From NCBI GenBank assembly GCA_943788505.1, contig CALSQR010000001.1:806001-870000 (forward strand): 64,000 nucleotides of DNA. Reading direction: 5' to 3'. How positions within the stretch are numbered: the stretch's first letter is position 1; the number at the start of each line of letters is the position of its first letter. The DNA is from an uncultured bacterium. GTDB lineage: Bacteria; Bacteroidota; Rhodothermia; Rhodothermales; UBA10348. The notes below the pieces were generated by a model. The model was not told where the DNA came from. It saw only the letters and a program-made list of their open reading frames with translations, and did no database searches. Below, piece after piece: positions 1 to 64,000 of the stretch. The position numbers were made by a program, and so were the translations under genes.

Positions 1-38
1 AGCTTCATGCCGGCCTGACGCGTCGGATTGGGAACTCA

Positions 39-1040
39 TTACCCTTTGACTTCGCTGTGATCGCCAATATTAAGCCGTCCGCTGAAGTCTTCGACAACAG
101 CGTCTCGACCCACGAGGGAATCCGTCAATTCAGAGTTAGTAATCTGAGCACCGGCAAAAGCAATTCCGTGTTTCATTCGGGTGTTTTTAAGCGTAGAACC
201 AGCCTCAAGTGAGGTTTCTGGGCCAATTTCGCCCCCTTCAACTGTTACACCGGGGCCAATATAAACGGGTTCGTGGACCACGGCATTGCGAATGGCGCCT
301 TCAGGAATGACGGGGTTGTCGTGGCGGATAAGAAAGCGCGTAGTATCGGCAAGAGCCTCGACCGTGCCGCAATCGAGCCACTCAGTAACGGTTGCCGTAC
401 GGAAGATGCATCCTGTTTTCAACAGGCGGTCAAAAGCATCTGTAAGTTGAAATTCGTTTCCAATACCTGTGATGTTATGGTCCATCAAATAGGCAATTTC
501 ATGCCTCAAACGCGCCAGGTCCTTGACATAATAAATGCCAATTAACGCTTCCGTTGAGATCAATTCCTGCGGCTTTTCGACGAGCTCAACTATCCGATCG
601 CCTTCACGCACGGCAACGCCAAACCGGGAAGGATCATCTACATGTTTGACCCAGGCCACAACATCCGAATCGCCCAAATCAAAACCCGGCTCCATAAAAA
701 ATAGGGTATCAGCAAAGACAACGATGCCTTCTCCCTCGAGATGATCCCCTGCACAAGAGACCGCATGAGCAGTTCCGAGAGCCGTTTCCTGAACCCCAAA
801 ACTGGCGGTAGCGCCGTGCCGTTCACATATCTCGGTCAACTCATTTCGAACGTCCTGCCCAAAATCGGAGCCTAGAATAAAAATTCCTTCCGTTATCGGG
901 CGGGGTAATACAGCTGAAAATGTATCCACAATCCGCTCAACCATGCTCTTGCCGCAAACGGGTAAAAGAGGTTTGGGAGTTACATGAGAATGGGGACGAA
1001 CGCGGGTACCGCGACCTGCCATCGGGATAATTAGTTTCAT
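39..1040 (-). CDS. Sugar nucleotidyltransferase with C-terminal beta-helix
   Basis: The protein (333 aa) is a nucleotidyltransferase that would activate a sugar-1-phosphate to an NDP-sugar in the cytoplasm. The N-terminal Rossmann-like domain carries GRGTRVRP at residues 9-16 and KPLLP at 23-27, the nucleotide-binding signature of the RmlA/GlmU/ManC superfamily. QETALGTAHAV (85-95) and an Asp near 111 fit the base-binding and metal sites. From about residue 245 hexapeptide-like repeats (IGPGV, IGPET) indicate a short left-handed beta-helix. The ATG start at 1040 places the glycine-rich motif at the usual distance from the N terminus. It is divergent from the LOG gene. The exact sugar and nucleotide cannot be told from sequence; glucose-1-phosphate thymidylyltransferase-like is the best guess. 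Confidence 0.88.
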   Translation of the reverse strand: MKLIIPMAGRGTRVRPHSHVTPKPLLPVCGKSMVERIVDTFSAVLPRPITEGIFILGSDFGQDVRNELTEICERHGATASFGVQETALGTAHAVSCAGDHLEGEGIVVFADTLFFMEPGFDLGDSDVVAWVKHVDDPSRFGVAVREGDRIVELVEKPQELISTEALIGIYYVKDLARLRHEIAYLMDHNITGIGNEFQLTDAFDRLLKTGCIFRTATVTEWLDCGTVEALADTTRFLIRHDNPVIPEGAIRNAVVHEPVYIGPGVTVEGGEIGPETSLEAGSTLKNTRMKHGIAFAGAQITNSELTDSLVGRDAVVEDFSGRLNIGDHSEVKG

Positions 1041-1194
1041 GCTACCAGTAGTGGACTTTATTCCTAGTATTCGTTCAAGTCACAAGATACGTTTCCTATT
1101 GCCGCGGCGTCATGACGAAACCGATAATTCCCGTGAAGGAACGATCTGGGCTACCATCCGGTTGCGATGGTTTCACCATTAGATTTACGTCATC

Positions 1195-1911
1195 ATGAGC
1201 CTCATACAATCCCATCACAAACCAAAAGACACGAATAATGGGTACGACGTTTGGCAGGATGCTCGCATCAAAGATTTATGGCGCGTATTTCGCATCATGG
1301 GAGAATTTGTCGATGGTTTCGAAACCCTCTCGGAAGTTGGACCATGTGTATCCATCTTTGGCTCAGCTCGAACCAAGCCTGGGCATCCAGACTACGAAAC
1401 CGGCCGGCAAGTCGCGGCAGCTCTTGTAGGGAAGGGATTCGGCGTCATAACGGGTGGTGGCCCGGGGATCATGGAGGCTGCTAACAAAGGAGCAAATGAA
1501 TCTGGTGGCGTTTCTGTTGGCCTAAATATCGATCTGCCTCATGAACAGGCAGCCAATCCTTATATCGACAAAGAACACCTGATTGACTTCGATTTTTTCT
1601 TTGTCCGAAAAGTCATGTTCGTCAAGTATGCGCAAGGCCTTGTAGTACTCCCAGGTGGATTCGGGACGATGGATGAGCTATTCGAGTCACTTACTCTGAT
1701 CCAAACTAAAAAGGCAAAGATGTTTCCAGTAGTTCTAATGGGGACTTCGTTCTGGTCCGGTTTAATTGATTGGCTCAAGAACACCATGCTTGAAGCTGGA
1801 AACATATCAGAGAAAGACCTCGACATATTCCACGTAACCGATGACGTAAATGAGGTGGCTGAAGTCATTTCGTCCTTCCATGATCAACGCCGTATGGAAC
1901 CCAATTTCTAG
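1195..1911 (+). CDS. LOG family (TIGR00730) Rossmann-fold protein
   Basis: This 238-aa cytoplasmic protein belongs to the LOG/lysine-decarboxylase-like family, whose studied members are cytokinin riboside 5'-monophosphate phosphoribohydrolases. The diagnostic motifs are GGGPGIMEAA (residues 87-96) and PGGFGTMDE (153-161), the PGGxGTxxE signature that carries the catalytic Glu. R139 and K140 of VRKVMF also match the family. Length is slightly above the ~190 aa of short LOG proteins because of a 45-residue N-terminal region. It stands alone behind a 154-base divergent intergenic region. In bacteria the physiological substrate is usually unknown, so nucleotide 5'-monophosphate nucleosidase is only an inference. 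Confidence 0.9.
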   Translation: MSLIQSHHKPKDTNNGYDVWQDARIKDLWRVFRIMGEFVDGFETLSEVGPCVSIFGSARTKPGHPDYETGRQVAAALVGKGFGVITGGGPGIMEAANKGANESGGVSVGLNIDLPHEQAANPYIDKEHLIDFDFFFVRKVMFVKYAQGLVVLPGGFGTMDELFESLTLIQTKKAKMFPVVLMGTSFWSGLIDWLKNTMLEAGNISEKDLDIFHVTDDVNEVAEVISSFHDQRRMEPNF

Positions 1912-2195
1912 CGAATACAAGGTTTTATTAGGGTATAACGTCGCTGCAGGGTGGACAATTCGAACAACCTTTGCACAGGATTGAACCCAGGCAATTAGTT
2001 TTACCCATTGTATTCGTCGTCCAATCGCGGAAACTTCACGTTTTCATCATGCGTTGGTGCAACTTCCTGCGCCTCGGCGACTCTTTATAAGTGAAGCAGG
2101 AGCCCCGCCGGTGGTCAATCGGTCGGGCATTTAAGACGCATAGGATCGCCCTACCACGGTCCTGAACTATCAGACATTCAATCCGATCAGAAACG

Positions 2196-3053
2196 ATGAC
2201 TTTCTCCTCTGTAAAGCGGACTACCCTCATATCAAGCATCCTTCTTGCTGGCATAATGGTACTGACGCCAGTGCTTACTTCCGCTCAGGAATACAAGGAG
2301 GTGTTCAACTCTGCACGCGAAGCGGCCCTTGCTAAAGACTACCCAACTGCCCTCACCAAATACCTAGAAGCGGCAGACGGGGCGGCAGCTGAAGGAGATG
2401 CTGATGTGGAGCGAAACGCCCGCAAAGTAATCAGCCAGCTTTCCTACCTGCTCGGTCGTGGCGAGCTTAAGAAAGAAAACTACGATGCAGCTCTGAGCCA
2501 CTTCGACGCTGGTATCGATAATTACCCGAGCAACGCAAAAAATTACTTGGCTCGCGCAAGCACGCTGAAGAAGATGGATCGGCTAGACGATGCCATTGCC
2601 GCCTTTGCACAAACGATGGAAGTCGCTACTTCGGGCAGCGACTCGCAGACCGCACGTCAAGCTGAAGATGCCATCCGTGGACACTACGTCTATCTAGCAT
2701 CAACCGCCCTTTCTCGTAATGGAACACGTACAGGAGCCGCCGACGCAGACGAGGCTATGGTGCACATCGAAGCTATGCTTCAGTATGTAGAGCCAGATGC
2801 AGACGTCTACTATTACACGGCTGAAAGCCAAAAGGTAAAAGGTCTTTATGCAGAATCAGTAGCCAGCGCCGATCAGGCCCTTGCTATGCACCGAGGAAGC
2901 CGTAACGACAAGGCGAAGATTTACTTCGTTAAGGGCGAGTCGCTGATGAACATGGGTAACGTGGCAGATGCCAAGGCTTCTTTTCAGAATGCTGCATACG
3001 GCAACTATCGCGCATCGGCTGAGCATTACATTGAGACACTCGGCACCAACTGA
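2196..3053 (+). CDS. Secreted tetratricopeptide-repeat protein
   Basis: The protein has 285 aa and an N-terminal signal peptide: positively charged start, hydrophobic stretch at about residues 9-26 and a likely cleavage after TSA before QEYKEV. The rest is alpha-helical with TPR-like repeats such as AKDYPTALTKYLEAADGA, ENYDAALSHFDAGIDNYP and MDRLDDAIAAFAQTMEVA. TPR domains mediate protein-protein contact, here in the periplasm or at the surface. No enzyme motif is visible. It is a single-gene unit closed by a strong terminator. No partner can be named from the neighbours. Confidence 0.8.
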   Translation: MTFSSVKRTTLISSILLAGIMVLTPVLTSAQEYKEVFNSAREAALAKDYPTALTKYLEAADGAAAEGDADVERNARKVISQLSYLLGRGELKKENYDAALSHFDAGIDNYPSNAKNYLARASTLKKMDRLDDAIAAFAQTMEVATSGSDSQTARQAEDAIRGHYVYLASTALSRNGTRTGAADADEAMVHIEAMLQYVEPDADVYYYTAESQKVKGLYAESVASADQALAMHRGSRNDKAKIYFVKGESLMNMGNVADAKASFQNAAYGNYRASAEHYIETLGTN

Positions 3054-3091
3054 TCCGTCAGATTGAAGATCTTCCACCCCAAGTGGACCCA

Positions 3092-3129
3092 GAAGTCCGC
3101 GGCCGTTTTTGGCCGCGGACTTCTTTTTT
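3092..3129 (+). terminator. Rho-independent terminator after TPR gene
   Basis: A perfect 13-bp stem (3092-3104 with 3111-3123) and a 6-base loop of GTTTTT is followed by a T run to 3129. It lies 39 bases behind the stop codon of the secreted TPR gene and is the strongest intrinsic terminator in the first 10 kb. Confidence 0.9.
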
Positions 3130-3148
3130 GGATGCTGCCCCCGCTGAG

Positions 3149-3177
3149 TTTGTATTTTAGAGACTCCAGCTATTTTG
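3149..3177 (+). promoter_or_regulatory. Candidate Bacteroidota-type promoter
   Basis: TTTG at 3149-3152 is followed after 18 bases by TATTTTG at 3171-3177, close to the Bacteroidota sigma-A pattern TTTG-N19-21-TAnnTTTG but one base short in the -7 box. It sits 75 bases upstream of the acetyltransferase start and just behind the preceding terminator, where a promoter is needed. This is a pattern match only. Confidence 0.35.
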
Positions 3178-3251
3178 CGCGCTAGGTCCTACCCTTCAGG
3201 AGTAATGACCTAAACACTTACTGTTTCCCCCGAGCTGACTCCCTAATTCAT

Positions 3252-4004
3252 ATGAGTTCCTCCCCCATTCATCCGAACGCCCAAATTGGATCCGACACGT
3301 CGGTCGGCTTTTTTGCCGTGATTGAACAAGATGTGGTGATCGGTACAGGGTGTCACATTGGTCATCACGCTGTGATTCTTTCTGGAGCCAGACTTGGCGA
3401 TGGCGTTACCATCGGTGATCACTCAGTAGTTGGGCGTCAGCCCATGCGGGCGGCTAATTCAGCCGTGACAACTGACAAAGCACACGATGGTCCCTTCATC
3501 GGCGCTCGCGTGCGCATAGGGACAGGCAGCGTAATCTACGCTGGATGCACACTCGAGGAGGATGTATTTGTGGCTGACCTTGCGACCGTTAGAGAACAAG
3601 TCAGCATTGGCGAGGGCACCATCATCGGACGCGGAGCAGCGGTCGAGAATCAGTGTTCGATTGGCAAGCGATGCAAGATTGAAACAAATGCGTACATCAC
3701 GGCCTACTCCACACTTGGAGACCACGTTTTTGTGGCTCCGGGTGTCCTGACATCCAATGATAATTTTATTGGACGAACGCAGGAACGATTCGACCATTTT
3801 AAAGGTGTCCAAGCGGAGTCTAATTCTAGGCTAGGCGTTGGAAGTGTTATCCTTCCAGGAGTACGCATCGGGGAGGAAGCCGTGATTGCAGCAGGTGCTT
3901 TGCAAACACAAGATGCGTCGCCAGAAACAGTTTATAAGGGTCTGCCTTCGCGCCAAGCGGGCGCTGTACCTTCGGAACAGCTGAACAAGAACGCAACGAA
4001 GTAG
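3252..4004 (+). CDS. Hexapeptide-repeat acyltransferase, WbpD-like
   Basis: The protein (250 aa) is built almost entirely of hexapeptide repeats ([IV]GxGxx), e.g. IGSDTS, IGTGCH, IGDHSV, IGARVR, IGEGTI and VGSVILPGVRIGEEAVIAAGA near the C terminus, which form a left-handed parallel beta-helix. Such enzymes use acetyl-CoA to N-acetylate amino sugars. It is followed after 7 bases by a DegT aminotransferase. That pairing and its own repeat layout resemble WbpD/WbpE, which make 3-acetamido groups on UDP-2-acetamido-uronic acid for surface polysaccharide. The substrate is inferred from the pairing, not seen. Confidence 0.82.
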   Translation: MSSSPIHPNAQIGSDTSVGFFAVIEQDVVIGTGCHIGHHAVILSGARLGDGVTIGDHSVVGRQPMRAANSAVTTDKAHDGPFIGARVRIGTGSVIYAGCTLEEDVFVADLATVREQVSIGEGTIIGRGAAVENQCSIGKRCKIETNAYITAYSTLGDHVFVAPGVLTSNDNFIGRTQERFDHFKGVQAESNSRLGVGSVILPGVRIGEEAVIAAGALQTQDASPETVYKGLPSRQAGAVPSEQLNKNATK

Positions 4005-4011
4005 GTTTTCG

Positions 4012-5139
4012 ATGTCCATTCAGATGGTCGATCTCAAAGGGCAGTATCAACGCATCAAAGCAGATGTGGACGCCGCCATGGCCCGCGTTATTGATTCCAC
4101 AGCATTCATTCGCGGTCCTGAAGTGGCCGCGTTTGAGAAGGAATTGTCTGACAAACTAGACGGAGCAGCCGTTTTAGGCGTTGCCAATGGCACTGATGCC
4201 CTGCAAATTGCCTTCATGGCCCTTGGCCTCGGCCCCGGCGATGAAGTTATTACAGCTTCATTTACCTTCGTTGCCACAGCTGAAGCCGTAGGATTGTTGG
4301 GCGCTACACCTGTTTTTGCCGACATCGACCCTGCAACCTTCAATCTTAATCCAGCGCAGGTCGAATCTCTGATTACGGACCGAACAAAAGCTATCGTTCC
4401 TGTGCATCTGTTCGGACAATGCGCCGACATGGATCCATTTCTGGAGATTGGCAAAAGGCACGGTATCCCAGTAATTGAAGACACAGCTCAGGCCATTGGA
4501 GCGATGTACAAGGGAAAGCCTGCAGGGACGATGGGCAGTATGGGTACGCTATCCTTTTTCCCATCCAAAAACCTTGGTTGTTATGGCGATGGGGGTGGAT
4601 TGGTAAGTCGGGATGCAGACCTCATGGCCTCTGCACGTCTAGTTGCAAATCACGGTTCGCGCAAGAAGTATCACAATGAGGTCATCGGCATCAATTCGAG
4701 GCTGGATGCGCTTCAAGCAGCCGTTCTGCGAGCAAAGTTGCCCCACCTTGACTCTTTCACGGCTGCACGGCAAAAAGCTGCGGATGGGTATGACCTACGA
4801 TTAGCCGGTCTCGACGACATCGTTACTCCACAGCGCGCCTCATGGGGGACACACGTATTTCATCAATACACGATCCGAGTGAATGGCAATGTTTCGGGCC
4901 GAAGAGATGCACTGCAGGCGTTTCTGAAAGAGCGAGGCGTGCCTTCTTATGTGTACTATCCAGTACCACTACACCTCTTACCGATCTACAAGAATGATCC
5001 GGATTCCTGTCGAACAGGGGATATGACGCACACGCTATGGGCAGCCAACGAAGTTTTGTCGTTACCAATGCACACGGAGCTCACAGAAAGTGATCTAGAC
5101 CAGATCTCGGAAGCTGTGCGGTCTTTCTTTTCGCACTGA
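4012..5139 (+). CDS. DegT/DnrJ/EryC1/StrS PLP aminotransferase, WbpE-like
   Basis: This 375-aa protein is a sugar aminotransferase that would convert a keto-sugar nucleotide to the amino sugar using glutamate and PLP. Family features are the opening QMVDLKGQY, GTDALQIA (60-67), the PLP-contacting EDTAQAIGA (156-164) and the Schiff-base lysine K186 in FFPSKNLGCYGDGG. Length is typical. It is co-transcribed with the WbpD-like acetyltransferase just upstream (7-base spacing), so the pair likely performs transamination then acetylation of one sugar. The other genes of a complete polysaccharide cluster are not here. Confidence 0.92.
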   Translation: MSIQMVDLKGQYQRIKADVDAAMARVIDSTAFIRGPEVAAFEKELSDKLDGAAVLGVANGTDALQIAFMALGLGPGDEVITASFTFVATAEAVGLLGATPVFADIDPATFNLNPAQVESLITDRTKAIVPVHLFGQCADMDPFLEIGKRHGIPVIEDTAQAIGAMYKGKPAGTMGSMGTLSFFPSKNLGCYGDGGGLVSRDADLMASARLVANHGSRKKYHNEVIGINSRLDALQAAVLRAKLPHLDSFTAARQKAADGYDLRLAGLDDIVTPQRASWGTHVFHQYTIRVNGNVSGRRDALQAFLKERGVPSYVYYPVPLHLLPIYKNDPDSCRTGDMTHTLWAANEVLSLPMHTELTESDLDQISEAVRSFFSH

Positions 5140-5184
5140 CGATGTGCGTTCGGCGCTTACCTATCGGTTCGCCCAAGCCACGGA

Positions 5185-6441
5185 TCAATTCGAGGTCATC
5201 CGCATCATCTCTTCCGCAGTCGTTTCGCCCATATTGACAAGAACGCGAGCAGAATTAGCAAGAGAAAGCATCCCGTCCTTTTCCGCTTGTGCGCGGATAG
5301 CATCTTCGTCAATGGCCTCGCCTGATTCAGCGACCATTGTACGGATTGCAGGAGTGAAATAAAGTGTTTCACAGACAGCCCGTCGGCCTTTGTATCCGGA
5401 ACCACTACAGGTAGGACAACTCTTGTCGTGGTTTGCCTTGTAAAACGTTCCTGACTCGATTTCTTCTTCTGAGAAACCCAATCCTTTCATCTGGGTGACG
5501 TCAGGGGTCTCGTCTAGTACTTTACATTTCGGGCAAACGACACGAATAAGACGCTGTGCAACCACCAAGTTGATGGCGTATGCAATCAAAAATGGCTCTA
5601 CACCCATCTTGTATAGTCGCGAAACTGCTGCAGGCGCATCGTTGGTATGAAGTGTCGAGAACGTCAAGTGACCCGTGTTGGCCAGTTTAATAGCCAATTC
5701 TGCCGTCTGACGGTCACGCATCTCCCCGACCATAACGATGTCTGGGGCATGACGAAGGATGGCACGAAGAGCTCCTTCCAGATCGAGCTTATGACTAAGC
5801 TTTATCTGACGGACTCCTCTAATGATGTATTCTACCGGATCCTCAACAGTAAGGACGTTTACTTCCGGCGTTACTACCTGGTATAGAGCCGCGACAAGCG
5901 TCGTACTCTTACCCGAACCGGTCGGACCGGTCAGGATAACCATACCGTGAGGTTGCCTAATTGCCTTATTGAATGCATTCAAGGCAACATCCAGCATACC
6001 CAACTTCTTGATGTCTGTCAGCACCTTACGGTCATCCAGGATACGAATGACGATGCTTTCGGCGCGTAATTCTTGATTCGCAGAGGCAATCGGGAGGATT
6101 GAAACACGGAATCGAATCAGAGCGCCATCAATGTCACGCTGGATGAAACCGTCCTGTGCTGAATCACGCTCAAAACGGTCGACATTTGTCGAGTTGTCTT
6201 TGACAACAGCGAGGAATGCTTCCGGATGAACCTTGTCTTCCGTATGCCACTTCTTGAGCCGACCATCTATGCGGAAATGAATTTCAACCTGTCGATTTGG
6301 ATTCGGAAACAAGTGGATATCTGATACGCCCTGTCGGACTGCTTCCATGAGCGATGCCTCGAACAGGTTAATGAGCTTTGAGCGGCTGATTTCAGCTTCA
6401 AGTGCATCTTCATCAAGTGAGTCTTCATCGTCATAGGACAT
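5185..6441 (-). CDS. GspE/PilB-family secretion or pilus ATPase (core)
   Basis: This is a hexameric traffic ATPase that powers type II secretion or type IV pilus assembly from the cytoplasmic face. Over 418 aa it has Walker [10 protein letters not shown] (172-180), an Asp box TVEDPVEY, Walker B DIVMVGEMRD (234-243), a His box ending STLHTND, and the tetracysteine zinc motif C303xxC306...C342xxC345. ATG 6441 is the first start in this frame, but the frame is open without a start codon further upstream (to about 6580), and the missing N-terminal part is encoded in another frame at 6512-6790. A one-base change in the T7 tract at 6530-6536 would join them into about 534 aa, a usual length for GspE/PilB. 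The core is intact, so it may still be active. Confidence 0.9.
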   Translation of the reverse strand: MSYDDEDSLDEDALEAEISRSKLINLFEASLMEAVRQGVSDIHLFPNPNRQVEIHFRIDGRLKKWHTEDKVHPEAFLAVVKDNSTNVDRFERDSAQDGFIQRDIDGALIRFRVSILPIASANQELRAESIVIRILDDRKVLTDIKKLGMLDVALNAFNKAIRQPHGMVILTGPTGSGKSTTLVAALYQVVTPEVNVLTVEDPVEYIIRGVRQIKLSHKLDLEGALRAILRHAPDIVMVGEMRDRQTAELAIKLANTGHLTFSTLHTNDAPAAVSRLYKMGVEPFLIAYAINLVVAQRLIRVVCPKCKVLDETPDVTQMKGLGFSEEEIESGTFYKANHDKSCPTCSGSGYKGRRAVCETLYFTPAIRTMVAESGEAIDEDAIRAQAEKDGMLSLANSARVLVNMGETTAEEMMRMTSN

Positions 6442-6511
6442 TCCAAGATCGAACGCATCCGTATCTCCCGAAATACGCTCGAGATACTCGTTCTTGCGAG
6501 GGAATAATTCA

Positions 6512-6790
6512 TCATACAGACGCAGGATGTTTTTTTCCGAGGCATAGCGCAGTTCGAAGTTCTTCTTCTGAAAAAGACTTCTGCTCCCCTTCTATCACCT
6601 TTCCGTTTAAGTGGCGAACCTTGTACATGAACGTCATGCGTTCATCTATCCCCTGCGTCCGGAATGCGTGCCGTTCGGCGAGAGACGCGACACGCTTGCG
6701 GGCCGCTTTAGCGCTAGGCGCAAATACGGTTCCCTGAACAGGTTGCCCTGCCTGGCTAATGCCGCTAAATCTGAACTCTTTGACTGCCAT
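6512..6790 (-). pseudogene. N-terminal part of the ATPase gene, out of frame
   Basis: ATG 6790 opens a 92-codon reading frame whose start (MAVKEFRFSG, then QPVQGTVFA) resembles the small beta-hairpin domain found at the N terminus of GspF/PilC and some GspE proteins, and which continues through GEQKSFSEEELRTAL. It then runs into a stop at 6512 within an A7 run (minus strand). The frame of the ATPase core picks up at the same place (KNILRLYDELFPRKNEY). I read this as the 5' part of one gene split by a single-base indel. Sequencing error, true mutation and programmed slippage cannot be told apart here. Confidence 0.6.
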
Positions 6791-6811
6791 GGTGGCCTGC
6801 TTAATGCTCAG

Positions 6812-7222
6812 TTAGTCAATGGTGTAATCGCCGTTGAAACTGACAATTGTCGAATCAACGCTGTAGTTCGTGACAAATGTCCTAGCTCCCAGTTCGGGGT
6901 ATCGTGTACTAATACCGGTCACTACCAGATTGTTGGACGAAGCTGATGTGATCTCGTATGTAGCGTGGTGTGTTTCCACATTGAGATTGAGTTGCGTTAA
7001 CCCGTCTGTCTCCAGTCCTGCATAGGAAGCATTCCCGCCCGCGAATGGATCCTTCTTAGTCTTCCAAACCGCAGCTAAGGAAGCAATTTCTAAGTTTCTC
7101 TCAACAATGTTGTCCATTTCTGATTGACGCATTTTCTCTTGAAATGCGACAATACCAGAGACCACAGCCAAACCGACTATGATCACACCCATCACGAGAA
7201 GAAGAAGTTGCTGTTGTCCCAT
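6812..7222 (-). CDS. Pilin-like protein without leader, copy 2
   Basis: The 136-aa protein begins MGQQQLLLLVMGVIIVGLAVV, a hydrophobic helix of about 22 residues starting directly at residue 5, followed by a charged helical stretch (FQEKMRQSEMDNIVERNLEIAS) and a beta-rich C-terminal half. This is the plan of type IV pilin-like proteins, but the usual charged leader and the GFTLxE cleavage site are absent. It is a paralogue of the protein at 7671-8123 (same first residues and IAS...AxWK spacing). It lies 21 bases upstream of the ATPase N-terminal fragment on the same strand, suggesting an operon. A role as a pseudopilin or pilus subunit is inferred. Confidence 0.75.
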   Translation of the reverse strand: MGQQQLLLLVMGVIIVGLAVVSGIVAFQEKMRQSEMDNIVERNLEIASLAAVWKTKKDPFAGGNASYAGLETDGLTQLNLNVETHHATYEITSASSNNLVVTGISTRYPELGARTFVTNYSVDSTIVSFNGDYTID

Positions 7223-7344
7223 TGAGCTCGATACTTAATTATGATCGTCCGAGGATTCGATACTATTCGATGTGCACGGAGTGAGTACTCCCAGTATCGG
7301 CGGTAAGCAGCGCTTCTTAATCCTTCGCCGCTCTATTTGGTCGT

Positions 7345-7383
7345 GCTATGCCGTCTTACTATGCCGTCTTGCTATGCCGTCTT
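7345..7383. repeat. Tandem repeat, three copies of a 13-mer
   Basis: Three head-to-tail copies of GCTATGCCGTCTT (7345-7357, 7358-7370, 7371-7383); the middle copy differs by one base (ACTATG...). Non-coding, between the two pilin-like genes. Copy number may vary among strains. Confidence 0.85.
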
Positions 7384-7495
7384 GCCAAGCAGTTGTGCTT
7401 TACGACCCTGCTTTCTGCATGCCTTCTAGTCAGATCATCACTCCAGCTTCCCTATCGCGCTGCAAAAAGGTAGGTGGCTTGCTTTTACGTGCTAC

Positions 7496-7534
7496 AATCG
7501 AGCGCAGATCAATCGAGCGCAGATCAATCGAGCT
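7496..7534. repeat. Tandem repeat, 2.5 copies of a 15-mer
   Basis: Two exact copies of AATCGAGCGCAGATC (7496-7510, 7511-7525) are followed by a partial copy beginning AATCGAGC. Non-coding. It is unrelated to the 13-mer repeat 110 bases away. Confidence 0.85.
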
Positions 7535-7548
7535 GAGCTATACAACAA

Positions 7549-7582
7549 TGTTGGTCCGGCCACATACGTGACCGGACCAACA
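7549..7582. repeat. 11-bp inverted repeat
   Basis: TGTTGGTCCGG at 7549-7559 is the exact reverse complement of 7572-7582, with a 12-base spacer. It abuts the terminator hairpin at 7585 and would be transcribed only by read-through. Function unknown; it could be a second stabilising hairpin or a protein site. Confidence 0.7.
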
Positions 7583-7619
7583 AAAAGCGCGGGGCTTACC
7601 AATGGCAAGCCCCGCGCTT
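7580..7619 (-). terminator. Terminator of pilin-like copy 1
   Basis: On the minus strand a 13-bp perfect stem (7607-7619 with 7585-7597, GC-rich) with a 9-base loop is followed by TTTTTG. It lies about 52 bases behind the stop of the 150-aa pilin-like gene, so that gene is probably expressed on its own monocistronic, abundant transcript. Confidence 0.88.
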
Positions 7620-7670
7620 CTAATCCTACCTATGTGACATGAGCCACCTTAGGCGAAGGAGTCATACGAT

Positions 7671-8123
7671 CTAGCTAACCGGGTTGATCTCTGTCGAGAT
7701 AGTCCCAGGAGTAGTACCTGTTACCTCAACAACCACTGTGTTGAGAGCTGTACCGCTACCATCAAAACTGGTACCCGTAATTGTCATGGTTCCGGCGTCG
7801 AGGGCAATGTCGTAAACGGCATTTAGATTTTCGTACTGATCGGCTGCTGCGTCGGTACCTGGGTGTAGACCCTGATCACCAACAGTATAGCCAATCTGGC
7901 TGAAGCTAAGACCTGTCCAGTTTGAAGCTGAAGCACCACCACCAAAAGCGGATGGCTTAAGTTTCCAAGCCTGTGCATCAGATGCGATACGGATAGCATC
8001 GTTAACCATCATGTCTGCATTAGATTGTTTCTGGTTTTCAGAAAAAGCCTGGATACCTACTACGACGGCCAAGCCGACGATGACGATACCAAGTACGAGA
8101 AGAAGTAGTTGCTGCTGACCCAT
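7671..8123 (-). CDS. Pilin-like protein without leader, copy 1 (probable major subunit)
   Basis: The 150-aa protein starts MGQQQLLLLVLGIVIVGLAVV and continues with a polar helix (FSENQKQSNADMMVNDAIRIASDAQAWK) and a Gly/Ala/Thr-rich beta domain. It parallels type IV pilins but lacks a basic leader and the Glu at position 5 of the mature protein; if a prepilin peptidase acts, cleavage after Gly2 is the only obvious option. A strong ribosome-binding site, GGAGG at 8131-8135 seven bases before ATG 8123, and its own strong terminator suggest high expression, as expected for a major subunit. The paralogue at 6812-7222 is linked to a GspE/PilB ATPase. Confidence 0.8.
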   Translation of the reverse strand: MGQQQLLLLVLGIVIVGLAVVVGIQAFSENQKQSNADMMVNDAIRIASDAQAWKLKPSAFGGGASASNWTGLSFSQIGYTVGDQGLHPGTDAAADQYENLNAVYDIALDAGTMTITGTSFDGSGTALNTVVVEVTGTTPGTISTEINPVS

Positions 8124-8130
8124 TGATGAA

Positions 8131-8135
8131 CCTCC
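8131..8135 (-). promoter_or_regulatory. Strong Shine-Dalgarno for pilin-like copy 1
   Basis: GGAGG on the minus strand, seven bases before the ATG at 8123. Clear Shine-Dalgarno sites are rare in this window, so this one points to strong translation. Confidence 0.7.
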
Positions 8136-8396
8136 AAGTTCTATTGAGTGAAGTCAGAATTAGTCTGTGTTGTAGAACGCACTTCGTTCGGAAAATTCGT
8201 TCTGCATGCTGTATCGTCGGCCCACTACCAGTCTTAAAGCTTATTAACATGTAGTTAACGTGAAGGACTGGTGGGTACGGGCTGATTTTCAGGCCGATAT
8301 GACAAAACATGGTTCGTTTTTCGCAACACACCACATGACTTGACGTACACGAAAGAGTAGTTATTACTCCATTATCAATGATTCGAGGCGCAAACA

Positions 8397-8714
8397 ATGG
8401 TTGACAAAGAAAATGTCCGCACCACTGTTGAAGAGATGAAGGTCAAGGGCGGTCAGCTCATCGACAAAGTGAAACAAGTTATCGAAGAAGGAAATGTTCG
8501 GCGTGTTAGCGTACGTAAAGATGGTCGTACTCTAATCGAAGTACCTCTTTCTGTAGGTGCAGGCGGAGCAGCAGCTGCCGTACTGTTTGCTGCGCCTTTG
8601 GCTGCTATCGGTGCCATCGCTGCATTGGTTACGGATGTGACCATCGTAGTAGAAAGGGTTGTGGAAGACGTGACCGATGTGGAAGTTGAGGAAGTAACTT
8701 CTGATAAGAAGTAG
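8397..8714 (+). CDS. DUF4342 domain protein
   Basis: The small protein (105 aa) has an N-terminal helical region (VDKENVRTTVEEMKVKGGQLIDKVKQVIEEG), a short beta part (RRVSVRKDGRTLIEVPLS), a Gly/Ala-rich hydrophobic segment at about 50-80 that could insert in a membrane, and an acidic Val-rich tail. This arrangement matches DUF4342, a family of unknown function often described next to UBA/NAC-like helical domains. It is transcribed divergently from the pilin-like gene and stands 60 bases before the dehydratase gene. A TTGACG-N16-TATTAC element at 8340-8367 could be its promoter. No function can be assigned. Confidence 0.8.
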   Translation: MVDKENVRTTVEEMKVKGGQLIDKVKQVIEEGNVRRVSVRKDGRTLIEVPLSVGAGGAAAAVLFAAPLAAIGAIAALVTDVTIVVERVVEDVTDVEVEEVTSDKK

Positions 8715-8774
8715 TACCTCTTGCAGTAGGTGGGTAATCTACCCTCCTCTTTAGTAATCTGATTCCTTCCCGAC

Positions 8775-9791
8775 ATGACGTCATCAAATGAGGCGAACCC
8801 GGGGGATAGGTCGATGCCTGTCTCCCCGGTCTCGTTCAATGATATCCTATCCGCCTCGGACCTGCTTTCTGGCAAAGCCAATAAAACGCCAGTCATCACC
8901 AGTCGAACGCTCAATCGAATGAGTGGCGCGACCGTCTTTGTGAAATGCGAAAATTTTCAGCGCACAGGAGCCTTCAAGTTTAGAGGTGCATATAATGCCT
9001 TGAGCCGTTTGCGGGAGAGCGACAAGCAAAGAGGAGTCCTAACTTATTCCTCTGGAAACCACGCTCAAGCAATCGCCCTTGCTGGATCGCTGCTGCGTAT
9101 TCCCACGACGATCATTATGCCTGATGACGCTCCGCGGATCAAGAAGGAAGCTACGCTCGGGTATGGAGCCGAGGTGATCACCTACGATAAGTACACCACG
9201 ACACGGGAAGATCTCGCCCGCGACATGGCCGCAGAGCGGGGTATGACCATCATTCCTCCTTATGACCATCCCCATGTAGTTGCTGGACAAGGCACCGTAG
9301 GCCTTGAACTTATGCAAGCTGCCCACGAACTAGACTATATATATGTTTGTTGTGGTGGGGGTGGACTACTCTCGGGCTGTGCAATCGCAGCAAAGCACCT
9401 TCAGTCAACCTGCAAAGTGATTGGTGTTGAACCCGAAGCAGCGGACGATGCTACGCGCAGTTTCCGCACAGGAACGCTTCAGCGCGTACATAACCCTGTT
9501 ACGATTGCTGACGGCGCACGGACGCCTTATCTAGGAACGATTACGTTTCCCCTGGTCTTGAAGTATGTGGACGACATGATCACGGTATCTGATGCGGCAC
9601 TCATTGAGGCTATGCGTTTCTTCTGGGAACGGGCCAAAATGATCGTTGAACCGACAGGCGCGCTGGCAACTGCAGGACTACTTTCCGGGCAGCACGACGT
9701 CAAGGGCGCGCGCGTGGGAGTTGTGATTAGTGGTGGAAACGTTGACCTCGAGAACGCACTGATGTTGTTTCAGCGGTCGTCAGAGGAATGA
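8775..9791 (+). CDS. Threonine/serine dehydratase, PLP fold type II
   Basis: The enzyme (338 aa) would deaminate L-threonine or L-serine to the 2-oxoacid and ammonia. The Schiff-base lysine is K68 in RTGAFKFRGA, followed by SSGNHAQAIA and the phosphate-binding loop CCGGGGLLSG near residue 192. Length corresponds to the catalytic domain only; the C-terminal ACT-like regulatory domain of biosynthetic IlvA is missing, so it is probably the catabolic or serine-racemase-like/hydroxyaspartate-dehydratase type. Its stop codon overlaps the ATG of the next gene (AATGA at 9787-9791), implying translational coupling. Confidence 0.88.
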   Translation: MTSSNEANPGDRSMPVSPVSFNDILSASDLLSGKANKTPVITSRTLNRMSGATVFVKCENFQRTGAFKFRGAYNALSRLRESDKQRGVLTYSSGNHAQAIALAGSLLRIPTTIIMPDDAPRIKKEATLGYGAEVITYDKYTTTREDLARDMAAERGMTIIPPYDHPHVVAGQGTVGLELMQAAHELDYIYVCCGGGGLLSGCAIAAKHLQSTCKVIGVEPEAADDATRSFRTGTLQRVHNPVTIADGARTPYLGTITFPLVLKYVDDMITVSDAALIEAMRFFWERAKMIVEPTGALATAGLLSGQHDVKGARVGVVISGGNVDLENALMLFQRSSEE

Positions 9792-10588
9792 ACAGGCCAA
9801 CTCTGGACGCAGAAGCGAGACAATTAAAATCCTACCTGGACCCAATCGCAGCCCGTTTTGAAACCGCTTCCTTCATAAAGGATGACCCGATTTCGATTCC
9901 GCATGCTTTTGACGACCCGCGGGATCAAGAAATTATGGCCCTATTTGCGGCATTGCTCGCATGGGGACGCCGGGATATCATGCTGCGCAAACTAGAAGAG
10001 TTGTGCGAGCGCATGGCGTTCAAACCGGCTTCATTCATACACGGCTACAAAGCGATGGATCGCTCGCGTATTGAGGGATTCGTCCATCGCACCTTTAACG
10101 ATGCTGACCTTGAAGGACTCATCCTGGCCCTTCAATCCACACTTGCGGGTGGATCCATCGAGACATTTTTCAAATCCGGCGTCGATGCTTCAGACCCTGT
10201 GAAGTCGGGTCTTGAAGCATTTTCTTCGAGCTTATTGGATGCCGTTCCCGGACGCCCACGCCGTATGAATCGTCATGTCGCCCGACCCTCGTCGGGTAGT
10301 GCGTGCAAGCGCCTGAATATGTACCTGAGGTGGATGGTTCGCAGCGGGCCGGTGGACTTAGGCCTTTGGACGTGCGTCGACCCTTCTCACTTGATGCTTC
10401 CTCTTGACGTGCATTCCGGGACGCAGGCCCGACACATTAATCTTCTTAGTCGCAAGGCAAATGACTGGCGAAGCGTAGAGGAACTGACGCTGGCATGTCG
10501 TTCGATGGATCCGATTGATCCGTGCCGATACGATTTTGCCTTCTTCGGCACTGGTTCCGCAGGAGAAACACTTTGCAGGCCTGACTGA
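9788..10588 (+). CDS. TIGR02757 family protein (DUF2400)
   Basis: The 266-aa protein matches the TIGR02757/DUF2400 family, widespread in Bacteroidota and some Proteobacteria and of unknown function. Recognisable segments are DPISIPHAFDDPRDQEIMALFAALLAWG near the N terminus, GSACKRLNMYLRWMVR (about 178-193), PLDVHSG and DPCRYDFAFFGTG near the end. The DPxxYDFAxxGxG ending and the Arg/Lys-rich central region have been compared with DNA-glycosylase-like folds, but that is not certain. It begins inside the stop codon of the dehydratase gene and converges with the flavin reductase gene. Confidence 0.88.
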   Translation: MNRPTLDAEARQLKSYLDPIAARFETASFIKDDPISIPHAFDDPRDQEIMALFAALLAWGRRDIMLRKLEELCERMAFKPASFIHGYKAMDRSRIEGFVHRTFNDADLEGLILALQSTLAGGSIETFFKSGVDASDPVKSGLEAFSSSLLDAVPGRPRRMNRHVARPSSGSACKRLNMYLRWMVRSGPVDLGLWTCVDPSHLMLPLDVHSGTQARHINLLSRKANDWRSVEELTLACRSMDPIDPCRYDFAFFGTGSAGETLCRPD

Positions 10589-10663
10589 TGTTGAGATCCA
10601 TACCGGTGCTGGCTTGTTTAGCCTCCCCGATCTTCTCAACCTCTCTTATTCTGTCGTAGACAA

Positions 10664-11194
10664 TCAGATTCCAGTGGATCGATCAGCTACTTGCTCACCT
10701 ACAGCGTGATACGCGCGCTGGTGATACACGACAGGGCGCGAAGGCTTGCCTTCTTCTATACCTTCAAGACAGGCAAGAATAATGGTGTGGTCCCCACCAT
10801 CGTGTAATTGCGTCCTTCGACAGTCGAATCGAACAAGATGCTCCCTAAGAGCAGGTATGCCGTGAGGGCCCTCTTCTATCCATTCAGGTATCAACTGATC
10901 GCGAGTGGAAAGATTTGGATCTGCAAAACGATCTGATACCGCGGCCTGATCTTCTCGTAAAACGTGAATCAGGTAATGTTGCGCTTTGATCAACTCGTCA
11001 TGGATGGTGGAGTCTTTCTTGATGTTGAAACACACCAGCGGGGGATCTAGACTCAGACTGACAAACGAACCGATCGTCACGCCGCACGGAGCCTGGTCTG
11101 CGTCAAACATCACGACCGTAACAACCGTCGGGACGTGCCTCATTCCCTTTCGGAATGTTTCAGGATCTACAGGTTGAGATGAAATTGGATGCAA
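10664..11194 (-). CDS. Flavin reductase domain protein
   Basis: The 176-aa protein has the flavin-reductase-like FMN-binding split barrel: FRKGMRHVPTVVTVV at the N terminus, CGVTIGSFVSLSLDPPLVCFNIKK (37-60) and HYLIHVLREDQ. Such proteins reduce FMN or FAD with NAD(P)H, often for a partner monooxygenase. No partner is adjacent. The start is TTG at 11194, supported by AAAGGAAG just upstream; the first in-frame ATG (codon 18) would cut into the conserved domain. It lies between dnaJ (same strand, 72 bases away) and the convergent TIGR02757 gene. Confidence 0.87.
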   Translation of the reverse strand: MHPISSQPVDPETFRKGMRHVPTVVTVVMFDADQAPCGVTIGSFVSLSLDPPLVCFNIKKDSTIHDELIKAQHYLIHVLREDQAAVSDRFADPNLSTRDQLIPEWIEEGPHGIPALREHLVRFDCRRTQLHDGGDHTIILACLEGIEEGKPSRPVVYHQRAYHAVGEQVADRSTGI

Positions 11195-11266
11195 TGCTTC
11201 CTTTGTTCAAAGTGTGATCGGTGCCGTCATATCGAGAACACCGAGTTCAGTCAACCTAACTGATCG

Positions 11267-12427
11267 TCAGGAAAAGACATCCTTAACGCGAGAGAAAAAT
11301 CCTTTACGGTCCCCTAGAGAATCAGGATCCGGCTCGAACGAAGAAGCTTCCTTCCATTTTTCTAGGATTTCCATTTCTTCATCGGTTAGGCCAGTCGGCG
11401 TCCATACGTGGACACGTACCATCTGATCTCCTTTTCTTCCTGATTCAATATCAGGAAGACCACGTTCACGCATACGCAGGATTTTACCGGACTGGATTCC
11501 AGCATCGATTTGTAACCGCGCTCGCCCTTTGAGTGTCGGTACCTCGACTTCCGTTCCTAGCGTTGCGTCAGGGAAGGAAATATAGAGCTCGTGATATACA
11601 TCGAGACCCTCACGGGTAAACTCATCATGCCTACGTTCCTCGATCTCTACCCGGAGATCTCCTGAAGAACCACCACGCTGGCCCGCGTTTCCAGCCCCAC
11701 GAAGCGTTAGGTAATGTCCTTCCAAGACACCAGCCGGCACGGTAATATTGATCGTTTCCTCTCCTTTTTGCCTGCCTTCACCGGCACAGGATTCGCAGGG
11801 GGTACGCAGAATCCGGCCTTCACCTCGACATGACGGACAGGGCTGGACATTTACAAACTGTCCGAAAACAGAGCGAGAGACCTGACGGACCTCCCCCACC
11901 CCTTGACAAGTGCCACAGGATTCGAATCCTTTTTCCGGATCTTCGGCGCCTCGGCCATCACAAGTTTCGCATTCAATGGACTTGCGGACCTTAATTTTTT
12001 TCTCGACGCCTTCCGCGATTTCCTCTAGGGTCAAGGGCAGTTTAATCCGGAGATCATTACCCGGGCGGCCTTGCTGACGCCCACGCCCGCCAGAGCGCCC
12101 ACCGAACATGTCGTCAAATATGCTGCCACCACTTCCAAAAATATCACTGAAAGCGCTGAAAATGTCATTGATGTCATGGAAGCCGGCTTGACCTCCTGAT
12201 GCACCACCTTGCACGCCAGCATGCCCAAACTGATCATATCGTTGACGTTTAGCGGGATCAGAGAGCACCTCATAGGCCTGAGCAGCCTCCTTGAACTTGT
12301 CCTCTGCTGCCGTATCTCCAGGGTTTCTGTCTGGGTGATACTGCAGAGCAAGTTTGCGATACGCCTTTTTGATTTGCTCTTGTGAAGCAGATCGCTCCAT
12401 TCCGAGTATTTCGTAATAATCTCTCAT
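11267..12427 (-). CDS. dnaJ: Chaperone protein DnaJ
   Basis: This 386-aa type I DnaJ stimulates the DnaK ATPase and delivers unfolded proteins to it. It has the J-domain with HPD at residues 31-33, a Gly/Phe-rich linker with [11 protein letters not shown], four CxxCxGxG zinc motifs ([32 protein letters not shown]) and the C-terminal substrate-binding domains. The start is ATG 12427 ([10 protein letters not shown]), one base after the grpE stop; the frame is open for 20 more codons upstream but these overlap grpE. It is the last gene of the hrcA-grpE-dnaJ operon; dnaK is elsewhere. Confidence 0.97.
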
Positions 12428-12428
12428 G

Positions 12429-13028
12429 TCAGACGGATACGATGACGCGGGCGTGCCGCAGGACCCGATCACCCATCCGATAGCCACGCTGGACTTCAGA
12501 TAGGACGATGCCCGATTCTTCCCCTTCTGCAGCCGGTTGCTGCATCAGCGCTTCGTGCAATTCTTCGTCGAACGGTTGCCCAACTACCTCAATGGACTGC
12601 ACACCCATTTTTTCCAGTTCACCTGTAAGCTTCTGGAAGACTAGCTCTACGCCACTTTTGAGCGATTGATACGCCGGAGAAAGTTCACTTTCCGTTTCAG
12701 CTTCCGCCTTGTCTGTTGCTTCCAAGGAACGCTGAAAATCATCAACGACATCTAGGAGAGACGAGATGACAAGGCTTTTCCCGTAAGCCACGGACTGGGA
12801 CTTCTCTTGCTCGGTGCGGCGCCTATAATTTTGAAACTCTGCAGCCTGCCTCTTCAGCTTGTCAGTTGTCTGCTCCAACTCTTCTTTCAACTGTTCGATT
12901 TCATGGGCCCGATCTGCCAGTTCATCAATCGCTTGCAGGACGGCATCCTTATCTTCAGCATCTTCCCCACCTTCAGTCTTTTCAGCTGATTCTGGTTCAT
13001 CAAATGATTCTAGTTCTTTTTCGCTCAT
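12429..13028 (-). CDS. grpE: Nucleotide exchange factor GrpE
   Basis: GrpE (199 aa) releases ADP from DnaK. It has an acidic disordered N terminus (about 1-40), a long coiled coil ([34 protein letters not shown]) with the family hallmark AEFQNYRRR, and the beta-wing at the C terminus ([16 protein letters not shown]). The start is ATG 13028; a TTG four codons upstream is less likely. It sits 58 bases downstream of hrcA and one base upstream of dnaJ. Confidence 0.97.
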
Positions 13029-13086
13029 GGTAATCGTCAACGTTTCGGAGAAATAATCGTACTTCCCGCCCTTATGTCAAGTGGAT

Positions 13087-14136
13087 TCAAGCCAGATTCG
13101 TTCTTGAATCAGCCAAGCTCATTAGTGTCGCCATTCCCTCAACGAGAGCAACCGCTCTTGCATAGTTCATGCGTGTTGGTCCGATGACGCCAATGGTGCC
13201 TTGGAGATTGCTGACCAAGTACGGCGCAGTCACGATGGAGATGCGACATGATTCCGGATCATTTGAATCTCCATGTGCCTGGTACCCAATTCGAACCCTG
13301 GCCTTGCCTGGTTGCGGTTCGTCATCTTCTTCCATTAGGCGAATGACCGTGGAGTCATCATCAAGCAACTGAATCAGATCCTTAAACTGTTCTGATCTAG
13401 AAAACTCTGGTTGGGAAAGCATAAACCCAGTTCCATCGAATTGAACGGTTCTGGTCTCGGGCTCATCAGAAAACAGATCGGCGCTTCTGCGCAAAATTAA
13501 TCGAACAACAGGGTCGTCGTCCGAAACAAGATCCTGAATACGTGGGACGCACGTCCGGCGAATTTCATCCAGCGTAAGACCTGCCAATCGTTCGTTGAGA
13601 AGCTCTACAAGCTTAACCAACTGATTAGGCCGTAATTCGGAGCCTAACTGCATTAGAATCGTGCGGATGAATCCCCCCTCTACGCTGATAACGAAGAGGA
13701 CCTTTCCTGAACTTACTGGAACGAGATCAAGCCGTTGCAAGACCCCATTCTTCATACGCGGACTCAGTACAACCCCCAGCAGTTGGGCAAGTCGGGCTAG
13801 AAGTCGGCTACTTTCCCGAATTAGAGCCTGCGTATCATCCATTAGCATGGCTAATTCACGATGCATTACCATCCGCTCCTTTTCTTCCAGAACTACCGCT
13901 TCCATCAACTCCGTCACGAAGGCCTGGTACCCAAGCTCAGTGGGCATTCTTCCAGCTGAGGTGTAAGGATGAGTCAAGAAGCCTAGCGCCTCAAGATCAT
14001 TGAGGGTATTACGGATAGTTGCCGGACTCATTCCCAGATTGAAGTGCTCTTTCAAGCCTTTCGAGCCTATTGGGCCCGCCGTTTCAATAAAACTCTTCAC
14101 GACCATACGCAGAACGGACCGTTGCCGCGGCGTCAT
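13087..14136 (-). CDS. hrcA: Heat-inducible transcription repressor HrcA
   Basis: HrcA represses class I heat-shock genes by binding CIRCE elements, aided by GroEL. The protein (349 aa) shows the N-terminal winged helix (TPRQRSVLRMVVKSFIETAGPIGS, then MSPATIRNTLNDLEALGFLTHPYTSAGRMPTELGY) and the GAF-like domain with the C-terminal IGPTRMNYARAVALVEGM. I chose ATG 14136; an in-frame TTG at 14181 would add 15 residues. It leads the hrcA-grpE-dnaJ operon. I searched the 180 bases upstream for a CIRCE inverted repeat (TTAGCACTC-N9-GAGTGCTAA) and found none, so this operon may not be autoregulated through CIRCE. Confidence 0.96.
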   Translation of the reverse strand: MTPRQRSVLRMVVKSFIETAGPIGSKGLKEHFNLGMSPATIRNTLNDLEALGFLTHPYTSAGRMPTELGYQAFVTELMEAVVLEEKERMVMHRELAMLMDDTQALIRESSRLLARLAQLLGVVLSPRMKNGVLQRLDLVPVSSGKVLFVISVEGGFIRTILMQLGSELRPNQLVKLVELLNERLAGLTLDEIRRTCVPRIQDLVSDDDPVVRLILRRSADLFSDEPETRTVQFDGTGFMLSQPEFSRSEQFKDLIQLLDDDSTVIRLMEEDDEPQPGKARVRIGYQAHGDSNDPESCRISIVTAPYLVSNLQGTIGVIGPTRMNYARAVALVEGMATLMSLADSRTNLA

Positions 14137-14315
14137 GCTGCGTACAGTTCCAGATAACGTGCTGTGGAAGGAGCGGGACAAGGCTTTTGGGTTGGGTTAG
14201 AATGCGGACAATCAACGTCCGGGTGTCCAACCTGAAAACAGCTGCGCGGGTTTCCCTTTGCTCGCTTTTCAAGGAAGTCAGGATCGGGGCAGAGGGTGGG
14301 AGTCATAAAAAGAGG

Positions 14316-14348
14316 ACGGGGCGGCCTCCTAAAAGGAGGCCGCCCCGT
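14316..14348 (-). terminator. Terminator of the Ser/Arg-rich secreted protein gene
   Basis: A 14-bp perfect GC-rich stem (14316-14329 with 14335-14348) with a 5-base loop; on the minus strand it runs into CCTCTTTTT. It lies 30 bases behind the predicted frameshift-corrected stop at 14378 and separates that transcript from hrcA. The stem is symmetrical, but the plus-strand side has only a short T run. Confidence 0.85.
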
Positions 14349-14377
14349 TTATCGACACGTTGAATTACCAGGGTCCG

Positions 14378-15693
14378 CTATTCAACGCGCCGAATACTGG
14401 CTTTCCGATCGACTGAAAACGAAGCTCCAAATTCCGTTTCATAGGCATAAGTTGATTCGGCCTCAAATAGCCCAGATGACCGAAACCCAGAGGATCTGTC
14501 AGATGAGTAGCCGTAATAAGCGCCATAATCGTCACGCTCAGCACTGATTGCGTCTGCTCCAAAATCCCAAAGCCATCCTTCATCTTCAGGTAGTAAGCTT
14601 ATCGGGGCATGGCCTCGATAGGAACGCGGGTTGTAAAGGCGGCTGTACCGTGAAGACCAACTTTCTGCGATCTGAGATATACGCGGCCCACCGCCATGTC
14701 CTGATCCCAACCGCTTCCGGAGCCTGCATAGCCATCCTGGAAGGATGTGGAGATGAGTTCAAAACCATCACGGCGGTCTCCAACTAAGAAAACATCTCGA
14801 TCAAACGCGATATCACCGTTGCGGAATACAGTTGCTTCGATGCGAGACAGATGCTCCGGAATCCGGTCTACCATCCCGATATATCGACCGTTATCGTAAA
14901 GGGCAATTTTTTCGATCGACACATCGAGTACAGCATATTCATCATTCGCCCAGCGGACTTGGTGCCGATATGTAGTCTCCATTTCAATACGACTTGTGCG
15001 ATGTGACCGCCCCCAATCCGAGCGTACGACCACAACTTGCCGATAAGTATATCGTGGCGACCAGTGCCGCTGATAGCGGATTGTCCATGGCCAAGTCAGA
15101 TGCACGTTGATTCGTGTATGCGGTCTATGGTAGACTACGCGTCTGGAAGGAACGTGAATTCGGGTACGGAAACGAACGTGGCTATTACCGTGACTTCGAT
15201 AGGTTGCTCGGACGTGTGGCAGGCTTAATCTTGCTCTACGACCATTGATAACGATCCGGTCACTGCGACCTGACGATCCCACTGATCCGCGACTAGAGGC
15301 TCTTGTGCGCGAATCGGACACGGAACCAGAACCACCAGCAGAGCCAGAACGATTTATTGATCGCACGGCTGAGCGCGACGTACCAGAAGCGCGAGACCTG
15401 CTCTTCGATGAGGATTGAGCCCTCTTTGATGAGGATTGAGAAGGTGTGGCACGTGAATCTGACCTACTAGAAGTCGAACGCGCTGCAATGCCCGATTTAC
15501 GTGACTGAGCTTTGGAATTTCTCTCCACTCCTCCTTTTGAAGTACTACCCCGTTGCGCAAAAGTCGTTGTCGGCGTAACCACGGTCATGGCGAACAACAG
15601 TGCAGCCATGCTGAAAAAAGATGTAAGACGAATCGGTGCGAGTACGGCACGATGTCGTCTAAACTTGTTTAAAAAGGACAGTAGCATTTTCAT
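14378..15693 (-). pseudogene. Secreted Ser/Arg-rich protein, apparently frameshifted near the C terminus
   Basis: The reading frame from ATG 15693 (ribosome-binding site GGAAGG upstream) gives 364 aa and stops at 14599. Its signal peptide spans about residues 1-45 (ending TTTFAQ), followed by a low-complexity Ser/Arg/Gly linker of about 100 residues and a His/Arg/Tyr/Trp-rich part (RYQRHWSPRYTYRQVVVV). Just beyond the stop, another frame continues to 14378 with protein-like sequence (LLPEDEGWLWDFGADAIS, then many Tyr/Ser/Asp) up to the terminator. Adding one base to the GGGG tract at 14604-14607 would join both into about 438 aa ending naturally. I therefore treat it as one gene with an indel; if the indel is not real, the product is the 364-aa form. 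Function unknown. Confidence 0.5.
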
Positions 15694-15895
15694 GTGGTTC
15701 ACCTTCCGTTCCAGGTTTAATGGGGGGTTGAGAAACGGACCCTGAGTGAAGCCTTGAAAAATGCGTGCCAGACCCGTGGCTTGGAAGGATGAGCGATTTG
15801 GCCACTTGTACAGGCTAGAATCGCCCTCAGCATTACCAAATACTGTCTACAATAGAGGTCAGGACCAGAAGCGCTATGTGACCACTGCTTTTAGG

Positions 15896-16360
15896 TTAGG
15901 AGGGAACGCCCCACGTCATAATCCCCCCTATGTGTGCTGTCAACCCAATCAGTATAGCTGCCGCGACCACCAGTAAGAAACCAGCTATCCTGATACCTAA
16001 ATGGACACCCGGCCGACTTAAATCGCGTCTTCCCCACCAGGCTGCAAAAATGAGCGCTACACAGGTGATACCAATAACCCACATGGCTCGCTCGGCCATC
16101 GTCTCATGAAGGTGAACGAACTGGTCGACAATGGTCACTCCTTCGCTCTCGTGTTCCAGCGTTTCACCTGTTTCAAGCGCAACATAGGCTCCGATGAACG
16201 CCAGTACTTCAGCCGCCAACGTGATCCCAAGCCAACGCACCCGGTCTCGCATCAACCAAAGAAGGGCAGGTATCAGTGCAAGTACCGCCAAAGCCACTGG
16301 AAAATGGACAACGATAGGGTGAAATACGGGAATGGTGTAATCGGCAAGTTGATCAAACAT
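15896..16360 (-). CDS. DUF2231-type membrane protein
   Basis: The protein (154 aa from ATG 16360) has four predicted transmembrane segments and begins with the DUF2231 signature IPVFHPIVVHFPVALAVLALIPAL. Conserved His residues in HPIVVHFP and in VDQFVHLHETMAERA could bind heme or metal, as suggested for this family. It is probably an inner-membrane redox or sensing component. An earlier in-frame start at 16402 would add 14 residues before the family domain and is less likely. No operon partner is evident. Confidence 0.75.
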   Translation of the reverse strand: MFDQLADYTIPVFHPIVVHFPVALAVLALIPALLWLMRDRVRWLGITLAAEVLAFIGAYVALETGETLEHESEGVTIVDQFVHLHETMAERAMWVIGITCVALIFAAWWGRRDLSRPGVHLGIRIAGFLLVVAAAILIGLTAHIGGIMTWGVPS

Positions 16361-16488
16361 GATGCAAAACCCATTTACGTTGAGGAACTCAGTGCTATAC
16401 AACGAACAGCTTTAGAGTACCGGTGTAAAGTTAGACGCTTACCTGCGGGTGCAGATTTCCTGGGAAACGCAGTGCAATAGCAATGATG

Positions 16489-16521
16489 GAGAGAACGTCC
16501 GTACGCTCATCGCGTTCTCTC
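16489..16521. promoter_or_regulatory. Inverted repeat upstream of sppA
   Basis: GAGAGAACG (16489-16497) and its exact reverse complement (16513-16521) are separated by 15 bases and end 28 bases before the sppA start codon. It could be an operator or a leader hairpin. No regulator can be named. Confidence 0.35.
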
Positions 16522-16549
16522 AGCAACCGGGATACTATTACCTATTTAT

Positions 16550-18367
16550 ATGCACCCTTCTACTACGCCGTCTGCACCTGCCTCCAAACCCATGAAGTTT
16601 CTGAAAGTCCTCTTGGCCAGTACCCTCGGGTCAATGATCGCCATTGGAGTACTGTTCTTTTTCGGTTTCCTGTTCTTACTAGCATTTGCAGCCGCTGGCG
16701 ATGCTCAGCCACCGATCAAGACCGGTTCTGTGCTCACGTTGGAGCTTGCAGGTGGATTTCCAGAAAAAGTCTCTGGCGACCCACTCACTCAGGCACTTAT
16801 GGGCGAATCTGCTTTTGATGTTCACGGATTAGTTGATGCCCTAGAAGCTGCCGCAACAGATAGTCGAATTGAGGGATTGTGGATTCGCTCCTCTGGTCTC
16901 ACCGAATCCTGGGCCACATTGGAGGCTGTTCGGCGCGCCATTGTCTCATTCGCCGCAAGTGACAAACCTGTGTTTGCTTCAAGCCGCAATTTTTTTATGA
17001 CAGAGGCTGAATATTTCTTGGCTTCTGCGGCCGACAGTGTATTCCTCGACCCACAGTCGATCTTTGAATTCAACGGATTTGCCATGACCTCAACGTTCTA
17101 CGCAGATCTGTTGGAAAAACTGGATGTCGAGCCGATGGTCGTACGTGCGGGTGATTATAAAGGCGCCGTCGAGCCCTACACACGTACTTCCCTCTCGGAT
17201 CAGAACCGCGAACAACTTCAGGCCATTTTAGATGACATTGAAGCTGTTTTCGCCAACCGAGTCGCAGAGTCCCGAAATATGTCGGTAGACGATGTAATGC
17301 GTCTTCTGAATCAAGACATTATGTTTTCGGCGACAGAAGCTTTTGAAGCAGGTCTTGTTGATGACCTTCTCTACAACGACCAGGTCCGAGCACTATTCGG
17401 AGACGACGAGGATGATGACATAACGCTCGTCCCCATGTCGCAGTGGAGCAATCAGGTTCGTAGTTCAACGGCAACCAACAAAATCGCCGTCGTGCACGTC
17501 AGTGGTACCATGATGCCTGGCTCAAGCGATGCAGGCGGCCTACTATCTACATCCGTAATGAGCGGATCCGATACGATTGTCGCTGCATTGCGCACTGCCC
17601 GCGATCGTCGAGGCGTCAAAGCACTCGTGGTGCGCATTGATTCCCCGGGCGGGATGGCGCCAGCCGCCGATGCCATGCTTCGTGAAATACAGCGAACGGC
17701 AGAAGAAATGCCAGTTATCATCTCAATGGGCGATGTAGCAGCAAGTGGTGGGTATTGGATCGCGACTGGGGGTGATCACATTGTAGCTGAATCGACGACC
17801 ATAACAGGCTCCATCGGAGTGTTCTCGATGTTTTTCGATGCGAGTGAGCTTTTTGAGGCTCGTTTAGGCATCACCAATGATGTAGTGGCTTCGGGCGCAT
17901 CAGCCGACATGTTTTCTGGCATGCGCTCCTGGAGCGACGCCGAGCGTGCCATGCTCGAACGCACCACAGATACCACTTATCAGGCCTTCCTACAACACGT
18001 AGCGACAGCTCGGAATATGAGCACCGAAGAGGCTCACGCCTTAGCCCGTGGCCGCGTATGGACAGGGTCCGATGCCTTTGCCGCTGGATTGGTCGATGAG
18101 ATTGGTGGCATGGATATCGCCATTGAGCGAGCTATCGAGCAAGCAGAGCTTGATCCCGACGATGTGCAGGTTGTGCGCTACCCTAGGTCACCGACATTTT
18201 TCGATCAGCTTAGCCTCACCTCAGCGGTGTCTATGAATGCCCTATCTCGTCTGTTGGGCAATGATCCGGGAGAGGCAACTCTGGTCTTGCAGGCCAAACT
18301 GCAGGAGTTTGCGGCAGCAAACGGCACCGTACAGGCTCGGATGACGAACGAATTCGAGATCCGGTAG
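16550..18367 (+). CDS. sppA: Signal peptide peptidase SppA, 67K type
   Basis: SppA (605 aa) is an inner-membrane serine protease (family S49) that degrades cleaved signal peptides. One N-terminal transmembrane helix lies at about residues 25-48 and two tandem S49 domains follow. The catalytic dyad is split as in E. coli: general base K204 (RAGDYKGAVEPY) in the first domain and nucleophile S399 (DVAASGGYW) in the second. Length matches the long (67K) form. The start ATG 16550 leaves a 15-residue cytoplasmic tail; a second Met at codon 15 is possible. It is a single gene converging with gpmI. Confidence 0.95.
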   Translation: MHPSTTPSAPASKPMKFLKVLLASTLGSMIAIGVLFFFGFLFLLAFAAAGDAQPPIKTGSVLTLELAGGFPEKVSGDPLTQALMGESAFDVHGLVDALEAAATDSRIEGLWIRSSGLTESWATLEAVRRAIVSFAASDKPVFASSRNFFMTEAEYFLASAADSVFLDPQSIFEFNGFAMTSTFYADLLEKLDVEPMVVRAGDYKGAVEPYTRTSLSDQNREQLQAILDDIEAVFANRVAESRNMSVDDVMRLLNQDIMFSATEAFEAGLVDDLLYNDQVRALFGDDEDDDITLVPMSQWSNQVRSSTATNKIAVVHVSGTMMPGSSDAGGLLSTSVMSGSDTIVAALRTARDRRGVKALVVRIDSPGGMAPAADAMLREIQRTAEEMPVIISMGDVAASGGYWIATGGDHIVAESTTITGSIGVFSMFFDASELFEARLGITNDVVASGASADMFSGMRSWSDAERAMLERTTDTTYQAFLQHVATARNMSTEEAHALARGRVWTGSDAFAAGLVDEIGGMDIAIERAIEQAELDPDDVQVVRYPRSPTFFDQLSLTSAVSMNALSRLLGNDPGEATLVLQAKLQEFAAANGTVQARMTNEFEIR

Positions 18368-18401
18368 CGGGCCGCTTTCCAGGGCACCGGCCCTGTCTGG
18401 T

Positions 18402-19919
18402 CTACATCACGGAAAAGCCGTTCATCTCGGGCGGCGGGGTGATTCCCAAAATATGCAGGATGGTTGGGGCCACGTCGGCCAGTTTTCCATGCCGTACCGG
18501 TCCCTCAAATCCTTTCTTGATGATAATGTGGGGAACGGGCACTGTTGTGTGAGCCGTGTGTGGCGTGCCATCGGGGTTTTTCATCCGATCCGCGTTTCCG
18601 TGATCTGCAATTACATTAACCGAATAGCCACTTTCTAGGGCAGCGTCGATGACCACCTTAGCCGCTGCGTCTACTGCTTCTACGGCCTTAACGGCCGCCT
18701 CAAATACGCCGGTATGACCCACCATATCCGGATTGGCAAAGTTGATGACAACCAACGAATAGTCAGTTGAACGAATGGCGTCAGCGACTTTTTGAGCCAA
18801 CTCAGGCGCACTCATCTCGGGCTGAAGATCGTACGTCGCCACTTTCGGTGACGCTGCCATGATGCGGTCTTCTCCTTTGAACGCGCTCTCCCGTCCTCCG
18901 CTGAAGAAATAGGTCACGTGCGGATACTTCTCTGTCTCAGCTGCGCGCAGCTGCAGCAGCCCCTCCCCTTCGATGACTTCGCCAAGCGTCTTGGTCAGGT
19001 TTACTTTCGGAAAGACGATCTCAAATGGGAAGGATTCGTCGTACGGCGTGAAGGTCACGTAGCGGATGCCATGCAGCAGAGTCCGTTCAAACTCCTCGAA
19101 CGTTGGATCCATTATGGCCCGACTTATTTGACGTGCCCGGTCAGCACGAAAATTGAAAAACAATATGGCGTCGCTATCTCTCACACGATGTTGCGATGGA
19201 TCCCCAATCACAAAAGGCTCAATGAACTCATCGGTCACATCGCGCGAATAACTTGCCTCAACGGCTTGCGAAGCCGTAGCGACCTGCTCACCCACACCAT
19301 CGACCAAAAGCCGATGGGCCTTCTCGACCCGCGGCCATCGATTATCCCTATCCATCGCCCAATAGCGACCCACGACCGACCCGATTACCCCGCACCCCGT
19401 TTCGCTCATCACCTTCTCGAGCTTAGCAACGTATTGCCGCGCACCGTGGGGTGACGTATCCCTTCCATCGGTGAATGCATGGACAACGAGCGATTCCTTT
19501 GGACAACCCATGGCCGCGGCAAGACGAATGAGGGCGTGGACGTGATTCTCGTGCGAATGGACGCCGCCGTCAGACAATAACCCTATGAGGTGCAACGTCT
19601 TACCATCACGGATTACATCTTCTATCATGCTGCGCAGCAGAGTGTTTTCGTTGAATGATCCGTCACGAATGGCCTCGTCAATTCGAGTGATGTCCTGATA
19701 GACCACCCGGCCCGCACCCAAATTCATGTGTCCGACCTCCGAGTTTCCCATTTGGCCCTCAGGGAGACCAACCTCAAGCCCCGATGCATCGAGCGTGCCA
19801 TGGGGGTAGTTCCTGAATAGCAGATCCAAGAATGGTTGTTTGGCATAAGCGATGGCGCTGACGGACGGATCTTCCGCGATTCCGTAGCCGTCGAGAATCA
19901 TTAGGAGGTGCTTGTTCAT
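18402..19919 (-). CDS. gpmI: 2,3-bisphosphoglycerate-independent phosphoglycerate mutase
   Basis: GpmI (505 aa) interconverts 3- and 2-phosphoglycerate in glycolysis and gluconeogenesis using two Mn ions. The metal-binding Asp is in MILDGYGI (D10) and the phosphoserine nucleophile is S60 in MGNSEVGHMNLGAG. The C-terminal alkaline-phosphatase-like metal site is seen in NVIADHGNADRM and HTAHTTVPVP. Length is typical (about 510). It converges with sppA, with 34 bases between the stops. gap and pgk, the other lower-glycolysis genes here, are 24 kb away. Confidence 0.97.
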   Translation of the reverse strand: MNKHLLMILDGYGIAEDPSVSAIAYAKQPFLDLLFRNYPHGTLDASGLEVGLPEGQMGNSEVGHMNLGAGRVVYQDITRIDEAIRDGSFNENTLLRSMIEDVIRDGKTLHLIGLLSDGGVHSHENHVHALIRLAAAMGCPKESLVVHAFTDGRDTSPHGARQYVAKLEKVMSETGCGVIGSVVGRYWAMDRDNRWPRVEKAHRLLVDGVGEQVATASQAVEASYSRDVTDEFIEPFVIGDPSQHRVRDSDAILFFNFRADRARQISRAIMDPTFEEFERTLLHGIRYVTFTPYDESFPFEIVFPKVNLTKTLGEVIEGEGLLQLRAAETEKYPHVTYFFSGGRESAFKGEDRIMAASPKVATYDLQPEMSAPELAQKVADAIRSTDYSLVVINFANPDMVGHTGVFEAAVKAVEAVDAAAKVVIDAALESGYSVNVIADHGNADRMKNPDGTPHTAHTTVPVPHIIIKKGFEGPVRHGKLADVAPTILHILGITPPPEMNGFSVM

Positions 19920-19957
19920 TAATTTATTCTATTCGTTGGTCCTGACTGACAGGAAAC

Positions 19958-20800
19958 TCATACACGGAAGTCTCGAACACGCTTCGCCGAGTGACCTGTC
20001 TTCGAAATAAACACATTCATCGATCCACATTTTGGACACGATATCTGTTCCGAACCGTGCCGGTCAGTGGGGAGATCCGGTTCGTTAAAATAGTGGCGCC
20101 TGGTCTTGCACCAATACGTCCCTTTTGCTGGATTGAGCCCTGATACCGGAACTGGAAGGCGCTGCCGCTCTTCCGCATATAGGCAGACAGGCGCAACTAC
20201 GCATGACTCACAGGACGGAGAGCGGGCTGTGCACGTATATCGACCGTGTAAAATGAGCAAATGATGAGCATCTCCCCAGGTGTCTTCTGGCAACAATCTT
20301 TTCAATTGCCGTTCTACTTTTTCAGGCGTCGTCGCATCCCGCTTCACGAGCCCTATTCGGTTTGCTACACGGAAGACATGCGTATCGACAGCGAGCGTAG
20401 GCACATCGTAGGCAACCGAAGCCACCACCTGCGCGGTCTTCCTCCCTACTCCAGGTAGCGTGACCAATTCGTTTACCGTGCGAGGCACGACGCCATCATA
20501 GACCTGTAGCAGCCTCCGGGCAGCACCAACAAGGTGCTTTGCCTTGTTGTTGGGGTAGGATATAGAGCGGATGAGGGGAAACACATCTTCGGACTCCACG
20601 GCGGCGGTCGAAGACGCATCAGGAAACCGTTCGAAGAGCGAAGGGGTTACGAGGTTGACTCTGGCATCGGTACATTGTGCCGATAGAATGACGGCGACAA
20701 GGAGTTGCCACGGATCCCGATAATCCAGTTCTGTTTCCGGGGCCGGAATAACCTCCCGGAGCGCATCAAACGTCTTTTCTGCACGAAGTGCTCTACTCAC
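19958..20800 (-). CDS. nth: Endonuclease III with zinc-ribbon-like C-terminal extension
   Basis: Nth is a DNA glycosylase/AP lyase of base-excision repair. The HhH motif LPGVGRKTAQVV carries the catalytic Lys, VDTHVFRVANR carries the catalytic Asp, and the [4Fe-4S] loop is intact as C-x6-C-x2-C-x5-C. About 60 residues follow the cluster, ending with WCKTRRHYF and CPKCGS, which look like one zinc ribbon (CxnCxxC). Most Nth proteins end soon after the cluster. The start is taken as GTG 20800 (VSRALRAEKTF), giving 280 aa; the frame is open up to ATG 20896, but that overlaps the divergent gene. Confidence 0.9.
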   Translation of the reverse strand: MSRALRAEKTFDALREVIPAPETELDYRDPWQLLVAVILSAQCTDARVNLVTPSLFERFPDASSTAAVESEDVFPLIRSISYPNNKAKHLVGAARRLLQVYDGVVPRTVNELVTLPGVGRKTAQVVASVAYDVPTLAVDTHVFRVANRIGLVKRDATTPEKVERQLKRLLPEDTWGDAHHLLILHGRYTCTARSPSCESCVVAPVCLYAEERQRLPVPVSGLNPAKGTYWCKTRRHYFNEPDLPTDRHGSEQISCPKCGSMNVFISKTGHSAKRVRDFRV

Positions 20801-20817
20801 AACCAAATGACCCAGTA

Positions 20818-22044
20818 ATGGTGAACGGACGAAGCAATACAAAGGCGCTCTTACGACAAGGGGCGGGGACCGTTCTCCAATTTCTAGTTGTGACATTGAT
20901 TTTGGCGGCGCTAGCTCTACCTACGCATGCGCAGCTTCCGTCAGATTTGTCGCCGGAGGCCTCCATGTCTGTGTTGACGGTTGCGCCTGGCGATGCCGTG
21001 TATTCCTTATGGGGCCACAGTGCGCTTAGGGTGATGGATCCTGAGAGCGGTCTTGATGTGGTGTTCAACTGGGGGACCTTTGACATCACTCGCCCTTGGT
21101 TTATTCCCCGGTTTGCCTATGGGGATATGCTCTATGAAGTAAGCATCGAACCAATGCCTCGCTTCCTACGAGGAGCAGATTTTGAACAGCGGGATGTAAT
21201 CGAGCAATCTCTGGCACTGACCGAAGTGCAGCGCAATGAAATATGGGTGTTGCTGGAGGAAAACCTTCTTCCGGAAAACAGGGCCTATCAATATGATTTC
21301 GTTCGGGATAATTGCTCGACGCGCATTTTGGATCTCCTTGTGACTACGGAAGCCATACGTCTTGGCCCTGACGTTGGCGATCGGACGTATCGTCAATTAG
21401 TAGATGGGTTTTCGCATCATCATGGGTGGCTTGATTTAGGTATCGACCTGGCCTTTGGTTCGCCCCTCGACGACGTCCCAACCGAACGCGAGCGTGCTTT
21501 CTTGCCATTGGAGCTTTTTGATGTCCTCGAGAACGCTGAGGCAGCCAATGGTGGCGCAATCATTTCTCAAACCAGAACATTGCTGGATGCAACCAAAGAA
21601 CAAGGAACTGGCGGCATACCGTTTTCCAGCATCGTGCTGTGGCTCTTGGGAAGCTCCTTATTGGTCGTCACACTAATGCAATTCCGCTCCTACGGCTTCG
21701 AGGCTGGCCTATTGGATCGGCTGATCTTGGGCCTGTTTGGATTCGTAGGCCTTTTCCTTCTGGTGATGTGGTTTTTTACCCTTCATTGGGTCACGTCTGC
21801 CAATTGGGACATTCTGTGGGCGCTCCCAACGCATCTAATCGTGGCTATTGTTTGGCGACGATTCTCTTATCTCAAGACCTACTTTAAATGGACTGGCGTT
21901 CTGACGCTAATGGCCTTGTTGCTTCAGCTAACACTCATCCAACCCATACCTCCTGCTATGGCCGTCCTCGTTGGCGCCTTTGGGCTACGTCTCTGGCTAC
22001 TTGGGACGCCGTCTCAGCGCAGTAGCAAGAAATCTTCGGGATAG
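20818..22044 (+). CDS. DUF4105 domain membrane protein
   Basis: The protein (408 aa) starts with a signal peptide or anchor (hydrophobic at about 20-38, ending THAQ). It then has a periplasmic DUF4105 domain, recognisable by VYSLWGHSALRVMD, FNWGTFD, YQYDFVRDNCSTRILDLL and the His and Cys residues in them that suggest a papain-like (NlpC-like) fold. About four transmembrane helices form the C-terminal third (about 275-400). The family is common in Bacteroidota and unstudied. I chose ATG 20818; GTG 20788 is in frame but overlaps nth. It is divergent from nth with about 17 bases between starts. Confidence 0.85.
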   Translation: MVNGRSNTKALLRQGAGTVLQFLVVTLILAALALPTHAQLPSDLSPEASMSVLTVAPGDAVYSLWGHSALRVMDPESGLDVVFNWGTFDITRPWFIPRFAYGDMLYEVSIEPMPRFLRGADFEQRDVIEQSLALTEVQRNEIWVLLEENLLPENRAYQYDFVRDNCSTRILDLLVTTEAIRLGPDVGDRTYRQLVDGFSHHHGWLDLGIDLAFGSPLDDVPTERERAFLPLELFDVLENAEAANGGAIISQTRTLLDATKEQGTGGIPFSSIVLWLLGSSLLVVTLMQFRSYGFEAGLLDRLILGLFGFVGLFLLVMWFFTLHWVTSANWDILWALPTHLIVAIVWRRFSYLKTYFKWTGVLTLMALLLQLTLIQPIPPAMAVLVGAFGLRLWLLGTPSQRSSKKSSG

Positions 22045-22179
22045 ACCCTGATCAAGCGGTGCTTCACCGCCTCCCTTCTTTCCAGCGGCTTCTCCCGCTT
22101 TCACACTGCCGCTCAGTCATTAATTCCCCGCGTCCGCTGCGCGAAGCCCCCGAGTTTTTCAACCACTTCCGCAAAATAC

Positions 22180-22215
22180 AAAGACCCGGTCGGCCTATTG
22201 GCCAACCGGGTCTTT
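22180..22215 (-). terminator. Terminator of the tRNA-Glu transcript
   Basis: A 16-bp stem with one wobble (22180-22195 with 22200-22215) and a 4-base loop on the minus strand, followed by GTATTTT. Its first arm overlaps the encoded CCA end of tRNA-Glu. It also lies behind the DUF4105 gene on the plus strand and may act in both directions. Confidence 0.8.
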
Positions 22216-22289
22216 GGTACCGCGTACGGGATTTGAACCCGTGTTACCGCCGTGAAAGGGCGGCGTCCTAACCCCTAGACGAACGCGGC
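22215..22289 (-). tRNA. tRNA-Glu (anticodon TTC)
   Basis: The minus strand reads GCCGCGTTCGTCTAGG at the 5' end. The acceptor stem GCCGCGT/ACGCGGT has one G-U pair; the anticodon arm CGCCC-TTTCAC-GGCGG contains TTC; the T loop is GGTTCAAATCC. CCA is encoded (22215-22217). Fold is standard, with no intron. Confidence 0.97.
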
Positions 22290-22338
22290 ATTTAAGAGCC
22301 CACGGTGGAACCGGTTAAACCGATGTCATCGTAGCTCT

Positions 22339-22416
22339 TGGGGTGATCGAGGGGAATTGAACCCCCGACCTCCAGGGCCACAACCTGGCGCTCTAACCAA
22401 CTGAGCTACGACCACC
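22339..22416 (-). tRNA. tRNA-His (anticodon GTG)
   Basis: The minus strand gives GTGGTCGTAGCTCAGTTGG at the 5' end. The anticodon loop TTGTGGC holds GTG. An extra G at position -1 (22416) pairs with C73 (22342), the identity feature of histidine tRNA. CCA is encoded (22339-22341). It is 49 bases upstream of tRNA-Glu, likely co-transcribed. Confidence 0.97.
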
Positions 22417-22524
22417 ATGAAATCACAGACCAGAAATATAGGGCTGCCCGGGAGTGCTAGGCAACTGCATGAACATTGAACTTTTTATGCGCATAATAAA
22501 TTAGGAGCCCGCTCGGCTGTCACC

Positions 22525-24882
22525 TTACCGGATGATGGCCACCTTTCCTATCGATGTCCCTTCGTCGTTGCGCCCCATCGCAATAACCAGATACACTCCG
22601 GAATCAACCAACTGCCCTGTTTCATCCCGTCCATCCCATCTTGTGCGCCCTCCTCGAGCCTCGAGTCTACGTACAAGGTAGCCTGCCGGGGTTACAATAC
22701 GTATATCGGTAACTGCAACGAGACCTTCGATTTGGATACTAGGCTCCAATGTGCCGCTAACCCTGACTGGATTGGGATAAATCAGAAGATCTCCCGCCTC
22801 TGCGCGTGGCGCAATGGCATCGGAGGCAAAGCTGACCAGTCCCCGGTTTGTGGAAAAATAGACCTGGCCAGAATTATCATCGACAGCAACGGCCGTTACT
22901 TCATTTGAGAACAGGGGTGAGTTTTCTGAAGTGAAATGATAAACGACCTCGTACCCTCCTTCCGCAGACTCCACCAACCAGGCCCCATTGTCTGTTCCAA
23001 ACCAGAGACGGCCCGCAGGATCGACTGCTATATCGTGAATGTTCAATCCGAACAGCATAAACGTCCCCAAATCCCGGTTCGCCCACTGTGGCCAAATGGG
23101 AATGGCTGATCCATCGCGCGCGACGATACCCGTATTGATGAAGTAGGCAGGGCCACTCTCAGTACCCACCCAGATGAGCCCATCACGATCCTCAGCGATG
23201 GCGTTCACACTTACAGAAGGAAGCCCTTGACCTGCCGCCCCCTTGGTTCCAAAAAACCGAAATTCATCATCAGATGGGTTTTCTGAGATGCCTGTGTCAA
23301 GCACCATGAGGCCACGTTTCTGCTGAAAGTTGGTCTCTCGATGAACCACAATCCATTTTTCATCAAACGAATCGATAAACACGCGCCCATAGGCGGTCGA
23401 TGTCGATAACAGACCCTGCCCAATTTTTGGCCCGAAGCCTTTCCAATCCCCAGAGGGGGTCCGCATGTGTAACGGTTCACTACTCGCTCGAGTCGTGACC
23501 CAGAGGTTGCCAAATGCGTCTTCGTGTAATCCGCCCACAACCACAAAGTCACTTGACCCTGAGGCAGGCAGCAGAGATGAATTGGCCGGCGTGAACAATG
23601 TGACTGTCCCTTCAGCACCTACTAAAGCGACTCCTGCCCCTTCCGATCCCGCCCAGCCAACACCGCCCTCACCCGCGAAGACATGTACAAAAGCAGCCTT
23701 TCCCTGAAGTTCAGGTGTATTCAACGTGGACCAAGATGTCCAAATTCCTTCTGTATCTAACCGATAAAAACCTGTGTTTGGAGCATTAACACCACTCGCC
23801 CAAACATCACCCTCTTCTGACATGGACAACAATGAAAACGAACCATCGGCCGGTCCACTAGGAAGATATGTCTGGTCTGGACTCAATACGCCTGAATCCA
23901 ATGCCGGAATAGATGCCCGAGCCAGCCCATTGGCTCCATCGAGCAGCCAAAGCAAGGAACCCTCAAGGCTCGCAGCTACTGGGAATGGTAAGCCGTCAAC
24001 GGAGTGAGACGAAGCCGATCCATCCTCCCGCACAACTACTAGAGCAAACGTGGCGCTTCCGACCACTGCTGACTCTGATGCAGCCAAGTGAGTAACAGCT
24101 CGGTTCGTGACGCCCAGCTTTTGCCACGTACCTGAGATGCCTCTTCGATAGACATCAGCTTGCGCTCCGGCATACACAAATCCGCCCATTTCGGTCAATG
24201 AAAACACCGGTATGGGATCCGAGCCCGAACCAACTCGCTCAACTGACCACGAAGCGGGGTCCTGCAGATTGAGACCATTTAGAGGAGCGTGAGCGATGGC
24301 TTCATTGGTCGCGACCCACATTGTGGCTCGGCCAAACACCTCTGTTTCGACGTAGACATCATGTACCGTCATAGCAACCGGCAACGAACCAAACCGACTG
24401 TAGGAATCCCTTACCTCATTCCTGGTAGGATCGAAAACGACTACACCGAACTCCGTTCCAATCAATAATGAATCACCTTGAACCGTGATTCGATTTATGC
24501 CCCTGGCCGTGTATTGCTCGGCCCTTTCGATATCTCTAAATGTCCGTATTTCACCAGTTTCTGCATCAATTCGGTCCATCAAGCCATCGTCATAACCGAC
24601 CCAAATAACACCTCTTGACTGGTCCGCAGAAATGGCAGAGGACCCAACTTGAGCCAAACCATCGACTACCGTTAATCGGGATATTCCCCCACTCGAACGT
24701 TCGATGGAATACACTCCGCCCTCTGTCGAAATCCAGACATGAGAGTCGGTCAATGACAGGTCTGTTCCTTCACCAAATGAGGTATGGGCGGTCCATCCTT
24801 CCGATTGCTGACCCAAAGCAGGGCTAACGCAAATTGCCAGAAGGAAGGAAAATATCGCGATGGCTGGACGACGGGACAGCAT
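22525..24882 (-). CDS. PorZ-like beta-propeller protein with C-terminal FlgD/T9SS-type module
   Basis: The 785-aa protein has a signal peptide (MLSRRPAIAIFSFLLAICVS...ALGQQ) and starts SEGWTAHTSFGEGTDLSLTDSHVWISTEGGVYSIE, the pattern of PorZ-type double propellers in Bacteroidota. Repeats of the two-component-regulator-propeller type (GLIWVGTESG, GRLWFGTDNGAW, GQVYFSTNRGLVSF) fill the middle. The last 90 residues read LLIYPNPVRVSGT...IVTPAGYLVRRL...DSGVYLV, typical of FlgD-like Ig/T9SS type A sorting modules. PorZ is a surface lipopolysaccharide-binding part of type IX secretion; no other T9SS gene lies here. I chose ATG 24882 as the start because it begins the signal peptide; the frame is open to 25077. 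Confidence 0.82.
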   Translation of the reverse strand: MLSRRPAIAIFSFLLAICVSPALGQQSEGWTAHTSFGEGTDLSLTDSHVWISTEGGVYSIERSSGGISRLTVVDGLAQVGSSAISADQSRGVIWVGYDDGLMDRIDAETGEIRTFRDIERAEQYTARGINRITVQGDSLLIGTEFGVVVFDPTRNEVRDSYSRFGSLPVAMTVHDVYVETEVFGRATMWVATNEAIAHAPLNGLNLQDPASWSVERVGSGSDPIPVFSLTEMGGFVYAGAQADVYRRGISGTWQKLGVTNRAVTHLAASESAVVGSATFALVVVREDGSASSHSVDGLPFPVAASLEGSLLWLLDGANGLARASIPALDSGVLSPDQTYLPSGPADGSFSLLSMSEEGDVWASGVNAPNTGFYRLDTEGIWTSWSTLNTPELQGKAAFVHVFAGEGGVGWAGSEGAGVALVGAEGTVTLFTPANSSLLPASGSSDFVVVGGLHEDAFGNLWVTTRASSEPLHMRTPSGDWKGFGPKIGQGLLSTSTAYGRVFIDSFDEKWIVVHRETNFQQKRGLMVLDTGISENPSDDEFRFFGTKGAAGQGLPSVSVNAIAEDRDGLIWVGTESGPAYFINTGIVARDGSAIPIWPQWANRDLGTFMLFGLNIHDIAVDPAGRLWFGTDNGAWLVESAEGGYEVVYHFTSENSPLFSNEVTAVAVDDNSGQVYFSTNRGLVSFASDAIAPRAEAGDLLIYPNPVRVSGTLEPSIQIEGLVAVTDIRIVTPAGYLVRRLEARGGRTRWDGRDETGQLVDSGVYLVIAMGRNDEGTSIGKVAIIR

Positions 24883-24973
24883 TCCGAAACGGATCGTTAG
24901 CGTGGTGAGGAATAGACTGAAATGACGCAAGAAAGCGCTTTGATGGTTGCAACGGCGCAAACGCAACGATGCG

Positions 24974-25807
24974 TCAATGGGTCCGAAGTGCCTGCAACAA
25001 AGCAGCGTCAGGTTCGAACCGAATCTGTCCCAAAGAAGATCCTCCATGCGAATTCCGAGCATGAAAATCAGACCCACCGCTCATAAGAAGCCCGTTCTGG
25101 CGAGCCAATGAACGATAATACTCTTCTAACATGATGTCGTGACTGGGATGCACTACTTCAACACCATCGATTGAGGCCCTGATGAGGTTCCTCACAGTCT
25201 GGTGAGCGGTATGATGTCCAGGATGAGCCAGAAACACTAGTCCTGAGGCGCTATGGACAACATCCATTACTTCGGCACCTGATGGCAAAGCTTTTTCTAC
25301 AAAATGGGGTGTTCCTGGAATCAAATATTTACTAAAAGCTTCTTCCATACTGCTTACGGCACCAGACTCAACCAATAGCGCCGCTACATGTGGCCGCGCC
25401 AAGGAGCGCCCCGGGGCAGGCTCAGGCAGTTGCTGTTCATCTGATATAAGACCATCCCGCCGAAAGCATCGAACAAATTCTTCGGCCCTCTCTGTTCGAC
25501 GTTGTTGTTGTAAGGATAGGAGCGACAACAACCCTGCATTTTCTGGGTTAAATCGATAGGCTAGTAAATGAACCTCTTCGTCGTTTTCACGTGCGCTAAT
25601 TTCAACGCCATTGACAAATGTTAGCCCGTGCACCTGAGCTGCTGAACGAGCTTCTTCCAGACCTGCAAGTGTGTCGTGATCTGTGAGAGCCACCATTTGC
25701 AGCCCAGCATTCGCAGCCTCTGTCATGACATCATGTGGACTCATGCGACCGTCTGAGGCCGTGGAGTGCATATGAAGGTCGGTTACGATGTGAAATCCAT
25801 CTCCCAT
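24974..25807 (-). CDS. PHP-domain phosphoesterase, TrpH/YciV-like
   Basis: The protein (277 aa) belongs to the PHP metallophosphoesterase superfamily. Metal-binding motifs are DLHMHSTASDG (10-20), LTDHDTLAGL (42-51), NGVEISA and HPGHH, with GGSDFHA near the C terminus. Close relatives (RNase AM/YciV) remove 5' nucleotides from short RNAs and hydrolyse 3',5'-nucleoside bisphosphates. Length and motif order match that group. It reads away from the flippase-like gene and is 91 bases upstream of the PorZ-like start on the same strand. Confidence 0.88.
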   Translation of the reverse strand: MGDGFHIVTDLHMHSTASDGRMSPHDVMTEAANAGLQMVALTDHDTLAGLEEARSAAQVHGLTFVNGVEISARENDEEVHLLAYRFNPENAGLLSLLSLQQQRRTERAEEFVRCFRRDGLISDEQQLPEPAPGRSLARPHVAALLVESGAVSSMEEAFSKYLIPGTPHFVEKALPSGAEVMDVVHSASGLVFLAHPGHHTAHQTVRNLIRASIDGVEVVHPSHDIMLEEYYRSLARQNGLLMSGGSDFHARNSHGGSSLGQIRFEPDAALLQALRTH

Positions 25808-25964
25808 AATCCAGTCAGTATGCTTTTAGGAGTGCGAAACCCCTTAACCTGCTAAACGTAACGCGACTGCATCCTCACCGGCTCAACCCCTTCGTCGCCG
25901 CACCGTTCCGGACCCCGCTGTCTTCTTTCATCGCCTTACTATGGACGCTTAAGGCACCCTTCCC

Positions 25965-27077
25965 ATGCCAGACGACCTAATAATTGATGGATACGCACCA
26001 ACTCCTCTTCCACCTGAGGGAGAAGGTGTTCCAGGGTGGTCCTTAAAGGGACTAATCCTTCCGTTGTCCTTGGGCATAGGAGTATTACTGATCATTGCGT
26101 GGTACACCTGGGATGAGGGCGCTATGCGCAATTTTATCTCCTCTGTGAACCCTTGGATCATGGCGTGCGCCTTTCTGATGACCATATGTCGGGTAGTGTT
26201 TGGCGGTTGGCGTATCAGCTTTATTTCTAGGCACTCGTTGGGGTTCAAAGCCGGCATTCGTTCCCAATTGATGTGGGATTTTGCTTCCAATATCTCACCG
26301 AGCGTTGTCGGAGGCGCTCCTTTAACTGCGTATTACATTTCCAGGGAGTCAAAAGTCACGTCCATGGAGACAAAGGCGTCTCGGAAGGGTCCGATAGCCA
26401 TAGGTGACGTCTCTGCAGTTATGACCTACGTCATGCTGCTGGATCAGATCTGGTTTGCGCTCTCGGTTCCAGTGATCTTGTTTGCAATGCTTTCCATGGA
26501 TGTCATTCCAGAAGTAGCTGGCAATGTGGGTCTTTGGACCGCGGTGGTGTATTTCATACTGCTAATGCTGTATGCAGGTGTATTCGCTTATGCCACTTTA
26601 TTCCATCCGGAACTCCTTTCTCGCATTGCCTCCGTAGTGTTCCGCCTGCCTCTTCTGCGACGATTCCGTGATGGAGTCCTCAAGGAAATGGAGCAGTTTT
26701 CCGCCCGAGCTTCCGTACTTCGTAAGCAGAAATCGGATTTCTTTTTACGTGGGTTCATGCTGACAACGGGCACATGGATTGCTCGATACATGCTTGCAGT
26801 ATTCGTAATCTGGAGCTTCGTCCCTGACGTTGACACACTACTGCTTGTGATGCGATCCATCGCCATGACTATTTCTGCCTTAGTGATGCCTACGCCTGGA
26901 GGAGCCGGCGGGATAGAAGGCCTTTATGCCCTTTTCTTTAGCGATTTATTGCCAAACACTTCGCTTCTGGTGCCTTCACTCATCACGTGGCGGATCTTGG
27001 GATATTACATCTTCCTCGTCTTCGGGGTATCCGTTTCTGCACGGCACCTACAGCGCACTCGAAAGACAGTGAAATAG
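25965..27077 (+). CDS. Flippase-like membrane protein (UPF0104/LPG synthase TM region)
   Basis: The protein (370 aa) has about eight transmembrane helices and the pattern of the lysylphosphatidylglycerol synthetase transmembrane/UPF0104 family: RVVFGGWRISFIS, SPSVVGGAPLTAYYISRE in the loop after helix 3, and MPTPGGAGGIEGLYALFF near the C terminus. Members translocate aminoacylated lipids or glycolipids; no aminoacyl-transferase domain is attached. It converges with the cupin gene. The start ATG 25965 is preceded by no clear ribosome-binding site. Confidence 0.85.
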   Translation: MPDDLIIDGYAPTPLPPEGEGVPGWSLKGLILPLSLGIGVLLIIAWYTWDEGAMRNFISSVNPWIMACAFLMTICRVVFGGWRISFISRHSLGFKAGIRSQLMWDFASNISPSVVGGAPLTAYYISRESKVTSMETKASRKGPIAIGDVSAVMTYVMLLDQIWFALSVPVILFAMLSMDVIPEVAGNVGLWTAVVYFILLMLYAGVFAYATLFHPELLSRIASVVFRLPLLRRFRDGVLKEMEQFSARASVLRKQKSDFFLRGFMLTTGTWIARYMLAVFVIWSFVPDVDTLLLVMRSIAMTISALVMPTPGGAGGIEGLYALFFSDLLPNTSLLVPSLITWRILGYYIFLVFGVSVSARHLQRTRKTVK

Positions 27078-27160
27078 GCTGCTGGACAATGGAACCCTCT
27101 GGAATGGCAGACGAAGTCTAGCCCCCAGAAAAGGTAGGCAGGAGAAGCCTACGCAACCCT

Positions 27161-27523
27161 CTAGCTTCGTCCGTAGTCGTCCTCAAGTCGTTCGATATCA
27201 TCCTCATCACAGATTCCCAACTGGGTCTCGATGATAATCAGGTCCCGGTCTTCCGGATTTTCTATTCGGTGGACGCCCCCGACGGGAATGAAGACTTTGT
27301 CTCCTGCATTGACCGACGTAACGGAATCATCCAACGTGAAAAGACCGCTTCCCGCAACTATTACCCAATGCTCGCTCCGGAGTTTATGACGCTGCAGGGA
27401 AAGACGCTGGCCAGGATGCACAATGATCCGCTTGACCCGATAGCCTGTCTCGTTCAAATACTCTTCCCACCGCCCCCAGGGACGATCATCAGCGTCAATC
27501 CAGTTATCAAGAGTGTTGGACAT
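27161..27523 (-). CDS. Cupin, mannose-6-phosphate isomerase type II-like
   Basis: This 120-aa single-domain cupin corresponds to the C-terminal isomerase domain of bifunctional GDP-mannose pyrophosphorylase/phosphomannose isomerases. WGRWEEYLNETGYRVKRIIVHPGQRLSLQRHKLRSEHWVIVAGSG contains the zinc-binding His/Glu pattern, and VFIPVGGVHRIEN adds the last His. It would interconvert mannose-6-phosphate and fructose-6-phosphate, though stand-alone copies could serve another role. It is 18 bases downstream of NhaC on the same strand and may be co-transcribed with it. Confidence 0.87.
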   Translation of the reverse strand: MSNTLDNWIDADDRPWGRWEEYLNETGYRVKRIIVHPGQRLSLQRHKLRSEHWVIVAGSGLFTLDDSVTSVNAGDKVFIPVGGVHRIENPEDRDLIIIETQLGICDEDDIERLEDDYGRS

Positions 27524-27541
27524 GAAAGGAACGACTAAATA

Positions 27542-29473
27542 TTAAACAGTGCTGGTGGATGCGCTGGAAGCAGCAATTTCGTCCGCTGATTTTCCAACAA
27601 ACTTTACGGTGAGCGTCAGCAAGACTAAGCCCGTTATCATTGAAATCCACCACGGCATACCAAAACCTGCCGGGACAGTACCGACGAAAATGGCTACTCC
27701 GCCCACTAACAAAGCGTAAGGCAACTGCGTTCTGACATGGTCTATGTGGTCACAACCCGATGCCATGGACGATAGGATTGTGGTGTCCGAAATAGGGGAG
27801 CAATGATCCCCCCAAACCGAGCCTGCTAGAACACAAGAAATCGTCGAATAAAGAATGTGGTAGTCGTGGTCTGCCGTCATACCGCTCGTCACCATAATCG
27901 CCCAAGCAAGTGGAAGTACGAGAGGCAACAAGATGCCCATCGTTCCCCAGCTTGACCCTGTTGCAAAGGCGGTTGCAGCCGCAAGAAGGAAAACAACGGT
28001 CGGTACGAGATCTGGGAGAATGGAATCCCCGAGGATAGAAACGAGGTATGGTGCGGTGTGAAGGTCTTCCGTAATGGATGACAAGGACCAGGCTAGGATC
28101 AGGATGATCATGGCGAACAACATGCCCTTGAGGCCAGCATACCACGCTTCTATGATTTCACCGATTGGTAGGATTCGCTGAGCTGATGTCAGAAGAACGG
28201 CCACCACTACACTAAGTAAAGAGGCCCACATCAATGCGGTGTACGAGTCCGATGAATTGATAATATCCTGTAGCGACTCCCCTTCTCCCGTCACGTACAA
28301 TCCGCCGAGTACGCCAAAAATGAGAACCAATACTGGAATGACGGCATTGATGGCGCGATATGGAATTCCTTCCTTCGGCATAGTTTCAGCGCCCGTTGCC
28401 GCTTCATCTACCTGGGCCCCTAAACGCATTACTTCACCTGTCGTACGCGCTCGGACTTCAGCTTTGAGCATCGGTCCAAAGTCTTTGCCTGACAGGGCAA
28501 TTAGGAATACAAAAAAGATGGCAAAGACAGGATAAAAAGAATAAGGAATGGACGAAAGGAAGAAGCTATATGCGGACCCTTCGAGCCCATCAATCTTGGC
28601 TACTGCGTCTCCAATCAGACCTACCTCGTAGCCAATCCACGTAGTGACAAGTGCAATACAGGCGACTGGTGCTGCCGTGGAGTCCACTATGTAGGCAAGC
28701 TTTTCGCGCGAAACACGGAGCTTGTCAGTTACCGAGCGCATCGTGTTTCCTACAACGAGGGAGTTGGCATAATCATCAAAAAATATCGCTAAACCGAGTG
28801 CACCCGTAGCTGCCTGTCCTCTTCTCGGCGTGCTAGCCCATTTGATGATGATATTCACCACACCCTGCATACCACCATTCTTGGTAATGATACCGACCAT
28901 ACCGCCAATCATGCAGGAAAACAGAATGACGGCAGCATGCCCCGGATCGGTAAACTCATTTAATACATACACTTGGAAGGCAGAAAGAAGACCAGAAAAG
29001 GCCCCTTTTGGTGTGAATCCTGCTACAGAGAATGCACCAACCCAGAGTCCTAGGAAAAGAGCTGGAATGACTCTTTTGGATATCAGCGCAATCATGATGG
29101 CTAACAAAGGCGGTACTATAGCCCAAAAACCAGATATGCTTCGAACACTTTCTACCAGAAATGTCTCACCAGAGCGCAGAATGGTGAACTCCTGCATCCC
29201 GGTGCCATCCACGATTACGTCTTTCGCTATCCAAGCCTCTTCACCTTCGTCCCACAAAAATGGCACAGCTTCGCCCGCTCCCCGGACTGTGTAGGCATCC
29301 ATACCGAGCGTATCTCCGCTAACGTCAAGAACGACCGGAAAACCGATGCCATTGAGAACTACTTGTGGCGGGGCCACGCTGGCCTGCTGTGCCTGGGCCT
29401 CTGTGGCTGCCAGGACAGACCCTATAAGTAGAACTATAACGGCTAACAGACCAAATCGGTGATACATACTCAT
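27542..29473 (-). CDS. NhaC-family Na+/H+ antiporter with extracytoplasmic N-terminal domain
   Basis: From residue about 110 the protein (643 aa from ATG 29473) is a Na+/H+ antiporter of the NhaC family with about ten transmembrane helices (e.g. ALGLAIFFDDYANSLVVGNTMR, ATAFATGSSWGTMGI, SVWGDHCSPISDTTILSS). Before it lie a cleavable-looking signal peptide (residues 5-29, ending AQAQQ) and an 80-residue beta-rich segment (PPQVVLNGIGFPVVLDVSG...), which is not part of the usual NhaC. The frame is open to 29647, but the chosen start gives the signal peptide. It probably exchanges Na+ for H+ at the inner membrane; upp lies just upstream. Confidence 0.85.
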   Translation of the reverse strand: MSMYHRFGLLAVIVLLIGSVLAATEAQAQQASVAPPQVVLNGIGFPVVLDVSGDTLGMDAYTVRGAGEAVPFLWDEGEEAWIAKDVIVDGTGMQEFTILRSGETFLVESVRSISGFWAIVPPLLAIMIALISKRVIPALFLGLWVGAFSVAGFTPKGAFSGLLSAFQVYVLNEFTDPGHAAVILFSCMIGGMVGIITKNGGMQGVVNIIIKWASTPRRGQAATGALGLAIFFDDYANSLVVGNTMRSVTDKLRVSREKLAYIVDSTAAPVACIALVTTWIGYEVGLIGDAVAKIDGLEGSAYSFFLSSIPYSFYPVFAIFFVFLIALSGKDFGPMLKAEVRARTTGEVMRLGAQVDEAATGAETMPKEGIPYRAINAVIPVLVLIFGVLGGLYVTGEGESLQDIINSSDSYTALMWASLLSVVVAVLLTSAQRILPIGEIIEAWYAGLKGMLFAMIILILAWSLSSITEDLHTAPYLVSILGDSILPDLVPTVVFLLAAATAFATGSSWGTMGILLPLVLPLAWAIMVTSGMTADHDYHILYSTISCVLAGSVWGDHCSPISDTTILSSMASGCDHIDHVRTQLPYALLVGGVAIFVGTVPAGFGMPWWISMITGLVLLTLTVKFVGKSADEIAASSASTSTV

Positions 29474-29495
29474 AAGATGTTCGACTAGGGGATGA

Positions 29496-30122
29496 TCAAC
29501 TAGTGCCAAAAATTCGATCCCCGGCGTCACCGAGTCCCGGACGGATATAGGCGTTATCATCGAGTTCTCGATCGATGACGGCCGTATAGATGATAACGTC
29601 GGGATGCGTGGTGCGAATAAAAGCAATCCCCTCAGGAGCCGAAACAAGGGTTACCAAGACTATACGCTTTGCTCCGGTGTCCTTGAGATGTTTAATAGCA
29701 CCCGCCGCGCTTCCGCCCGTGGCGAGCATCGGATCGACAACAATAACAAGAGCATCCTCTATCCCAAGTGGGATAGAGGAATAATAGTCAACCGGCTCAT
29801 GTGTGTGTTCATCCCGATACATACCCAGATGACCTACCCTCGCCTCAGGTAGAAACCGGACAAACCCGTCGATCATCCCCAGCCCTGCTCGTAGGATCGG
29901 TACGACAATGACATTGTCATCGATCTCGTAACCAGTCGTTTTCTCGAGTGGCGTTGTGATCTGCACCTCTTTAACCTTGAGCGTCCTGAGGACTTCATAG
30001 GCTAAAATGGACGACAGGTCCCCAATCGTACTTCTGAATTGCCCAAAGGATGTATCCTCCCGACGCAGGACCGTAAGGTCCCGCTTCAGGATAGGATGAT
30101 CGATAACGTGGACGTTGTCCAT
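29496..30122 (-). CDS. upp: Uracil phosphoribosyltransferase
   Basis: UPRTase (208 aa) salvages uracil to UMP with PRPP. The PRPP loop VVDPMLATGGSAAGAI (about 128-143), ITTPLEKTTGYEI and the C-terminal uracil-binding YIRPGLGDAGDRIFGT are all intact, and the length is standard. It is on the same strand as NhaC, 22 bases upstream of it, possibly in one operon. pyrC for de novo synthesis is at 57-58 kb. Confidence 0.97.
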   Translation of the reverse strand: MDNVHVIDHPILKRDLTVLRREDTSFGQFRSTIGDLSSILAYEVLRTLKVKEVQITTPLEKTTGYEIDDNVIVVPILRAGLGMIDGFVRFLPEARVGHLGMYRDEHTHEPVDYYSSIPLGIEDALVIVVDPMLATGGSAAGAIKHLKDTGAKRIVLVTLVSAPEGIAFIRTTHPDVIIYTAVIDRELDDNAYIRPGLGDAGDRIFGTS

Positions 30123-30157
30123 ACTAGTTCTTATTCAGCGCTCAGGAAAAATCAAGG

Positions 30158-31852
30158 CTACATTTTTCCAGATTCCCATGGCTTTCTGCTGAAGTACGAA
30201 TCTACCAGTTTCTTTAGCGCACCAGAGAGCAGAATCAGGGTGATTACGTTGGGAAGCGTAACCAGGGACAATGCAATATCCCCAAGATCCCAGATGGTAG
30301 TAACCGCGATAACGGCACCGAGGAAATGGAAGATTAGGAAGACAAATTTGTACGGAAGGATTGCCTTTTTACCCCACAGGTAGTTGGCGCAACGGTCTCC
30401 GTAGTAACTCCAAGAGATGGCCGTAGAAACTGCGAACAGGAACACACAGACCAGAACTACCCATTTCCCAAGCCATCCCATACCAATTGGTGCAAGACCG
30501 ACTTCAAAGCCAAGCGTAGTCAGCGGTGAACTATTTCTGGCGGCGTCTCCGTAGAGCATCTCATACTCTGTTCCGTCTTCACTTACGGCGTGCGGGCCAC
30601 GATCGTCGAGATCCATGAAGATGGTACCGCTGAACGGCAAGGTCTGAGCTTCATCGGTGTAAAAGCCATCTACAGATACATCATAGAAGGCAAAGAGCGA
30701 ACCATTATCAGTAGTTGGTACACCTGCACTAACCATCACTTCGTCCGGCTCATCAGCACTATTGTGCATGCCATCCTCGTCGTATTCAACGAACGAGATA
30801 TTGCCGTCATTCAGGCCGATTGACGTTGGTACCTTAGCCTCGAAAACACCTGTAGAAACGATCACAAGACCCGTCATCGTACAGATAACAATCGTGTCAA
30901 TGAAAGGCTCGAGCAGTGCGACTACACCTTCTGAAACAGGCTCGTCAGTTTTCGCAGCAGAGTGGGCAATAGGTGCCGAACCCTGTCCAGCTTCGTTCGA
31001 GAAGAGACCACGTTGCACACCGTAGCGCATTGTGAAGAGGAACACACCCATTCCAGTACCGGCGACACCGGCCGTTGGATTAAAGGCTTCGCTGAAGATC
31101 GTTCCGAATGCGGGAAGAATAGCGTCCATATTCAGGAATAGAACAACCATTGCAGCCGATACATAAATAGCCGCCATAACTGGCGCCAGAATACCTGTTA
31201 CTTTACCAATGCGGCTGATTCCGCCAACAATGACCAGCCCTACTATACCTGCTGTAAACAGACCTGTTATCCAGGTTGCGATACCGAAATTATCAGCAAC
31301 TTGCGTAGCAATTGTATTGGACTGAATAGCGTTGCCTGTAAAAAACGAGGTAATCATCAGCATGAATGCGAAAAACATCGCTACTGGCTTCCAATTCCAG
31401 CCGAACGCGTCCTTAATACCGTTTTCGATGTAATACATCGGACCACCGGCTACAGACCCCTCCCAAGCTGACTGTCCATCCATATTTATACGGTAGTGCT
31501 GAGCAAGGGTGACTTCTGCAAACTTGGTAGCCATACCCAATAGGGCTGTTACCCACATCCAGAAAAGAGCACCTGGACCTCCCCAGTGAATAGCCAGGGC
31601 AACGCCTGCGATATTTCCTGTTCCGACCGTGGCCGAAAGTGCTGTCGTGAGTGCTTGGAAATGAGAGACGTCACCAGGGGTGTCCTCGTCATCATACTTT
31701 CCTGATGTGACAGCAAAACCGTGACCCAACCGTCGTAGCTGGATAAATCCAAGCCGAATGGTGAGGAAGGCACCCGCACCAAGAAGACCAACAACAAGGA
31801 TGGGTGATAGAAAATTGCCGACAATCTCGATAAAATGCTCTAAGGCTTCCAT
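30158..31852 (-). CDS. AGCS-family sodium:amino acid symporter with extracytoplasmic insertion
   Basis: The protein (564 aa) is a sodium:alanine/glycine symporter of the AGCS family. Signature parts are ALSATVGTGNIAGVALAIHWGGPGALFWMW (about 71-100), the AGCS motif, and NEAGQGSAPIAHSAAKTDEP (287-305). Family members have about 450-480 residues. Here about 100 extra residues (about 340-445), rich in Asp/Glu (DEDGMHNSADEPDE), lie between two transmembrane helices and carry no obvious motif. The start ATG 31852 is at the correct distance from the first helix. Confidence 0.93.
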   Translation of the reverse strand: MEALEHFIEIVGNFLSPILVVGLLGAGAFLTIRLGFIQLRRLGHGFAVTSGKYDDEDTPGDVSHFQALTTALSATVGTGNIAGVALAIHWGGPGALFWMWVTALLGMATKFAEVTLAQHYRINMDGQSAWEGSVAGGPMYYIENGIKDAFGWNWKPVAMFFAFMLMITSFFTGNAIQSNTIATQVADNFGIATWITGLFTAGIVGLVIVGGISRIGKVTGILAPVMAAIYVSAAMVVLFLNMDAILPAFGTIFSEAFNPTAGVAGTGMGVFLFTMRYGVQRGLFSNEAGQGSAPIAHSAAKTDEPVSEGVVALLEPFIDTIVICTMTGLVIVSTGVFEAKVPTSIGLNDGNISFVEYDEDGMHNSADEPDEVMVSAGVPTTDNGSLFAFYDVSVDGFYTDEAQTLPFSGTIFMDLDDRGPHAVSEDGTEYEMLYGDAARNSSPLTTLGFEVGLAPIGMGWLGKWVVLVCVFLFAVSTAISWSYYGDRCANYLWGKKAILPYKFVFLIFHFLGAVIAVTTIWDLGDIALSLVTLPNVITLILLSGALKKLVDSYFSRKPWESGKM

Positions 31853-32199
31853 GGATCAGAGAATTGGTTCCAGTTTGACGAGGTCCATCCGGTCCCTTTA
31901 AATCGAGACGCTACCAGCATGCGGGAAAACCGTTGTAACAGGTAGCGTACGAATGAAGGGCAAGCGGGTACTGGACGAAAAGCCGTCAAACGCAGGGAGT
32001 TCAAGGGCCCGGTGGTACGCTGCCGGGGTGGAGGATTTTCCTCCGAAAGGCCTCATTAAAACGTATAGCCGCCAATATAACCCGAGTGAGTCCTGTGAGC
32101 AAACCACCTTCAACTACCCGATAGTTAGCCTTTGCGCAGGGCTGGCATAGCATCCAAAATACTATCGGATACGTCCACGATTTCGCCTCTGAGGACTCG
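31853..32199. other. 347-base region upstream of the AGCS symporter gene
   Basis: No credible gene. It contains an 8-bp inverted repeat, ACGCTACC (31908-31915) and GGTAGCGT (31941-31948), in what would be the leader of the AGCS transcript on the minus strand. I checked for a glycine riboswitch, common upstream of AGCS genes in other phyla, and saw no matching core. Confidence 0.5.
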
Positions 32200-32889
32200 T
32201 CAGCCCTGTAATGACCGGGGATCAACCTCTACGATCCTTCGATTCATAACGGCCAAAGTTCGGGCGGGGAAGTTGCGGACCATCCGATAATCATGCGTAG
32301 CCATGATGACCGTCATCCCACTGCGGTGTAACCCAATCAAAAGTCGCTGGATTTCGTCTGCAACAGTGGGGTCCAGGTTGCCGGTCGGCTCGTCTGCGAG
32401 AATAATCCAGGGATCGTTGATGATCGCACGGGCAATTACGACGCGCTGTTGTTCACCTCCCGACAACTCGTGAGGAAATTGACGGCGTTTATGACTCAGG
32501 CCGACCCGGGACAATACATGCAACACTTTGCTCTTCACTGCCTTGCCACGACTACCAGTCGCATATTGTGCAAATGCCACATTGTCGAATATGCTTCGAT
32601 CCGGTAGGAGTTGGAAATCCTGAAAGACGACACCCAAAGAGCGTCTTAGGTAAGGAATTTCAGAGGCCTTTATGGCGTCGGACCGATAATCTGATACCTG
32701 AACGAAGCCTCGATCGGGCTTGTTTTCCATATACATCAGTCGCAGAAGAGAACTCTTCCCGCTTCCCGTGGGACCCACCAAATAGACCATCTCCCCTCGC
32801 TCAATGAGTAGAGAGACATTTTCTAGTACTGGTTTGGCCGGCTGATCCGGATTCCGGTACGAAATCGAAACATTGGACAATTCAATCAC
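32200..32889 (-). CDS. ftsE: FtsE-like ABC transporter ATPase
   Basis: The 229-aa ATPase has Walker [11 protein letters not shown]-loop [19 protein letters not shown], signature LSGGEQQR, Walker [14 protein letters not shown] and H-loop [19 protein letters not shown](I/V)xENV is diagnostic for FtsE, which with FtsX regulates peptidoglycan hydrolases at the septum. The start is GTG 32889 (VIELSNVS). No ftsX lies next to it, unlike in many Gammaproteobacteria; in Bacteroidota the two are often apart. Confidence 0.88.
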
Positions 32890-32977
32890 GGCGACGTTCG
32901 GCTGAAAATGCGGTGGCTGAGTGTAGTGGACGAGTCAACTGAATATACACCCGAAAGCAAGCAAGGCTACTTCTGTC

Positions 32978-33796
32978 CTATCTGGGGTTTCTTCGGAGCA
33001 CCCAATGAATACGTTCGCTTTCGGATTGAGCAGAATCAAGACTAAAACCATCATAGGCAGCCACATGTGAAAGTGGAACCGACTTCAATAGCCTTTTTGT
33101 CTCATCCAATGTCCAAGCACGCTGGACATGTGTCTCATGAAAGGACCCTTCACTGGTCTGAATGTCGAAATCGGTGGTATGCAGATTACTTTTGTCATCA
33201 AACGAACTTTTACGGATATACTCAGCACCTTCTAGCTCTCCTTCATCCTCGAAAAAATCTGCGTTGTTTATGGAATTATGGGGAGTGCTTTGGTCGAATA
33301 TGAACAGACCGCCGTCATTCAGATGATCTGCTACCCCTTGAAGCATCGCCGCCACATCCTTTTCGTCCAGTAGATAATTATATCCGTCAAAAAGGAGGAG
33401 AATCACATCAAACGACCCGGTAAATGCTGACCAGCCGTTGGAAAAATCAAGCACTTCAACGCGCGAACGCTCAGGGAATACTTCGAGCCTGCTGGATGCC
33501 AATCTCAGCATATCCTCAGAGGCATCGGTAGCGATCATATCGACATCGGACTGATCCAGCAGTTCTAGCGTCAGCAAACCGGTACCAGCACCCAGTTCCA
33601 GAACGGACCGGGATGATGTTTGACGTTCAGACGAAGCCCCATCTGTGGCGTTTTCATCTGCCACAGCTTCATCTTCCTTGGCATCCCAAGAGTCCATGAG
33701 ATGCAGGATATAGTCCGCCCATGCATCATATTCTACATGGTCCATCACGGCGTCATAAACGCGAGCTAGTGCGGAATAGGGTCTGACAAATTTCAT
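32978..33796 (-). CDS. Class I SAM-dependent methyltransferase
   Basis: The protein (272 aa) starts YSALARVYDAVMDHVEYDAWADYI, the pattern of methyltransferase type 11/25 proteins, with SAM motif I VLELGAGTGLLTLELL (about residues 66-81), ATDASEDMLRLA and VILLLFDGYNYLLD. A low-complexity acidic insertion (DAKEDEAVADENATDGASSE, about 38-57) precedes motif I. The substrate is unknown. Its ATG overlaps the pdxA stop codon by one base (ATGA), so the two are translationally coupled. Confidence 0.85.
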   Translation of the reverse strand: MKFVRPYSALARVYDAVMDHVEYDAWADYILHLMDSWDAKEDEAVADENATDGASSERQTSSRSVLELGAGTGLLTLELLDQSDVDMIATDASEDMLRLASSRLEVFPERSRVEVLDFSNGWSAFTGSFDVILLLFDGYNYLLDEKDVAAMLQGVADHLNDGGLFIFDQSTPHNSINNADFFEDEGELEGAEYIRKSSFDDKSNLHTTDFDIQTSEGSFHETHVQRAWTLDETKRLLKSVPLSHVAAYDGFSLDSAQSESERIHWVLRRNPR

Positions 33797-34869
33797 TCAG
33801 CGTCTCTGTGGTACAAAGTGTGAGCAGAAGCAAGGCGTCGCTCGGCAATGTCAGCCGCTAACAAGATGGCCGCCTTCAGACTAGAGGAATCAGCCTTGCC
33901 CACACCTGCTATATCAAATCCTGTTCCATGATCGGGAGATGTACGGACGATAGGCAGGCCGGCAGACACATTAACTCCTTTGCCAAACGAGAGCGCCTTG
34001 AAGGGTGCCAGACCTTGATCGTGATACATCGCGACAACACCATCCACATTTTTCCACGCGCCACTTCCAAAAAACCCGTCGGCTGCCAGAGGGCCGCTCC
34101 ACCTGGCAATATCTCCACAGGAAGAGATAGCTGGAATAATAATGCCCATCTCTTCTGATCCAAGGACCCCTCCATCTCCAGCATGTGGATTCAATCCCAA
34201 AATCGCAATCCGAGGCCGAACGATTCCAAAGTCCTTTTTCAACGCAGATGTCATGAGTCGTAGTGTCTTCGCAACGGCTTTTTCGGTAATCGCTTCGGCT
34301 ACCCGCGACAGCGGCAGATGCGAAGTAACCAGCCCAACCCGTAAAGCTCCGGACACCATCATCATCAGCACCTCCCCTCCTCCCGTTCGCTCCGCAATAA
34401 ATTCGGTGTGGCCCGGGAAATCATATCCAGCGCGCGCGATCACTTCTTTAGAAATTGGACAGGTTACCATAGCATCGGCAGCACCCGTATGGCAGAGGGT
34501 GATCGCGCGCGCCACACTTTCCATAGACAATTTCCCGGCTAAGGGATCGGCCTTGCCAGGGACCACGTGGAACGAGGCCGATGCCTCGACCGGTTCGATT
34601 CGAACGCCAGACAGATCAAAGGGGTAAGACCCCTCTGAGCCACCTTTCTGTAACATCGCGGCATACGTTCGAAGCACATCCGATGAACCCACTGGTATCA
34701 TCTCGACGCGATTATTTAATTCGGCGTCTGCCAAGCAGGACAGCAAAACTTCAGGACCGATTCCATTTGGATCGCCCATGGATATGGCAATCCGCAATCG
34801 GGACACGTTCCCAGAACGGGTTGATGATCCGGCATCATCGGGTAGGGACCGAGTAGATCCTTCAGGCAT
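33793..34869 (-). CDS. pdxA: 4-hydroxythreonine-4-phosphate dehydrogenase
   Basis: PdxA (358 aa) oxidises 4-phospho-hydroxy-threonine in vitamin B6 synthesis, using NAD and a divalent metal. ISMGDPNGIGPEV (about 29-41), FPGHTEFIAERTG (metal/substrate His), GLNPHAGDGGVLGSEE and YHDQGLAPFKALSFGKGVNVSAGLPIVRTSPDHGTGFDIAG are all present. The 25-residue polar N terminus before the first conserved strand suggests the real start might be internal. It is coupled to the downstream methyltransferase and follows pepA in the same direction. Confidence 0.96.
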   Translation of the reverse strand: MPEGSTRSLPDDAGSSTRSGNVSRLRIAISMGDPNGIGPEVLLSCLADAELNNRVEMIPVGSSDVLRTYAAMLQKGGSEGSYPFDLSGVRIEPVEASASFHVVPGKADPLAGKLSMESVARAITLCHTGAADAMVTCPISKEVIARAGYDFPGHTEFIAERTGGGEVLMMMVSGALRVGLVTSHLPLSRVAEAITEKAVAKTLRLMTSALKKDFGIVRPRIAILGLNPHAGDGGVLGSEEMGIIIPAISSCGDIARWSGPLAADGFFGSGAWKNVDGVVAMYHDQGLAPFKALSFGKGVNVSAGLPIVRTSPDHGTGFDIAGVGKADSSSLKAAILLAADIAERRLASAHTLYHRDAE

Positions 34870-34883
34870 CAGCGTGTCCTGGA

Positions 34884-36377
34884 TCAGCGTTTCTTTTCAG
34901 CATAGACCTGAAGGAAGCGAGCCAACAATCGAACACCAAATCCTGTACCACCGGCAGCATGATAGCCACGCTGCGCATCCAAGAAGGATGGCCCGGCGAT
35001 GTCTACGTGGATCCAAGGATAGTCAACGAAATGCTCTAAGAACTTCGCTGCGGTAATTGAGCCAGCTCCGCGGCCACCAACGTTTTTGAGATCAGCAACC
35101 GTACTTTTCAGCTGTTCGTTGTACTCGTCGAACATCGGCAAGGGATGGACCCTGTCTCCGGATGCTGCGCCGGCTGACGTGATGGACTGCAGACGATCTT
35201 CAGCGCCTTTCTCTTCATTAGTCATTGTGGCAGCCACAATGTCACCCAGTGCAACCACGGCTGCACCTGTCAAAGTGGCCAAATCCAGTACGATTTCTGG
35301 ATAGAAGGTGGATGCATAAGAGAGCGCATCGGCCAATATCATGCGGCCTTCGGCGTCTGTATTTAACACCTCAACCGTTTTGCCGGAGTGCATCTTTACA
35401 ACATCACCCGGTACATAGGCCTTTTCACCAGGACGATTGTCTGTCGCAGGAATAAGTCCGATGACGTAGAGCGGAAGCTCCAATTTTGCTACTGCTTCCA
35501 TGGCGCCAATCACGGCTGCTGCTCCTGCCATGTCAGACTTCATGGAATCCATTGATCCCTTGGTTGGCTTAAGAGATAACCCGCCTGTATCAAAGACGAC
35601 ACCTTTACCAACAAGAATGACTGGGCGGCTGTTGCGTGCATGCTCGGGATGCCATTCCAGCACTGAAAAAGTCGGAGGATCCTGACTTCCACGGTTTACC
35701 GCAAGAAGCCCACCCATCCCTTCCTCTTCAATCAGCGCTTTGTCCCATACAGTAACCTCGTATCCATGCTTCTTGGCTGACTTCTCAATCGCTTTTGAAA
35801 GCAAGACAGGTGTTTTTTCATCCGGAGACAGGTTTACGAGATCACGCGCTGAACAAACTGCTTCTGCAATGATACGTCCTCGATCAGCCCCACGACGAAC
35901 CTGTTTGTCCTGGTCGCCGGTTTGGATTACGAGGCGCTGTGCTGGCTCACCCGGATCCTTCTTCGTGCGATACCGATCAAAACGGTACGATCCAAGGACG
36001 AATCCTTCGACTAGGGCTTGAGCCGCTTCATCTCCATCTAGATCAATCGATGGCACCGAAATACCCACCGTTTCTGCGCTCACTCGTGTAGCTGTTCTGG
36101 CTCCGATGGCCGCCGCACTCCTAAGAGCCTCAGCTGTGACAGAGGATTCCTCTCCGATGCCAGTAAGAACGATCCGTTTTGCTGTTCCAGAATCTGGATA
36201 TAAGACAAGAGCGTCCCCAGCTTCGCCACGTAGGTCTCCCCGAGCGCGTTCTACTGACTCGCCAAAAGCGTCGACTAAATCGTCCAGCCCATCGGCTACA
36301 TCTTCAACCGTGACAGGTACGATCAAGAGATCGACATCTAGCTCAGAAAGGGAAATCGTAGATACGGATACTTTCAT
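34884..36377 (-). CDS. pepA: Cytosol (leucyl) aminopeptidase, M17
   Basis: PepA (497 aa) is a two-metal hexameric aminopeptidase. The catalytic domain carries VGKGVVFDTGGLSLKP (metal Lys/Asp), MKSDMAGAAAVIG and the M17 signature NTDAEGRMILADAL. The N-terminal macro-like domain occupies about residues 1-160. Length is typical. It is the middle gene of a nrnA-pepA-pdxA-methyltransferase minus-strand run with spacings of 10-14 bases. Confidence 0.96.
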   Translation of the reverse strand: MKVSVSTISLSELDVDLLIVPVTVEDVADGLDDLVDAFGESVERARGDLRGEAGDALVLYPDSGTAKRIVLTGIGEESSVTAEALRSAAAIGARTATRVSAETVGISVPSIDLDGDEAAQALVEGFVLGSYRFDRYRTKKDPGEPAQRLVIQTGDQDKQVRRGADRGRIIAEAVCSARDLVNLSPDEKTPVLLSKAIEKSAKKHGYEVTVWDKALIEEEGMGGLLAVNRGSQDPPTFSVLEWHPEHARNSRPVILVGKGVVFDTGGLSLKPTKGSMDSMKSDMAGAAAVIGAMEAVAKLELPLYVIGLIPATDNRPGEKAYVPGDVVKMHSGKTVEVLNTDAEGRMILADALSYASTFYPEIVLDLATLTGAAVVALGDIVAATMTNEEKGAEDRLQSITSAGAASGDRVHPLPMFDEYNEQLKSTVADLKNVGGRGAGSITAAKFLEHFVDYPWIHVDIAGPSFLDAQRGYHAAGGTGFGVRLLARFLQVYAEKKR

Positions 36378-36387
36378 AGGTATTGGT

Positions 36388-37443
36388 TCAGTTCTTTTCG
36401 CCCAACATGGCGAGGTATTCTACATCATCTTCCGACAATTCAGGCCCAGGCCCTGATTCGGGAAGATCAAGAAAACGCGATGCGGTGTTGACCGCTTTCT
36501 GCACAGTTTCGTCTAAGGAAGAATGCTGGAAAGCTCCTGATGCATTCCGATGCCCGCCACCACCAAGACTTTGAGCCCATTTGTGGACGTGCCAATTACC
36601 TTTCGACCGAAAACTAATTTTGGTCCCTTTGGCGGTTTCCGTAAACATCAGGGCCACCTGAACACCTTCTACGGACAGAAGAAGATTGACAAACCCATCC
36701 GTTTCTTCAACGGACGCGCCTGAATCTGCAAGAAATTGCCGTGTTACGACCATCGTCCCCACCAAGCCGTCAAAGTGTAGCTGCATGGTACCCAAAACAG
36801 CACTCATGAGGCGTAGGCCTTCCATGCTCTTGCGGTCGTACACCTGGCCATGAATGTGCGCAGCATCCAGTTCGCCGCGTTCAATTAGGTCGGCCGTCAT
36901 GCGATGAAGCACGGGCGTTACATTGGAATACCTGAATGAACCGGTATCCGTCATAATCGCTACATAGAGAGGTTCTGCGACAGCAGGCGTAATGCCCGAG
37001 AGGTCCCATCCGGCCATCAGTTCATACAGTAATTCACCCGTTGAAGAGGCATCCTCCCTCCTATGAGAGAAGTCAAACCAATCTTCGGGGTCTGTATGGT
37101 GATCGATAAGGACTTTTTTCCCGTTGGCAGCCTTCAGTTGGTTACCGGGGGTTCCTAGTCGCGAAGCAGCATTCGTATCGACCACGATAACGACATCGGC
37201 AGAAGCAATAGCTTCGACTAGATCAAGCGAATGATCATAGACGCGAATCCGATCCACACCCTGCATCCATTCTAAGTTGTAGGGAACGGGATCGGAGTTG
37301 ATCATCCAGACCTCCGTTCCGCGTTGCTCTAGAAAGGCTCCGATGGCAAGTTGAGATCCTATCGCATCTCCATCCGGTCGCGTGTGCGTCGAAATCACGA
37401 CACGCTTCGCGTTGGTTAGAAGAGGAACGATATCGCCAATCAT
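36388..37443 (-). CDS. nrnA: DHH/DHHA1 phosphoesterase, NrnA-like
   Basis: The protein (351 aa) is a bifunctional oligoribonuclease/PAP phosphatase of the NrnA type, which degrades nanoRNA and dephosphorylates pAp. Motifs: THTRPDGDAIGSQLA (about 20-34), VVIVVDTNAASRLG, the namesake LIDHHTDPEDW, YVAIMTDTGSFRYSN and C-terminal DHHA1 GGGHRNASGAF. A GdpP-like c-di-AMP activity is less likely as no transmembrane or GGDEF part exists. The pepA start is 10 bases downstream. Confidence 0.93.
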   Translation of the reverse strand: MIGDIVPLLTNAKRVVISTHTRPDGDAIGSQLAIGAFLEQRGTEVWMINSDPVPYNLEWMQGVDRIRVYDHSLDLVEAIASADVVIVVDTNAASRLGTPGNQLKAANGKKVLIDHHTDPEDWFDFSHRREDASSTGELLYELMAGWDLSGITPAVAEPLYVAIMTDTGSFRYSNVTPVLHRMTADLIERGELDAAHIHGQVYDRKSMEGLRLMSAVLGTMQLHFDGLVGTMVVTRQFLADSGASVEETDGFVNLLLSVEGVQVALMFTETAKGTKISFRSKGNWHVHKWAQSLGGGGHRNASGAFQHSSLDETVQKAVNTASRFLDLPESGPGPELSEDDVEYLAMLGEKN

Positions 37444-37598
37444 GTGAGGTAGCCTGGGGCTGTGGTAGCCTATCCACCGATAATTTTTCGGTGTGGGCTC
37501 AAAAACTTTCAGTCTAGCTTTAACCCTCGCGCCCGATCATTGTTCGGCACATATCGTGAGAAAGCGACGTCCAAAAATATCCCTAGGCAAGTCCTGAC

Positions 37599-39437
37599 CT
37601 ATTTTTGCCACATCCAGGCAGCACGCAGTACTAGTGCTTCATCCGAAGGCGCACCACCATTTTCTTCGACAAGCACAACCTCCAGACGCCGATCCTCCTG
37701 AAGGCTGACCGTTACTTCGATGTCAACATCCCTTGAGATCGCTTGAATTAGCCACTCATCTCCAGGAGAAGCATTCTCGAGCATAGAGCTGAATCCTTCG
37801 GCTGAAGACATCCACCTTCCATTGATTCGGGAGATCACATCACCCGAGTCAAGACCGGCTGCATACCACGACGTCCCTTCGGCTGGTGCACTTGTGATGC
37901 GCACGCCGTCATCATGGTCCTCCACACGAACCGCCTGATCAACTTCCCCAGGATGGGCGAGCTGGAGAACAAATCCAGCTTCGGAGAGAAGGGGCTCATA
38001 GTCCATCACATCTCGCCCCAGGACGTACCTGTCAAAAAAGTCAGCCGCGAAGGCTTCGTCTGCTGTGTGGCTGGCTAATTCAGCTTCCACATCACTTAAT
38101 GTATAGGGGATTTCTTCTTTTCCATGTTTGACCCACAGCTGTCGCATGAACGCGTCCAAGCTAGAATCAAAACGGGTTCGCAAGGTGAGATCCAACCCTA
38201 GACCAATCGCGCTACCCCATGTGTAATAGGAAATAAACGTATTGGATGTATTCATGCGATCACCGAACACACCTCGGTCAGAGAAAGTAGCCCACTGACT
38301 CATCTCAGCTGCAGATGCATGTGTCCGGCCCGGTGCATTGATCACTGTATTCAGGGTGCCACTCAGACTATGTGCGTAGTCTTCCGTAGTTGTAATTCCT
38401 GCACGTCGGATCGAGAGGCCGGTGTAGTAGCTAGTAAAGCCTTCCGCAAGCCAAAGAGCGTCAGATAAATTTGCCGCCTCAAAATCGAACGGCTCGAGCG
38501 TATTCGGTCGAATACGTTCTACGTTCCATTGGTGGAAGTACTCGTGCGACATCGTCCCCAGATTGTCCGTTCCATCATCTGAAAGTGGATTGGTACTATT
38601 GACCACCGTCGAGTTGCGGTGCTCCATCCCATCTCTAAATACATTCGGCAGATAGGTAGACAAAAACGTATAGGTTCCGCCACCATATCGGGGCAGTTCC
38701 CCAAAAACCCGCGTCTGAGCGTCTACGATTTTCCAGACGTTTTCCGCCCATACGTCAGCTTGTTCATCAGTCCCGTCGTGCTGCAGAGCGATTCGAATAG
38801 TTTGGTCTCCCCTTTCTATCGAGTGCCAATCGATGGGGGCAATTCTGACCGGGGAATCTAGTAGATAGTATAGATTGGGGGCCGTCCAAGTAGACGAATC
38901 TTCTGTCGGAAACAACTGCGTTGCGACATCCCACGAAGAATCTGGAATATCGAACGTGGCTGAAACAGGGGCATCACCTTGATCTCGTGCCCAAAGCCAA
39001 GTTGCCGGGCCATTCATGTGGGCGAAGGTGCGGTCGAACCCGTTGAACGTTCCGTCGGCATTGTCTCCGAAAAGTGTATAGGTAACCACAACCGTTCCAT
39101 TATGGCCCGCCACATTCCACTGATGAGGAGTAGGGCGCGTCACCTGCAGGGAGTTGCCAGATCCATCTTGGACCCGAAGATCCATAACATGGCGAGCAAA
39201 GTCGTGCAAAGCATAGCGACCCGGGGATGTTCGGGACATGCGTAGTTCGAGTTCATATCCAGCCGGTACTCCGTTGAACTGGGCTGTAATTCGCGCCTGG
39301 TGCTGATCCAGATTAAGAAACGAAACATCATAGTTCACTGATGAAGTGCTCTGCTGAGGCGCACCTGAACATCCAGCTAACCCCAACGCAGTCACAAGCA
39401 GTAGCATACGGACACGCATAAGAGTCATATGAGGCAT
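37599..39437 (-). CDS. M61 family aminopeptidase lipoprotein with PDZ domain
   Basis: The protein (612 aa from ATG 39437) is a glycyl-aminopeptidase-like M61 metalloprotease. It starts with a lipoprotein signal ending ALGLAGC, an N-terminal beta domain, the catalytic zinc motif MSHEYFHQWNVERIRP (about residue 290) with the third ligand Glu in WLAEGFTSYY, and a C-terminal PDZ domain (AAGLDSGDVISRINGRW). It is probably exposed in the periplasm or anchored to a membrane. The frame is open to 39593, overlapping pdxH; the chosen start follows from the signal peptide, with ATG 39428 and 39419 as alternatives. Confidence 0.9.
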   Translation of the reverse strand: MPHMTLMRVRMLLLVTALGLAGCSGAPQQSTSSVNYDVSFLNLDQHQARITAQFNGVPAGYELELRMSRTSPGRYALHDFARHVMDLRVQDGSGNSLQVTRPTPHQWNVAGHNGTVVVTYTLFGDNADGTFNGFDRTFAHMNGPATWLWARDQGDAPVSATFDIPDSSWDVATQLFPTEDSSTWTAPNLYYLLDSPVRIAPIDWHSIERGDQTIRIALQHDGTDEQADVWAENVWKIVDAQTRVFGELPRYGGGTYTFLSTYLPNVFRDGMEHRNSTVVNSTNPLSDDGTDNLGTMSHEYFHQWNVERIRPNTLEPFDFEAANLSDALWLAEGFTSYYTGLSIRRAGITTTEDYAHSLSGTLNTVINAPGRTHASAAEMSQWATFSDRGVFGDRMNTSNTFISYYTWGSAIGLGLDLTLRTRFDSSLDAFMRQLWVKHGKEEIPYTLSDVEAELASHTADEAFAADFFDRYVLGRDVMDYEPLLSEAGFVLQLAHPGEVDQAVRVEDHDDGVRITSAPAEGTSWYAAGLDSGDVISRINGRWMSSAEGFSSMLENASPGDEWLIQAISRDVDIEVTVSLQEDRRLEVVLVEENGGAPSDEALVLRAAWMWQK

Positions 39438-39498
39438 GGAAATCAGTTGCTGAGGAGGGCCGTTAATGATCTGAAAAGGTGTGCATGCAGACCGTTTA

Positions 39499-40152
39499 TC
39501 AAGGATACAGACGATGGGTCTCCCACCCTGATTCCGACCGTTCAAAAATGATTCGGTCATGGAGCCTGAAGGGCCTACCCTGCCAGAATTCAATCCGATC
39601 AGGAATCACGAGATATCCACCCCAGTGATCTGGAAGCGGGATATCCTTTCCATCAAACCGAAATTCCAACTCCTTGACCCGCTCCTCCAATGTGGACCGT
39701 TTATCCAACGGGGAAGACTGCTTCGATGCCCATGCTCCGATCTGGCTGCCACGCGGCCGCGAATGGTAATACTCTGCTGTTTCCTCTCTACTGACCCGCT
39801 CTACACGACCCTCAACGCGAACCTGACGTTGTAGGATGGGCCAATGAAAGAGAAGGGCTACGTTGGGATTGGCATCCAATTCACCAGCCTTGCGACTCTC
39901 ATAGTTTGTGTAAAACACGAACCCACGCTCATCAGCCGTTTTTAGCAGAACCATCCGGGCGGAAGGTTTACCCTCTGGCGTGGATGAAGCGACGGTTACC
40001 GCCTCTGGCAAAAACAACCCTGATTTGCGTGCAGCAGCAAACCAGGTCTCAAATAGTGCCATGGGATCGTCCATCGAGGTCGCGTCAGGCATACCGACAA
40101 CGATTCCAGCTCCCGAGCTCAAAAGGGCCCGAATATTCTTTAGAATGCGCAT
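39499..40152 (-). CDS. pdxH: Pyridoxamine 5'-phosphate oxidase
   Basis: PdxH (217 aa) oxidises pyridoxine/pyridoxamine phosphate to PLP with FMN and oxygen. Recognised parts are PSARMVLLKTADERGFVFYTNYESRKAGEL, VRVEGRVERVS, SRPRGSQIGAWASKQS and the C-terminal signature IEFWQGRPFRLHDRIIFER, ending HRLYP. I chose ATG 40152 (MRILKNIRALL); the family often begins about 25 residues later (near MDDPMALF). pdxA is 5 kb downstream, so B6 genes are near but not in one operon. Confidence 0.96.
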   Translation of the reverse strand: MRILKNIRALLSSGAGIVVGMPDATSMDDPMALFETWFAAARKSGLFLPEAVTVASSTPEGKPSARMVLLKTADERGFVFYTNYESRKAGELDANPNVALLFHWPILQRQVRVEGRVERVSREETAEYYHSRPRGSQIGAWASKQSSPLDKRSTLEERVKELEFRFDGKDIPLPDHWGGYLVIPDRIEFWQGRPFRLHDRIIFERSESGWETHRLYP

Positions 40153-40257
40153 AGTTGAAGCAAAAATTAGCGATACCGAAAGGAGCGGGCTCGCAAAATG
40201 TGGGGAGCTGACACTAACCGGGGCAAGCTGGTATAGGATCCCTCGGCAAACCCTCAA

Positions 40258-40998
40258 TCACACCTGAGTGCGGAGCCGCCCGTGCTCAAGTACAAGGACG
40301 CGATCAGCCAATGCAGCAAAGCGCATATTGTGCGTTACGATTACAAACGTCTGACCTAATTCTCGGCTCAAACGAATAACCTCATCGTGCAACATATCGG
40401 CTGTTTTCTCATCCAAATTGCCCGTCGGTTCGTCGGCAAGCACAAGCCCAGGCTCATTCATCAAGGCTCGCGCGATAGCAACACGTTGCTTTTCTCCTCC
40501 AGAGAGCTCTCCGGGGCGATGCTCAGCCCGATCAACGAGTCCGACTTGACCAAGTAGTTCTGTGGCACGAACAGAAGCCTTTGAAGGCCTTTGCCCTTGA
40601 ACCAGCGCGGGCATCATGACGTTTTCAACGGCAGAAAACTCGGGGAGCAAGTGGTGGAATTGAAAAACGAACCCCACCATGCGATTGCGAAAGTTGGACA
40701 GTTGTTCGTCAGACTGATCAAACACGTCTAGCTCTCCCATGTGGACTTTTCCAGCATCCGGTCGGTCCAGTCCTCCGAGAATTTGAAGCAGCGTACTTTT
40801 GCCGGACCCCGATTCACCTACAATGGCTAAGACTTCCCCTTTGACGACATCGAGATTAAGCTCTTCAAGAACGGGTAATGGACCTCGACCGACCGACGGA
40901 TAGGTTTTCGACAGAGATGAAACAGAAAGGATCACCTCTTTAGCTGTCGCCACAGACGGTTCTGATTCAGGAGATGATGGATCCATCGGACGGGTCAC
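40258..40998 (-). CDS. ABC transporter ATPase, LolD/MacB-like
   Basis: The 246-aa ATPase has Walker [12 protein letters not shown]-loop [20 protein letters not shown], signature LSGGEKQR and Walker [13 protein letters not shown]. [19 protein letters not shown] is characteristic for LolD (lipoprotein release to the outer membrane), although MacB-type ATPases are close. No permease gene is adjacent. GTG 40998 overlaps the stop of the sigma-54 regulator by four bases (GTGA); ATG 40986 is an alternative start. Confidence 0.88.
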
Positions 40999-42383
40999 TC
41001 TTCGTCCCGATTAATGTCGTACTTACTCATCTTGTTGTAGAGATGAGAGCGCTGTATGCCAATGGCCTCAGCCGTTCGACTGATGTTCCATTCATTCTGC
41101 ATCAACTTATGCTCGATAAATAGCTTTTCGGCACTGTCGCGGAAATCGGCAAATTGATCGTAGCGATCAAGCAGTCCGATGATGGGGTTCGAGGAACTGC
41201 CACCCGGATGAACGTAGCGCTCAACATCAACGCCCGTGATGCGATCACCTTGGCTGAGGATAGTGAGGCGCTCTACCACGTTGTGTAGTTCCCGCACATT
41301 CCCCCGCCACTCAAAGTCACAGAGTGCAGTAAGTGCTTCCTTGGTAAACGGCCTTGGTTCTAACCCATTTCGCCCTGCAATCCGCTCTGCAATGCTCTCT
41401 GTAATCAGCGGGACGTCCGAGCGCCGCTCCCGGAGCGGTGGAACGTGGATAAGAATGACAGACAACCGGTGGTAGAGGTCCTCTCGGAATTGATGTTCTT
41501 CAATTTGCTCGAGAAGATTCTTATTCGTAGCCGCGATGACGCGTACGTCCACTGGAATAGATCGATCTCCGCCAACGCGGGTAATCGTGTTCTCTTGCAA
41601 GGCTCGTAACACTTTGGCTTGAGCCGAAAGACTCATATCCCCGATCTCATCGAGAAACAGCGTGCCTCCGTGAGCCTGCTCAAATTTCCCAATGCGCTGT
41701 TTTGTCGCCCCCGTAAAGCTTCCTTTTTCATGCCCAAAAAGCTCGCTCTCGATCAACTCGGAAGGAATTGCGGCGCAGTTGACTTCTACCACAGGTCCTT
41801 CGCTACGATGCGAGAGATGATGGATCCACTTCGCTACTAGTTCTTTTCCCGTGCCTGCTTCGCCCGTAATTAGGACGCGCGCTTCCGTCGGAGCAACCCG
41901 ATCGATCGTTTCCTTGATCATTCGGATCGGAGGACTCTCTCCAAGGATCGGGGTAAGACTCCCAGATACCTTTTCAACGATTGTTTGCCGCATCCGCCGG
42001 TTTTCCGACTCAAGCTGGCCACGGTCCATCGCGTTTTTGATGGACAACAGAAGCCGGTTTAAATCCGGAGGCTTTTCTACAAAGTCGAAAGCTCCCAACC
42101 GAGTAGCCTCAACGGCCGTCTCGATCGTTCCATGACCTGAGATCATTACTACAGGTACATCAATCTGCTCCTTGCCCATAATAGCAAGGACTTCCAAGCC
42201 ATCCTTTTTGGGCATTTTGACGTCAAGAAGCATGACGTCAAATCGTTCTGATCGGAGTTTGTCGAGGGCGGCTTCCCCGTCCTCCGCTTCCTCTACAGCA
42301 AAATCCTCGTACTCAAGAATTTCGCGCAGCGTCCGTCGGATGCTAGCTTCGTCGTCTACGACGAGAATGACAGGAACGGCCAT
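40995..42383 (-). CDS. Sigma-54-dependent response regulator (NtrC/AtoC family)
   Basis: The 462-aa regulator has a receiver domain with acidic pocket D10-D11 and phospho-acceptor D54 ([12 protein letters not shown]), a central AAA+ domain with Walker A GEAGTGKE, the sigma-54 contact loop GSFTGA and Walker [12 protein letters not shown], and a C-terminal Fis-like helix-turn-helix ([20 protein letters not shown]). It activates RNA polymerase holding RpoN at -24/-12 promoters. No histidine kinase gene is adjacent, so the input is unknown. It is coupled to the LolD-like gene by overlap and 12 bases from the TPR membrane gene upstream. Confidence 0.95.
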
Positions 42384-42395
42384 GTGGTTACCAGA

Positions 42396-43100
42396 TCAAT
42401 TCTGATCAAAGGACCCGAGTGTAGCCAAACGAAACTCAACATTCCGTGCGGCCTGCGACGAAGGATAATCATCTTGAATGGCTTCTAGAGCACGGACGGC
42501 ATCTTTCGTATCACCGCCGGCCTCAAATGCGCGAGCCGCGCGAGACAGATACATCGGAGAGGTGATATCACTCTTGAAGACATTGGCAGCACGCAAATAC
42601 AGATCTCCAGCACGGCTCATGTCACCTTGCATCTCAAGAATGGCCGCTTCGCCGGCAAATGCAGAAGCGCCGATATAATCAGCCTCTTTGCTGTAATCCT
42701 GGAAGAAACTGAGTGCACTAACCATGTCTCCTGTCCGAAAAAGGGCGTCTGCGGCGTAAAATTTCGCCAAGTTGCCTGAGGCGGTGCCGCCATACTGGTC
42801 GGCTACATCAACCAGTCCTGTGAATGAAAGGTCACCATCGAGTGCCGCTTGGTAGGAACCAGCTTCGTACTGACGTACAGCTTCTGCCATCTCTGAAAGA
42901 GCTGTTTCGTTACGATTGGCCTGATTCCAGTTCCAGCCCACAATCAGGGCAGCGAGGAGGACGATGCCACCGAGGACACCATATACCACGTTGCGGTTGT
43001 TCTCGAAGAAATCGATAGCCCGGGCATAAAAGGTGATGACCGTGTCTTCACGCAGTTCGTGGCGGCGAGAGACTTTCCGAGTAGGGTTCAGCGTTGACAT
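42396..43100 (-). CDS. TPR-containing inner-membrane protein
   Basis: The protein (234 aa) has a cytoplasmic tail of about 38 residues, one transmembrane helix (VVYGVLGGIVLLAALIVGW, about 39-57) and a periplasmic alpha-helical TPR domain (GNLAKFYAADALFRTGDMVSALSFFQDYS, ...). The layout resembles YfgM/ancillary SecYEG translocon proteins (DUF2133), but similarity cannot be measured here. It is the first gene of the minus-strand unit running to the LolD-like ATPase. Confidence 0.75.
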   Translation of the reverse strand: MSTLNPTRKVSRRHELREDTVITFYARAIDFFENNRNVVYGVLGGIVLLAALIVGWNWNQANRNETALSEMAEAVRQYEAGSYQAALDGDLSFTGLVDVADQYGGTASGNLAKFYAADALFRTGDMVSALSFFQDYSKEADYIGASAFAGEAAILEMQGDMSRAGDLYLRAANVFKSDITSPMYLSRAARAFEAGGDTKDAVRALEAIQDDYPSSQAARNVEFRLATLGSFDQN

Positions 43101-44409
<1,309 letters not shown>

Positions 44410-44439
44410 TCGCTGATTGTCGCAAGAACCCTGACTACC

Positions 44440-45624
44440 ATGCCGACCCTGAATGACCTGCACCTTGCAGGAAAGCGGGTCCTGGTGCGCGTCGACTTCA
44501 ATGTCCCTCTCTCCACTAATGATGCGGGAGAGCAGATTGTCGCAGATGACACACGTATCCGGGCCGCACTTCCGACTATTTCCCACATTCTGCAGGCTGG
44601 TGGAATGGCCATTTTGGTCAGCCATCTTGGCCGACCGAAGGGAATTTTCGATGAGGCGTACAGCATGCGTCCTGTCGGGCAACACCTTGCGTTGCTGACC
44701 GGATCGCCGGTCATCATGGCTCCTGCCGTGGTTGGAGCAGATGTCCTCGAAATTGCAAAATCCGTTGCCCCCGGAGAAATCCTTCTTCTGGAAAACGTCC
44801 GTTTTGAGCCGGGTGAAACGAAAAATGAGCCTGCTTTGGCCGCCGCGTTGGCAGAATTGGCCGATGTGTACGTCAATGACGCCTTCGGGACCGCCCATCG
44901 CGCGCACGCTTCTACGACAGGCGTTGCTCACCTGATGGCAGAAAAGGCCCCCGGTTTCTTGATGCAGAAGGAACTGGACACGCTGGCTACCATCGTCAAT
45001 GCACCTGAGCATCCTTTTGTGGCAATCGTGGGCGGCGCCAAGGTCTCGGACAAAATCGGAATTATCTCAAAGCTACTAGAATCGGCTGACCATTTATTAA
45101 TTGGTGGCGCCATGGCCTACACGTTTCTCAAAGCTCAGGGAATCGAAACCGGCACGTCCCTAACAGAAGATGACAGGCTTGATCTTGCTCGTGACCTTTT
45201 GAAGCAGGCAGATGGACGCATCCATCTGCCGGTAGATCACGTATGTGCGAAGGAATTCAGCAATGACTCGCCTTCCGAGGTGTGTTCAGGCAGTATTCCA
45301 GCAGATCAAATGGGATTGGACATCGGACCCAAAACGGTTACGATGTACGGCGAATTGATCAGTCGCGCAAAAACTGTCATCTGGAATGGCCCAATGGGGG
45401 TTTTCGAGATGTCATCCTTCGCTACTGGCACGAAAGCCATTGCCGACGCCGTTGTGTCTGCCACGGATAACGGCGCTTTCACTGTCGTTGGCGGCGGAGA
45501 CTCCGTTGCGGCTATCACTGGTGCTGGCCTAGCGGACCGAGTCACTCATGTGAGCACGGGTGGCGGCGCAATGTTGGAGTTACTTGAAGGAAAAGAATTA
45601 CCAGGAGTCGCAGCCTTGGCATAG
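44440..45624 (+). CDS. pgk: Phosphoglycerate kinase
   Basis: PGK (394 aa) transfers phosphate from 1,3-bisphosphoglycerate to ADP. RVDFNVPLS at the N terminus, SHLGRPKG, ENVRFEPGETKNE, YVNDAFGTAHRAHAST, VGGAKVSDKI, WNGPMGVFEM and GGGDSVAAI, STGGGAMLELLEGK at the ADP site are all present. Full-length and undamaged. Co-transcribed with gap. Confidence 0.98.
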   Translation: MPTLNDLHLAGKRVLVRVDFNVPLSTNDAGEQIVADDTRIRAALPTISHILQAGGMAILVSHLGRPKGIFDEAYSMRPVGQHLALLTGSPVIMAPAVVGADVLEIAKSVAPGEILLLENVRFEPGETKNEPALAAALAELADVYVNDAFGTAHRAHASTTGVAHLMAEKAPGFLMQKELDTLATIVNAPEHPFVAIVGGAKVSDKIGIISKLLESADHLLIGGAMAYTFLKAQGIETGTSLTEDDRLDLARDLLKQADGRIHLPVDHVCAKEFSNDSPSEVCSGSIPADQMGLDIGPKTVTMYGELISRAKTVIWNGPMGVFEMSSFATGTKAIADAVVSATDNGAFTVVGGGDSVAAITGAGLADRVTHVSTGGGAMLELLEGKELPGVAALA

Positions 45625-45654
45625 ATTGCGGTCGCACAATCTTAGGGATCACTT

Positions 45655-46593
45655 ATGCCAGATCAGGTTATTTCAACGGAGAATCTGTCCAAGACGTACG
45701 TCTCGGGGCTTCGGCGTAAACGCGTACATGCCTTGCAAGGCGTAGACATTTCCGTTGAACGAGGCGAAATTGTAGGTATTCTCGGCCCAAATGGCGCTGG
45801 AAAGACCACTTTCCTTAAGATTCTTCTCGGTATTGTATCCCCAACGGGTGGTAGCGCCATGCTGATGGGGTGTCCGGCGGGAAGCCCAGAGTCCCGTAAG
45901 AGTCTTGGATATCTCCCCGAAAACCACCGTTTCCCAACCTATCTGACGGCTCGGCAAACGCTGGATGTCTACGGACGCCTATCCGACTTGCCCAGCACGC
46001 AGCGTGAGGAGAGAATTCCGATGCTTCTTAAGCAGGCCGGCCTAGCCGGATGGGAGGACAGCCGAGTTGGCACGTTTTCGAAAGGGATGATGCAGCGTCT
46101 GGGTTTAGCCCAGGCACTCATGAATGACCCAGAAATCATTGTCTTGGACGAGCCTACAGACGGTGTAGACCCCGTTGGCCGGCGCGAAATCAGGGATCGT
46201 TTAGGAGAATTGCGCAGGCAAGGCAAAACCATTCTGATCAACTCGCACCTTCTGTCCGAAATCGAATTGATTTGCGACCGCGTGATCATTCTGAATCATG
46301 GGCGTATCGTTAGGGCTGGAACGGTTGATGAACTGGTAACCCAGGGATTGGGATGGCGTCTTCAACTGAAAGGTGTGGTGCCTGATGATGTATCCGAGCG
46401 GTTTACATGCCACACCGAAGAAGACGCTTCGGGCCCTGTTCTAGTCTTGGATACTGGTGATGTGATTGATTTGAATGCATTGATTGACCATCTGCGTTCC
46501 TCCAACGTCAGTATTTTGGGTATTGAACGCAATCGACGCTCTCTGGAGGCTGGTTTCATCGAAATCATCGAATCAGGAGAGGTACAGGCATGA
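45655..46593 (+). CDS. ABC transporter ATP-binding protein
   Basis: The protein (312 aa) is an exporter-type ATPase of the CcmA/NatA class. Walker A is GPNGAGKTT, signature FSKGMMQRLGLAQAL, Walker B IIVLDEPTDGVDPVGR; about 80 C-terminal residues form an accessory domain typical of ABC-2 systems. The last codon overlaps the permease start (GCATGA at 46588-46593), so the two make one complex. It follows pgk by 30 bases, so read-through expression is possible. Confidence 0.93.
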   Translation: MPDQVISTENLSKTYVSGLRRKRVHALQGVDISVERGEIVGILGPNGAGKTTFLKILLGIVSPTGGSAMLMGCPAGSPESRKSLGYLPENHRFPTYLTARQTLDVYGRLSDLPSTQREERIPMLLKQAGLAGWEDSRVGTFSKGMMQRLGLAQALMNDPEIIVLDEPTDGVDPVGRREIRDRLGELRRQGKTILINSHLLSEIELICDRVIILNHGRIVRAGTVDELVTQGLGWRLQLKGVVPDDVSERFTCHTEEDASGPVLVLDTGDVIDLNALIDHLRSSNVSILGIERNRRSLEAGFIEIIESGEVQA

Positions 46594-47459
46594 GACCACT
46601 TTCCGGATCCTTGCTACTTACGTTCAGAGAACTGTGGGCTATGCGCATCACGCAGGGCATGTTTGCTATTGCCTCGCTGGCCTGGCTTCTACTCTCATTC
46701 GCCCTCAACATGGACATTGTTGAAGGATCAATTTCCGCCCTGAAAATATTCGGATTTGATGCCGGGGCGCCGATGGAACGCGTCTTTGATGAAGCCACGG
46801 GTGAATGGGTCCAACAAGCGACGAGCATCGATCAGTTTGTCGTGGGCATTAATCAGTTTGTATTCGGTGCATCGTATTTCCTGGGAACGCTGTTAGGGCT
46901 TTTTGCCACGATGCCGCTCATTGCGGGGTTTTTGGAGCAAGGGCGAATTGATCTGCTGCTTTCCAAGCCGGTTTCCCGTCTACGTTTGCTTTTCGGACAC
47001 TTGTTGGGCGTCTGGCTTACTGTATTGGTGTTATCCTGTTATTTGGTGGGGGGGGTCTGGCTCAGTCTCTCCCTCAAGACCGGTGTGTGGTTGCCCCATG
47101 TTCTTCAAAGCATTCCTGTAATTGTCTTAATGTTCGCCGTAATGTATTCGGTCGTGTTGACCACTTCCATTATCAGCCGAACATCGGGACTTGGGCTGGT
47201 CCTTGCGTATGGATTAATCTTCTTTTCTGCTATCCTCTCTGCCCACGACCAGCTCATCCCCGTTCTTGCCCCTACATCGGCGGCCATTTTCAAAGGTTTT
47301 TATCACGCATTGCCCAATTTCATTGAAGTGGTTATGATGCAGGCGCAACTTGTGGAAGGCAGTGACGTAACGCGAATATATCCTTTCATCTCCTCCCTCA
47401 TTTTCGGGGTTATAATCCATGGATTGGGTATTTACTGGTTCGCAAAAAGAGATTTCTAG
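46590..47459 (+). CDS. ABC-2 type permease
   Basis: The 289-aa permease has about six transmembrane helices and the segment GLFATMPLIAGFLEQGRIDLLLSKPVSRLRLLFGHLLG (about 104-140), which is the ABC-2/NosY-like cytoplasmic loop contacting the ATPase. A large extracytoplasmic loop (about 50-80) includes VFDEATGEWVQQATS. The substrate is unknown. It overlaps the ATPase gene by four bases and the following lipoprotein gene by 41 bases. Confidence 0.87.
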   Translation: MRPLSGSLLLTFRELWAMRITQGMFAIASLAWLLLSFALNMDIVEGSISALKIFGFDAGAPMERVFDEATGEWVQQATSIDQFVVGINQFVFGASYFLGTLLGLFATMPLIAGFLEQGRIDLLLSKPVSRLRLLFGHLLGVWLTVLVLSCYLVGGVWLSLSLKTGVWLPHVLQSIPVIVLMFAVMYSVVLTTSIISRTSGLGLVLAYGLIFFSAILSAHDQLIPVLAPTSAAIFKGFYHALPNFIEVVMMQAQLVEGSDVTRIYPFISSLIFGVIIHGLGIYWFAKRDF

Positions 47460-48450
47460 TCATCACCGCTCCCGGCGTTGGCTGACCTTAACATGCCTCC
47501 TTGCTGGTGGCATGATGTTTACCCTAGCGGGATGCGACTCGGAAGCCATGATTGCTTCCTCCAATTCTGAGCAGCAGACGGCTCTCAGGATCCTCGGCAC
47601 GGACTCAGCCGTGTTGATGCGGGCCGATATTGAGCATCAAATGTCCCTGTTACAGGAATGGATGCCAGATGCAGATGACATGACTGCCTACATGGAAGAA
47701 GCTTTTGACGAAGTAGAAGATCGTACAGGAATTCGCCTCGACGAAGATGTTCACGGCGTATATATGGCAATGGCCCAGTTGGAGGAAGAGTCAAATATCG
47801 GCATGCTGGTATTCCTTGACTATGATGCAAAAGAGGTCGTTGACCGCTCGGACATAGAAGAGCAAACACGTCGCGTCGAAGTAGATTGGCCAGTAGATGC
47901 ATTCGTCCTTGGCGATGGCCAAGAAATGGCCGTCGCCTTTGCGGAGGGTTCGCTTGTTATGGTTGCTCGCGGTGAATCTCATCTGCGCACCATGCTTGAT
48001 CGCGCCTACGATGAAAGTGCACCTGTAGTTAAGGACGAGCTTCTCAGCATGGTTTCCGATCACAACTCTTGGATGGTCGCCCGCAATGTGGATGCGGTAA
48101 TTGGACAAATCGATTTGAGCGAACTAGATGGTTCAGGAGCTATGCTCCGCCCTCTTGTGGCAAGCGTCCAGCATGTCGGCGTTGGTGTCGATACGGACTC
48201 AGACAGGATGTTCATGGAAATCCTAATTGATCCTGTAGACGCTGTAGATTCCGACGATCTCGAAAACCTGTTCAGTGGTGTAAAGGCCCTCCTTAGAATG
48301 CAGGCACGGGACGTTGAAGAGTTGGCTAACTTGGTCGAAGGAATCGAAGTAGGGTCTGATAACGGCTTTGTTTCGTTGGGTATCGAAGTAGAGCGCAGCG
48401 ACATAGAACGCCTCGAAGAGGCGATTCAAGCTCAGATGAGTATGTACTAA
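47419..48450 (+). CDS. Acidic lipoprotein of unknown function
   Basis: The protein (343 aa) has a lipoprotein-type signal (basic SRRWLTLTCLL, hydrophobic, then lipobox FTLAGC with Cys at about 40) and a very acidic mature part. A weakly repeated pattern is seen (VLMRADIEHQMS..., WMVARNVDAVIGQI...; EIL/EVE strands), as in DUF3352-like proteins, but I do not assign a family. The gene overlaps the ABC permease end by 41 bases in another frame, so it is probably made together with the transporter. ATG 47419 is the only start that leaves a full signal peptide. Confidence 0.75.
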   Translation: MDWVFTGSQKEISSHHRSRRWLTLTCLLAGGMMFTLAGCDSEAMIASSNSEQQTALRILGTDSAVLMRADIEHQMSLLQEWMPDADDMTAYMEEAFDEVEDRTGIRLDEDVHGVYMAMAQLEEESNIGMLVFLDYDAKEVVDRSDIEEQTRRVEVDWPVDAFVLGDGQEMAVAFAEGSLVMVARGESHLRTMLDRAYDESAPVVKDELLSMVSDHNSWMVARNVDAVIGQIDLSELDGSGAMLRPLVASVQHVGVGVDTDSDRMFMEILIDPVDAVDSDDLENLFSGVKALLRMQARDVEELANLVEGIEVGSDNGFVSLGIEVERSDIERLEEAIQAQMSMY

Positions 48451-48580
48451 GAGTTCAGTTGTCTGCGTCATAACACATGCGCTTGCATTGTGATTTCAGG
48501 TGCTTTTTTTGCTCGAGGCATATCGCTGAAAACACCAGAAGTCAGTAGATTGGTGGATCATTTTTCCTCCAATCTTGCTG

Positions 48581-49471
48581 ATGGTACTCACCCAACTTTC
48601 TGACGTTGATTTCACGCTTTCCGAGCTCCCATTTATGGAGCCGGCGCGCAACGTGGTCATGACCTCTACTGATCACTTCGAAATCACGTATGTGATCAAT
48701 CCGCATATGGCGGGAAACATTGGCGATGTCAATACGCAGATCGCCAAGAAACAGTGGCAAGAACTCCATGACGCTTTTGTGAGTCTTGGCTTCAATGTCG
48801 ATGTTGTCTACGGTATGCCTGGGCAACCAGATATGGTATTCTGTGCCAATCAGACACTCCCCTTCCTTCAAAAAAATGGACAGCGTGGTGCAGTTCTGAG
48901 CAAAATGTATGCGCCTCAACGTGCGGGCGAAGTGCTCCACTACGAACGCTATTTTGAAGAGCAGGGCTGGGATATCATCGACGATATCTTCAAGGGAGAC
49001 ATCGAATTTGAAGGAATGGGCGACGCCCTCTGGCATGTTGGCAAACGGCTCCTATGGGGCGGCCACGGCTTCCGCACCGATATTTCAGTATATGATCTAA
49101 TCAGCCGCAGACTTGAGACGCCGGTTCTCGCTCTGGTTTTGGACGACCCTGAGTTCTACCATTTGGATACTTGCCTCTGTATTCTGGACAGCGAAACAGC
49201 GCTGATCTATCCAGATGCCTTCAAGAAAGAAGGCCTCGAACTCATCCACCATTTTTTCCCGCGTGTCATCGAAGCTCCAAAAAACGAAGCGCGCGAGCTG
49301 TTTGCGTGCAACGCGCATTGCCCAGATGGAAAGAACGTTATCATCCAGCGCGGCTGCGAGGTAACCAATGGTTTGCTTCGTGACCTAGAATTCAACGTCG
49401 TTGAAGTGGATACGGATGAATTCCTGAAGTCAGGTGGGTCTGTGTTCTGTATGAAACTTATGACCTGGTAG
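48581..49471 (+). CDS. Amidinotransferase/DDAH-like guanidino hydrolase
   Basis: The protein (296 aa from ATG 48581) belongs to the pentein superfamily of arginine deiminase, DDAH and amidinotransferases. Active-site landmarks are PDMVFCANQTLPF (about 83-95), LWGGHGFRTD, FYHLDTCLCIL (catalytic His) and the terminal SGGSVFCMKL with C290 as nucleophile. It lacks the extra helical domain of arginine deiminase, so a dimethylarginine or related small guanidine hydrolase is likely. TTG 48575 is also in frame. It is an isolated gene. Confidence 0.87.
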   Translation: MVLTQLSDVDFTLSELPFMEPARNVVMTSTDHFEITYVINPHMAGNIGDVNTQIAKKQWQELHDAFVSLGFNVDVVYGMPGQPDMVFCANQTLPFLQKNGQRGAVLSKMYAPQRAGEVLHYERYFEEQGWDIIDDIFKGDIEFEGMGDALWHVGKRLLWGGHGFRTDISVYDLISRRLETPVLALVLDDPEFYHLDTCLCILDSETALIYPDAFKKEGLELIHHFFPRVIEAPKNEARELFACNAHCPDGKNVIIQRGCEVTNGLLRDLEFNVVEVDTDEFLKSGGSVFCMKLMTW

Positions 49472-49507
49472 GTGCAACTGGGCAATTTCTACTATTTGCT
49501 TCATCGA

Positions 49508-52075
49508 TCAACGAAAGGTCACTTTTGCCGCCAAGAAGAGGTGCCGAGTTGCCGCTGGGAAAAACTGCGGACCTGTAACAGACACATTGCCCCAAGACAG
49601 CACGCGGTCATTAAGCACATTATTGGCATCCAAAGATAACTGAAGCCGCGTGCGCGACCCTGTCGACCATGCCAGCGAGGCATCTACCAACATAAATGGA
49701 TCGACAAAAAGATCGTCCTGTTTCGCTCCGGCCGCATCTCGTCCGCTACCATTATCGATGAATTGCTCGCCTACCCAAGAAGCCATTACACTGGCGCGCC
49801 AGCCTCCCCGTTTCCAATCAGTGCGCAAATTTCCGTTCCTTCCCGGAAAGCCCGCAATGGTATTCCCTCCGCGATCTAGCATCTCGGAATCTCCCGTCGT
49901 TGATATGAAAAACTCTTCAAACGAGATGAATCGGTTTCTTGAAAATGTAGCATTTCCAGAGAGTGCGATGCCTGCTCCCACTTCAACAGCTGCATCGAGT
50001 TCTATACCACTATGACGAGCGTGGTCAGCGTTTCCCGTGCGTGGAACACCGTATTGGTCTAATTCTCCGCTGGGTACAATTTCGTCCCGGAAGTCCATAA
50101 GAAAGAGATTGGCAGACACACGATGACCGGCTCCCTTCAAGCTTGCCCCAAGCTCGAGGTCGATCAAACGTTCTGGATTGACCAATGGATCTGAGGTATC
50201 GAACGAGCCATCTGAGCGAGTCCGAAACTGTGGTTGGAATCCAGCGCCGGCTTCTTCCCCATCGTATAAGGTTTTCATACGGGGCTCTCGACGTGCCAAC
50301 GCGATGCTGGCAAAAGCGCTAAATGGTTCTTCCGGTTTCCATGTAACCCCAAGCCTAGGGTTAATGAAGGTATAGGGAGTGGAAAAACTTGTACCAAAAA
50401 AGGCTTCGTCATAGGCTCGATACTGCCTCCAAGTGACTTGAACATCTGCCTGTGCAGCCCAGTCGCTTGAAAAACGCTGCAACCTAGAAGCATACAGCGA
50501 GGCAATTTTCTTCTCTCCTCGGAACGAGTAAACTCGGGCATCGGCCGCCGAACCTACAATGTCATCCGGAAGGCCGAAACCTTCCTGAATCCTGCCCCAG
50601 CGAAGACTTCGGTGTAATCTAAGTTCCGCACCGATCGTTGTTGTAGCACGAGGAGATGTAGCTATCAGTCTAGGCATCCAACCAACCTGCCATTGATCCA
50701 GATAGGCTCTGAACTGGACACCTACATCAGGACGGGACAAGAAGAGAGGTAGCTCTCTAGACGCACCCGAGACGATGGTTTCTGGCAGCCTCAAGTAGTC
50801 GGCACTTCGGAACGTACCTCCAAAATCGAAAAAGCCTTCCCCTTTCATCCAGAATATCGCCTGACTGAACGTCAACTTGTCGTTCATATTCCACTCGTGA
50901 TGCAGTTCAACATGCGGCTGATGGAAATTTTCAACGTCCCGATCAAAGGCGGAATAGTTGTATTTCCGATTGATTGTTCCCCCATATCCGTCGTCTAGAG
51001 TGCGCGTATTAGCTGCTTTCGGAATACCGGAATATGCTAGTCCGTCGCGCTGAGGACCTCCATAGGCTTGTAGCGTGAGGCTGGAGCGCTCTCCATACCG
51101 AGTAACACCAGCGAAAAAACGCCAAAACTCAGTCCACGACCAATCCCTGTAGCCATCTGAGGTGAGCCGACTTAACCGACCATAGACTACATACCGGTCG
51201 GCCAAGAGGCCCGAATTGACTTCTCCCGAGATCCGCCTCGTCCCGAACGCGCCACTTCCAACGTGAACCGATGCCTCAAAATCACTTTTATAGGGCATGG
51301 CACGAAGATTTATTGCTCCCCCGATTGCCGTTGGACCATAGACTGAAGAGCCCGCTCCGCGTTGTATCTGAATATCCTGGACCGCCCCTTGGATGTCGAA
51401 AAAATTAATCCAGTAAACATTGAATTCCTCCGGGTCATTCTGTGGAATTCCATTAATTGCGACAGCTAAGTGGCGTTGGTCAAATCCACGCATCCTTAGG
51501 GTCGAGTACCCGATGGCATTGCCATTTTCGGAGTAGTACGTGATCCCCGGCTGGCGCGCTAAATGCACCGGCAAGTCTTTCATATCCGGCTGTTCAGCAA
51601 GCTCAAGAGCGGTGATATTGGATACGGTGACGGGTGAAAGTCGCAATCTGGCGCGACGCGAACTGACCACCACCTCACCATGAGACAAGACACCAGGGAC
51701 CAGTACCAGATCTACCACAACTGGCTCCGATTGAACCTGAATAATCAAGGATGTGGAGCCAAACGCTACGTGCGAAACGAAAAGATCATAGCGGCCCTTT
51801 GCTACGTTCTCCAGATTGAAATACCCCTCATCGTCCGTGACGACAGCATACCGTGCAAGTGACGACCCGGCAGGAAACAGCTGTACGGCAGCAAAAGGAA
51901 TTGGCTCTCCTGCCTCATCAGAAATTTTTCCTGAGACAGACAAAGACAATATGTCATCGTTTGCACGATCAATCGGATCCGCGAATGAGCTGGCCCGCAT
52001 CGAGCCCGGAATGAGTACTATTGCGGATAACAAAAGCACTACGAAGGCGATGCAGCGATGAGACGAGTGGTACAT
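49508..52075 (-). CDS. TonB-dependent outer-membrane receptor, TPP-riboswitch controlled
   Basis: The 855-aa protein has a signal peptide (about 1-30), a carboxypeptidase-regulatory-like domain (VSGKISDEAGEPIPFAAVQLF, about 46-66), a plug domain (DLPVHLARQPGITYYSENGNAIGYSTLRMRG, IQRGAGSSVYGPTAIGGAINL) and a C-terminal barrel ending LFLAAKVTFR. Such receptors take up substrates with TonB energy. The gene is preceded by a TPP riboswitch, so the most likely ligand is thiamin or a precursor. There is no SusD-like partner, and the DUF3592 gene upstream is unrelated. Confidence 0.92.
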   Translation of the reverse strand: MYHSSHRCIAFVVLLLSAIVLIPGSMRASSFADPIDRANDDILSLSVSGKISDEAGEPIPFAAVQLFPAGSSLARYAVVTDDEGYFNLENVAKGRYDLFVSHVAFGSTSLIIQVQSEPVVVDLVLVPGVLSHGEVVVSSRRARLRLSPVTVSNITALELAEQPDMKDLPVHLARQPGITYYSENGNAIGYSTLRMRGFDQRHLAVAINGIPQNDPEEFNVYWINFFDIQGAVQDIQIQRGAGSSVYGPTAIGGAINLRAMPYKSDFEASVHVGSGAFGTRRISGEVNSGLLADRYVVYGRLSRLTSDGYRDWSWTEFWRFFAGVTRYGERSSLTLQAYGGPQRDGLAYSGIPKAANTRTLDDGYGGTINRKYNYSAFDRDVENFHQPHVELHHEWNMNDKLTFSQAIFWMKGEGFFDFGGTFRSADYLRLPETIVSGASRELPLFLSRPDVGVQFRAYLDQWQVGWMPRLIATSPRATTTIGAELRLHRSLRWGRIQEGFGLPDDIVGSAADARVYSFRGEKKIASLYASRLQRFSSDWAAQADVQVTWRQYRAYDEAFFGTSFSTPYTFINPRLGVTWKPEEPFSAFASIALARREPRMKTLYDGEEAGAGFQPQFRTRSDGSFDTSDPLVNPERLIDLELGASLKGAGHRVSANLFLMDFRDEIVPSGELDQYGVPRTGNADHARHSGIELDAAVEVGAGIALSGNATFSRNRFISFEEFFISTTGDSEMLDRGGNTIAGFPGRNGNLRTDWKRGGWRASVMASWVGEQFIDNGSGRDAAGAKQDDLFVDPFMLVDASLAWSTGSRTRLQLSLDANNVLNDRVLSWGNVSVTGPQFFPAATRHLFLAAKVTFR

Positions 52076-52212
52076 AAAAAGGGGCGATGAATGCTTATTT
52101 CCGGGTATCGGATGGTCCGAACAGCGTGCAAAAAGCGCTATTTAAATCACAAAGTGCTTATCGATGATTCATCGTCAGGGCGAGCACCCATCATCGGGGT
52201 CGGTACCGAGTC

Positions 52213-52236
52213 AAAAAAACCCATTAACCGGGCTGA
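52213..52236 (-). terminator. Possible riboswitch expression-platform terminator
   Basis: On the minus strand a weak stem of five pairs (AGCCC-GGTTAAT-GGGTT) is followed by TTTTT. It lies about 20 bases behind the TPP aptamer and about 140 bases before the receptor start, so control could be by premature termination. The stem is short, so translation control is not excluded. Confidence 0.45.
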
Positions 52237-52257
52237 AACAGTACCTGAGGAATGTCC

Positions 52258-52331
52258 TCGTTTCCCTTCGCCGGCATTATCCGGACAGGTTCCAGGGGTA
52301 TAATCTCAGCCTAAACGGGCACCCCCAACGA
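52258..52331 (-). promoter_or_regulatory. TPP (THI-box) riboswitch
   Basis: The minus strand contains the conserved core GGGGGTGCCC, GCTGAGATTATACCCC, GGAACCTGTCCGGATAATGC and GGCGAAGGGAA in order. The stem P1 is TCGTT/AACGA at the two ends. The CUGAGA and GAAGGGA elements that bind the pyrimidine and the pyrophosphate of thiamin diphosphate are intact. It precedes the TonB receptor by about 180 bases and implies repression by thiamin diphosphate. Confidence 0.93.
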
Positions 52332-52335
52332 ATCG

Positions 52336-52791
52336 TCACTCCGAATATACGGCGCGTCGTGTTTGAAACCGGTTCCAGCTGAAGACACCTACAAAAGCCA
52401 TTAGAAAAGCGATAAAACTCATGGCCGCATTGCTCCACGCAATTCTGACTTGTGTTCGCCCAATAGCGGTAATCACCACTTCCTGACTCGATCCTTCCAA
52501 AATGGTGACCTCAAGCGTGTCTGATTCCACCCGGTGGCCAATTGAATACGGAAGTGCTAGCCGGTTATGCTCAAATGTTGACCCATCTGCCCGATGAATG
52601 AGCAGGTCTAATTCCACGTTTGTTACATCCTTGCGATCGGAGCGTTCGTACCGAGTAACCTCAGCCCACGTAACTTCACCGTCGTCCAACGTGGTCTTGA
52701 GGTTGACGGCCGTCCAAACCTGGTGAACAGAAAGAAGAAAAATGATTGTCGGGATCACCCAGGCAAAACGGGCAACAGTTCGAGACGTCAT
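52336..52791 (-). CDS. DUF3592 membrane protein
   Basis: The protein (151 aa from ATG 52791) has two transmembrane segments (about 7-26 and 118-137) flanking a beta-rich domain (VTWAEVTRYERSDRKDVTNVELDLLIHRADGSTF), the DUF3592 layout. Function unknown. TTG 52803 is in frame but has no support. The TPP riboswitch starts only five bases behind its stop codon, so the riboswitch promoter probably lies inside this gene. Confidence 0.75.
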   Translation of the reverse strand: MTSRTVARFAWVIPTIIFLLSVHQVWTAVNLKTTLDDGEVTWAEVTRYERSDRKDVTNVELDLLIHRADGSTFEHNRLALPYSIGHRVESDTLEVTILEGSSQEVVITAIGRTQVRIAWSNAAMSFIAFLMAFVGVFSWNRFQTRRAVYSE

Positions 52792-52964
52792 GGAATCGCT
52801 CAATTATGGGAGCTCGCAAAAAGATACTTCGGTGCAACCATTGCCTTCATAGCGGGGTCCGTACAGGCCGTGAAGAAAATGCCAATCTGATCGAACAGAC
52901 CACGGCAGGTAGTCCTGGTATCATTCTCAGTGAGTGGTCTACTCACATACCGGAACCGGAGCGC

Positions 52965-53777
52965 TCACGAAGCTGGCATGATCTTGTCGCCCACCATGAT
53001 CTCCCCCTCTCTACCCTCTGGGATCGCATTCATCCCGACCATCACATTGTTACCCTCTCTACGATAGGTAGCCAACGTGGCGGTCGGTTCACGCCCCGAA
53101 ATACCGGTTTCCTGGTCAATAGTGATGACTACGCATCTTGCACACTTCTTGACAAGCCGAAGATGTACGGATGATGCTCGTAATGACGTCCACTCATCTT
53201 CCTGCCAAGGCCGTGCTCCCGAAACGATGATGTTAGCACGAAAACGATTCAACGGAATAGGCTCGGTTAGTCGTTGATTGAGTTCTTCGATGGACGCGCT
53301 GCCAAGAACCAGAATCGGATAACCGTCTGCAAAACTGACTTGGTCGGTCGGTTTTGAAAAATCTGGGTCTATAGGTCTGTCGGCCATGGGAGGCATCCAT
53401 ACGAGTTGAACTTCTTCGCCCAGATAGGCCGAAAAAAACTGATTTGCTTCCACGAATCCGGCCAACGCCGATACTGCATCGCCCCAAATGTCCACCTTCA
53501 CCGATAGCCCACCCTCTTGAATCAATGGCAGGTGTAGCGTTCGTCCTTCTGGGTCAGTGATGGAACAGGAAGCTGTTACTAAATCGCTTACGACGTTCAT
53601 TCGAACAGCTAGTCGAGCCAACGCCGGATGGGAGCGTTGGGAAATGAAACGCCCGTCTGGGGTCGTAAGCATGTACCGGCGGTCGTGCTCAAGTCCACGC
53701 TTAGTAATCCGTGCACGCGCCACACTAATGCCCCGTAATCCTTTGATTGGAAATATGTGCAGCGATGCAATTTTCAC
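52965..53777 (-). CDS. MOSC domain protein
   Basis: The protein (270 aa) has the MOSC N-terminal beta-barrel domain (FPIKGLRGISVARARITKRGLEHDRRYMLTTPDGRFISQR) and the MOSC domain proper, with LNQRLTEPIPLNRFRANIIVSGARPWQED and VKKCARCVVITIDQETG that carries the cysteine (CARC) expected to bind molybdenum cofactor or sulfur. Relatives (YcbX/mARC) reduce N-hydroxylated compounds. The start is GTG 53777. No reductase partner with a ferredoxin domain is attached. Confidence 0.92.
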   Translation of the reverse strand: MKIASLHIFPIKGLRGISVARARITKRGLEHDRRYMLTTPDGRFISQRSHPALARLAVRMNVVSDLVTASCSITDPEGRTLHLPLIQEGGLSVKVDIWGDAVSALAGFVEANQFFSAYLGEEVQLVWMPPMADRPIDPDFSKPTDQVSFADGYPILVLGSASIEELNQRLTEPIPLNRFRANIIVSGARPWQEDEWTSLRASSVHLRLVKKCARCVVITIDQETGISGREPTATLATYRREGNNVMVGMNAIPEGREGEIMVGDKIMPAS

Positions 53778-53842
53778 GACGTGATTAAATCTGCGAGCTC
53801 AAATTGTTGAATGAAAGAGCTCATTATTACTGTCCAATGACA

Positions 53843-54799
53843 CTACTGTCCAACGACAGGAAATGAGTCGATTGCCGAATCCATAGCCTCTACCACATCT
53901 AACACAAACCGCCCAGTCGCCTTGAAGAAGTCAGGAGTAATGGCTTCAATGTCATCAGACGGATCGTGATATCCTGCGTGATCTTCCACACCGAAGTACA
54001 CGAACGCAACTCCAGCCCGATGGAAAGGTCCGTGATCGGATGCGAACGTCCAATCATCGCTACCGGAGCCAGGCTCATCGTGGCCAAACAAGATGGTCAT
54101 TCCCTCCACAGGTGGCACGCCTTCAATCACTTCTCGTAAGAATGGATAATGGAGCGTTCCGCTGGTGTAAAGTTGAGCAGAATCGCTTCGGCTCACCATG
54201 TCCATATTCAGGTTCAGACCAACGTTCATGGCAGAAAAACAGTCAGATTCCACAAATGCGCTGGCACCTCGCAATCCTGACTCTTCAGCATCAAAAGCGG
54301 CAAATACTACATCGTGCTCCGGAGGTGCTCCTGCCAAGGACCTTGCCAATTCCAATAACACGGCCGTTCCGGAGGCATTGTCATCTGCGCCATTGTAAAC
54401 AGTCCCATCCCGGCTGCCCAGATGATCGAAATGCGCTGAGACGACGATCACGGCATCGCTCGATCCTGTGCCAGGTATGCGGGCCAGTAAATTAGTCGCC
54501 TCGACCGACGAACCATCGCGCCGTACCAGTGAAAATGTTTGCTCGATTTGTTCTCCGCATGCTGGCTGCAGCGCCATAGCCTGCATTTGCTGCAATACGT
54601 AGCGAGCTGCGCCGACTCCACCATCAGTCCCCGTGCGTCGTCCGCTCATTTCGTCTGCTGCTAGCATTGAAACGTGGGACATCATACGATCGGTATCAAT
54701 GGTCCTTTCTTGCAGGTCATCCGGGTTGGGCTGGCAAGCTGTCCCCAGGAAAGACGCGGTAAGAAGAAATACGAGATGAACTAGAGAACGGCAAAGCAT
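53843..54799 (-). CDS. M28 family zinc aminopeptidase, secreted
   Basis: The protein (318 aa from ATG 54799) starts with a signal peptide ending FLGTACQ; Cys may be lipidated but the box is imperfect. The M28 catalytic elements are VVSAHFDHLG (first zinc His), NGADDNASGTAVLLELA (bridging Asp), FAAFDAEESGLRGASAFVE (catalytic Glu pair), NLNMDMVSR and HAGYHDPSDD (last His). It would hydrolyse N-terminal residues in the periplasm or outside the cell. The frame is open up to 54961, overlapping the divergent promoter region, which I consider non-coding. Confidence 0.9.
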   Translation of the reverse strand: MLCRSLVHLVFLLTASFLGTACQPNPDDLQERTIDTDRMMSHVSMLAADEMSGRRTGTDGGVGAARYVLQQMQAMALQPACGEQIEQTFSLVRRDGSSVEATNLLARIPGTGSSDAVIVVSAHFDHLGSRDGTVYNGADDNASGTAVLLELARSLAGAPPEHDVVFAAFDAEESGLRGASAFVESDCFSAMNVGLNLNMDMVSRSDSAQLYTSGTLHYPFLREVIEGVPPVEGMTILFGHDEPGSGSDDWTFASDHGPFHRAGVAFVYFGVEDHAGYHDPSDDIEAITPDFFKATGRFVLDVVEAMDSAIDSFPVVGQ

Positions 54800-54979
54800 G
54801 GACGTTTTGGAATGACGTGCAAATGAGCTGATTTCGGAGAAAGAAGGTCGAGAGGAGAAGAGAAAATATGCTTCTCTCGCACCTGTGTCCGACGCTACGA
54901 AATTACGTAAACTCGTGCTGCATGATTCTGCTCCTACGGTTAGGTTGAATCTTTCCCCCATTAATGCGCCTCCTATTCT

Positions 54980-55858
54980 ATGTCTGATCTGCCTTGCGTA
55001 GCACTAGAATCGACCGTCCTGTCTCATGGATTGCCCTTTCCGGCCAATCTTACCCTCTCAGAGACATTGGATCGGATTGTCCGCAGCGAAGGCGCCATAC
55101 CTCGAACGATTGGAATTATTAGCGGGACTGTTAAAACTGACCTTAACCGAGACGAAATCCGTTTGTTATGTCAGGACAGCGGTGTACGTAAAGTCAGTAT
55201 CAGAGATCTGCCCATTGTGATATCTCGGGCCGAACACGGCGCAACAACAGTCGCGTCTACCATTCATCTGGCTCATCGATCTGGAATTCAGGTCATGGCG
55301 ACAGGAGGAATCGGCGGCATTCATCTCGATGCTCATGGTCAGCCCTCCATGGATGAAAGCGCTGACCTCCAAACATTGTCACAGTGCCCGGTTTGCGTAG
55401 TCTGCTCCGGGCCGAAAGCAATCCTGCATCTAGAAGCCACGCGTGAACGACTCGAGACACTTGGCGTGACGGTCGTGGGCTGGAAAACGGATTTTATGAC
55501 TGCATTTTATTGCGGCTCCTCCCCTTTCGAAATCGATGCCCGATGCGACGACCTCGATGAGCTTGCTTCCATTATTGAGGCGAGAGATGCGATTGGCCTA
55601 CAGCAAGCAGTTGTGGTCTGCAACCCGGTCCCCACAGATCATGAAATACCATTCGCTGACGTGATTTCATGTGTAAAACGGGCTCTAATCCATCCCGATG
55701 CTGCCAAATTACGCCCAGCCGCCGTGACGCCGTATTTACTCGATTGTGTGCGGAAGGACGTGGGAGATGCAGCCCTGCAGGCTAATATTGCCCTGCTTGA
55801 GTCAAATGCACAGCTAGCAGCTAGGCTTGCGAAGCGATTAGCTGAGCGCTCTACCTAG
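54980..55858 (+). CDS. psuG: Pseudouridine-5'-phosphate glycosidase
   Basis: PsuG (292 aa) reversibly splits pseudouridine 5'-phosphate to uracil and ribose-5-phosphate. Family features are ALESTVLSHGLPFPANL, PRTIGIISGTVKTDL, the catalytic Lys within VRKVSIRDLPIVIS, the Mn/ribose region GATTVASTIHLAHRSGIQVMATGGIGGIHL, VVCSGPKAILHLEATRERLETLGV, and the C-terminal ANIALLESNAQLAARLA. The kinase PsuK is not adjacent. upp at 30 kb could use the released uracil. Confidence 0.94.
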   Translation: MSDLPCVALESTVLSHGLPFPANLTLSETLDRIVRSEGAIPRTIGIISGTVKTDLNRDEIRLLCQDSGVRKVSIRDLPIVISRAEHGATTVASTIHLAHRSGIQVMATGGIGGIHLDAHGQPSMDESADLQTLSQCPVCVVCSGPKAILHLEATRERLETLGVTVVGWKTDFMTAFYCGSSPFEIDARCDDLDELASIIEARDAIGLQQAVVVCNPVPTDHEIPFADVISCVKRALIHPDAAKLRPAAVTPYLLDCVRKDVGDAALQANIALLESNAQLAARLAKRLAERST

Positions 55859-55950
55859 GCTGTATTACGTTAAGCGGGACAAGCGGAGCAACTCTCTATC
55901 AGAAAGGTCAGCCCTCGTGACAGGAAAGGACAGTCTAGCAAAGAAGCTAG

Positions 55951-57162
55951 TTACGACTTGCTGCCCTTCAGGCCCTGAATGGCCCGTTTCTCAAGCAGGT
56001 TGACATCGAAAGAGCGGACTCGTCGAACACGGGATTCGAATCGTTCGACTGCGAGTGAGATCAACGTGTTGACTAACTCGGAAAAAGGCACTCCTGAGGG
56101 CTCCCAGAGATAAAAGGACAGCGATCCTGGAATGGTATTGATCTCGTTGAACCATACTTCTTTCGTTTCATCATCCATCAGGAAGTCGATACGAGCAACA
56201 CCACAACCATCTAAGGCTTGAAACACACCTTCGGCAAGTAGCCGAACTCTATCCGCAACTTCGTCGGGTACTGGAGCAGGGATCCTACGCTGCAGAGATG
56301 CCATACCTTGGCTGCTCGACTTGGAGCCTCCTTTCCCCGATATCTCCCCTTGGCGCATGTACTTATCCTGAAAAGACAGGGTACCATCAGCCGAAATTGG
56401 TTCTTCTAGAACCGATACCCGACACGAATCAGCCGTTCCCAAAACAGAACAGTTGATTTCTCGAAGATTAGCAACACACTTCTCCACCATAACGGATGCA
56501 TCGTAGCGGAATGCTTCCTCCATGGCTTCCTCAAGCTCCTTGCGGTTGGTAACCCGAGCAATCCCAATACTCGAACCGAGGTGCACTGGCTTGACGATAG
56601 CTGGCCAACCAATCTCGCGCTCGATCCGATCCATTTCCTCGTCTTCGTGCCCTTCCCATTGTCCATCTGTACTCGAAATCCAGTCCACAACAGGCAGGTT
56701 CATATCCCTGCAGAGTCGTTTGGCAACCACCTTGTCCATGCCTGCGGCAGAGGCTAAAACACCAGACCCCGTGTAGGGTACACCAAGGCTTTCGCACAGC
56801 CCTTGGACAGCTCCGTTTTCACCTACGCCACCATGAAAAGCCAGAAAAGCGACGTCAATGCTGAGTTCAGTCTTATTTCCCAAAAAGCTCGTTTTCAGCG
56901 GAATAAGACGCAATTTTCTGCCTGGTCCCGGCGCAAGACTGACCTCGGTGGCCTTCTTGAGCAGAGCATCCAACGTTGCATAGTTAGCAATGTCATCGAG
57001 ACCATCACCCACGAACCATCGTCCACTCTTGGACACATAGACCGAATGCACAGTGCTTCCCTGCTCTCTCAGGGCGGAGAGGGCCTGGATACCGGATATG
57101 ACCGACACTTCGTGCTCAGGCGATGGACCGCCGAAAAAAACGCCTATGGTTATGGAAGACAT
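55951..57162 (-). CDS. ddl: D-alanine--D-alanine ligase
   Basis: Ddl (403 aa) joins two D-Ala with ATP for peptidoglycan precursors. It has VFFGGPSPEHEVSVISG (N-terminal domain), ATP-grasp residues IVKPVHLGSSIGIARV, MVEKCVANLREINCSVLG and RIDFLMDDETKEVWFNEINTIPGSL, ending in the substrate and Mg loop. It is a little longer than E. coli Ddl (about 306) because of the extra loop region seen in many VanA/DdlA-type proteins. alr is found 1.7 kb away on the other strand. Start ATG 57162. Confidence 0.96.
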   Translation of the reverse strand: MSSITIGVFFGGPSPEHEVSVISGIQALSALREQGSTVHSVYVSKSGRWFVGDGLDDIANYATLDALLKKATEVSLAPGPGRKLRLIPLKTSFLGNKTELSIDVAFLAFHGGVGENGAVQGLCESLGVPYTGSGVLASAAGMDKVVAKRLCRDMNLPVVDWISSTDGQWEGHEDEEMDRIEREIGWPAIVKPVHLGSSIGIARVTNRKELEEAMEEAFRYDASVMVEKCVANLREINCSVLGTADSCRVSVLEEPISADGTLSFQDKYMRQGEISGKGGSKSSSQGMASLQRRIPAPVPDEVADRVRLLAEGVFQALDGCGVARIDFLMDDETKEVWFNEINTIPGSLSFYLWEPSGVPFSELVNTLISLAVERFESRVRRVRSFDVNLLEKRAIQGLKGSKS

Positions 57163-57279
57163 TCCTAGATGGGTGAGCTTGTCGTGGGCGGGAAAATACG
57201 TTACACATTTCGGGATGCCCAATTCCAAGCACACGCCTGGCAGCCCTGTCAGAAAAGCTGAGCGTGCGTCGTTCCCGGC

Positions 57280-58575
57280 TCAGGCGTTCACGACAAATTT
57301 TCCACGGTTGTACACTGCCCAAGCGCGACCAACCATTTTAGATCCTACAAATGGCGTGTTAACGCTTTTCGATTTGATATCGTCAGCCGTAAATGTCCAC
57401 TCGGAAGTAGCATCAAAGATGGTCAAATTTGCGGGCGCACCCTCCTCGATCCGAGGCAGCGCAATTCGCAAAATTTGCCGAGGAGCCACACTCAATTTGT
57501 AGACTGCTTCAGCCACAGTCAGTACGCCGGGTTGGACAATTTCGCGCCCCGTTAGCCCCCAGGCAGTTTCCAGTCCAAGGATGCCAAACGGAGCGGCTAT
57601 GTATTCTACTTCTTTCTCGAACGTCGCATGCGGAGCGTGATCGGTACAAATCGCGTCGATTGTGCCATCTGCCAGTCCTTTTTTCATTGCTTCGATGTCG
57701 ACATCGGTACGCAGCGGTGGATGCATCTTCGTGTGGGTATCGAAGTCAGAGTCTTCGACAGCCTTGTCCGTAAGCGTGAAATGGTGTGTACAGACTTCAG
57801 TCGTGACGTTGACCCCACGTGCTTTTCCCTGACGAACTAGCTCGACCGCACCCGCTGTTGAGATGTGAGCCACGTGCACATGACCACCAGTGTACTCAGC
57901 AAGCAGAATATCCCGCGCGATCATGATCTCTTCGGAGATAGTCGGAATCCCAGGGAGTCCCAACCGAGTGGAGACCTCGCCCTCATGCATGTGCCCTTTG
58001 GGACCAAGAGGCAATTCCTCCTCATGGTTAATAATGGGCACGTCTAGCATAGAGCTGTATTCCAACGCATGGCGCATCAGGGATGTGTCCTGTACTGGGT
58101 CACCATCGTCGGAAAATGCCACGGCTCCCCCTGCTGCCAAATCAGCCATTTCTGATAGGCTTTCCCCCTTGCGTCCTTTCGATACACACGCTATCGGATG
58201 AACGTCCACCGGTGTTTTCTCCGATCGCTCAATAATGAACTCGACTACGTCGCGGGTATGAATCGGAGGATCTGTATTCGGCATGCAAGCAACGGCAGTA
58301 AAGCCACCAAAAGCAGCTGCTCGGCAACCAGTCTCAATGGTTTCCTTGTACTCATATCCTGGCTCACGCAAATGCACATGCATATCCATCCACCCGATGG
58401 ATATCATCTTGCCAGTCGCGTCATAACGCTCACAGCCTTCCGCATCCAAGCCTTCACCAATGCCGGCGATCTTGCCATCTTTGACAAGGATATCTGCTCT
58501 GAGGGTTGTTCCGGATTCGGGATCCAAGATGGTTCCACCATGAAGCAGGAGATTAGGAGCGTTGGATGTCGTCAT
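57280..58575 (-). CDS. pyrC: Dihydroorotase (class I)
   Basis: The enzyme (431 aa from ATG 58575) cyclises N-carbamoyl-aspartate in pyrimidine synthesis. The zinc site is seen in DMHVHLREPGYEYKE, NHEEE, HVHVAHISTAG and catalytic CTDHAPHATFEKE. This is the ~430-aa class I (PyrC/AllB-like) form; the carboxylated lysine of some dihydroorotases is probably replaced here, and allantoinase cannot be wholly excluded. The stop is 118 bases before the ddl start. The frame is open to 58674, but without conservation. Confidence 0.93.
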   Translation of the reverse strand: MTTSNAPNLLLHGGTILDPESGTTLRADILVKDGKIAGIGEGLDAEGCERYDATGKMISIGWMDMHVHLREPGYEYKETIETGCRAAAFGGFTAVACMPNTDPPIHTRDVVEFIIERSEKTPVDVHPIACVSKGRKGESLSEMADLAAGGAVAFSDDGDPVQDTSLMRHALEYSSMLDVPIINHEEELPLGPKGHMHEGEVSTRLGLPGIPTISEEIMIARDILLAEYTGGHVHVAHISTAGAVELVRQGKARGVNVTTEVCTHHFTLTDKAVEDSDFDTHTKMHPPLRTDVDIEAMKKGLADGTIDAICTDHAPHATFEKEVEYIAAPFGILGLETAWGLTGREIVQPGVLTVAEAVYKLSVAPRQILRIALPRIEEGAPANLTIFDATSEWTFTADDIKSKSVNTPFVGSKMVGRAWAVYNRGKFVVNA

Positions 58576-58878
58576 GGAATTGGAAATGGATCTAAGCTGC
58601 AGATCAACGAGAATGCCGACCGTGTCCTTTAAATTAAGACGCGGTACAAGGACTACGGACAAGGTACGATTCAAAGATGATCCCGGACATATCGGACCGC
58701 CCTTTCACACAAGATCAACCCGGACCTACTCTCATTGATTCTGTGATCTGTACCTGTATTTATCTGAAATCAACGCCCTTCTAGGTCTTGTGTCATAATT
58801 CCCTAGATGAAAAACCGGAACACCGGAGGTAGATTCCACCTTGAACCGTAGGAAACCGTTTACTTCTTCCCTGACGTT
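58576..58878. other. 303-base divergent region between pyrC and alr
   Basis: No gene seen. It must hold the promoters of pyrC (minus) and alr (plus). The sequence CTTGTGTCATAATTCC at about 58787-58802 contains a sigma-70-like CATAAT box, but no convincing upstream partner was found. Confidence 0.5.
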
Positions 58879-60003
58879 ATGCCGTCTCACCTAGTGGATC
58901 CTTCATTCTCTGCGACTCGCGCCCACATCCATATGGATCGGCTTCGCTCCAATGTCCAAGCCATTCAACAGCGAATGCCAGGACTTGATATGATGGGCGT
59001 TGTTAAAGCAGATGCTTACGGCCATGGCAGCGTAGAGGTGGCGACGGCGCTTCGCGATATGGGTATTCGGCATTTTGGGGTCGCAACCGTCGGGGAGGCG
59101 GCGAGTCTACGTGCCGCTGGAATTAAGGAATCTATTATGGTGTTTGCTCCGCTTTCTTCACCCCATGTTAAAGCATCAACAGCGTTGTGCTTGGACGTTG
59201 TCATTGATTCGACGGAGAGTCTTGAGGCAGCGCGAGGTACAGATGGCCGGTTGCGTTGCCACATCAAAGTCGACACGGGGATGGGGCGTCTTGGCCGAAC
59301 GCCGGAGGACTCGATTGACATAGTGCGAGGAATCGAGGCAGACACCCGCCTAGATATGGGATCGATCTGGACTCATTTTGCGAGGGCCGACGAGCCAGAC
59401 CACCCAATGACAGGTCAGCAGATCAGTCGATTTATGGATTTTATTGAAACACTGGGCGGCGCTCCGGCCCCCTTACACGTTGCAGCAAGCGCTGGCGTGT
59501 TTGCTCATCCAGACTCAATTGACCCAAACCTATTTTCCATGGCGCGAGTGGGCATTGCTTTGTACGGATTATTGGATCTACCTGGGGCGCGGCCTCCATC
59601 CCCGCTCTCACCCGTTATGGAATTTTCGTCGACAGTTACCTCCTTAAAGCATGTTTCTGCCGGAACGCCGATTTCTTACGGTTCGCGTTGGAAGGCTCCA
59701 GCAGAGACATGGATTGCCACAGTTGGAGCCGGATATGCCGATGGCGTGAGCCGTACTCTTTCCGGAAAAGGGCGTGTACGTATTGGAAATGAGCTTTATC
59801 CGATCGTCGGGACCGTTTGTATGGATATGTTCATGGTTAACCTCGGAAAGAACCCTTTTGAGGTCCGTGTCGGCGATAATGCGATCTTATTTGGTAAATC
59901 TGCTCCAACAGCCTTCGAAGTGGCTGATCATATGGACTCCATTACGTACGTTCCGGTATGTGCTGTCTCAAGTCGGGTGCCTAGAGATTACGTCCTCGGG
60001 TGA
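58879..60003 (+). CDS. alr: Alanine racemase
   Basis: Alr (374 aa) makes D-alanine for cell-wall synthesis. The PLP lysine is K43 in VVKADAYGHG, the TIM barrel follows (FGVATVGEAASLRAAGI, KVDTGMGRLG), and the catalytic Tyr of the C-terminal domain is in PISYGSRWKAP, with IVGTVCMDMFMVNL further on. Length is standard. Together with ddl it supplies the D-Ala-D-Ala dipeptide. Confidence 0.96.
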   Translation: MPSHLVDPSFSATRAHIHMDRLRSNVQAIQQRMPGLDMMGVVKADAYGHGSVEVATALRDMGIRHFGVATVGEAASLRAAGIKESIMVFAPLSSPHVKASTALCLDVVIDSTESLEAARGTDGRLRCHIKVDTGMGRLGRTPEDSIDIVRGIEADTRLDMGSIWTHFARADEPDHPMTGQQISRFMDFIETLGGAPAPLHVAASAGVFAHPDSIDPNLFSMARVGIALYGLLDLPGARPPSPLSPVMEFSSTVTSLKHVSAGTPISYGSRWKAPAETWIATVGAGYADGVSRTLSGKGRVRIGNELYPIVGTVCMDMFMVNLGKNPFEVRVGDNAILFGKSAPTAFEVADHMDSITYVPVCAVSSRVPRDYVLG

Positions 60004-60007
60004 AACC

Positions 60008-60039
60008 TTTCGTGAAGTCAGGACACTATAGTATATTTG
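60008..60039 (+). promoter_or_regulatory. Candidate Bacteroidota-type promoter of the two-component operon
   Basis: TATATTTG (60032-60039) matches the -7 box TAnnTTTG exactly; TTTC at 60008-60011 stands 20 bases upstream and differs by one base from the -33 box TTTG. It lies 71 bases before the response regulator start. It is the best promoter match of this type I found in the window. Confidence 0.5.
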
Positions 60040-60109
60040 CACCCCTTGCAGGAATTCCGTACATCGGAATCTATACGTCTCGTTCTAAAGCAACCACAAC
60101 GCTGTTGTC

Positions 60110-60832
60110 ATGGCTAGTACCTTCGATCCGTCCCAACTTCACATCCTTCTCGTTGATGACGAAGAAGACGTCGTAGAAGTAGTTTCCCACTTCCTAGAAC
60201 AGGAAGGATTCAATGTCCACAAAGCCTACGCAGGTAATGTCGCTCTCGAAAAAGCGACACCGGACATCGACCTGATCGTGCTGGATATCATGCTCCCAGA
60301 AATGGATGGGTATGAAATATGCCGCCGACTCCGAAGCCGCGTGGAGACAGAAACCATCCCGATTATCTTTCTCTCCGCTAAAGGAGAAGAAGATGATCAA
60401 ATCAAGGGCCTCATGCTTGGCGCGGATGCCTTCCTGACCAAGCCAGTATCGCCTCAGGTGATCGTTGCTCACGTCAAGGCCGTGCTTCGTCGTAGCGGCA
60501 TCGAGGAAAGCCGCACGCTACAGGTGCATAACCTTACGATTTACGAAGACGAGTATCGTGCTTCGCTAGAAGGTAAAGACCTTGGTCTTACGCTAACCGA
60601 GTTTGAGCTCGTTCGCTACCTGGTCCGTCATCCGCGCAAGGCATTCACCCGCCAGCAACTGCTCGAGACGATCTGGAAAGATGCCATGATGGTAACCGAG
60701 CGTACGGTTGATGCTCATATCAAAAACCTCCGTGAGAAGCTGGGCTCGTTTGCTCAGCACATTCAAACGGTGCGTGGCGTGGGATACCGGTTTGTTGAAG
60801 AAGGAAGCGTAGACGGCGAAGCCGAAGCGTAG
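60110..60832 (+). CDS. Response regulator, OmpR/PhoB family
   Basis: The regulator (240 aa) has a receiver domain with D16/D17, phospho-acceptor D59 (IVLDIMLPEMDG), Thr/Ser and Lys in FLSAKGEEDD and FLTKPVSPQ, and a winged-helix DNA-binding domain (LTLTEFELVRYLVRHPRKAFTRQQLLETIW, RTVDAHIKNLREKLG, VRGVGYRF). It is followed after 27 bases by the histidine kinase and thus forms a PhoB/PhoR-like pair. Target genes are not evident. Confidence 0.95.
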   Translation: MASTFDPSQLHILLVDDEEDVVEVVSHFLEQEGFNVHKAYAGNVALEKATPDIDLIVLDIMLPEMDGYEICRRLRSRVETETIPIIFLSAKGEEDDQIKGLMLGADAFLTKPVSPQVIVAHVKAVLRRSGIEESRTLQVHNLTIYEDEYRASLEGKDLGLTLTEFELVRYLVRHPRKAFTRQQLLETIWKDAMMVTERTVDAHIKNLREKLGSFAQHIQTVRGVGYRFVEEGSVDGEAEA

Positions 60833-60859
60833 ACCGGACAGCTGACCGAGGAGCCCCTC

Positions 60860-62308
60860 ATGTTCAATCGCCTGGTCGAGCGCATCTTCCCCGCACGCGC
60901 TTCGACGCAGACGTGGATGATTCTTACCCTATTGTTGGTAGTCGGTATTGCCGTCGCCGCGGTAGGCCTGTATATCACCTTCGTTCTGCGAAGCGAAGTG
61001 AAAGTTGCGTATCAACAGACCATGTCTCAACAAACGGCACAGGTCGCTTCGATTATTGAATCGGAGACCGATCCTGTACGCCGATTGGAAAGAATGGAGA
61101 CGTTGTCCCGATTCGGAGATATCAGAATCACGGTCATCGATGGGGCTCAAATCCTGGATGTTGATACCGGAGCTGTCGTACAAGATCCCTCTATTCGCTC
61201 AGTGCCAGAGCTGCAGTTCGGCGAAAATGAGGATTTCAGATATACTCAGCGCCGGGAAGACGGCAAACTGATTTATTTCTCTGCCCTTCGGCAGTTGGAT
61301 TCAGGCCTTATCATCCGAGTTGCCCAGCCTCGCCCGATGCTTTTTGTCCTGATCGACCGCCTACAATACACGCTGATTGTGGCTATGATTATGGCACTCC
61401 TACTAGCGGTATTTGGTAGTTGGATTGCTGCGCAGCGGGTAACACAACCACTTCAATCGATCAGAAATTCCGCTAAAGCGATCGCAGAAGGGAAATTGGA
61501 TGAGGAAATATTCGTCGATTCGCGTGCAGCCGAATTCCAGGATCTGGCCAAGAGCCTAAACCTGATGTCGGACACGTTCAAGGAAAAAATCGATGAGTTG
61601 CAGAAGATGGCTCACCTGCAGAATGAGTTCATTGGAAACGTCTCGCACGAAGTCAGAAACCCTATTTTTGCCGTTGGAGGCTATCTAGAAGCGCTCGCTT
61701 CAGCCAGTCTTTCCGAAGATAAGAGGAAGTTTTACGCTGAAAAAGGCCTCACGAACCTAGAGCGCCTCAACAACCTTTTCAGCGATCTGATTGAAATTGC
61801 CCGGCTCGAATACCGGGAGGACCTGATAAAGCCAAAAGTATTCGAGTTGAGTGAACTACTTGATGATGTGTACGATGTGGTCCATGCGAAAGCCGAAGAA
61901 AAAGGACTAGATCTAATCGTCGAGCACCCTCAAATTCTTGTTCGCGCAGATCGTTCTCGGATTCGGCAGGTCCTAATTAATCTCACCGACAATGCGATCG
62001 CCTATTCGGACGAAGGTACGGTCCGTTGCCGCTATCGTAGACATCTTGACAAGGTCCGTATTGAAGTCGTTGATTCCGGCCGCGGTATACCTGAAGAGCA
62101 TCTTGAACGGATATTCGAGCGATTCCATCGTGTGGATCCCGACCGCTCGCGTAAAAGCGGTGGGACAGGGTTAGGTCTAAGCATCGTTAAGCAGATTCTT
62201 GCAGCACATGGAGAAAATATCCATGTGGAAAGCACGGTGGGACGGGGTACGCGATTCTGGTTCGAGTTGGCCTGGGAACCGGGCGAAGCAGAAGCAGAGT
62301 CTGCCTGA
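60860..62308 (+). CDS. Sensor histidine kinase, PhoR-like
   Basis: The kinase (482 aa) has a transmembrane helix at about 20-40, a periplasmic sensor of about 130 residues, a second helix (LIVAMIMALLLAVFGSWIAA, about 171-190), a HAMP linker (QRVTQPLQSIRNSAKAIAEGKLDEEI), the H-box SHEVRNPIFAVGGYLEAL and a HATPase domain with N box LINLTDNAIAYS, G1 DSGRGIPEEH and G2 GGTGLGLSIVK. A GAGGAG ribosome-binding site lies 5 bases upstream. It phosphorylates the adjacent regulator. The signal is unknown. Confidence 0.95.
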   Translation: MFNRLVERIFPARASTQTWMILTLLLVVGIAVAAVGLYITFVLRSEVKVAYQQTMSQQTAQVASIIESETDPVRRLERMETLSRFGDIRITVIDGAQILDVDTGAVVQDPSIRSVPELQFGENEDFRYTQRREDGKLIYFSALRQLDSGLIIRVAQPRPMLFVLIDRLQYTLIVAMIMALLLAVFGSWIAAQRVTQPLQSIRNSAKAIAEGKLDEEIFVDSRAAEFQDLAKSLNLMSDTFKEKIDELQKMAHLQNEFIGNVSHEVRNPIFAVGGYLEALASASLSEDKRKFYAEKGLTNLERLNNLFSDLIEIARLEYREDLIKPKVFELSELLDDVYDVVHAKAEEKGLDLIVEHPQILVRADRSRIRQVLINLTDNAIAYSDEGTVRCRYRRHLDKVRIEVVDSGRGIPEEHLERIFERFHRVDPDRSRKSGGTGLGLSIVKQILAAHGENIHVESTVGRGTRFWFELAWEPGEAEAESA

Positions 62309-62513
62309 ACGTTTCTCAGCTACATTCTAGCCACTTCCCCACGCCATGAAACAGCGTATTCGCAGCTGATTAGTGCCCTTTAAAGCCCGCAGTGGCTATT
62401 AACGGTGTTAACTTCTTGAGCCAAGCTTCATGTTCTACTACGGTGTGGTTTGCAAACATTTTCGTATTCTCTGACGTAGCAGAGGTCCGACCACCCCAGC
62501 AATCCAGAAGAAC

Positions 62514-64000
62514 ATGGCAAGAGCGTCAAAATCAAAGAAAGCCGTAGCCGTAGCCGCTGGCGATGGTGCAAGCACGGATGTCGAACTGGCGGCCATTAAA
62601 TCAAATGGCATGCTGATCGATGGTGATTTTGATATCACCCCGATGGGGCCTGCCGATTTTGACGCCAAGACGCTGCTCGACATATATCGTCGCATGTTGA
62701 CCTCGCGCCGTCTGGATGAAAAGATGCTCACCCTTCTGAAACAGGGTAAAGGCTTCTTTCATATTGGTTGCGCAGGTCACGAAGCCGCTCAGGCTGCAAT
62801 CGGACTTCTTAGCCGTGCAGGCGAAGACTGGTTCAGTATGTACTACCGGGACATGATGATGTATCTCATGCTTGGTGGAACGGAGCAAGAAGTGATGCTC
62901 CATCATATGGCAAAAGCTAATGACCCAAACTCGGCCGGTCGCCAGATGTCCGAGCACTTTGGCAATCGTGAGCGAAATATTCTCACCGTCTCATCTTCCG
63001 TCGGAGCCCAGTTTCTGCCAGCCGTAGGTGTTGCGATGGCCTTGCAGCGAGACGAAAAAGATGCCTATGTGTACTGCTCCTGTGGAGATGGAGCAACCTC
63101 CCAGGGTGATTTTCACGAAGCTCTAAACTGGGCAGCACGTGCAATGGCTCCAGTGTTATTTGTTGTGCAAGACAACGGATATGCCATTTCTGTCCCTGTC
63201 AGGGATCAGACCGCAGGAGGATCAGCGTACAAACTGGCTCGTGGGTATGAAGGGCTGGCCCGAATCAAGGTTGACGGTACGGATTTTTTCCAGACGTATG
63301 CCGCTGCTAAGGCTGCAATCGACCATATTCGTGCTGGAAAAGGGCCCGTTTGCCTCGTTGCAGACCTAGTACGCCTACTTCCGCACTCCTCTTCCGACAA
63401 TCATGCAAAATACCGGACGCCAGAAGAGCTTGAGGCTGATAAACGAGAAGATCCGATTTTGCAGCTTGAAAAACGGTTGATCGACGCCGGATTACTTACC
63501 AAGAAGGCCTCTGATCAGATTCGAAAGGAAGTGCATGTTTCAGTCGATGACGCTGCTAAATGGGCTAATGAGCAGCCAGATCCAGAGGCATCTACTGCTA
63601 TGGAGCATGTTCTCTATGAAGGTGATCTCGGTCTTGATTTCGAAGCTAGTGAGCCCTCTGGTGAGCCAATTGTCGTCGTTGATGCTATCAATCATGCTCT
63701 CCACGAGGAAATGGCGCGGGATGAACGCGTTATTGTTTACGGAGAGGACGTTGCCGGAGGAAAGGGAGGTGTATTCACTGCCACCCGCGAGCTTACAGCC
63801 AAGTTTGGGCCAGATCGCTGCTTCAATTCTCCGCTTGCCGAAGCCTCCATTATCGGAACAGCAGTCGGTTTTTCTTCGGCAGGATTCAAGCCGGTAGTCG
63901 AGATTCAGTTCGGTGACTACATTTGGCCTGCCTTGCAGCACCTGCGTAATCAGGTTTCCACCTATCGCTATCGCTCCAATGGTGATTGGGGATGCCCAAT
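62514..64000 (+). CDS. Fused E1 alpha/beta of a 2-oxoacid dehydrogenase complex, partial
   Basis: The frame opens at ATG 62514 and is still open at the window end, giving the first ~495 residues. The E1-alpha part has MLTLLKQGKGFFHIGCAGHEAAQAA, YYRDMMMYLMLGG, the thiamin diphosphate motif GDGATSQGDFHEALNWA and DNGYAISVP, with the phosphorylation-loop-like RLLPHSSSDNHAKYR. After residue ~370 the E1-beta part starts: VVDAINHALHEEMARDERVIVYGEDVAGGKGGVFTATREL, then NSPLAEASIIGTAVGFSSAGFKPVVEIQF. Fusion of both subunits in one chain is common in Bacteroidota. Substrate (branched-chain, pyruvate or 2-oxoglutarate) cannot be decided; the branched-chain/acetoin type is most likely. The start is supported by AGAAG upstream. 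Confidence 0.94.
   Translation, partial: MARASKSKKAVAVAAGDGASTDVELAAIKSNGMLIDGDFDITPMGPADFDAKTLLDIYRRMLTSRRLDEKMLTLLKQGKGFFHIGCAGHEAAQAAIGLLSRAGEDWFSMYYRDMMMYLMLGGTEQEVMLHHMAKANDPNSAGRQMSEHFGNRERNILTVSSSVGAQFLPAVGVAMALQRDEKDAYVYCSCGDGATSQGDFHEALNWAARAMAPVLFVVQDNGYAISVPVRDQTAGGSAYKLARGYEGLARIKVDGTDFFQTYAAAKAAIDHIRAGKGPVCLVADLVRLLPHSSSDNHAKYRTPEELEADKREDPILQLEKRLIDAGLLTKKASDQIRKEVHVSVDDAAKWANEQPDPEASTAMEHVLYEGDLGLDFEASEPSGEPIVVVDAINHALHEEMARDERVIVYGEDVAGGKGGVFTATRELTAKFGPDRCFNSPLAEASIIGTAVGFSSAGFKPVVEIQFGDYIWPALQHLRNQVSTYRYRSNGDWGCP

Follow-up and report, generated by a model that had tools for sequence, protein, structure and literature searches.

A TPP riboswitch upstream of an Omr1/OMthi-like TonB-dependent receptor in a Rhodothermales genome predicted to be a pyrimidine auxotroph

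The DNA analysed here (the window) is a stretch of 64,000 nt from an uncultured Rhodothermales bacterium (UBA10348; GCA_943788505.1, contig CALSQR010000001.1, positions 806,001-870,000), whose genome, referred to as the source genome, has a size of 2.75 Mb and is 96.9% complete. The minus strand of the window carries an 855-aa open reading frame (49508-52075) that starts at 52075 with an ATG, has a signal-peptide-like N-terminus and encodes a TonB-dependent outer-membrane receptor. Pfam models recognised a carboxypeptidase-regulatory-like N-terminal domain (PF13620, residues 46-125, 51701-51940; 49 bits), a plug domain (PF07715, residues 145-254, 51314-51643; 53 bits) and a beta-barrel (PF00593, residues 335-820, 49616-51073; 119 bits), the last two scoring over the curated cut-offs. 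As proposed in the initial annotation of this DNA, the receptor is the first same-strand gene behind a full-length TPP riboswitch aptamer (THI box; 52246-52336, minus strand), with 170 nt of leader or expression platform (52076-52245, minus strand) between the aptamer and the start codon. Further upstream, the stop codon of a 155-aa membrane-protein-like ORF (52336-52803, minus strand) touches the start of the aptamer; profile searches gave no family match for this ORF. The gene past the receptor, on the opposite strand, is dimethylargininase/arginine dihydrolase-like (48575-49471, plus strand); it is convergent to the receptor, is kept beside it in several relatives, and does not reach the curated NCBIfam cut-offs. 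Neither PnuT, ThiXYZ nor any other recognisable thiamin transporter adjoins the receptor, in agreement with the annotation, and no ligand-specific relative of the receptor was present in NCBIfam or PDB.

The identity of the aptamer was established by a cmscan search of the window, in which the RF00059 match (minus strand, 52336-52246) extended end to end over model positions 1-105 with 72.6 bits and, for the window, an E of 2.3e-12; the gathering score is 54.3. The core segments CUGAGA, ACCUG and GAAGGGA are all intact, and our own covariance model, R1, scored the aptamer at 83 bits. These results bear out the initial annotation, which had described a complete THI-box core with intact CTGAGA and GAAGGGA and had suggested Infernal with the Rfam TPP model as a check. 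Its range of 52075-52331 covers most of the aptamer, but its end coordinate falls 5 nt short of 52336 and the part from 52075 to 52245 corresponds to the leader. The aptamer is the sole one of its kind in the source genome: a whole-genome search found no second TPP aptamer, and the other thi loci carry none. With regard to its sequence, the conserved CCUGAU junction is short by one nucleotide (CCUG-U) in the aptamers of the genus of the window and of its sister genus (alignment A2: window 52246-52336 and loci L007, L015, L018, L022 and L026), and all CCUG-U aptamers also carry C for U at column 62, opposite G12. As judged from this alignment, the two changes together make up a variant of the TPP aptamer core that is peculiar to this clade.

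Analysis of the leader with RNAduplex revealed a candidate anti-aptamer element (52165-52190, minus strand) that may pair with the aptamer 5′ strand (GATTCGTTGGGGGTGCCC). The predicted pairing in the window amounts to -22.3 kcal/mol, with a shuffle p of 0.055 for this leader alone. In several of 20 leaders the aptamer 5′ strand pairs better with the leader element than with shuffled elements, and over the 20 leaders own elements pair better than swapped ones (P 0.001 or less); within the genus, where these parts hardly vary, own elements had no such advantage. Taken over its full length, the leader shows no unusual stability (z -0.90). The pairing models support an alternative helix whose formation would undo the aptamer fold. 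Two other devices were considered. A pattern scan found a weak terminator-like hairpin with a U run behind it at 52218-52234 (minus strand), the scan giving 2 such patterns over both strands vs 0.8 expected by chance; transcription termination as the control device is not favoured, given that the hairpin is weak and has no counterpart in most relatives. The anti-aptamer element might also sequester the start codon, but this pairing was no better than in dinucleotide shuffles; the swapped-partner test was positive, a result that base composition can produce, and start-codon sequestration is not claimed here.

The association between aptamer and receptor was studied in 60 genomes, namely the source genome and 59 relatives, with a cut-off of E 1e-80 or better for receptor orthologues. 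TPP aptamers were present in 52 of the 60 and receptor orthologues in 37; in 35 of these 37 the coordinates place the aptamer on the receptor's strand, directly upstream of it. As for the two exceptions, aptamer and receptor lie at the ends of different contigs in one genome (G022), and in the other (G047) the receptor is present only as a fragment. When GTDB genome contigs were scanned with 17 aligned receptors, 477 relatives were obtained; the best 80 loci, in partial overlap with the 60 genomes, were searched for the aptamer with our own covariance model. It was located just upstream of the receptor in 72 of these 80 loci, from several phyla: in 67 of the 71 that had 350 nt or more of sequence on that side, and in 5 with less. 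The wider receptor family extends over Rhodothermales, Ignavibacteria, Calditrichota, KSB1, Gemmatimonadetes and Chlorobiota. One full-length orthologue (L136, 56% identity) has 1.4 kb of upstream sequence that contains no aptamer.

The genes upstream vary between genera, and the aptamer-receptor pair is constant. The 155-aa ORF itself is found upstream in some relatives only, with aptamer and receptor remaining paired, and it is outside the aptamer-receptor system. The short junction, in which the aptamer of the window departs from those of other relatives, could be read as a sign that the aptamer is decayed or misplaced and exerts no control over the receptor, which would then belong to the upstream gene cluster, but the missing nucleotide is common to a whole clade of receptor-linked aptamers. 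That the aptamer begins where the upstream ORF stops, and that a simple scan recognised no promoter, would also suit such a reading; set against the constancy of the pair amid changing upstream genes and a full-length match well above threshold, we consider it very improbable.

Inspection of receptor loci outside Rhodothermales revealed that a thiamin pyrophosphokinase gene often follows the receptor on the same strand (26 loci, with examples verified by PF04263 and PF04265), and that a sodium:solute symporter is part of the receptor operon at 20 loci, the one of Salinibacter included. The usual arrangement outside the order is aptamer-receptor-thiamin pyrophosphokinase-sodium symporter. The receptors of the pyrophosphokinase operons (loci L165-L204) show 36-41% identity to the window receptor over most of its length. 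The carboxypeptidase-regulatory-like domain, which the initial annotation had regarded as distinctive, is instead family-wide, being present in 17/17 Rhodothermales receptors and in 8/8 receptors from pyrophosphokinase operons. The same operon type has been published for Caldithrix abyssi (Cabys_3975-3977), where the authors found a high similarity of the receptor to BT2390, the Bacteroides thiamine receptor (PMC5317091), and for this reason the window receptor is placed in the Omr1/OMthi thiamin receptor family; the link to BT2390 rests on the statement in that work. In C. abyssi the aptamer is situated 163 nt before the TonB-dependent receptor, close to the 170 nt of the window, and operons of this type also occur in the Calditrichota, Ignavibacteria and KSB1 members of the family. 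Unlike the C. abyssi receptor, the one in the window stands alone, and the source genome has neither a thiamin pyrophosphokinase nor an orthologue of the Salinibacter symporter.

A second known counterpart is the OMthi BT2390-PnuT-Tnr3 system of B. thetaiotaomicron, which was reportedly predicted by Rodionov in 2002. There too a TPP aptamer precedes a TonB-dependent receptor (PMC5613172). Deletion work showed the role of OMthi in thiamin supply, BT2390 supporting growth at low thiamine once synthesis had been deleted (PMC5613172). Unlike the source genome, B. thetaiotaomicron retains a thiamin synthesis operon, PnuT and a pyrophosphokinase. The OMthi transcript was unchanged with thiamine in that organism (PMC5613172), an observation that counts against the explanation favoured below. 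The combination expected of a genome with an Omr1-TPK-symporter or OMthi-PnuT-Tnr3 operon, an inner-membrane transporter and a pyrophosphokinase that mostly lie in the operon itself, was not found in the source genome. The receptor itself is of a known family, and it is its metabolic setting that differs.

To describe this setting, the source genome was inventoried for ThiC, ThiD, ThiE, ThiG, ThiL, ThiO, ThiS, TenA, TenI and thiamin pyrophosphokinase. ThiC was not found in the source genome nor in any of the 27 members of its family (f1), and the thiamin pyrophosphokinase model PF04263 had no match in the source genome and its 59 relatives, vs matches in 7 of 14 control genomes. On the other hand, ThiE, a TenI-like protein, ThiD, ThiL, ThiG, ThiO and TenA are present. 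Several of these genes form a cluster in the order thiO-thiS-thiG-tenI-thiD, with a ThiS-like ORF between thiG and thiO, and the tenA gene lies about 8 kb beyond the window, its product keeping the Cys and Glu that align with those of B. subtilis TenA. The absence of ThiC together with the presence of ThiD, ThiE, ThiG, ThiL and TenA corresponds to the HMP auxotrophy type. From this gene content, the pyrimidine half is evidently the sole part of thiamin that is missing, next to a near-complete thiazole branch, and the organism is predicted to be a pyrimidine auxotroph with a single-gene TPP regulon.

No inner-membrane partner of the receptor was identified in the source genome. The sole PnuC-family gene found there is located 333 kb from the receptor and passes the model for the nicotinamide riboside transporter PnuC; it lies at L065 6968-7639 (C1:1191973), beside YbaK-like and PHP-domain genes. 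PnuT as the partner was rejected, since PnuC-family genes of two relatives (G036 and G043) adjoin NadR-like genes and several receptor-positive genomes lack the family. The symporter of the Salinibacter operon was likewise rejected, its orthologue being absent from the source genome.

Comparison of the 60 genomes distinguished three types. Type I comprises 15 genomes with thiC and without the receptor, in 12 of which the aptamer lies upstream of thiC on the same strand. Type II combines the receptor with ThiD, ThiE and ThiL, and type III (11 genomes) has the receptor and ThiL without ThiE, ThiD or TenA. TenA was found in 23 of the 25 receptor-positive genomes that keep ThiD and ThiE, in 3 of the 15 with thiC, and in none of the 11 ThiL-only ones. 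The type III members (G014, G015, G022, G027, G029, G035, G040, G043, G050, G053 and G059) also lack ThiC and thiamin pyrophosphokinase; TMP in them may be made from imported thiamin by some other enzyme or be imported as such. thiC and the receptor never occur together, either in a genome (15 vs 37) or in a family (7 with thiC, 7 with the receptor). A tree of PGK and ThiL places only about 3 switches between the two states, with 2-3 independent pairs; with so few switches the exclusion, though consistent, loses its significance when phylogeny is taken into account. The thiC-linked TPP riboswitch of related Rhodothermales resembles that of the window in aptamer family, in occurring in the same bacterial order and in being mostly the only aptamer of its genome; it acts on pyrimidine synthesis, whereas the one in the window would act on uptake.

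Other aptamers of these genomes showed less regular settings. In family f14 (G039, G049 and G058) thiC is present and a TPP aptamer was not found in the genome. A weaker match (L076 6674-6776, plus strand) lies directly before a short-chain-dehydrogenase-like gene in G038; such weak matches, with similar ones in G048 and G057, reach 50-52 bits against RF00059 and so stay below its curated cut-off. G057 is Salinibacter altiplanensis (L115 and L081), which has one intact operon in the order aptamer, receptor, symporter, TenA; a second aptamer there goes with a receptor copy whose reading frame is disrupted, and a further one immediately precedes tenA.

The conserved linkage, the pyrophosphokinase operons of related receptors and the absence of ThiC support the proposal of the initial annotation that a TPP riboswitch controls a receptor for thiamin or a thiamin precursor. 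The explanation that we consider probable is that an Omr1/OMthi receptor under TPP-riboswitch control imports thiamin or a thiamin-derived pyrimidine and feeds TenA, ThiD, ThiE and ThiL. At low intracellular TPP, the aptamer 5′ strand would be free to pair with the downstream element and the receptor would be made; with plentiful TPP the aptamer would fold and the receptor would be shut off, at the level of either translation or transcription. Thiamin, or a pyrimidine derived from it, would cross the outer membrane through the receptor and then take a presumed route through the inner membrane. TenA would release or repair HMP, ThiD would phosphorylate it, ThiE would join the product to home-made thiazole, and ThiL would make TPP. 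Since ThiC and thiamin pyrophosphokinase are missing from the source genome, which keeps the thiazole branch, TenA, ThiD, ThiE and ThiL, it is most likely the pyrimidine half that import provides.

The nature of the ligand is where the readings diverge. In the receptor tree, type II and type III receptors interleave, with at least 2 changes on well-supported branches, and consequently no clade marks a change of ligand; a separate clade of pyrimidine receptors was rejected on these grounds. This interleaving of receptors from genomes with and without TenA, ThiD and ThiE would suit a receptor that takes only intact thiamin or its phosphates, which an unrecognised kinase or ThiL would convert to TPP, TenA having no part in its use. 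The type III gene content and the pyrophosphokinase of the sister operons point in the same direction. However, thiamin pyrophosphokinase is found in 0 of the 60 genomes against half of the control genomes, and the near-complete thiazole branch, ThiD, ThiE and TenA of the source genome would be superfluous, so that we hold this reading to be possible but on balance not the likelier course. In the probable explanation given above, the ligand most simply shared by all these receptors is thiamin, or a part that every B1 vitamer contains, and the pyrimidine route cannot be the role of the receptor everywhere, since TenA, ThiD and ThiE are missing from type III relatives whose receptors fall in the same clade.

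To our knowledge, no outer-membrane receptor has a demonstrated specificity for a thiamin precursor. The type II receptors of Rhodothermales might have shifted to free pyrimidines (HMP, aminomethyl- or formylaminopyrimidine), in parallel to ThiV-TenA of SAR11, where ThiV, a sodium symporter for HMP, adjoins a TPP riboswitch and tenA (PMC10881298, PMC11452348). SAR11 resembles the source genome in lacking ThiC, in keeping TenA and in a TPP riboswitch on B1-precursor uptake (predicted in the window), although the transporter is an inner-membrane symporter there and an outer-membrane receptor here. Such a shift would fit a genome that misses the pyrimidine half only, as well as the S. altiplanensis operon that joins receptor, symporter and TenA. 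It is harder to reconcile with the full-length relationship to the pyrophosphokinase-operon receptors, with type III receptors nested among those of type II, and with the lack of an orthologue of the Salinibacter symporter in the source genome, and we regard it as rather doubtful. Equally tentative is the broader idea of a single TPP riboswitch that, across Rhodothermales, governs either thiC, for pyrimidine synthesis, or a receptor importing HMP, amino- or formylaminopyrimidine together with TenA.

Outer-membrane receptors under this type of TPP control occur widely in aquatic bacteria, where they are well transcribed, and a 2025 survey lists the specificity of omr1 as unclear (PMC12442306). 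For Rhodothermales that have TenA and lack both thiC and the kinase, the prediction is that the receptor serves growth on thiamin or HMP-type pyrimidines, and in their ThiL-only relatives growth on thiamin or its phosphates. Tests of these two predictions would show whether one receptor family spans several B1 vitamers.
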